Source of the DNA: a virus
IMG/VR virus record: IMGVR_UViG_3300035034_001010
Span: 1 to 20,745 of that record
Strand: one strand, 5' to 3'
Length of the DNA stretch: 20,745 nucleotides
The notes below the pieces were generated by a model. That model made no database searches. It saw only the letters and a list, made by a program, of their open reading frames with translations, and had not been told where the DNA came from. Positions 1 to 20,745 of this stretch are shown here, piece after piece. Position 1 is the stretch's first letter. The number at the start of each line of letters is the position of its first letter. Made by a program: the position numbers and the translations under genes.

Positions 1-2
1 CG

Positions 3-143
3 GTATATGAAGATGGTCTATTGTGTCGTGATGGCGATTCAGAGCGTTATACAGTGGTGTTTGATGGGTTCAATTACAAGATAGTTTTTGCATCAGCTCC
101 AGCCAGTGTAGATATATGTGTTTTTACAACAAGGACCAAATAA
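3..143 (+). CDS. 3' end of an unidentified protein (partial, 46 residues visible)
   Basis: The frame beginning at base 3 is open to the TAA at 141-143 and enters from outside the window. The visible C-terminus is beta-rich in appearance (alternating hydrophobic residues around DGFNYKIVFASAP) and ends FTTRTK. The other two forward frames close quickly. It is followed after 14 nt by the next gene, which has an AGGA ribosome site just before its ATG, so the two are probably co-transcribed. A structural or fibre-type protein is possible from the beta pattern, but nothing here identifies the family. Confidence 0.55.
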   Translation, partial: VYEDGLLCRDGDSERYTVVFDGFNYKIVFASAPASVDICVFTTRTK

Positions 144-157
144 ACTAGGATAAAATA

Positions 158-886
158 ATGACTAATGAGACAGTATATAATAACTTAGGAACCCCACAAA
201 CATCTTTTATTGATTTGATGGGGAGTATTACATTTACAGAACCACAAATCAGTAAAAGAATGAGGGCGTATGAGATCAGAGTGTTTTCTTCACGGGACCA
301 AGAAATAATGAATAGAGTAACTACAGGTCTTTCTCTTGATATGAAACCTGCTTCTCCTGACGAATTGGCCCTTGTTGGTTGGTTCGGAATGTTTATGGAA
401 GAAATGATTGCTTATGGTATTCAAGTTCGTGCTGATAACGATTTACTGAAAAGAACCTTAAACTATGAAAAGGCTTTAGAGAGATTGGAAATGTATATAC
501 TTAGTGAGGGTGTTCCTGAATTTAGTTATGAACAAGAAACAGGGGAATATACAGAAGAGATTACAGGCTACTCAGAGGGTACTAAATTCAGTCACTACGA
601 TGAAAATCTAGAACCCATATATGAGACTGTACAGATTCCAATCATTGAATATACACCTATTATGGAGACAATCACAGTACCAGCAATTGAACCATTAGAA
701 TTGACTATAACTGCAAATGTAACTGATGAAAATGATATTACAACTGAAGAGGTAATTCCAAATCCAATTGTAACAAAAGATTTAGAAGAACGGATTGATG
801 CTCAGTTGGTTGTTGATGGTGCTGAAGAGGATGTTTTAGAATTAGTACTATTACGAAAACAGAAAGATATAAATGAGGAAGGATAA
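158..886 (+). CDS. unknown 242-aa protein with repetitive acidic C-terminal half
   Basis: I do not recognise a family. An AGGA motif about 7 nt before the ATG supports the start. Residues about 15-115 look globular and helical (SFIDLMGSITFTEPQIS, then DELALVGWFGMFMEEMIAYG and a helix around EKALERLEMYIL). Residues about 120-210 are acidic, rich in Glu, Ile, Thr and Pro, with repeated patterns of the type 'IPIIEYTPIMETITVPAIEP', suggesting an extended beta or linker region. A final charged helix ends RKQKDINEEG. There is no signal peptide or membrane segment. The position behind a beta-rich partial protein would suit a virion-associated or tail-fibre accessory role, but that is inference from context only. 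Confidence 0.75.
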   Translation: MTNETVYNNLGTPQTSFIDLMGSITFTEPQISKRMRAYEIRVFSSRDQEIMNRVTTGLSLDMKPASPDELALVGWFGMFMEEMIAYGIQVRADNDLLKRTLNYEKALERLEMYILSEGVPEFSYEQETGEYTEEITGYSEGTKFSHYDENLEPIYETVQIPIIEYTPIMETITVPAIEPLELTITANVTDENDITTEEVIPNPIVTKDLEERIDAQLVVDGAEEDVLELVLLRKQKDINEEG

Positions 887-1009
887 AACGGATAACAGAA
901 TGTCTGAATTTAATCTGGAAACTACAAACCATAAATAATAGAGATTACTAAATGAGAATACAGTTCGACTTACTGCTAAACCCAAAAAAAGGAATAACGG
1001 AAATAAAAA
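887..1009 (+). other. 123-nt gap with two possible micro-ORFs and a CATAAATA box
   Basis: This spacer holds a 12-codon frame (ATG at 900, stop 936-938) and a 21-codon frame (ATG at 952, stop 1015-1017, product beginning MRIQFDLLLNPKKG). The second overlaps the start of the following gene by 8 nt. Neither has a good ribosome site, and neither can be called a gene from sequence alone. The second could be a translational leader for the operon that follows. Confidence 0.3.
930..937 (+). promoter_or_regulatory. candidate late promoter (CATAAATA variant)
   Basis: CATAAATA differs by one base from the T4 late -10 octamer TATAAATA. It lies 72 nt upstream of the ATG at 1010, in the right orientation to drive the three-gene membrane/lysozyme operon. 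The same variant precedes the gp48 and homing-endonuclease/gp5 units. In AT-rich DNA such an octamer arises by chance, so position is the only support. Confidence 0.35.
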
Positions 1010-1486
1010 ATGATTGATACAAGCAACAATACTAACAATGAAGATGGATACGGTCAGGATTATATTCTATCACCACAATCAAGACTATCTATATTAGAAA
1101 AGAGATATGGAGTGGTAGAAGAGCATACAATCACCGTAAGTAAACTATCATCTAAAGTTTCTGTGCTTCTCACTTTAATGTCATTCGCTGTTTTTATAGT
1201 ATCAGGAGCGGCTGTATATTCATTCACTGGTCTTGATAGTTTCAAAGATTCATATAATGATGATAGAGTGGAAATGCATCGTATTATGAATAAGACACAA
1301 AACGATAACAGAGAAGTTATTACATATGCTATAAAGGCACTAGAAGAGGGGGTGTCTAAAAAAATGAAAGAGCATGAGATTAGTATGGATATTCGTATTG
1401 ATGACATTGAAGATAATATGGATGATAGAATGGATAGCATACAAACTCAATATAACAGTTTAAAAGATAAAATAAAAGAGAACTAA
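1010..1486 (+). CDS. single-pass membrane protein with C-terminal coiled coil
   Basis: The 158-aa product has a polar N-terminus (residues 1-48), one strongly hydrophobic segment at about 50-73 (SVLLTLMSFAVFIVSGAAVY) and a charged, helical C-terminal domain, about 80-158. That domain is dense in Asp, Glu, Lys, Met and Ile with heptad-like spacing, as expected for a coiled coil. There is no signal-peptidase site, so it is probably an integral membrane protein. Its TAA shares one base with the ATG of the next gene (TAATG), implying translational coupling to the PAS protein. Holin-like or spanin-like function is possible given the lysozyme-fold protein two genes downstream. It could equally be a partner of the PAS protein. 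No family was recognised. Confidence 0.8.
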   Translation: MIDTSNNTNNEDGYGQDYILSPQSRLSILEKRYGVVEEHTITVSKLSSKVSVLLTLMSFAVFIVSGAAVYSFTGLDSFKDSYNDDRVEMHRIMNKTQNDNREVITYAIKALEEGVSKKMKEHEISMDIRIDDIEDNMDDRMDSIQTQYNSLKDKIKEN

Positions 1487-2466
1487 TGGACATATTAACT
1501 CTACTTACGGGTATTTGTCTAATTATATTATGTATAACAACAGTTGAAGCGGTGCTATGGTCATATGCTGTTTTCAATCACTGTAGATGGGCAATACTTC
1601 ATAACATACCAGATAGAAGAAGTGTATCATACGAAGCCTTATCAATATTTTCAGGGTGTACTGGATTATTTTGTTTTATTACTTGGTTGGGGTTTTGTTT
1701 CATAGCATCAGGGGCAGTATCACATTTAACATTCCTTATAATATATTTCGTTACTTTATTTGGTACTCATATAATAATGTGTCATTGCTGGCATCTTGTG
1801 TCTGCCTATATAAACATTCCTTTAGAGTTCGTTCCTTATATGAGTAGATTCTTTATTATAATATCTAATAAAGTATTCAGTAGTGGATATAGGGTCAATT
1901 CTATACCAATGCCTTCATGGGAAGAATTCTATAGTAAAGCTAAAGAACACAAATCTCTAATACTTAACTTTATAGATTCATGTCCTGATATGTTTTGGAC
2001 AAAGGATATTGATGGTAAATATACATATATAAACAAGTCAACATCTAAACATCTCCTATTAACAAAAGTAGAAGATGCAATTAATAAAGATTCGAAAGAA
2101 ATAGCGATAGAGTTAAGAGAAAGAGGATTGGAATATACTATAGCAGACAATTGTATAAGTACAGATAAGTTTACAATTATCAGAGGAAAACCAACTCTAT
2201 TTTATGAACACGGAAGAGTAGGTGATGATATGTTGGCTCTTCGTGTAATGAAAGCTCCTATATATAACAAAAATTTAAACATAATAGGAATTATAGGAGT
2301 AGGTAAAGATATAACCCATCACATAAAGGCATATGATAAAATTGAAAAACTTTTTAATGATGGTAACTATGAAGAGGCCAAGAGTGTGTTTCTTGCATAT
2401 AAACAGAAGTTCGAATCAATGAGAGATGTAAAAGATCCAGATTCATTACTTAGAGGATTGCGCTAA
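1486..2466 (+). CDS. three-pass membrane protein with a cytoplasmic PAS domain
   Basis: The 326-aa product has hydrophobic segments at about residues 3-30, 51-75 and 79-104, then a soluble region. Residues about 157-277 read as a PAS domain: a helix LILNFIDSCPDMFWTKDIDG, the typical 'D-x-x-G-x-Y-x-Y-I-N' strand pair (DIDGKYTYIN), and a terminal GIIGVGKDITHHI that matches the PAC-type 'g-v-x-x-D-I-T' ending. A helix of about 45 residues follows. No histidine-kinase, GGDEF, HTH or other output domain is present. PAS domains bind small ligands or cofactors and signal redox, light, oxygen or metabolites. The ligand here cannot be predicted. The gene is coupled at both ends by TAATG overlaps, upstream to the coiled-coil membrane protein and downstream to a lysozyme-fold protein. 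Membrane-anchored PAS proteins are unusual in phages. Confidence 0.8.
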   Translation: MDILTLLTGICLIILCITTVEAVLWSYAVFNHCRWAILHNIPDRRSVSYEALSIFSGCTGLFCFITWLGFCFIASGAVSHLTFLIIYFVTLFGTHIIMCHCWHLVSAYINIPLEFVPYMSRFFIIISNKVFSSGYRVNSIPMPSWEEFYSKAKEHKSLILNFIDSCPDMFWTKDIDGKYTYINKSTSKHLLLTKVEDAINKDSKEIAIELRERGLEYTIADNCISTDKFTIIRGKPTLFYEHGRVGDDMLALRVMKAPIYNKNLNIIGIIGVGKDITHHIKAYDKIEKLFNDGNYEEAKSVFLAYKQKFESMRDVKDPDSLLRGLR

Positions 2467-2969
2467 TGGACGATATAAGAGGTATAAGCAAAAGAATCTA
2501 TATATTAGTTTCTATACATGCTGTTAGATTGCAAATTGATCCTGATATTGCATACATGAATGCTCTACGGTTTGCTCATATTATAGGAATATTTGAGAAT
2601 AACGGTAAACTCCATGGTAATAATATTCCTCAAAGCGGAAAAGGCCAAAGTTCTGCTAAGGGTCTTTATCAATATCTAACTGATAGTGTTACTACTGCAA
2701 AGAATCGATTAAGCAAATATATAAAATTTATATTTTCAGATGATCCTAATGAAATGAGTTGGGAAGAACAAACTTTATTACTATTAGGAGACTTGTTAGA
2801 AAAAAGGGGAAGTGATAGATATATGAAAGTTATATTGAGCAATCCGACTCTATCTGTGTTGGATACTATAGAAGAGGCTTATTATGTTCTTCATCATACT
2901 GCTCCAGATACAGCAACTAAGAATATGGTAAGACGGAAACTAAAGGAAATAAAAGAACTCATAGCATAA
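2466..2969 (+). CDS. lysozyme/lytic-transglycosylase-like protein
   Basis: Residues 35-85 follow the goose-lysozyme/SLT pattern. A helix ends in Glu44 (AHIIGIFENNGKL), the likely catalytic acid, then comes a polar loop and a 'S-S-A-K-G-L-Y-Q-Y-L-T-D-S-V-T-T-A' segment (about 62-77), equivalent to the 'G-A-x-G-L-x-Q-x-x-x-x-T' stretch of transglycosylases. The remaining residues to 167 are helical and end in a basic segment. No signal peptide is seen, so export would need a holin or virion delivery. The start overlaps the PAS gene stop (TAATG), with AGAGGA upstream. The protein would cut the glycan strands of peptidoglycan. The fold call rests on motif pattern, not a computed alignment. Virion-associated lysozyme is an alternative to a lysis role. 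Confidence 0.6.
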   Translation: MDDIRGISKRIYILVSIHAVRLQIDPDIAYMNALRFAHIIGIFENNGKLHGNNIPQSGKGQSSAKGLYQYLTDSVTTAKNRLSKYIKFIFSDDPNEMSWEEQTLLLLGDLLEKRGSDRYMKVILSNPTLSVLDTIEEAYYVLHHTAPDTATKNMVRRKLKEIKELIA

Positions 2970-2980
2970 GAAAAGAAAAT

Positions 2981-3187
2981 ATGAAGATAGTAGAATCCAC
3001 AAGAAAAATAATAAATGATGCAGTGAGAATTGCCGAAACAGCCATAGAAGAGGTAGATGATCATTGTACTCTATTTTGGGATGTGTGGAGAGATATAGAT
3101 ATTTCAGGATGTTGTATAGTCCATGATGAGATGTATGAAGATCCCAACTATTCTAGAATGGAATGTGATTTACTACTGAGAGACTGA
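2981..3187 (+). CDS. small acidic unknown protein (68 aa)
   Basis: The ORF begins 11 nt after the lysozyme-like gene and continues its transcription unit. The product is acidic, with an N-terminal amphipathic helix (residues 1-27) and a C-terminal region containing HCTLFWDVWRDID and a paired-Cys segment (SGCCIVHDE). No family was recognised. The ribosome site is weak (AAGAAAAG). Spacing and strand consistency support it being real. Confidence 0.55.
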   Translation: MKIVESTRKIINDAVRIAETAIEEVDDHCTLFWDVWRDIDISGCCIVHDEMYEDPNYSRMECDLLLRD

Positions 3188-3196
3188 GTAAATGAC

Positions 3197-3418
3197 ATGA
3201 CCAACAGTTCGGTTGGTGACTTGATGTTTTTTGGTGTGAGATCTTTTGGATGGGTATTCTGGTACTGGCATAGGATAAAGCAAAAGATTGGTAGGGGTGG
3301 TACTATGAATTTATGTGATAAAATATACAGTAAAGTAATAACAAAGACCATAAAAAACATGGATTGGTATAAATATGAGGTTAGAAAAAGAGAAGAAATG
3401 GAAAGAGAACGCCAATGA
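3197..3418 (+). CDS. small ORF; probable start at 3305
   Basis: The open frame is 73 codons, but the ATG at 3197 has no clear ribosome site. An internal ATG at 3305 is preceded by AGGGG with 7-nt spacing and would give a 37-aa basic, helical peptide beginning MNLCDKIYSK. The N-terminal part of the long form is aromatic-rich (FGWVFWYWHR) and might be membrane-active if it is made. No family was recognised, and it may be only partly real. Confidence 0.35.
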   Translation: MTNSSVGDLMFFGVRSFGWVFWYWHRIKQKIGRGGTMNLCDKIYSKVITKTIKNMDWYKYEVRKREEMERERQ

Positions 3419-3563
3419 TACACCTGACACTATCAGAGAACACATCAATCTTCAACCAAATCATAATAGATATGGACCCCATGCAAAGGATACTGACCAA
3501 ATAATAATTCCAGTATCTTCTATCTTTCGCTGGATAGTAAGGTGGTTTAAAAATAAAAGATAA
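3375..3563 (+). CDS. small basic ORF (62 aa), doubtful
   Basis: It overlaps the previous frame by 44 nt and has no obvious ribosome site. The product is polar and ends in a basic amphipathic stretch (SIFRWIVRWFKNKR) that could touch membranes. It lies on the coding strand before a late promoter. It is listed because nothing else explains 3420-3563, but it may be spurious. Confidence 0.3.
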   Translation: MRLEKEKKWKENANDTPDTIREHINLQPNHNRYGPHAKDTDQIIIPVSSIFRWIVRWFKNKR

Positions 3564-3582
3564 CTACCATAATACCAGTATA

Positions 3583-3590
3583 TATAAATA
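3583..3590 (+). promoter_or_regulatory. T4-type late promoter (TATAAATA)
   Basis: A perfect TATAAATA octamer lies in an intergenic stretch 68 nt upstream of the ATG at 3659, in the correct orientation. That gene has a strong ribosome site and is closed by an intrinsic terminator, giving a complete single-gene late unit. gp33, encoded in this window, is the co-activator such promoters need. Confidence 0.6.
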
Positions 3591-3658
3591 AAGATATAGA
3601 ACAGATCAATGGTTGATATGAGTCTATACAAAACAAATTTCAAAGAAAGGAGAAAGTT

Positions 3659-3904
3659 ATGTTATCGGGAATTAAACAAAAAGCGGTCATGTTTGCTATT
3701 GGATTCGTCATTGAAAAATTAGATGAGGAAACAATCAAGCTATTTCTGGATTTTGGGTTAGATTTACTGGAAAATGCTGTAGAGTCATCTGAGAACAAAA
3801 TAGATGATCAGTTGGTACTCCCTGTCTGTAAAATCATAAGGGATTCTCTCAAGATCGAAGATAATGATGATCCTAAAGAATTACCAGCACCAGAAGTTAA
3901 ATAG
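3659..3904 (+). CDS. 81-aa unknown late protein
   Basis: AAAGGAG with 7-nt spacing precedes the ATG. The product starts with a moderately hydrophobic amphipathic region (MLSGIKQKAVMFAIGFVIEK), followed by an acidic helical segment (residues 21-70) and a Pro/Glu-rich tail. The N-terminus is not long or hydrophobic enough to be a confident transmembrane segment. It sits alone between a late promoter and a terminator, immediately before the M15 endolysin, so a lysis-related role is possible but unproven. No named family was recognised. Confidence 0.75.
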   Translation: MLSGIKQKAVMFAIGFVIEKLDEETIKLFLDFGLDLLENAVESSENKIDDQLVLPVCKIIRDSLKIEDNDDPKELPAPEVK

Positions 3905-3922
3905 AAGCATTATGTTTGATAC

Positions 3923-3960
3923 AAAGGCCCGTTACATTCATTTGTAATGGGCCTTTTCAT
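3923..3960 (+). terminator. intrinsic terminator
   Basis: AAAGGCCCGTTACA (3923-3936) pairs with TGTAATGGGCCTTTT (3943-3957) around a 6-nt loop, with one G-T pair, followed by a T-rich tail (TTTTCATTT). It lies 18 nt after the stop of the 81-aa gene. Confidence 0.85.
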
Positions 3961-3988
3961 TTAGCACCATAACAAAGAGAGAATAATC

Positions 3989-4393
3989 ATGCCCCAATTC
4001 GGAAAGAGATCTAGAGAAAAATTAGAAACTTGTGATCCCAGACTCCAAGAAATTTTTGAAGAAGTAGTGAAAACATGGGATTGTATAATATTATGTGGCC
4101 ATAGGGATGAGATAACACAAAACAAAGCCTTCAAGGACAAGAAGAGTAAACTGAAATTCCCAGATTCCAAACATAATACATTACCAGCAAAAGCGATTGA
4201 TGTTGCTCCTTATTATGCTAATGTTGGTGTGGATTGGGATGATCTCGGAGGTTTCTATATGTTTGCAGGGTATGCCATTAGAATTGCTGAAGAAAAGGGC
4301 TATAAAATTAGGTTTGGAGGAGATTGGGATGGAGACAAACAAACTACTGACCAAAAATTCAATGACCTTCCTCATTTTGAATTAATCGAATAA
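3989..4393 (+). CDS. M15-family L-Ala-D-Glu endopeptidase-type endolysin
   Basis: The 134-aa product carries the zinc-peptidase signature of VanY/T5-endolysin-type M15 enzymes: S60-K-H62 followed by A69-I-D71 (SKHNTLPAKAIDVAPY), then a GGDWDGD segment (110-116) and D126-L-P-H129-F-E. His62, Asp71 and His129 would bind zinc, and Asp126 would be the catalytic acid/base. Such enzymes cut the peptide stems of peptidoglycan. The length is typical of single-domain endolysins (T5 endolysin is 137 aa). No signal peptide is present, so a holin would be needed for access. It starts 31 nt after a terminator with no promoter seen in the gap, so expression may depend on read-through or an unrecognised promoter. 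Confidence 0.88.
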   Translation: MPQFGKRSREKLETCDPRLQEIFEEVVKTWDCIILCGHRDEITQNKAFKDKKSKLKFPDSKHNTLPAKAIDVAPYYANVGVDWDDLGGFYMFAGYAIRIAEEKGYKIRFGGDWDGDKQTTDQKFNDLPHFELIE

Positions 4394-4398
4394 ACCTC

Positions 4399-4427
4399 TT
4401 GACAAACCGCTCTTGGTAAATTATAAT
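4399..4427 (+). promoter_or_regulatory. consensus sigma-70 promoter
   Basis: TTGACA (4399-4404), a 17-nt spacer and TATAAT (4422-4427) form an exact match to the sigma-70 consensus. It lies just after the M15 gene and before the SleB-type hydrolase, whose ribosome site is at 4461. It excludes the upstream ATG at 4413 as the start used by this transcript. It is likely a strong promoter recognised by unmodified host polymerase, that is, an early one. Confidence 0.85.
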
Positions 4428-4472
4428 AAATGCTCGCAATATGAAGTTATAACCTCTATCAGGAGCTATATC

Positions 4473-4958
4473 ATGAACAAAAAACTTATTGACGTAATCA
4501 TTCTTATTGCTATCATCGGCTTTATCCTTCTGTGGTTCGCCCCTCGTGGAAATGCCATAACCGAAGCCGAAGATGACTTTGCCAGGAGTGAAACCTATTG
4601 GCTCACATTAAATATCTACCATGAAGCTCGTGGAGAACACCCATTCGGTATGCTTATGGTGGCTCTTGTTACTTTGGACCGACAAGATGATGGTCGATGG
4701 GGTGATACTATTAAGGAAGTTGTTACAGCTCCTGCTCAATTCTCTTGGTACTCTGATGGTAAATCTGATATACCCACAGATGAGGAATCATGGGAACTTT
4801 CAAAAAAGGTTGCTTTATTCGCTCAGATGACTTATAGTTCTTTTGGAGATCACTTTAATGTCACTCACTACCATGCCTTATCAGTTAGTCCATATTGGAA
4901 GGACGAATTAGAAAGGGCTTTGGTTTTTGGAAATCATGTATTTTATAGAGAGGGTTAA
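4473..4958 (+). CDS. SleB/CwlJ-type cell-wall hydrolase with N-terminal membrane anchor
   Basis: The start at 4473 is chosen because AGGAG lies 7 nt upstream. The frame extends to an ATG at 4413, but that lies inside the promoter. The 161-aa product has a hydrophobic segment at residues 6-24 (IDVIILIAIIGFILLWF), acting as signal-anchor or SAR-like segment. The hydrolase domain follows: NIYHEARGE (catalytic Glu51), GMLMVALVTLDRQ, a PAQFSWY segment, THYHAL and a terminal GNHVFY, all characteristic of the Hydrolase_2 (SleB/CwlJ) family of lytic transglycosylases/amidases. The anchor would place the enzyme in the periplasm without a holin. It is the first gene of a unit that continues into gp33, gp59 and gp32, an odd company for a lysis enzyme. 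Confidence 0.87.
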   Translation: MNKKLIDVIILIAIIGFILLWFAPRGNAITEAEDDFARSETYWLTLNIYHEARGEHPFGMLMVALVTLDRQDDGRWGDTIKEVVTAPAQFSWYSDGKSDIPTDEESWELSKKVALFAQMTYSSFGDHFNVTHYHALSVSPYWKDELERALVFGNHVFYREG

Positions 4959-4962
4959 TAAT

Positions 4963-5223
4963 ATGAAAGCTACAGTAAGAGATTTAAAAAGATGTGAAAC
5001 GTTCCTTTCTGAAAGAGGATGGGTATATGACGAAACCGCCTGTGGAGATGGTGGATGGATTAATGGTGATCTACTGGTCTTTGAAATCGACTTTGATGAT
5101 GAATGTATGGTGGCTGTTGGTGGTGAAGGTGAAGTTGCTTATATACCCATTAACTACTATGCTCTTGTGGGGTTTCTTATTGAACATCGTCAAATCGATA
5201 ATGACTATGAACTATTGAGGTAA
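4963..5223 (+). CDS. unknown 86-aa acidic protein
   Basis: The frame is open from 4927, but GAGAGGG upstream of the ATG at 4963 marks the better start, 5 nt after the SleB gene stop. The product (MKATVRDLKRCETFLSERGW onward) is acidic and looks like a small alpha/beta domain with a GDGGWINGDLLVFEIDFDDE core. No family was recognised. Tight spacing shows co-transcription with the hydrolase and gp33. Confidence 0.7.
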   Translation: MKATVRDLKRCETFLSERGWVYDETACGDGGWINGDLLVFEIDFDDECMVAVGGEGEVAYIPINYYALVGFLIEHRQIDNDYELLR

Positions 5224-5229
5224 TATATT

Positions 5230-5403
5230 ATGGAAAAAGAAACTATATTTAAAGAAACTACACGACTAATTTATTCATCACTCAACAGCAACTTTCACTT
5301 TGAGAACCTTGATATACCGACTAGGGTATGGATTAAGCGTATGTGTGATGTGGTTGATGATCGTATGAATAAACTTGAAGCCAAACTAAAGGATAAAGAA
5401 TGA
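5230..5403 (+). CDS. unknown 57-aa helical protein upstream of gp33
   Basis: ATG at 5230 opens a 57-codon frame ending TGA at 5401-5403, overlapping the gp33 start by four bases (ATGA). The product starts MEKETIFKETTRLIYSSLNS and ends in a charged helix (DRMNKLEAKLKDKE). It lies 6 nt after the preceding stop, and the ATGA overlap argues that it is translated. No family was recognised. In T4 this place holds dsbA, but I see no resemblance. Confidence 0.65.
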   Translation: MEKETIFKETTRLIYSSLNSNFHFENLDIPTRVWIKRMCDVVDDRMNKLEAKLKDKE

Positions 5404-5615
5404 TTCTAACCAAAAAAGACTTCTGCTTACATGTTGAAGAAGAGTATAGCAACAACCAAATGACAATGATTGACACTGTACTTGCTTCATGTGAAAAGTA
5501 TAATATTGATCCTGAATTAGTGGAGCCTCTTATAAATCGCTCTCTTAAAGAAAAAATGGAAGTAGAATTCATTGATCTCAACTACATTAAATCAGAGTCA
5601 AATACAATAATTTAA
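5400..5615 (+). CDS. 33: late-transcription co-activator gp33
   Basis: The 71-aa product matches the compact gp33 pattern of distant T4 relatives: an N-terminal KKDFCLHVEEE helix, MTMIDTVLASCEKYNIDPE, and the diagnostic LINRSLKEKMEVEFIDLNYI core. gp33 binds the beta-flap of host RNA polymerase and, through a C-terminal hydrophobic motif, the sliding clamp, coupling late transcription to replication. It is shorter than T4 gp33 (112 aa) but like the small forms of marine T4-like phages. The order gp33-gp59-gp32 is that of T4, supporting the call. The ATGA overlap couples it to the 57-aa gene. TATAAATA octamers elsewhere in the window are its expected targets. Confidence 0.75.
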   Translation: MILTKKDFCLHVEEEYSNNQMTMIDTVLASCEKYNIDPELVEPLINRSLKEKMEVEFIDLNYIKSESNTII

Positions 5616-5619
5616 AGTT

Positions 5620-5748
5620 ATTGCCATTACTACTCATAACTGGTGTAGAGTTAACAAACACATCTGACTGTGACGGTTCGAGTCCGTAGAAGTAAACAAG
5701 GTTAATTGAAGTTGGATGATATATAGGTTCGATTCCTATAATGGCAAT
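5620..5748 (+). tRNA. composite tRNA-like locus (probable tRNA pseudogene or nested tRNA)
   Basis: No ORF spans 5616-5762. TGCCATT (5622-5628) pairs perfectly with AATGGCA (5740-5746), and the helix extends to 10 bp (5620-5629/5739-5748). Just inside it is a perfect T-arm (ATAGG-TTCGATT-CCTAT, 5723-5739). A D-arm-like ACTC...GAGT (5632-5635/5648-5651) has GG and A in the expected loop places. A Phe-like anticodon loop TTGAAGT (5706-5712) has U33 and anticodon GAA, but its stem has one mismatch and two G-U pairs. These parts would make a tRNA-Phe interrupted by about 48 nt between D-arm and anticodon arm. The extra DNA contains a second T-arm (ACGG-TTCGAGT-CCGT, 5674-5688) followed by GAAGTAA, which pairs 6/7 with TTACTAC (5627-5633). 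No CCA is encoded. Function is doubtful. Confidence 0.45.
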
Positions 5749-5762
5749 ATCTGGGGGTGATC

Positions 5763-6353
5763 ATGAAAATAGTCAGTGGATATTTTGTATACAGGGCTTA
5801 CACTTCATACAAGGCGCATTTTTCTGCTTCTAATACAGATATAAGTAAGTATGGATTCAGACTGTTCAAACCTTCTTATGATACTTTTCTATGTACTAAA
5901 GGAAAGCAGTTCTATGACAAGATAGCCAAACGACTACAGACTGAAGTGGGTGTAACGAATCTATTCATAACAGCCTTCCTTGAAGATCCTGATTTGTGGA
6001 TTGGTGCCATCTGTGGTGAACTATCTACTTATATTGAGAAGATGGTGATCAGGGATGGAAGACTGGCTAATATGCCCTACGTATTCGCTAAAGATGCTAC
6101 TACTCTTTTACGAAGTGGGATGAAGTTCAATGATGATATGGCTGAATTTTGCTTTGATGCATTGATGTCATCTAGTATTGAACTGGAGAGCTTTATCATC
6201 CTGAAAAAAATGTTTAATCTCAGACTTGACAACAATACAACCCATGATTACCTTTACAGTTCTAAGTACATAAAGTACGAGTTTCTTTTAAAAGTGGGTT
6301 TGGAGAAATACAAAACAATACTAGAGGAGGCCGTTATGCAAAACAGGGACTAA
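5763..6353 (+). CDS. 59: helicase-loading protein gp59
   Basis: ATG at 5763 is chosen over the GTG at 5757 because GGGGGTG lies directly upstream. The 196-aa product follows T4 gp59 (217 aa) along its length: VYRAYTSYKAHF near the start, a KGKQFYDKIAKRLQ helix, the NLFITAFLEDPDLWIGAI segment matching gp59 'IFISNLVANQDAWIG', SSIELESFIILKKMFNL matching 'SNIISFETFILLDSFLN', and the end LKVGLEKYKTIL. gp59 binds gp32-coated single strands and forks and loads the gp41 helicase for recombination-dependent replication. Its place just before gp32 is the T4 order. It is wholly helical, with no catalytic motif expected. Confidence 0.88.
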   Translation: MKIVSGYFVYRAYTSYKAHFSASNTDISKYGFRLFKPSYDTFLCTKGKQFYDKIAKRLQTEVGVTNLFITAFLEDPDLWIGAICGELSTYIEKMVIRDGRLANMPYVFAKDATTLLRSGMKFNDDMAEFCFDALMSSSIELESFIILKKMFNLRLDNNTTHDYLYSSKYIKYEFLLKVGLEKYKTILEEAVMQNRD

Positions 6354-6381
6354 AAAGCGTCCTACAGTAATAAACAAGTGA

Positions 6382-6410
6382 TTTACAGGTACAGTACAGG
6401 TAAATACAAT
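6382..6410 (+). promoter_or_regulatory. sigma-70-type promoter for gp32 with embedded direct repeats
   Basis: TTTACA (6382-6387), 17-nt spacer and TACAAT (6405-6410) each match consensus at 5 of 6 bases. The spacer is framed by two ACAGGTA copies (6385-6391 and 6396-6402), 11 bp apart, a possible operator. The transcript leader to the ATG at 6445 would be short, A-rich and unstructured, as expected of a site for gp32 translational self-control. Confidence 0.6.
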
Positions 6411-6444
6411 TTAAAACTACAAAATAATACGAGGAAAAAACACT

Positions 6445-7398
6445 ATGAGTTTGGAATCACTACGAGAGAGAAATAAATCTGGAAAGTTGGATAAGTTGTT
6501 GAAGGCCGCTGGTCGTACTTCACTGGGGAAAAAGAACACCAATAACGAACAGGATGTCACGTACTACCCTGAACGTGACAAAAAAGGTAATGGATCTGCT
6601 ATTATCCGATTCTTGCCTGGACTTGAATCTGAGGATTATCCATACTACGTTGAACGTTTTCAACATGGTTTTCAGGCTAATAACAAATGGTTCATTGAGT
6701 TCTGTCCGACTACCCTTGGTTTGGAATGTCCAGTCTGTGATGATAACTTCGATACAATCGGGGAATATGGTGAATGGGATGATGTCCCTGAAGATGTCCA
6801 GGCTGTAATCCGTAAGAGGGGTCGGAATGCTGGTTTCTCTGCTGGTAACTACTGTAACATTTTGGTTATCAAAGATCCTGCTAACCCAGAGAACGAAGGT
6901 AAAGTTCACCTGTTCTCTTTCGGTAAAGGAATTTCTGATCTTATTTTCGGTATGGCTCAACCTATCGATGATGGATTAGGTGACGTTCCTGAACCAATTG
7001 ATGTTTTCGACTTACTTGAAGGTGCTAATTTTAAGTTTGTGATCCGTAAGAAAGACAAACGGGCTGATTATTCTCAGTCGTCTTTCGAAGCTCCATCACC
7101 ATGCCCTGAATTCGATGTTGATGAACAACAGGCTCTTCTACCTCTTGTTGATGAGAAGAAATTTAAGTCATATGAGGATCTGGCTGATCGTTTTGCTAAG
7201 GTTTTGAATAAGACCGCCAAACGTACTGCTAAATCTGCCGAAGATGTTGTTGATCAGGGTGTTGATAAATCTGAATCTGATGGTGATATGGATACACCAG
7301 ATGGTCTTCCTGACTCTGATGGTACAGTTGATGGTACTGATGAGGGAAATGATAACATGGATTATTTCAAAGGAATCGCTGACGAAATTAAGATCTAG
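6445..7398 (+). CDS. 32: single-stranded DNA-binding protein gp32
   Basis: The 317-aa product has the three-part layout of T4 gp32 (301 aa). The basic N-terminus (RERNKSGKLDKLLKAAG) mediates cooperative binding. The core OB domain includes SAIIRFLPG, HGFQANNKWFIEFC and NYCNILVIKDPANPENEGKV, close to T4 'ANILVVKDPAAPENEGKV'. The C-terminal tail from about residue 265 is acidic (DKSESDGDMDTPDG) and recruits replication partners. The zinc site is intact: His74, Cys87, Cys95, Cys98, with spacing shortened by two residues between the first two Cys compared with T4. It coats single-stranded DNA at forks and recombination sites and works with gp59. Start fits AGGAAAA at -12. A terminator follows the stop. 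Confidence 0.96.
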   Translation: MSLESLRERNKSGKLDKLLKAAGRTSLGKKNTNNEQDVTYYPERDKKGNGSAIIRFLPGLESEDYPYYVERFQHGFQANNKWFIEFCPTTLGLECPVCDDNFDTIGEYGEWDDVPEDVQAVIRKRGRNAGFSAGNYCNILVIKDPANPENEGKVHLFSFGKGISDLIFGMAQPIDDGLGDVPEPIDVFDLLEGANFKFVIRKKDKRADYSQSSFEAPSPCPEFDVDEQQALLPLVDEKKFKSYEDLADRFAKVLNKTAKRTAKSAEDVVDQGVDKSESDGDMDTPDGLPDSDGTVDGTDEGNDNMDYFKGIADEIKI

Positions 7399-7426
7399 TT
7401 ATCACTAATGAGTAGAAGTATATAAT

Positions 7427-7463
7427 AAAAAGGGGCATGTCTTTTATGACATGCCCCTTTTTT
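7427..7463. terminator. bidirectional intrinsic terminator between convergent units
   Basis: AAAAGGGGCATGTC (7428-7441) and GACATGCCCCTTTTTT (7448-7463) form a near-perfect stem around a 6-nt loop. The A-run on one side and T-run on the other allow termination in both directions: of gp32 on the plus strand and of the tape-measure unit on the minus strand. Confidence 0.93.
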
Positions 7464-7479
7464 GTGCTTAAATGGCTCC

Positions 7480-10122
7480 CTACGAGCTATTTTGGTTATA
7501 GAGTAAGTTCGTACCCCTATCTATATCATGTGGGCTTACAGGCATCGTTATGTTCGTTGTACCACCTGTTACAAAATTCTTCACATCAGATACAGATTCT
7601 CCGATGGCTTGTGCTGTTTGAGATCCCCTTGTAGCTTCTTTGGTTGCATCAAGAGCATCCTTCATTTCAGACATTAACTGCATACGGGCGTTTTCTGATG
7701 TGTTATATATCATAGTAAGAGTTTTACTCACTTCCATACCTTGAGCATTTGTTAGTAACTCTCCTGCAATACCTTTAGCAAGAGATCCAGTTGCAGCTAT
7801 CCCTTCACCGATTCCTGCGGCTGATATATTTAAGTTTGCATTACCACTCTTAGCAAAATCTTTAGCTTGTGCTATAATATCAGCACCTATCTCTTTCCCA
7901 CCAGACCCAATAAAAGCTGCTGATCCTGCAAGAGTTCCATTTTTCAATCCAAACGTATCAACAAGATCTTCTCCAGAAGGTATCATGTTCTCTTTTTGGA
8001 CCGCTTTTTCAACCTTTCCATCTCGTTTTTCTTTTCTAGCTTTGCGATTAGCCTTCATCTTTTCAGCTAGTAGTTTGTTCTGTTTCTCTTGTTCTTTCTT
8101 TTCCTTTCTATGAGTAATATCATAAAACCAACCACCAAGAGATTGGCCCTTTTCTCCTGTTAGTTTCTCCATTCCTTGATCGATCTTGTTATTAATAAAA
8201 GTACCAATACCAAAACCTGCTGCTCCTGCTCCTGCTACTAATGCTAATGGTCCTGCTATAGTAGCCAGTGTACTTAGTAAAGGACCAAGACTTCCTACAA
8301 GAGCTATTATACGACCACCCAAACCAGTCAATAATGTACCTATAGATCCTATTTTAGTACCAAAAGGTCCAAGAAATCCCATAATAGTACCCATTATACC
8401 ACCACTACCTTTATTAGAGGAATCTTCAGGAATAAGCGAACCGTCTTTTAATGTATCGTAAATCCCCTTTGTGGAATCCCGAATTGATATGATATTATCT
8501 TTAGCCTCTCTCTTTTGTTCTTCTTGTCCTATACTATCACTATCATCACTATCATCACTACTACTCATTATAATATCAGGGCCGTTTGCTTGATGAAGTA
8601 TATCATATATACCCCTAACTGATCGGGTAATAGACACTACGTTAGGATGATTCATAGCTTGTAATGATACTGGGTAATCATCTGCTTTACCACTAACCAT
8701 ACAAGCACAAAGACCATCTCTAAGTCGGTCTATAGCATCGACCTCTTCTATATTAGCATCCTCTATTTTTTCAAGAGTATCAAGGTTTTGTGCTTCAAAT
8801 ACACTAAACGAACCAGTCATTGTGGGAAATACACCAATACCACTATTCAATATATGGAATATCTTCTCATCCCAACCAACACCATGTCCTAACTCTTCAT
8901 GTACCCGCTCAAGAATGTCTACGGTCTTCTCTCCATCTGTCTTGGCCTTTTCTTTCTTACCAAACATAGCTTCTTTTAGTTTATCACCAATTGAAACCTT
9001 AGTAAAGTCATGCCATAATTTAGCGAATCCGGTTTTTTCTTCTTCTTTGGGTGCAGTGTGCTTACGAATATCTTTAAGAATATCAGCTTGCTCTTCTATA
9101 TTCTTACCCATACCAAAAAAACCACGATCACCCTTAGTACTGGTATTTCCTGATATCTTTTCTAATAGTAATGTTTGTTGAACTTCTTGTGTTCTTTTAC
9201 CTTTAGACCATATAGAGAAGAATTTACCAGAAAGGGCAGCTAAACCTAATGTTAGAGGAGTTACAGAAGCTGCAAAGGCACCCACAATTCCAGCACCCAC
9301 AACAGACATTGCAGGAAGAAAGTTATTCATGGCCCTATGAATAGCAAGACCCATAGCTGATTTATTTCCAGTATTCTCTTCGATCTTTTCTAATAAAGCA
9401 GTATCACCCTTATTTTTGCCGTTTAGAAGAGATTCATTAATACTACCAAGAATAGAAATAATCTCTAACTGATTATCTAATTGAGCATTACCAATAGAGT
9501 TAGTGTCTCTATATTTACCACCTCTCTTACTACGATCCTCTAACATTACTCTGAATAATCGCTGTTGATAATCAGCATTACCATCCTTATCAACACCAAC
9601 ACTATGCCTTATGGCTCTCCATGTTTGGAGTATTTCTGAACGCTCAAAGGCAAATAGGTTGATAAATCCTCTACGTAATGTCTCAGGAAAGGATATTAAA
9701 CCACTAGCTATAGACTTGGCTATCCTCTTATTATTCTCTATCCTTTCCTTTTCAGATTTAATAAGATTATCTTGTTCTTTCGATTTTGCTAAACCATCAA
9801 TTATACCATCATATGTACCTTTATAAATACAACCATAAACCTTGCATATCTTATTTGTTTTTGATGATTCTGTTACTGGAGATTCCGTCTTGGATACGTT
9901 CTTATTATGAGTCTGAAGATACTCTTTCATAGCTTGAGCAATAGAAAGAGTATCTTTACCGAGTTTCTTTAAATCATCTTTAAGAACATCTGTCTGGCTA
10001 TCGACCTCTTTTATACGATTTATGGCTTCACGGAGATCCACCTTACCGTCATTATTTTTATCAGCAGTTAGTGATGGAACTCTGTTACCGTTTTTATCTA
10101 TATTTCTTGGTGGTTTACTCAT
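7480..10122 (-). CDS. tail tape-measure protein with an EF-hand
   Basis: This 880-aa protein is the last gene of the minus-strand tail unit, straight after gp26. It has the tape-measure signature: a long helical, charged chain with two Gly/Ala-rich hydrophobic zones (about 266-305 and 575-645, the latter GTLLTGLGGRIIALVGSLGP and similar). Short repeated elements include LLEKIEENT (244), LLLEKISGNT (318) and ILKDIRKHT (348), and a doubled SIxxSxxGIYDxL motif (about 496 and 545). Residues 21-32 (DKNNDGKVDLRE) are a canonical calcium EF-hand loop. Tape measures set tail length and enter the host membrane with the DNA; the hydrophobic zones fit that role. It is longer than T4 gp29 (590 aa) and not obviously its homologue by sequence. 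A chaperone-assisted assembly is expected from its neighbour. Confidence in the class is good, in the T4 name low. Confidence 0.78.
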   Translation of the reverse strand: MSKPPRNIDKNGNRVPSLTADKNNDGKVDLREAINRIKEVDSQTDVLKDDLKKLGKDTLSIAQAMKEYLQTHNKNVSKTESPVTESSKTNKICKVYGCIYKGTYDGIIDGLAKSKEQDNLIKSEKERIENNKRIAKSIASGLISFPETLRRGFINLFAFERSEILQTWRAIRHSVGVDKDGNADYQQRLFRVMLEDRSKRGGKYRDTNSIGNAQLDNQLEIISILGSINESLLNGKNKGDTALLEKIEENTGNKSAMGLAIHRAMNNFLPAMSVVGAGIVGAFAASVTPLTLGLAALSGKFFSIWSKGKRTQEVQQTLLLEKISGNTSTKGDRGFFGMGKNIEEQADILKDIRKHTAPKEEEKTGFAKLWHDFTKVSIGDKLKEAMFGKKEKAKTDGEKTVDILERVHEELGHGVGWDEKIFHILNSGIGVFPTMTGSFSVFEAQNLDTLEKIEDANIEEVDAIDRLRDGLCACMVSGKADDYPVSLQAMNHPNVVSITRSVRGIYDILHQANGPDIIMSSSDDSDDSDSIGQEEQKREAKDNIISIRDSTKGIYDTLKDGSLIPEDSSNKGSGGIMGTIMGFLGPFGTKIGSIGTLLTGLGGRIIALVGSLGPLLSTLATIAGPLALVAGAGAAGFGIGTFINNKIDQGMEKLTGEKGQSLGGWFYDITHRKEKKEQEKQNKLLAEKMKANRKARKEKRDGKVEKAVQKENMIPSGEDLVDTFGLKNGTLAGSAAFIGSGGKEIGADIIAQAKDFAKSGNANLNISAAGIGEGIAATGSLAKGIAGELLTNAQGMEVSKTLTMIYNTSENARMQLMSEMKDALDATKEATRGSQTAQAIGESVSDVKNFVTGGTTNITMPVSPHDIDRGTNLLYNQNSS

Positions 10123-10157
10123 AGCATCTTCTCTTTTTAATATGGGTTAAGCCATGA

Positions 10158-10337
10158 TTATTTCTTCTTCATGGCTTTTGCTTTTTTAGCTTGTGACTTC
10201 TGTAATAACGCTATATAGATCTCTCTCTCATATGGAATCATATTCTCTAATTCTGTAAGATTAAAACTAAAATCATTCATCAGTACGAAGTTCGTCTCAT
10301 AGATGCTATAGATGTTATCATGACTTAACCCTATTAG
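10158..10337 (-). CDS. gp51-like 59-residue extension, reached by -1 frameshift from gp26
   Basis: This minus-strand frame is open from the end of gp26 to the TAA at 10160-10158. From the slip point it reads LIGLSHDNIYSIYETNFVL then MNDFSFNLTELENMIPYERE and IYIALLQ with a Lys-rich end. The segment looks coherent upstream of its first ATG (10280-10278). That ATG has no good ribosome site and would give only 40 aa, so independent initiation is less likely than frameshifting. The 'L-E-N-M-I-P-Y-E-R-E-I-Y-I-A-L-L' helix has the style of the second-frame domain of tail-assembly chaperones (lambda T, P2 E'). In T4 the corresponding hub-assembly factor gp51 is a separate gene near gp26. The full fusion would be 311 aa. 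Confidence 0.65.
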   Translation of the reverse strand, partial: LIGLSHDNIYSIYETNFVLMNDFSFNLTELENMIPYEREIYIALLQKSQAKKAKAMKKK

Positions 10338-11092
10338 AAAAAATCGTTTATCCCACTAAACGTATATTCTCCATCAACACCACAAGCAGCACATTTATAT
10401 TTAATGGTATGTGATAGGGTCGGCATAGTATAGAAGAATTCCTTACGGATTTTTTCGATAAGTTTTGTAGAAAGGTTATCCACAAATTCCTGTAGTTCTT
10501 CCTTACTGGTATCAGCCACATCATATATCTGATCCTTATCATATATGCTCTCTATGAGGTTGAAAATTATCTCAATATCATCATCCTTATTAGCCTCTAA
10601 CATCTCAACGTCATCGACTGAAGGATATCTCATAGTGATACCTATATCGTTTTCCAGGCTAATAGTTTTAGTATGGCCTTCAGGAACGTTTACTTTAATA
10701 TCTTCGATGTTAATGACGAATGGAATAACGCCACCACAAGGCTTCTTGATAGTCTGTGTATCACCACCACCTTCTACTGCTGGTATAATCTTATCTACTT
10801 CATTGATGCACTTCATATCTATCTCTATAACTTCCCCCACAGACTTAGCCCGTAATTGTAAGAATATATATTCGAGATCAAACAGGGCAAGCTGTTTCGT
10901 ATCCAGCTTCTGGTATGTACACACATCAACAATTTCTCTTACAGAAGAAAGAATCTCCTCAGAGTTAGATGATTGTTTTACCATCATTAAAATCTTTTCT
11001 TCTTTGGATAAGAAAGGACGAAACTTGACCTTCTTTCCTGATGATGGTATGGTCATTGTGTAAGACTGAATTGTTAATTTTGGTAATGACAT
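10334..11092 (-). CDS. 26: gp26-type baseplate hub / tail-assembly chaperone protein
   Basis: AAGGAG sits 9 nt before the ATG. The 252-aa product fits the T4_baseplate (gp26) family (T4 gp26 is 208 aa): the opening LTIQSYTMTIPSSGKKVKFRPFLSKEEK, the helix FDLEYIFLQLRAKSVGEVIE, PFVINIEDIKVNVPEGH, and a C-terminal SHTIKYKCAACG. Cys95, Cys119, Cys234 and Cys237 could hold a zinc ion. In T4, gp26 is needed for assembly of the baseplate hub. Here the gene stands between a tube-fold protein and the tape measure and ends in a frameshift site, the position and behaviour of the tail-assembly chaperone of other long-tailed phages. Name from family resemblance; chaperone role inferred from context. Confidence 0.85.
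   Translation of the reverse strand: MSLPKLTIQSYTMTIPSSGKKVKFRPFLSKEEKILMMVKQSSNSEEILSSVREIVDVCTYQKLDTKQLALFDLEYIFLQLRAKSVGEVIEIDMKCINEVDKIIPAVEGGGDTQTIKKPCGGVIPFVINIEDIKVNVPEGHTKTISLENDIGITMRYPSVDDVEMLEANKDDDIEIIFNLIESIYDKDQIYDVADTSKEELQEFVDNLSTKLIEKIRKEFFYTMPTLSHTIKYKCAACGVDGEYTFSGINDFF
10337..10343 (-). promoter_or_regulatory. -1 programmed frameshift site (T TTT TTC)
   Basis: On the minus strand the last codons of gp26 are GAT TTT TTC TAA, giving the heptamer T-TTT-TTC (X-XXY-YYZ) directly before the stop codon, the classical arrangement for -1 slippage. Slippage leads exactly into the 59-codon open frame. A GGGA lies about 7 nt upstream and could act as an internal Shine-Dalgarno stimulator. 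No strong downstream hairpin was evident by eye. Confidence 0.65.
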
Positions 11093-11149
11093 AATATTAA
11101 ATCTCCTTTTGATTTTATTACGGTTTTTTGTGGTTTTGTTACGGTTTTG

Positions 11150-11674
11150 TTAAAATCTTTCTATCGTATATGTATGATATGTAAAATTTACAGAAAGTTT
11201 AGACGGTCCATCTGCATCATATGATAATGGAACATCTGCCATTCCTATAGGGTATGCTTCTGTTAATCTGACATCTGCGACCTTATTTTCTCTCAAGTCG
11301 TATATAAGTATATTTATGTCAGCAACTATATCATTGTAGTAAGACATCCTAAAATTACTCTCTCCTGCAATAAGGCGCATCCAGTCATCTATAAACCCAA
11401 TCTCCCACATATGATGGCCGTTGTAAAAAGTTAGTGATAGATCATCAAATAACTCTTCATTAGGAATCTTTCTTTTCGGTCCGGCTATACTATGCTCAAA
11501 TGTTCCTATATTGTGGCCAGGTATAGACGCTTCACTACAACTAAAGGATATTGCTTTGGCCTTGGCAGCATCGATAGCCACAGGACCATTAATAATAACT
11601 TCATATCTATTTGGTTCTAGTAACGGATTATTTGCTATATGTCCGACTATCTGCTTGATTCCAAATTTTCCCAT
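11150..11674 (-). CDS. gp19-fold tail tube or tube-initiator protein
   Basis: The 174-aa product matches the T4 gp19 tube family in size (163 aa) and pattern: an N-terminal NRYEVIINGP strand, FSCSEASIPGHNIGTFEHSI resembling gp19 'FQCKATALPAGIVEKIPVGF', then FDDLSLTFYN (gp19 'FDDWTVTVMN'), a helical FIDDWMRLIAG segment, and a final strand SVNFTYHTYTIERF. Such proteins form hexamer rings of the inner tail tube. It may be the main tube protein or a baseplate-proximal paralogue; T4 gp54, the initiator, is longer (320 aa). CAGGAG gives a strong ribosome site. A TATAAATA late promoter lies just upstream, inside the end of the homing-endonuclease gene. Confidence 0.82.
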   Translation of the reverse strand: MGKFGIKQIVGHIANNPLLEPNRYEVIINGPVAIDAAKAKAISFSCSEASIPGHNIGTFEHSIAGPKRKIPNEELFDDLSLTFYNGHHMWEIGFIDDWMRLIAGESNFRMSYYNDIVADINILIYDLRENKVADVRLTEAYPIGMADVPLSYDADGPSKLSVNFTYHTYTIERF

Positions 11675-11676
11675 TT

Positions 11677-12384
11677 TTATGCTCCTGTGTTGCTATTTAT
11701 ATAATAACAGTCTAGATTATTTGGATTTCTACACCAATAAGATACAGTAGAGGAATGCACTCTTAAGTGTTCAGATGCTTTTTTAACAGACTCAAATTTT
11801 TCTTCTTTTATTATGCACACTTTACTCATTTTTTTCAGTGCTTCTTCTGAGAGCTTTTTCCCTTTCTTGGATGCACTAATTTTCTTCTTTGTCTCTTCTG
11901 AATGAGTTTTTCCTTTTATGGATTGACTCATTCTTTTCTTGGCTTCTTCTGATATTACTTTTCCTTTATGTACTTTCCCTATTTTCTTTTTTGTTTCTTC
12001 TGATATTACTTTTCCTTTATGTGCTTTCCCTATTTTCTTTTTTGTTTCTTCTGAATGAGTTTTTCCATAGTTAGGATTATTTTCTCCACAAATACTACCA
12101 CCACATCCTCCTTGTCTCATATTATAGCAATTAATATTACTTATCATTTCTTCATTAACAATCTCAGCTTCCTTCAGGTATGCTTCTTCAGAACTATCAA
12201 ATCTGAACAACATCTCCCTTTTAAAATTATCCCTTCCATATTTCTTTATTGCACCCTTTAAAGCCAAGCCACTGCCCAAATATCTACCATTACCAGCACC
12301 TTTAACTTTATGGACACCAATATAGAACTTTCCACTAATTAAGTTTGTTGTTTCATATACTATATAATTTCCCGTATTTTCCAT
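11677..12384 (-). CDS. GIY-YIG free-standing homing endonuclease (Seg-like)
   Basis: The 235-aa product begins with a GIY-YIG nuclease domain: NYIVYETTNLISGKFYIGVHK supplies the two strands (Y-I-V at 7-9, Y-I-G at 21-23). RYLGSGLALKGAIKKYG and an E-A-E-I-V-N-E-E helix, which holds the metal-binding Glu, follow. Residues about 104-185 are five tandem NUMOD3-type DNA-binding repeats (S-E-E-T-K-K-K-I-G-K-x-H-K-G-K). The C-terminus (residues about 195-222: FESVKKASEHLRVHSSTVSY) is a NUMOD1/helix-turn-helix module. Such enzymes cut phage relatives lacking the gene and spread by repair. It starts 5 nt after the upstream stop, and its 3' end carries the late promoter and ribosome site of the tube gene. 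It interrupts an otherwise continuous structural gene unit. Confidence 0.93.
   Translation of the reverse strand: MENTGNYIVYETTNLISGKFYIGVHKVKGAGNGRYLGSGLALKGAIKKYGRDNFKREMLFRFDSSEEAYLKEAEIVNEEMISNINCYNMRQGGCGGSICGENNPNYGKTHSEETKKKIGKAHKGKVISEETKKKIGKVHKGKVISEEAKKRMSQSIKGKTHSEETKKKISASKKGKKLSEEALKKMSKVCIIKEEKFESVKKASEHLRVHSSTVSYWCRNPNNLDCYYINSNTGA
11694..11701 (-). promoter_or_regulatory. T4-type late promoter (TATAAATA) for the tube protein gene
   Basis: On the minus strand TATAAATA (11701 to 11694) is followed by GCAACACAGGAGCATAAAAATG, so the octamer lies 19 nt before the ATG of the gp19-like gene. It is embedded in the last codons of the upstream GIY-YIG endonuclease gene. Confidence 0.65.
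11944..12045 (-). repeat. 51-bp tandem duplication inside the homing endonuclease gene
   Basis: Units 11944-11994 and 11995-12045 differ at one base. Each encodes one 17-aa NUMOD3 repeat (ISEETKKKIGK-x-HKGKV). A third, diverged unit follows at 12046. The near-identity indicates a recent in-frame duplication. Confidence 0.9.
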
Positions 12385-12389
12385 ATTTT

Positions 12390-13142
12390 TTAGCCTCTCG
12401 CTATTCTGAGTGATTCTGCCCAGACTTTACTAGTTGATGCTTTCTTAAACTGTGCTACTGGCAATAATATAGCCTTAGCCCAGTGTCTCATGGGTATAGG
12501 ACGCACTGAGGATCTTGTATGATTCACCAAATATCTTTTAAAACATGGTTTAAATAATCTGTATTTACTGGCACTCTTCAAAATCTTATAGTTGATCCGT
12601 AAACGTGTATTATTATCCAGTTTAGTGTCTGATAAGTTAATCAAAAGGCGAGAAATCAATACTTGACGTTGTTTTGGAGGTAAATAGTGTAAATTTATAC
12701 CATGCCAACCATCTTTTAGTGTGTTTATCATCAAAATTAATGGAAACATATCGTAGTATGGTAACTCTGCCTTTAGCTTTGGGTCGTACTTGTAAAAAAA
12801 TAATTTCCCTATATCAGTGGCCTTCGGTAAGTTAATAGCACCCTGCCCTCTGGTGTATTTACTCATTTTCTTGTGGTTTACTTCCCATGGATTGGCCATA
12901 AGACGTTTAACCTCATCCATGAACCATTTCCTAGCATCCCTGATATCTTGTTCTTTAAATGCCTTATCAGTTCCCCAAATCTTTTGTATATCTTTCTGGG
13001 AAATCTTGCGTTCTAATTCTTGAGAGAGCTTTTTTAATTGTTTTAGGTTATCTTCAGGTGAATCAGACCACTTTATACCCAGATCTTGGACCTTTTGTTG
13101 AATAGAAACTTTTTTTATGGTCTTTTGAGGTCTTATTGACAT
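12390..13142 (-). CDS. conserved phage protein of unknown function next to gp4
   Basis: The 250-aa product overlaps the end of gp4 by 10 nt and is clearly co-translated with it. The N-terminus (1-110) is basic and helical (DIRDARKWFMDEVKRLMANP). The core carries DIGKLFFYKYDPKLKAELPY, YDMFPLILMI, DGWHGINLHYLPPKQRQVLI and LFKPCFKRYLVNHTRSSVRP. I associate this 'F-F-Y-x-Y-D-P-K ... L-P-Y-Y-D-x-F-P ... G-x-N-x-H-Y-L-P-P' pattern with an uncharacterised family of T4-like genomes. In T4 the DNA-end protector gp2 neighbours gp4, so a head-completion or DNA-end role is conceivable, but I see no sequence proof. No catalytic motif or membrane segment is visible. Confidence 0.8.
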   Translation of the reverse strand: MSIRPQKTIKKVSIQQKVQDLGIKWSDSPEDNLKQLKKLSQELERKISQKDIQKIWGTDKAFKEQDIRDARKWFMDEVKRLMANPWEVNHKKMSKYTRGQGAINLPKATDIGKLFFYKYDPKLKAELPYYDMFPLILMINTLKDGWHGINLHYLPPKQRQVLISRLLINLSDTKLDNNTRLRINYKILKSASKYRLFKPCFKRYLVNHTRSSVRPIPMRHWAKAILLPVAQFKKASTSKVWAESLRIARG

Positions 13143-13732
13143 GATATTTTCCCTTTATTCATTTTTTTACCCGTATTCTTGCCCGTATTTTTTCTCACTT
13201 TCTTCTTTGGTGTGTTATTTACGTTATTTATGCTCTTTTTGCTTGGTCTTTTGCGTCTAATTTGAGGAATGGAAGGAATAGAAGAAATTATTTTGATACC
13301 CATGGACTTTAAAGTGTCTTCAGTAACAATTTTAAAGCTCCATTTCTTCTTTTCACATAATTTCTTGGCGGCTCTCCATTTTGAGGTGTTAGTTTTGTAT
13401 GTTGACTCAGCTATAACAAACTTTTCAGTTCCTTTCCTCAATTTTGGGGGTTCAGTTTCATATTTTGGTTTAACCTCAATCAGATATTTAACCCCATCAA
13501 CCATTTCTACATAAAAATCTGGGTTATACATCCTCATTTTACCCGTAGCATCATCAAAATAAGGAATTTTAAAAGGCTCAATGGCCCATTTCGCTACATT
13601 TTTATTAGTATCACACCATTTACAAAATAATCTTTCCCATGATGACCGATAATATATACTTCTTGAATCTCCAGCGTATTTACTTTTGTTTTTGGCTTTG
13701 TAATAACCAGTAAACGATCTGTTTTTTCCCAA
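13133..13732 (-). CDS. 4: head-completion nuclease gp4 (TnsA-like), TTG start
   Basis: The 199-aa product matches T4 gp4/gp50: a leading GKNRSFTGYYKAKNKSKYAG, SIYYRSSWERLFCKWCD, IPYFDDATGKMRMYNPDFYV and KYLIEVKPK. Glu33, Asp72 and Glu86-x-Lys88 form a PD-(D/E)XK nuclease site, as in TnsA. gp4 is needed to finish DNA-filled heads before tail joining. The frame runs upstream into the divergent gp48 gene, so the start must lie near 13732. No ATG is available there, but TTG at 13732-13730 has AGGAG 8 nt upstream and gives the expected MGK-type N-terminus. The C-terminal 45 residues are an extra Lys/Arg/Asn-rich tail, likely DNA-binding. It is the first gene of the minus-strand late unit. Confidence 0.87.
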   Translation of the reverse strand: MGKNRSFTGYYKAKNKSKYAGDSRSIYYRSSWERLFCKWCDTNKNVAKWAIEPFKIPYFDDATGKMRMYNPDFYVEMVDGVKYLIEVKPKYETEPPKLRKGTEKFVIAESTYKTNTSKWRAAKKLCEKKKWSFKIVTEDTLKSMGIKIISSIPSIPQIRRKRPSKKSINNVNNTPKKKVRKNTGKNTGKKMNKGKISCQ

Positions 13733-13758
13733 TATGACATCTCCTTTGTATAATTCAG

Positions 13759-13766
13759 CATAAATA
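13759..13766 (+). promoter_or_regulatory. candidate late promoter (CATAAATA) for the gp48 unit
   Basis: CATAAATA lies 78 nt upstream of the gp48 ATG in the 112-nt divergent intergenic space. It is one base from the T4 late octamer. Alternative weak boxes exist in this AT-rich stretch, so the call is tentative. Confidence 0.35.
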
Positions 13767-13812
13767 ATAATAGAAATAGAAATAGTTACCTTTAATCTAT
13801 AGGACACATATA

Positions 13813-13820
13813 TATTTATA
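13813..13820 (-). promoter_or_regulatory. T4-type late promoter (TATAAATA) for the gp4 unit
   Basis: The minus strand carries TATAAATA (13820 to 13813), 80 nt before the TTG start of gp4 and in the correct orientation. It overlaps the control region of the divergent gp48 unit, so the two late units may share it. Confidence 0.6.
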
Positions 13821-13844
13821 CAAAGATACCCAGGAGAAATAGTA

Positions 13845-14627
13845 ATGAACATAGCAGGGCTAATGAATAAACCGAAATACTCTAAAAATATATACAGAGT
13901 CGGTGATACCAAAATGAGCGCACCATATACACTTCTAAGAACTGATGTTGGTAGCACAACTGTTGTATTACCACTCCCAGTTAACCTGCAATCTAATATG
14001 GGAGCAGATTGGCAACAAGAAGGAGTAGGTAAACTGGCATATTTAGCAAGACAGAATAAAGAAGCCATCGAAGATTTAAAAGAGATCAGAAATTACAAAG
14101 ATATACAGAATGTATTAGATAATGGATTAGCTAAAATTATCAGGGGTGGTAATGCAGATGTTAAAGCTATATATGCTCGTTCTGTAAATACATCTTCTAA
14201 ATTAGGTGGTACTAGAATATCATCAAATCCAAGAAACGAAATGCTCTTTAATGGTATGCCCTTCAAGACGTACTCTTTTAACTTCAACCTTGTTCCGTAC
14301 AGAAAACAGGATTCGGAGGATATAATGGAAACAATCAGGGCCATACAGAAAGCAAGTGCTCCAGCTATGAGAGGAGAAAAGATGTTTATGGAATACCCGA
14401 ACACTTGGTTCATCGAATTCTATGCTGGTGATGGTCTTAATGGTAACAAGTACATAATGAAACTAAATGAGTGTGCATGTACATCTGTTAACATAAACTA
14501 CACTCCCAATAATGACACCAGCAACATGCATGAAGATAACGCTCCTATGGCAGTCGAATTAGGATTAGAATTCTCAGAAATAATCATGCCAACAAAAGAA
14601 ACTATAGAAGAAGGATTTAACGGATAA
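13845..14627 (+). CDS. 48: baseplate tail-tube cap protein gp48
   Basis: AGGAG precedes the ATG. The 260-aa product carries the hallmark segment of the gp48 family at residues 128-150 (NPRNEMLFNGMPFKTYSFNF, then NLVP), followed by a helix with EDIMETIRAIQKASAPAM and a final beta part (YPNTWFIEFYAG, LGLEFSEIIMPTKE). gp48 sits on the baseplate hub and starts tail-tube polymerisation together with gp54. The N-terminal part (1-50) resembles the opening of many T4-like gp48 proteins (NKPKYSKNIYRVGDTKMSAP). It is shorter than T4 gp48 (364 aa). It heads a plus-strand baseplate unit, opposite to the tube and tape-measure genes, and no separate gp54 is seen here. Confidence 0.87.
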   Translation: MNIAGLMNKPKYSKNIYRVGDTKMSAPYTLLRTDVGSTTVVLPLPVNLQSNMGADWQQEGVGKLAYLARQNKEAIEDLKEIRNYKDIQNVLDNGLAKIIRGGNADVKAIYARSVNTSSKLGGTRISSNPRNEMLFNGMPFKTYSFNFNLVPYRKQDSEDIMETIRAIQKASAPAMRGEKMFMEYPNTWFIEFYAGDGLNGNKYIMKLNECACTSVNINYTPNNDTSNMHEDNAPMAVELGLEFSEIIMPTKETIEEGFNG

Positions 14628-14629
14628 TC

Positions 14630-14944
14630 ATGAAAACATTTAAAACCCTAATATCAGAAGACACAGATGTTCAAGGTCTGACTGAAACACAATTATTACG
14701 GAGTGCCATTACCGAAGAATTAGATGCTGTAATTCTGTATGAGAAAATGGCCGAACAAACCATTAACCCCGATCTCAGAAAACTCTTCTTAGATGTTGCC
14801 TATGAAGAAAAAGTCCATGCTGAAGAATTCGAAGAGATGCTTGAACGTCTAGATCCTGATTATGAAAAAGCAGAAGATCAGGCCGAAGATGAGATTGAAG
14901 ATATGTTCGGGAAAGAAGAAGATGATAAAGAGGATGATGACTAA
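14630..14944 (+). CDS. ferritin-like (encapsulated-ferritin/rubrerythrin type) small protein
   Basis: The 104-aa product has two predicted helices at about 22-44 (LLRSAITEELDAVILYEKMA) and 47-74 (PDLRKLFLDVAYEEKVHAEE). They carry Glu30, Glu60 and His63, in the E-(x29)-E-x2-H spacing of the ferroxidase site of encapsulated ferritins (Glu32, Glu62, His65 in the Rhodospirillum rubrum protein, from memory). Such half-ferritins form the metal site at a dimer interface. The last 25 residues are a very acidic tail (EDEIEDMFGKEEDDKEDDD). The gene lies 2 nt after gp48 and overlaps gp53 by one base (TAATG), so it belongs to the baseplate unit. Iron binding is a prediction; the short N-terminus MKTFKTLISE resembles those of some T4-like virion proteins. 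Confidence 0.78.
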   Translation: MKTFKTLISEDTDVQGLTETQLLRSAITEELDAVILYEKMAEQTINPDLRKLFLDVAYEEKVHAEEFEEMLERLDPDYEKAEDQAEDEIEDMFGKEEDDKEDDD

Positions 14945-15537
14945 TGGCGAAAAAAGACTTCTACAAGTACGAGGCTTTTGGAGAACGTACCAAATTCTTC
15001 TTCAACGACTTCCCTTATGTGCATTACGACATTCTAGGAAACGGTGAAAAAAAGAAAATTAAAAACTTCTTTAAACGCTTAGATTTCAGAAACCAAGTAA
15101 GAAAGTTCGGTTCTATCTATACTAAATGGATAGTCAGGGATGAAGACACTCCCCAGATCATTGCTCATAAATTATATAACAGTACTCATTACTATTGGAT
15201 TGTACTTATGATCAACCAGATGCAAGATCCTACTTTCGACTTCCCCATGACTGAGCTTGAACTTAATGAATACGTTGATGCTAAGTACGGAGTGGAAAAT
15301 AGACGATCTCTACATCATTATGAATCTGTGGACACTGGAGATATTGCCGATCTTCCCAGTGGTATCATAGTAGATAGTAAATATCCCTCTAAGATAGATG
15401 TTGATAACTACGAGTATGAATTAAAGAAGAATGATGCTAAACGTCATATACTCATGCTTAAACCGGAATACTTAGAGCAGGTCTTGGATGAACTCAATAC
15501 TATCCTTACGAGCAATTTTACAAGAGTTACCAAATAA
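14944..15537 (+). CDS. 53: baseplate wedge protein gp53
   Basis: The 197-aa product (T4 gp53 is 196 aa) shows the gp53 pattern: FFFNDFPYVHYDILG at the N-terminus, a basic helical segment FFKRLDFRNQVRKFGSIYTK, and the family core RDEDTPQIIAHKLYNSTHYY, then WIVLMINQMQDPTFDFP, equivalent to T4 'PEELANAIYGNPQLYWVLLM'. The C-terminal half includes VDVDNYEYELKKNDAKRHIL-like sequence. gp53 links the wedges of the baseplate around the hub (LysM-like contact fold). Its start overlaps the ferritin-like gene stop (TAATG). Tandem 13-bp repeats follow its stop directly. Confidence 0.88.
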   Translation: MAKKDFYKYEAFGERTKFFFNDFPYVHYDILGNGEKKKIKNFFKRLDFRNQVRKFGSIYTKWIVRDEDTPQIIAHKLYNSTHYYWIVLMINQMQDPTFDFPMTELELNEYVDAKYGVENRRSLHHYESVDTGDIADLPSGIIVDSKYPSKIDVDNYEYELKKNDAKRHILMLKPEYLEQVLDELNTILTSNFTRVTK

Positions 15538-15540
15538 ATA

Positions 15541-15592
15541 ATAAGAACACAAAATAAGAACACAAAATAAGAACACAAAATAAGGACATAAA
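15541..15592 (+). repeat. four tandem 13-bp repeats between gp53 and the hub gene
   Basis: Three identical copies of ATAAGAACACAAA (15541-15553, 15554-15566, 15567-15579) are followed by a fourth, ATAAGGACATAAA (15580-15592), with two changes. The AAGGA created in the last copy serves as the ribosome site for the ATG at 15599. The array fills the whole 61-nt gap. Confidence 0.95.
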
Positions 15593-15598
15593 GAAAAA

Positions 15599-17041
15599 AT
15601 GGCATTAAGAAATGAACAATCATATTTTGCTCCTGGTACTTTCAACTTCAAGAAAGTATACATCAGAGACAAAGATATGGATATAAGATGGAAGGTATTA
15701 GAGATCAATATATTTGAATCCATATTCCAACCTTGCATGACAGCAGATATCACTCTCTTAGATGCCGATAACATGGTGGCCAACCTCCCCATTGTTGAAG
15801 GTGATGTGATTGATATAGAACTTAGTATTAATGAAGATGACAAGATCCAACAAAAAGTCGATTCCTTAGCTGATGGTGGTGGTAATATCAAATGTGCTAT
15901 GGAAGTCATCAAAATAACCTCCAGGGCTAAGCTCATCAGCCAAGACATGCAGACTTATAATCTTAGACTCGCTGGTGTAGGATGGTCCAACAACGTCCGT
16001 ACAAGAGTTTCTAGGGCATACACCAATACGAAGTACTCAGATATGGTTCAGGATATATTCGACTCTAAATTTAAAATTGAAGATGATATGGGTCTTAAAG
16101 GTAAAGAGTCGTGGTTCGAGTCGTGGTTCTATTCTAGTGATGTCAAACCCCTAGTGAAAGAAGACACCAAAGGAGAGTTCTCTGTTGTTATACCAAGATG
16201 GAGGCCGATACAGGCTATTAACTGGCTTGCAGGGAGATCACAGAGTACAGAAAATTCTAATGCAGTGAACTACGTTTTCTATGAGGATAAACACCAATTC
16301 AATTATACCTCTATATCAAAATTAATGGAGGGTAAAGTCAGTGATACACTCTTTGTTAAACTCTCTAATATAGATAAGAATGATCCCAGAAACTATTCTA
16401 ACATCCAATCGTACTCATATCAAGATACAGGTGATGTACTGTTAAATGCAGATAATGGTACCTTCGGTAGTCGATTGATAGTTCACAACATGGTAACTAA
16501 AGAAGTAGATGATCATTTCCCTAGTGGCATCTGGAGCCTTAATTACAATATACACGGCTACCCTGCTAACCAAGATGAGTTCGGTGTTGTTGGTTCAGAT
16601 CCATTCTCTTATGGTACAGAATTCAAAAAGACTTCTCACACTGATCGTAACCCTCTTATCCCTTTAGAGGTAAGTGATACTCTAAGTAGTAACCCAGGCA
16701 ACACCAGATTACTTGTACGGAGTGAACACAGATATCAGTACGATGGTTTAAAGAGCACACATAGTGAAGAATGGATGAGACAACGGATAATGCAGAAGCC
16801 CCAATCTAAATATATAAGAATGACAGTGAACACAATAGGCAACTTTAAGAGGAAGGCTGGACAAATGATAAAAATTGACCTCCCCTCCCCAGAAGTTGAG
16901 AAAGGTAAAATGGATGCTAGGCTTACCGGAAAATACTTAATTACTTCAGTCAGGAGAGTATTCAAACCTACTAGACATGATGTTATATTGGAGCTTATGA
17001 AGGATAGCTTGGGTACAGATAGTTATGGAAATAGGAACTAA
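15599..17041 (+). CDS. 27: gp27-like baseplate hub protein
   Basis: The 480-aa product has the architecture of hub proteins of the gp27/gpD class. The N-terminal beta domain is FNFKKVYIRDKDMDIRWKVLEINIFESIF with MTADITLLDADNM, followed by VEGDVIDIELSI. Then comes the second barrel, MEVIKITSRAKLISQDMQTY with NLRLAGVGWSNN, and a helix, TKYSDMVQDIFDSKF. The C-terminus is a strand-rich region (TVNTIGNFKRKAGQMIKIDL, LTGKYLITSVRRVFK, RHDVILELMKDSL). gp27 trimers cap the tube and hold gp5; finding the gp5 gene as the next structural gene supports the call. It is about 90 residues longer than T4 gp27 (391 aa), with an inserted region around 165-260. A divergent protein, so the symbol rests on layout and context. 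Confidence 0.75.
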   Translation: MALRNEQSYFAPGTFNFKKVYIRDKDMDIRWKVLEINIFESIFQPCMTADITLLDADNMVANLPIVEGDVIDIELSINEDDKIQQKVDSLADGGGNIKCAMEVIKITSRAKLISQDMQTYNLRLAGVGWSNNVRTRVSRAYTNTKYSDMVQDIFDSKFKIEDDMGLKGKESWFESWFYSSDVKPLVKEDTKGEFSVVIPRWRPIQAINWLAGRSQSTENSNAVNYVFYEDKHQFNYTSISKLMEGKVSDTLFVKLSNIDKNDPRNYSNIQSYSYQDTGDVLLNADNGTFGSRLIVHNMVTKEVDDHFPSGIWSLNYNIHGYPANQDEFGVVGSDPFSYGTEFKKTSHTDRNPLIPLEVSDTLSSNPGNTRLLVRSEHRYQYDGLKSTHSEEWMRQRIMQKPQSKYIRMTVNTIGNFKRKAGQMIKIDLPSPEVEKGKMDARLTGKYLITSVRRVFKPTRHDVILELMKDSLGTDSYGNRN

Positions 17042-17053
17042 GAGTATATGGGG

Positions 17054-17085
17054 CTGACACAAATAAGGGTATGTATTTGTGTCAG
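17054..17085. other. perfect 12-bp inverted repeat after the hub gene
   Basis: CTGACACAAATA (17054-17065) and TATTTGTGTCAG (17074-17085) pair perfectly around an 8-nt loop, 12 nt after the hub stop. There is no T-run, so it is not a standard terminator. An mRNA 3' end-stabilising or processing hairpin, or a protein-binding palindrome at the edge of the repeat array, is likely. Confidence 0.85.
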
Positions 17086-17181
17086 AGGATAGTGGTAAGG
17101 ATAGTGGTAAGGATAGTGGTAAGGATAGTGGTAAGGATAGTGGTAAGGATAGTGGTAAGGATAGTGGTAAGGATAGTGGTG
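17086..17181 (+). repeat. eight tandem 12-bp repeats (AGGATAGTGGTA)
   Basis: Seven identical copies of AGGATAGTGGTA run from 17086 without spacers; the eighth (17170-17181) ends in G. A further copy in the same context (AAGGATAGTGGTGGAATAGTA) appears at both 17169-17189 and 17293-17313, about 124 nt apart. Confidence 0.97.
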
Positions 17182-17388
17182 GAATAGTAGTTATTGTTGT
17201 TAGGAAAAAAATGTATAGAGATGGGGTTTAAAAATATTAAGTATGTGGAATTACTATATTTAAGGAAAGTGTTAAATAGTAGGAAATGGAGTGGTAAGGA
17301 TAGTGGTGGAATAGTACAAAAATAGTACAAAATTATTTTTTTTTTTTTTTGAAAATTTTTTTGGAAAATGCTCTTTTTTATATACGGC

Positions 17389-17439
17389 AGTTATAAGGCT
17401 GGAGGTAGTGGGGTGGCCTCTTTTGCCTATAACTACCTC
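17389..17439 (+). promoter_or_regulatory. pair of mutually exclusive hairpins
   Basis: AGTTATA-A-GGC (17389-17399) pairs with GCC-TATAACT (17425-17434), enclosing an inner GAGG/CCTC stem (17402-17405/17417-17420). Alternatively GAGGTAGT (17402-17409) pairs perfectly with ACTACCTC (17432-17439), followed 5 nt later by TTTTTT. The two folds cannot coexist, so a switch or attenuator is possible. No ligand motif was recognised. Confidence 0.4.
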
Positions 17440-17457
17440 GTCACTTTTTTGACACCC

Positions 17458-17533
17458 GTACTACCGTACATCACTATCCATATCACTATCCGTACTACCG
17501 TACATCACTATCCATATCACTATCCGTACTACC
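17458..17533 (+). repeat. two and a quarter 34-bp repeats holding the inverted 12-bp core
   Basis: Units 17458-17491 and 17492-17525 are identical (GTACTACCGTACAT, CACTATCC, ATAT, CACTATCC), followed by a partial GTACTACC (17526-17533). CACTATCC is the reverse complement of GGATAGTG, the core of the array at 17086, and occurs four times with 12-bp spacing inside each unit. Confidence 0.95.
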
Positions 17534-17746
17534 ATGAAACACCATATACACTACCTCATCACTTTATATACATACATACACACACTATATACACACTATA
17601 TACATACTCCATTACGGTAATAATATGAAAAAAGCATCAATTTTTAAGTATCTAATAACACTATAATTAATAAAGTTCCGTATAGGGGTAAGTATAAGAT
17701 TTTCCTAACAACGTAACAATCAACATAAGTCAAGGATAAAATTATA

Positions 17747-17776
17747 ATGTTTGATATAAGAAATAAGAAAACATAA
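17747..17776 (+). pseudogene. possible remnant of the original gp5 start
   Basis: ATG TTT GAT ATA AGA opens a 9-codon frame ending in TAA (17774-17776), with AAGGA 10 nt upstream. The sequence resembles ATT TTT GAC ACA AAG at 18300, where gp5 coding resumes after the homing endonuclease. It may be the ancestral gp5 start cut off by the insertion. The resemblance is short and could be chance. Confidence 0.25.
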
Positions 17777-17779
17777 ATA
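17772..17779 (+). promoter_or_regulatory. candidate late promoter (CATAAATA)
   Basis: CATAAATA lies 30 nt before the homing-endonuclease start at 17810 and upstream of gp5, one base from the T4 late octamer. It could drive both genes. Confidence 0.35.
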
Positions 17780-17809
17780 CTATTACAATATAAAACCATG
17801 AGGAATAGT

Positions 17810-18295
17810 ATGTATTACGAGAACCATCATATAACACCTAGACATGCACTAAAACACAAAGATAGATCATTCATAGATAGACCAGATAATATAGTAAGGT
17901 TGCCCCATCATGAACATATCAAAGCTCATAAGTGGCTATATCTTCTATTGCAAGATCAATCATCAAGATGTGCTTATAATGGTATGAAATATGGCACAAT
18001 GAAACATGATTCTACTGGTATAACAGGTCGTAAGGATAGTAAAAAGGTAAGAATTAAGAAATCTAAAGTAAGAATGGGTATGAAGTTCACAAAAGAGCAC
18101 TGTAATAATATAAGTAAGTCAAAGACAGGCATCAAGAGTCCAGTAGCCAAGCTATGGTTTATACATGGAGCACTATTCTACTCTGCATATGAGGCTGGTG
18201 ATTTCTATGGAGTATCAGCACAAACAATAAAGAGATGGTGTGATCCTAAGAGTAAGTATCATTTACCATTATGCTACAGTTATACAAGGGGGTAG
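17810..18295 (+). CDS. HNH homing endonuclease overlapping gp5
   Basis: The start at 17810 is preferred to the ATG at 17798 because GAGGA lies just before it. The 161-aa product opens with an HNH site: MYYENHHITPRH (His6-His7), Asn27 in RPDNIVRL, and LPHHEHIKAHKW (His36, His40). A basic linker follows, with a NUMOD3-like MGMKFTKEHCNNISKSKTGI and a NUMOD1-like helix-turn-helix near the end (YEAGDFYGVSAQTIKRWC). It is a free-standing mobile nuclease. Its final codons and stop (18293-18295) overlap the 5' end of the gp5 frame. The upstream space is repeats, with no sign of a group I intron core. It is the second homing endonuclease in the window and, like the GIY-YIG one, abuts a tail gene. Confidence 0.9.
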   Translation: MYYENHHITPRHALKHKDRSFIDRPDNIVRLPHHEHIKAHKWLYLLLQDQSSRCAYNGMKYGTMKHDSTGITGRKDSKKVRIKKSKVRMGMKFTKEHCNNISKSKTGIKSPVAKLWFIHGALFYSAYEAGDFYGVSAQTIKRWCDPKSKYHLPLCYSYTRG

Positions 18296-20519
18296 AGATA
18301 TTTTTGACACAAAGAGCACTCAAAGATTAGGTAACGATGGATTCATATGGTTCATTGGTATAGTAGAAGATATAGATGATCCATTACAATTAGGTAGAGT
18401 CAGGGTCCGTATACTAGGTGATCATACACAGTCAACAAAGAGTGAACGGATACCTACAGATGGTTTACCGTGGGCATACCTTATGAATGGTCCCTTATCG
18501 TCTTCAATGCAGGGGATAGGTGATAGTCCTACTGGGTTGTATGTAAAAGGAGCATGGGTTAAGGGCTTCTACTGGGATGGTATAGACAAACAACAACCAG
18601 TAATCACTAACTCATTCGGTGGGATACCTGAATCAATACCGTTCAAACCAAAGAAGAGTGATGATACGGATGAGGATGGAGAGGATCTAGGTAATGATTG
18701 TGGATTTCAAGATCCTGATACTGTATTCCCTATGGGTCATCATATATTTGAACAGGACACTAATAGACTAGCCCGTAATACTCCTAGTGATCATGCATTT
18801 GAGGTACCGGAATCATTAGTTCCTCCTCAAGAAGTAATGATTAAGGAAGGGTTATGTCCAAAGAAGGCCGTATATGGTAAAAAGTATTATGATAAGTTTG
18901 ATGAGGCTTATGTACGTAGGTTTGCCCAGGGAGAACATGAGAAGGATAGTGATGATGATAGTGTAATAGATAATGAAACACAGTCTACGGAGGAATTGAA
19001 AGTAAAGGATAAGGAAGATAGTAAGTGTCAATTCTTCTTAGAGAAAAACAATCATCCTTTTACTGTATTTAAGTGGATCAATAAGGAGAGGTTTATACCA
19101 AAGTGTAAGGTGTTTGCTGATCCGATGCATAGAGAGTATTGGCATGAACCTGATAATCCATGGGATGTGAAGTATCCTTATAACAAAGTGTGGGAAGGGT
19201 ATCATGAGGTAGGTGAAGAGAGTGCTAGTAATCCTGGTAATAATGGTTTTGTTAGTAGTTCTTATGGTTATGATAAATCGATAGAGAATTATGATGGTAG
19301 TGAGAAAGAGGGGATCTATAGAAAACAGGTATGTGGATATGGATCGTGGGGTTTAGGTGAAGAGTGGGATAGTACACCTGGTAAGAATAGGTATCATAGA
19401 TTTACCCCTTCGGGAAACTACTTTGAGATTGATCAGGAAGGTAATGAGACAAGGAAGATCTATGGAGACAGTTTTGAGATAGACCTGAAGGACCGTACTA
19501 TCCTGATTAAGGGTGATTGGAATGTGACAGTAGAGGGTGATAAGAATGAGTTGATAGAGGGAGATTATAACTTACAGGTGATGGGTGATCTTAATACTGA
19601 TGTGAGGAGTGGGATTAAGACTCATTGTGATGGTAATATGGATGTACATGTCAAGGATAATCAGAGAGTGATAGTAGATGGTGATCAGGAATTGAGAGTG
19701 GCCGGAAGTAGAGAGTTGATTGTCTGTAAGGATGATAAGGTATGGTCGAAGACTGCTGAACGTAGGGCTGATGAGATAGTACGGAAGGGTGGAAAGCTAA
19801 TACATGATGAAGGGTTTGTCAAGTTTGAAGTTATAGCACACGATATGGAGCAACGGATTTGTAACTTGAGTACGGATGTGAGTGCGTGGGAGGAAAGAAC
19901 AGGTATACTTAATTCAAATGTAAATGTACTTACGGAGAATGTAAATGTACATTACGAAAATCATGCTTTACATAATGAAACAGCAACTGATTATAATGGG
20001 TGCATAGCTCATTCATTCCTTAACGTTATTGATTATGAATTAATATATCAGAACATTTATTTGGTTGAGCAGGGAGCTTTTGCATGTGTCCAAGAGCCTG
20101 ATATTGTTGAACTTCCTGTAGTTGGTAGCTCTAACTATCCAGAAACGGATGGTATCACAAAATGTTTAGACAGATATAATAAATCTATAGAAGCTGCTAA
20201 GGGTGCTTGTATGACCACTTTAATTGATCCAAGAACATTAGAAGACTACGAACGCTTTGATTGGGAAAAGTATCATGCAAGTGTAGAATCAGCCAAAAGA
20301 TCATATGAGAATTGTGTTAGGCAAAATGAAGGAAGTACATGTGATGTATGTTCTCCTGTACCTGGTGCTCTTGTCTGGGAATGTATGGGTTGTCATGATC
20401 CTGATTGCCCTGCTGAAGAGAAAGAATATGAGTTCTGGGAGTGTGATTGTGAGTGTGATGGGTCTAAGGAAGAGAAATTCGTTGATCCGTGGTTAGATTG
20501 TGAGCAGGAGAAGCCGTAA
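18240..20519 (+). CDS. 5: baseplate central spike protein gp5 without lysozyme domain
   Basis: The frame shows an N-terminal OB fold (GFIWFIGIVEDIDDPLQLGR, matching T4 gp5 'NWFVGVVEDRMDPLKLGRVR') and LPWAYLMNGPLSSSMQGIG. The long middle part is without the T4-lysozyme motifs. A conserved TPGKNRYHRFTPSGNYFEID then leads into the triple beta-helix with repeated V-x-G-D units (about residues 388-530). The last 68 residues contain 10 Cys. gp5 forms the membrane-piercing trimer under the gp27 hub. No ATG occurs in the first 80 codons. GTG at 18240 lies inside the endonuclease gene and has a weak ribosome site; ATT at 18300 has AAGGGGG 7 nt upstream and may be the real start, giving 739 aa (N-terminal residues 21 onward). 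The coordinates given use the only standard start codon. Confidence 0.9.
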   Translation: MILRVSIIYHYATVIQGGRDIFDTKSTQRLGNDGFIWFIGIVEDIDDPLQLGRVRVRILGDHTQSTKSERIPTDGLPWAYLMNGPLSSSMQGIGDSPTGLYVKGAWVKGFYWDGIDKQQPVITNSFGGIPESIPFKPKKSDDTDEDGEDLGNDCGFQDPDTVFPMGHHIFEQDTNRLARNTPSDHAFEVPESLVPPQEVMIKEGLCPKKAVYGKKYYDKFDEAYVRRFAQGEHEKDSDDDSVIDNETQSTEELKVKDKEDSKCQFFLEKNNHPFTVFKWINKERFIPKCKVFADPMHREYWHEPDNPWDVKYPYNKVWEGYHEVGEESASNPGNNGFVSSSYGYDKSIENYDGSEKEGIYRKQVCGYGSWGLGEEWDSTPGKNRYHRFTPSGNYFEIDQEGNETRKIYGDSFEIDLKDRTILIKGDWNVTVEGDKNELIEGDYNLQVMGDLNTDVRSGIKTHCDGNMDVHVKDNQRVIVDGDQELRVAGSRELIVCKDDKVWSKTAERRADEIVRKGGKLIHDEGFVKFEVIAHDMEQRICNLSTDVSAWEERTGILNSNVNVLTENVNVHYENHALHNETATDYNGCIAHSFLNVIDYELIYQNIYLVEQGAFACVQEPDIVELPVVGSSNYPETDGITKCLDRYNKSIEAAKGACMTTLIDPRTLEDYERFDWEKYHASVESAKRSYENCVRQNEGSTCDVCSPVPGALVWECMGCHDPDCPAEEKEYEFWECDCECDGSKEEKFVDPWLDCEQEKP

Positions 20520-20580
20520 TACCCTGAGAGCACTGTACTATTTGTTTGACTGGGTGATGATAGCAGAGAGGGTATGAGAT

Positions 20581-20623
20581 AAATGTACATATACTTTCAT
20601 AGAATGGAAGTATATGTACATTT
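20581..20623 (+). terminator. 20-bp hairpin after gp5, probable terminator
   Basis: AAATGTACATATACTTTCAT (20581-20600) pairs with ATGGAAGTATATGTACATTT (20604-20623) over 20 bp, with one T-G pair, around a 3-nt loop. The following DNA is T-rich. It lies 62 nt after the gp5 stop and could also act on the opposite strand. Confidence 0.7.
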
Positions 20624-20654
20624 GTTGGTTCATTTGTTGGTTCATTTGTTGATT
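20619..20654 (+). repeat. three tandem 12-bp repeats (CATTTGTTGGTT)
   Basis: CATTTGTTGGTT occurs at 20619-20630 and 20631-20642 and, with one change, at 20643-20654. The first copy overlaps the arm of the hairpin. The rest of the window (20655-20745) holds a doubled ACACCAAAAT and no gene I can support. Confidence 0.92.
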
Positions 20655-20745
20655 AGTCTCCTTTTGTGTTTAATCTATACCATCTATCACTCACCCTATA
20701 CACCAAAATACACCAAAATAAACCAGCCACCCACAACCATAGACA

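Follow-up and report, generated by a model that had tools for sequence, protein, structure and literature searches.

Behind the gene for a single-pass membrane protein (P1), in the lysis neighborhood of a T4-like phage, lie two overlapping genes encoding a membrane protein with a PAS domain (P2) and a lysozyme-like protein (P3). We tentatively propose that P2 acts as a holin or antiholin under PAS control and would thereby govern the release of P3, and hence the timing of lysis, with P2 and P3 forming an accessory pair behind P1. Although this is a possibility rather than a probability, we consider it the best single reading because the genes lie in a lysis neighborhood, the membrane part of P2 resembles class I holins, P3 lacks a signal peptide, and both genes are jointly absent from the closest relative found.

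Gene Layout and the Related Genome

The window (the whole 20,745-base stretch of viral DNA analyzed here) originates from a T4-like phage, as seen from gp59- and gp32-like genes at positions 5757–7398, identified by profile matches, and a gp5-like gene at 18240–20519 that matches Gp5_OB and the C-terminal trimer. Three plus-strand genes, already listed in an earlier note on this DNA, encode P1 (1010–1486, 158 aa), with one predicted membrane segment and a helical, coiled-coil-like tail; P2 (1486–2466, 326 aa), with three predicted membrane segments followed by a PAS domain; and P3 (2466–2969, 167 aa), which is lysozyme/transglycosylase-like. TAATG overlaps on the plus strand join the P1 stop to the P2 start (1484–1488) and the P2 stop to the P3 start (2464–2468), and an AGAGGA-like ribosome site lies immediately 5′ of the P3 start. 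The earlier note had singled out these two overlaps; they are present but not special, since further TAATG overlaps at 14944 of the window and at 3145 of the related genome make such junctions ordinary here. Among 17 genes, P2 and P3 show the lowest third-position G+C (0.217 and 0.196). The T4-type late promoter motif TATAAATA was rejected as a signal, as its five occurrences in the window are not above chance (4.06 expected), and none lies upstream of P1. Scans for sigma-70 promoters and terminators likewise yielded chance level only.

The sole close collinear relative found is IMGVR_UViG_3300028042_000001 (L002, 157 kb), whose gp32 is 72% identical. It keeps, in order, P1, the small phrog_6098 gene, an 81-aa gene, the M15-type endolysin, the Hydrolase_2 gene, gp59, and then gp32 and gp5, with identities of 60% for the endolysin, 50% for the Hydrolase_2 gene, 54% for gp59, and 65% for gp5. 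The P1 homologue in L002 (5218–5631, 37% identity over 114 aa) shares 17 bases with the phrog_6098 gene, and the junction that holds P2 and P3 in the window is therefore closed. Searches of L002 for P2 (protein search and PAS_4 profile) and for P3 (protein search, SLT profile, and A8 profile) were all negative. Gain of the two genes in one genome cannot be told apart from loss in the other on the basis of two genomes.

Fourteen further records were also scanned, comprising 12 of the 13 P3-family loci (all except L026) and two distant T4-like contigs, many of them fragments; none of the 14 matched PAS_4 or P2. The trio of P1, P2, and P3, which the earlier note had treated as one system, is not a conserved unit. 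P1 is the core gene of the region, and P2 with P3 has the look of an accessory addition to the lysis neighborhood, because L002 keeps P1, the gene that follows, and the lysis genes but lacks both.

The lysis genes downstream of P3 are conserved neighbors on the plus strand: an M15-type endolysin (3989–4393; phrog_465 endolysin, E = 1.5e-33) and a cell wall hydrolase with an N-terminal membrane segment (4413–4958; Pfam Hydrolase_2, 2.9e-16). The phrog_6098 gene directly after P3 (2981–3418) contains an in-frame TGA at 3185–3187 and is intact in L002; a nonsense mutation, a sequencing error, and read-through cannot be told apart, and a candidate recoding hairpin behind the TGA was rejected (z = 0.16). 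Its product displays a His-Asp motif beside a Cys pair, which we take to resemble phospholipase A2, while no library named a phospholipase. Among the baseplate genes of the window, 11677–12384 and 17798–18295 appear by eye to encode GIY-YIG- and HNH-homing-endonuclease-like proteins, and a short tandem repeat at 17079–17330, coding for Gly-Lys-Asp-Ser on one strand, separates a 480-aa gene from the HNH-like gene. L002 in turn carries genes with many near-identical YDKDGN-type repeats (6763–8730) between the endolysin and gp59 regions, which are absent there in the window.

Membrane Proteins P1 and P2

Hydropathy assigns P1 a single membrane segment at aa 50–68 (~1157–1213), in agreement with the single pass described in the earlier note. 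The 20 residues before the segment contain four Lys/Arg and three Asp/Glu, and the 20 after it contain two and five. Class III holins are described in PMC9636201 as having one helix with the N-terminus inside and the C-terminus outside, and P1 has the outline of such a class III (T4 T-type) holin, for which it may have the activity. Hole formation by T4 T is reported in PMC12162936 to require no more than the N-terminal part, the membrane helix, and a bridge helix; because T needs only those parts, P1 could, by analogy, be a reduced T-like holin. Sequence searches returned no Pfam holin match even up to E = 10 and no holin-family match, and single-pair comparisons with T4 T gave no significant similarity for P1 (E = 0.020) or its L002 homologue (0.31). 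The N-terminal part of P1 is not unusually amphipathic, its value being equaled or exceeded by 1826 of 2000 shuffles, and short-pattern or tblastn scans, which distant relatives would escape, found no relatives of P1 in phage sequences. T4 gene t is located after tail-fiber genes. Synteny with it was set aside as support for P1, because the tail-fiber identity of the neighbor in L002 is a guess; the ORF preceding the P1 homologue there has no PHROG match.

The three membrane segments of P2 span aa 6–24, 60–78, and 81–99 (~1501–1557, 1663–1719, and 1726–1782), and its Lys/Arg residues number zero at the N-terminus, three in loop 1, zero in the hairpin, and six on the C-terminal side (aa 100–160). 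Together with hydropathy, this charge distribution suggests that P2 is oriented N-out, C-in, with a cytoplasmic PAS domain. Three helices in the same orientation define class I holins (PMC9636201). The membrane part of P2 has this class I outline and may act as a holin; no holin-family match of P2 was obtained in Pfam, PHROGs, or NCBIfam, and a search of phage sequences with the membrane part returned a single match at E = 9. At the end of the third segment, a run rich in His and Cys (H95, C99, H100, C101, and H103; window 1768–1800) could, speculatively, bind a metal or heme.

The PAS domain occupies aa 162–277 (~1969–2316). Pfam PAS_4 aligns over model positions 2–106 of 110 (E = 1.1e-4; 22.9 bits, 0.2 under the curated cut-off), and Pfam PAS scores slightly under its cut-off (E = 1.1e-3). 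The closest named profile is NCBIfam ArcB (8.1e-8, aa 150–292), followed by TIGR00229 sensory_box (4.3e-3), with scores far or slightly under their own cut-offs. A single-pair BLASTP comparison with Escherichia coli ArcB gave 21% identity over 160 columns (E = 4e-8), the likeness spanning linker and PAS (aa 140–292). By sequence comparison, the PAS domain of P2 is genuine. No output domain was found in P2 with Pfam or NCBIfam, and the three-pass PAS protein of the earlier note is thus borne out by hydropathy, profiles, and pairwise alignment alike. Models predicted from single sequences were poor for both P2 (mean pLDDT 45, with the PAS region mostly <50) and P3 (mean pLDDT 41), and neither fold is therefore confirmed by structure.

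Matches to P2 were retrieved from 72 plasmid records; where a product is listed, it is a PAS, GGDEF/EAL, or response-regulator protein. Only three phage records matched, and we regard all three as host DNA because they match the ArcB PAS at 98.5%. A second copy of P2 was found neither in viral contigs nor in genome contigs using short patterns and tblastn, which distant relatives would escape. The PAS domain of P2 has no PHROG match either, a silence that we do not count as rarity given that the PAS of ArcB itself is also unmatched there.

P3 and Its Family

P3 displays no membrane segment by hydropathy and no visible signal peptide, and direct searches of Pfam, PHROG, and NCBIfam returned no match. 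P3 weakly resembles the end of an internal virion protein from a Vibrio podophage (E = 1e-2); this match pointed to domains in Pelagibacter phages, and a search with the resulting alignment (A6) identified 13 viral loci related to P3. Five of these are separate genes (L020–L024, with L023 and L024 nearly identical), seven lie within large ORFs (L025, L026, L027, L029, L030, L031, and L032), and in L028 the domain is truncated by the contig end. The domain is N-terminal in L025, a protein of at least 1481 aa, and C-terminal in the other six large ORFs; L026 is as long as the Vibrio phage record, and L031 resembles L032. In L020, L021, and L023, the P3-family gene lies slightly upstream of a 500-aa ORF, which in L021 matches the terminase large subunit, and no PAS protein adjoins. 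Short patterns and tblastn revealed no P3 relative that forms a second copy of the pair in viral or genome contigs, and a gapped P3 motif pattern gave no matches in viral contigs, the control being that the same pattern recovers P3 in the window.

An alignment of 11 sequences (A7), from which L024, L026, L028, L030, L032, L007, and L008 were omitted as duplicate, cut, or near an included sequence, showed E44, A64, G66, Q69, Y139, H143, H144, and D148 to be invariant in 11/11. On the plus strand of the window, Glu44 is encoded at 2595–2597, the A64–Q69 motif at 2655–2672, and HHT at 2892–2900. P3 alone in A7 carries Asn at the Ser45 position, after the catalytic Glu, with a short insert adjoining. 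Pfam Phage_lysozyme2 weakly matched five of the six relatives scanned (E 0.0013–0.11, all under the cut-off), and PHROG transglycosylase matched 5 of the 11 family members (best E 0.01). Searched against the PDB, the A7 profile returned the phiKZ gp144 transglycosylase as its top match (E = 0.019), with the catalytic Glu and A-x-G-x-x-Q in register; the smaller alignment A8 gave an E of only 1.1 for gp144, and no lysozyme was among the matches listed for the A3 profile. The P3 motif, a pattern picked after the sequence had been seen, recurred in 31 of 200,000 shuffles of P3. Against E. coli Slt and T7 gp16, the profile of the P3 family scored no better than against unrelated controls, although the catalytic Glu was nonetheless in register in the Slt alignment.

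From its sequence features, the family looks like a group of lysozyme-like (transglycosylase-like) phage domains that occur both as separate genes and as parts of virion/ejection-type proteins, and P3 is probably a cell-wall-cutting enzyme. The lysozyme fold claimed in the earlier note gains from the family assignment and the invariant Glu44, and lacks a direct library match. That note had named loss of the Glu44 geometry and a place in the virion as signs against its proposal; Glu44 is kept, whereas the family does often reside in large virion/ejection-type proteins, which tells in part against the proposal. L025 also encodes, at 389–643, a small coil protein with one membrane segment beside ejection-type genes, which has a PHROG holin match (E = 1.7e-4), a point in favor of the lysis reading.

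Proposed Lysis Control and Competing Readings

Starting from the genes, their overlaps, the predicted membrane segments, the PAS domain, the lysozyme-like family, and the absence of P2 and P3 from L002, we infer a topology, holin and enzyme activities, a cue, and a gating step as follows. P2 would gather in the membrane, where its PAS domain would bind or otherwise register a cue from the cytoplasm; the cue would shift the oligomeric state of P2 and cause P2, by itself or together with P1, to trigger or withhold hole formation. P3 would be made in the cytoplasm and, having no signal peptide, would need such a hole to reach the wall, where it would aid the two conserved lysins. Less likely is the stricter version in which P2 combines a class-I-like membrane part and a cytoplasmic PAS sensor in one holin or holin gate, through which a small molecule or redox state would set the hole and lysozyme release directly, without transcription; we regard it as improbable. 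The earlier note had envisaged a PAS sensor gating lysis or superinfection. The PAS domain, the lysozyme-like P3, and the nearby endolysin and hydrolase speak for that idea, the lack of a conserved trio speaks against it, and the gating is conjecture. Counting against control of lysis are the two conserved lysins already present in the phage, the frequent occurrence of P3 relatives within virion/ejection-type proteins, the lack of a holin-family match for P1 or P2, and the fact that the pair is so far known from this one phage.

A more mundane account, which we consider doubtful though it fares best among the competitors, is that the three late genes share an mRNA but no function, and that their TAATG overlaps reflect genome compaction only. 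Such overlaps do recur in the window and in L002, conservation of the trio is lacking, and relatives of P3 stand beside other genes; yet L002 lacks both P2 and P3 at one place, and both are low in third-position G+C, as two genes acquired at the same time should be.

Alternatively, P3 might be a virion-borne or periplasm-directed wall enzyme acting at entry or superinfection, with P2 excluding or sensing incoming phages. The P3 family does occur in a Vibrio phage internal virion protein and in large Pelagibacter phage proteins, and the L025 protein with its N-terminal domain stands behind two genes in what appears by eye to be T7-like ejection-protein order. The gp5-like protein of the phage (18240–20519) has no Pfam lysozyme domain, a point in favor of this role, but the equally long, 65% identical gp5 of L002, by alignment, has none either, and L002 manages without P3. 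Since P3 is moreover a separate small gene, as in 5 of the 13 relatives, and sits among lysis rather than virion genes, we judge this role unlikely.

Equally unlikely is that P2 serves as a decoy anchored in the membrane, its ArcB-like linker and PAS, without kinase, pairing with a host PAS sensor and blunting host signaling, P3 being separate: ArcB comes closest to P2 both among named profiles and in pairwise alignment, no output domain was found in P2, and PAS domains commonly dimerize, but the identity to E. coli ArcB is only 21%, and the joint presence of P2 with P3 is left unexplained. ArcB, a host PAS sensor kinase, has two membrane segments, whereas P2 has three and lacks the kinase and receiver parts.

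The reading of P2 and P3 as a PAS-controlled lysis pair finds partial counterparts in known systems. In λ S105/R, a class I holin (as classified in PMC9636201) and an endolysin, a three-helix membrane protein likewise just precedes and overlaps a signal-less wall enzyme, with the topology of P2 being predicted; P2 differs in its PAS domain and in having no holin-family sequence match. T4 T and the antiholins RI and RIII (lysis inhibition) share control of a holin by a sensing protein, and T has one membrane segment and an outer helical tail, as does P1 (PMC12162936); here, however, P1 has no significant similarity to T, and the PAS domain sits on the membrane protein. A phage PAS domain also features in VqmA of Vibrio phage VP882, which dimerizes through it and whose sensing of a small molecule results in lysis (PMC8284805), but VqmA is soluble, acts on transcription, and comes from a temperate phage, whereas P2 is a membrane protein in which no DNA-binding domain was found.

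Among the open-licence papers listed by full-text search, no title or abstract opening described a phage in which a lysozyme adjoins a membrane protein with a PAS domain. To our knowledge, the known routes by which phages sense lysis time are antiholins (T4 RI and RIII) or transcription (VqmA of VP882). If the proposal is true, a sensor fused to a membrane protein beside a lysozyme-like gene would provide a direct chemical input to lysis timing, and the phage may sense cell conditions before bursting its host. Independent of lysis control, the P3 family connects stand-alone lysozyme-like genes to domains that form part of ejection-type proteins in phages. In the podophages Vibrio phage 1.204.O and Pelagibacter phages HTVC203P and EXVC032P Baldr, this domain family belongs to large internal virion proteins, whereas P3 is a separate gene with Asn rather than Ser after the Glu and a short insert.

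Follow-up and report, generated by a model that had tools for sequence, protein, structure and literature searches.

The gp26-like gene in the window, by which we mean the whole 20,745-nt stretch of viral DNA that was analyzed, stops directly after a run of thymines, and an open frame in the -1 register continues beyond its stop codon. The arrangement raises the question of whether this locus encodes one protein or two. Many phages control tail length with the help of a longer chaperone made by a -1 slip. The locus is very probably a T4-type tail assembly chaperone gene that makes two products by a -1 frameshift. Its features are collected in Table 1. On the minus strand, the 3' end of gp26 is GAT TTT TTC TAA. 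The -1 reading is TTT TTT, then CTA ATA GGG TTA AGT CAT ... AAA, which corresponds to LIGLSHDNIYSIYETNFVLMNDFSFNLTELENMIPYEREIYIALLQKSQAKKAKAMKKK. The extension has exactly 59 sense codons (10161-10337) followed by a TAA at 10158-10160, and the predicted fusion of gp26 and the extension after slippage is about 311 aa. A recheck on the sequence returned the coordinates, the T-TTT-TTC abutting the stop and the 59-codon frame exactly as the preliminary description had given them. The first ATG, GTG or TTG of the -1 frame in the window is the ATG at 10280, which is codon 19. A TAG at 10358-10356 closes the -1 frame, so there is no start in that frame upstream of the heptamer. TTTTTTC occurs 16 times in the AT-rich window compared to 7 expected by chance. 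The heptamer alone is not rare in the window, and the conserved feature is its in-frame position at the end of gp26.

Table 1. Features of the chaperone locus and its neighbors (window positions).
Feature	Position	Strand	Basis or note
gp26-like protein, 252 aa	10334..11092	(-)	proposed short tail assembly chaperone, TAC-N
slippery heptamer T TTT TTC	10337..10343	(-)	sequence; gp26 stop TAA (10334-10336) directly after
-1 frame extension, 59 codons + TAA	10158..10337	(-)	gp51-like C-terminal domain, TAC-C
TAG closing -1 frame 5' of heptamer	10356..10358	(-)	sequence
weak local hairpin just 3' of heptamer	10308..10334	(-)	-4.0 kcal/mol, z -1.49
tail tube protein, gp19-like	11150..11674	(-)	phrog_45 E 8.8e-31; immediately upstream of gp26
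880-aa ORF, putative tape measure	7480..10122	(-)	directly downstream; by position and size

Profile searches identified both parts of the locus. The gp26 protein matches PF12322 (T4_baseplate) over residues 10-252 with an E-value of 2.2e-65 and 220.8 bits (cutoff 24.5), and phrog_150 over residues 1-252 (E 9.1e-67). Its AlphaFold model has a pLDDT of 88.6. We did not detect a significant match between gp26 and the PDB by sequence search or by Foldseek; the Foldseek alignment with the HK97 tail assembly chaperone 2ob9 covers 52 columns with an rmsd of 3.4 (E 1.9, probability 0.25). The 59-aa extension matches phrog_634 (gp51, baseplate hub assembly catalyst) at profile positions 60-114 of 121 with an E-value of 4.6e-17, and the extension alone also matches the last columns of phrog_150. 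This match, together with the conservation of the residues upstream of the first ATG described below, bears out the earlier impression that the -1 frame is protein-like on both sides of that codon. The same two domains are found in T4. T4 gp26 is homologous to window-type gp26 (E about 1e-21 to 1e-28), and an HMM of the relatives' tails hits T4 gp51 at residues 203-243 (i-Evalue 1.5e-9). A profile built from the relatives' gp26+tail fusions can be aligned with T4 gp51 from one end to the other, and full-length T4 gp51 falls in the gp26 family in PHROGs at positions 13-280 of 282. T4 gp26 and T4 gp51 are mutually similar at 2e-6, a value from a single pair. These alignments make T4 gp51 look like the long form encoded on its own, with a gp26-like N-domain followed by a window-type tail. 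Because it aligns with the whole fusion, T4 has as a separate gene what the frameshift would make here, and the earlier proposal that the gp51 function is a frameshift product at this locus gains support.

The arrangement was then compared across relatives. Searches by tblastn with the tail returned 487 phage records, mostly from cyanophages, and searches with gp26 returned 1469; three scans of viral contigs yielded about 200 loci. We chose 220 relatives by gp26 similarity, and dereplication left 106 loci. The final 15 gp26 codons contain an in-frame T-TTT-TTY in 215 of the 220 loci, including every one of the 121 loci fetched after the pattern had been defined. The dereplicated loci carry TTTTTTC (65 loci) or TTTTTTT (41 loci). 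The gap between heptamer and stop is 0 codons in 19 of them, the window among these, and 1 codon in 82, a total of 101. Conservation of the Phe-Phe pair alone cannot explain the invariant TTT, because the other Phe codons of these genes are 787 TTT and 305 TTC (28% TTC). The homopolymer of 6-8 T would also suit transcriptional slippage, in which RNA polymerase inserts an extra U as it copies the T run and the fusion comes from ordinary translation of the mixed mRNAs. Six T is short for slippage by a bacterial polymerase. Such a run needs no fixed phase, yet the T-TTT-TTY codon phase is conserved, and a covarying mRNA stem and an SD-like sequence flank the site in many relatives. We consider this explanation very improbable.

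The tail follows the heptamer in a nearly constant register. All 40 of the dereplicated relatives examined for this have a -1 frame that is open over 50 codons, and each of the other two frames is open in 0 of 40. L002, the nearest relative at 65% identity, has the same arrangement of gp26 and -1 tail. With gp26 as the reference, annotated gp51-like genes are in the -1 register in P-SSM2, Cr30, phiM12, HTVC008M, Ochrobactrum OC and Rhizobium I9, and also in Vibrio, Aeromonas and Kuttervirus phages. In 31 of the 40 dereplicated relatives, the earliest possible start is at codon 14 or later of the conserved domain. The pN/pS ratio in these 40 is about 0.21 before the first start, after it and in gp26, and purifying selection has kept the residues LSHD..NYY..NF ahead of the first ATG conserved. 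The preliminary description had proposed that a conserved heptamer in related phages and conserved residues ahead of the ATG would support a frameshift, and the relatives show both. The window is a single metagenomic contig, so the extension might be a decayed remnant or a sequencing artefact that is not expressed; this is scarcely credible, given that the layout recurs in L002 and in hundreds of records and that the tail is under purifying selection.

These data also bear on a reading in which the tail is a separate small gene, with a free gp51-like peptide made from the ATG at 10280 or from a non-standard start coupled at the gp26 stop. Codon 19 is indeed an ATG, and in public records the tail is usually entered as a CDS of its own. 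A start at codon 19 would drop LSHD..Y..NF, residues under purifying selection equal to that of the rest. A separate gene also leaves unexplained the heptamer, the near-constant -1 position of the tail and the gp26-like domain on the same chain in T4 gp51. In its favor, Cr30, PVA23, Rhizobium I9, Vibrio 1.244.A and D506 have a -1 frame ATG that overlaps or adjoins the gp26 stop. For the window, we give this reading a small chance of being correct. Frameshifting of a tail assembly chaperone, as first suggested for this gp26, is favored by the heptamer, the open -1 frame and the absence of an independent start before codon 19, all of which are sequence features.

A minority of relatives depart from the pattern. 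The -1 tail occurs without T-TTT-TTY in Rhizobium I9 (TTT TTG) and in four Ackermannviridae-type phages. The latter (L086, L091, L093 and L094) have sites such as GAA ATT TTC or TCA CTT TTT, and in some of them an ATG overlaps the stop. Relatives with their own ATG, or with the domain and no heptamer, had been named beforehand as evidence that would count against a frameshift. Such relatives do exist as a minority, so frameshifting need not be universal; the heptamer is kept in 215/220 loci. Among annotated relatives, S-SCSM1 (L101, MK867354.2) is the one exception to the -1 position of the tail. Around 3480-3690 it keeps the heptamer and has the gp51-like tail in the other shifted frame, which reflects an indel, a sequencing error or a real exception. 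Annotation of the tail is uneven. The ACG-2014j and DSL-LC03 records have no CDS for it, and the CDS is shortened to an internal start in the S-CAM3, C48C1 and HTVC008M records. The 'baseplate hub' pair that is annotated as two genes in T4 would be one gene with two products in many T4-like phages, and routine annotation misses or truncates the second product.

Synonymous variation pointed to RNA elements around the slip site in the relatives. The pS value drops to about 0.1 at extension codons 0-11 and 30-35, compared to about 0.5, and the low-pS stretches are complementary (CCCUUUC/GAAAGGG, CCUCUC/GAGAGG and GCCUUUC/GAAAGGC). They form a long-range stem of 9-12 bp, in which extension nt 8-19 pair with P-W/F/Y-E-R codons that lie about 100 nt farther 3' (L003:3157-3291, for example, and also L014, L053, L096 and L097); this stem was noticed only after the drop in synonymous change pointed there. 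In the 106 dereplicated loci, several of which share contigs and whose relatedness inflates pairing counts, the 12-pair helix has a mean of 8.93 pairs compared to 7.48 (sd 0.11) after synonymous randomisation and 8.55 (sd 0.07) with the arms swapped between sequences, where 0 of 2000 trials were as high. In an alignment of 53 sequences, hand-picked from these loci and omitting a number of loci with few pairs, 82.4% of the cells are paired compared to 77.4% when shuffled and at most 63% when slid, and the cells changed on both sides number 42 versus 19. SD-like 4-mers lie 12-16 nt before the slippery codon in 60 of the 106 loci, compared to 36 (sd 4) expected from synonymous choice. RNAalifold found no consensus structure in a diverse 15-sequence set because the lineages differ, and an Rfam search gave no match of note.

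The window lineage lacks the stem. Stem pairing is found in most relatives other than the window and L002, which form 5/12 and 3/12 of the pairs, respectively, and in which the stem is absent. The window has no SD-like 4-mer at the expected place. We do not claim a stimulator in the window. The 106-nt stretch 3' of its heptamer folds no better than shuffles (z -0.26), and the local hairpin, a possible but not convincing stimulator, is weak in its L002 equivalent (z +0.48). In the marine relatives, the conserved stem probably helps the slip, and the covarying stem 3' of the heptamer combined with SD-like enrichment 5' of it is possibly new. A fuller proposal, which we rate at even odds, is that marine T4-like TAC sites have an undescribed two-part stimulator, consisting of an internal SD-like sequence, about 12-16 nt 5' of the slippery codon, and a stem of 9-12 bp that begins about 8 nt after the heptamer and pairs with codons some 100 nt further on within the same reading frame, and that the window lineage lost or replaced it and uses the heptamer and the abutting stop. 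The covarying stem makes the slip mechanism directly testable by reporter assays.

The neighborhood of the locus would fit a tail assembly role. The 880-aa ORF has a counterpart in L002, where a homologous ORF occupies the equivalent position (E 1.2e-98). It had no family match, named tape-measure families included, and its assignment as the tape measure protein is putative. The order of tube, gp26/51 and putative tape measure is the order around lambda G/GT, and the same order with annotated tape-measure or tube genes occurs in phiM12, HTVC008M, Cr30 and C48C1. We infer that slippage occurs at this site with an efficiency that would let most ribosomes end at the gp26 stop and release TAC-N of 252 aa. 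A minority would move into the -1 frame at U UUU UUC with two Phe-decoding tRNAs in the P and A sites. The slipped ribosomes would avoid the adjacent UAA and read 59 further codons, producing TAC-NC, a gp26-gp51 fusion with a length of about 311 aa. The lambda gpG/gpGT pair suggests how the two forms may act: the gp26 portion would coat the tape measure protein, whose gene comes next downstream, and the extra domain would bring in the tube protein, whose gene lies just upstream, for assembly of the tube around the tape.

Other features of the window were recorded. A NUMOD3 / GIY-YIG-type homing endonuclease at 11677-12384 lies between the gp2-like and tube genes, and L002 has the empty site, where gp2 ends at 3439 and the tube gene starts at 3444. 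A rubrerythrin/ferritin-like ORF (14630-14944; PF02915 2.3e-11) lies between the gp48-like tube-cap gene and gp53, and an ORF at 894-1220 of L002 resembles it. A perfect 12-bp tandem repeat of 7.9 copies at 17086-17180 would give an SGKD-type repeat if translated. The ORF at 1486-2466, unusual for a phage tail region, is hydrophobic at its N-terminus and has a PAS-like domain that scores close to Pfam's cutoff.

Lambda uses a heptamer other than T TTT TTC. The lambda gpG/gpGT system resembles the arrangement proposed for the window locus: its -1 shift falls close to where the short form ends, and it lies between the tube and tape-measure genes. In T4, gp26 is homologous to window gp26 and gp51 to the fusion; the locus differs in that genes 26 and 51 are separate and divergently transcribed, with no heptamer and no gp51-like 3' tail on gene 26. 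A frameshift in T4 itself is rejected on the same features. In the abstract of the 2022 study by Vladimirov, Gautam and Davidson, T4 genes 26 and 51 are reportedly TAC-N and TAC-NC. T4 gp26 and gp51 have also been listed as hub assembly chaperones (PMC3004832), and neither lambda gpG nor gpGT is found in the virion (PMC5009743). In the Vandenendeviridae phage Adele, a T-rich site at the end of TAC-N gives a -1 shift, as predicted for the window, and its downstream ORF was misannotated as a separate gene (PMC12846349); it belongs to another phage family and uses a GTTTTT motif. The closest precedent is the work on T4-like tail assembly chaperones (Vladimirov, Gautam and Davidson, Virology 2022;566:9-15), which is cited in the PRFect paper (PMC10885494) and the phage Adele paper (PMC12846349) for separate-gene fusions in some T4-like phages and for poly-T -1 signals. 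As represented in those citations, it concerns the same genes and the same idea, in which gp26 is TAC-N and gp26 with a C-domain is TAC-NC, with poly-T -1 signals in several T4-like groups. The T4-like TAC frameshift was thus already published in 2022, and the window is a further case of an idea that is not new, distinguished from those T4-like TACs by a heptamer that abuts the stop directly.
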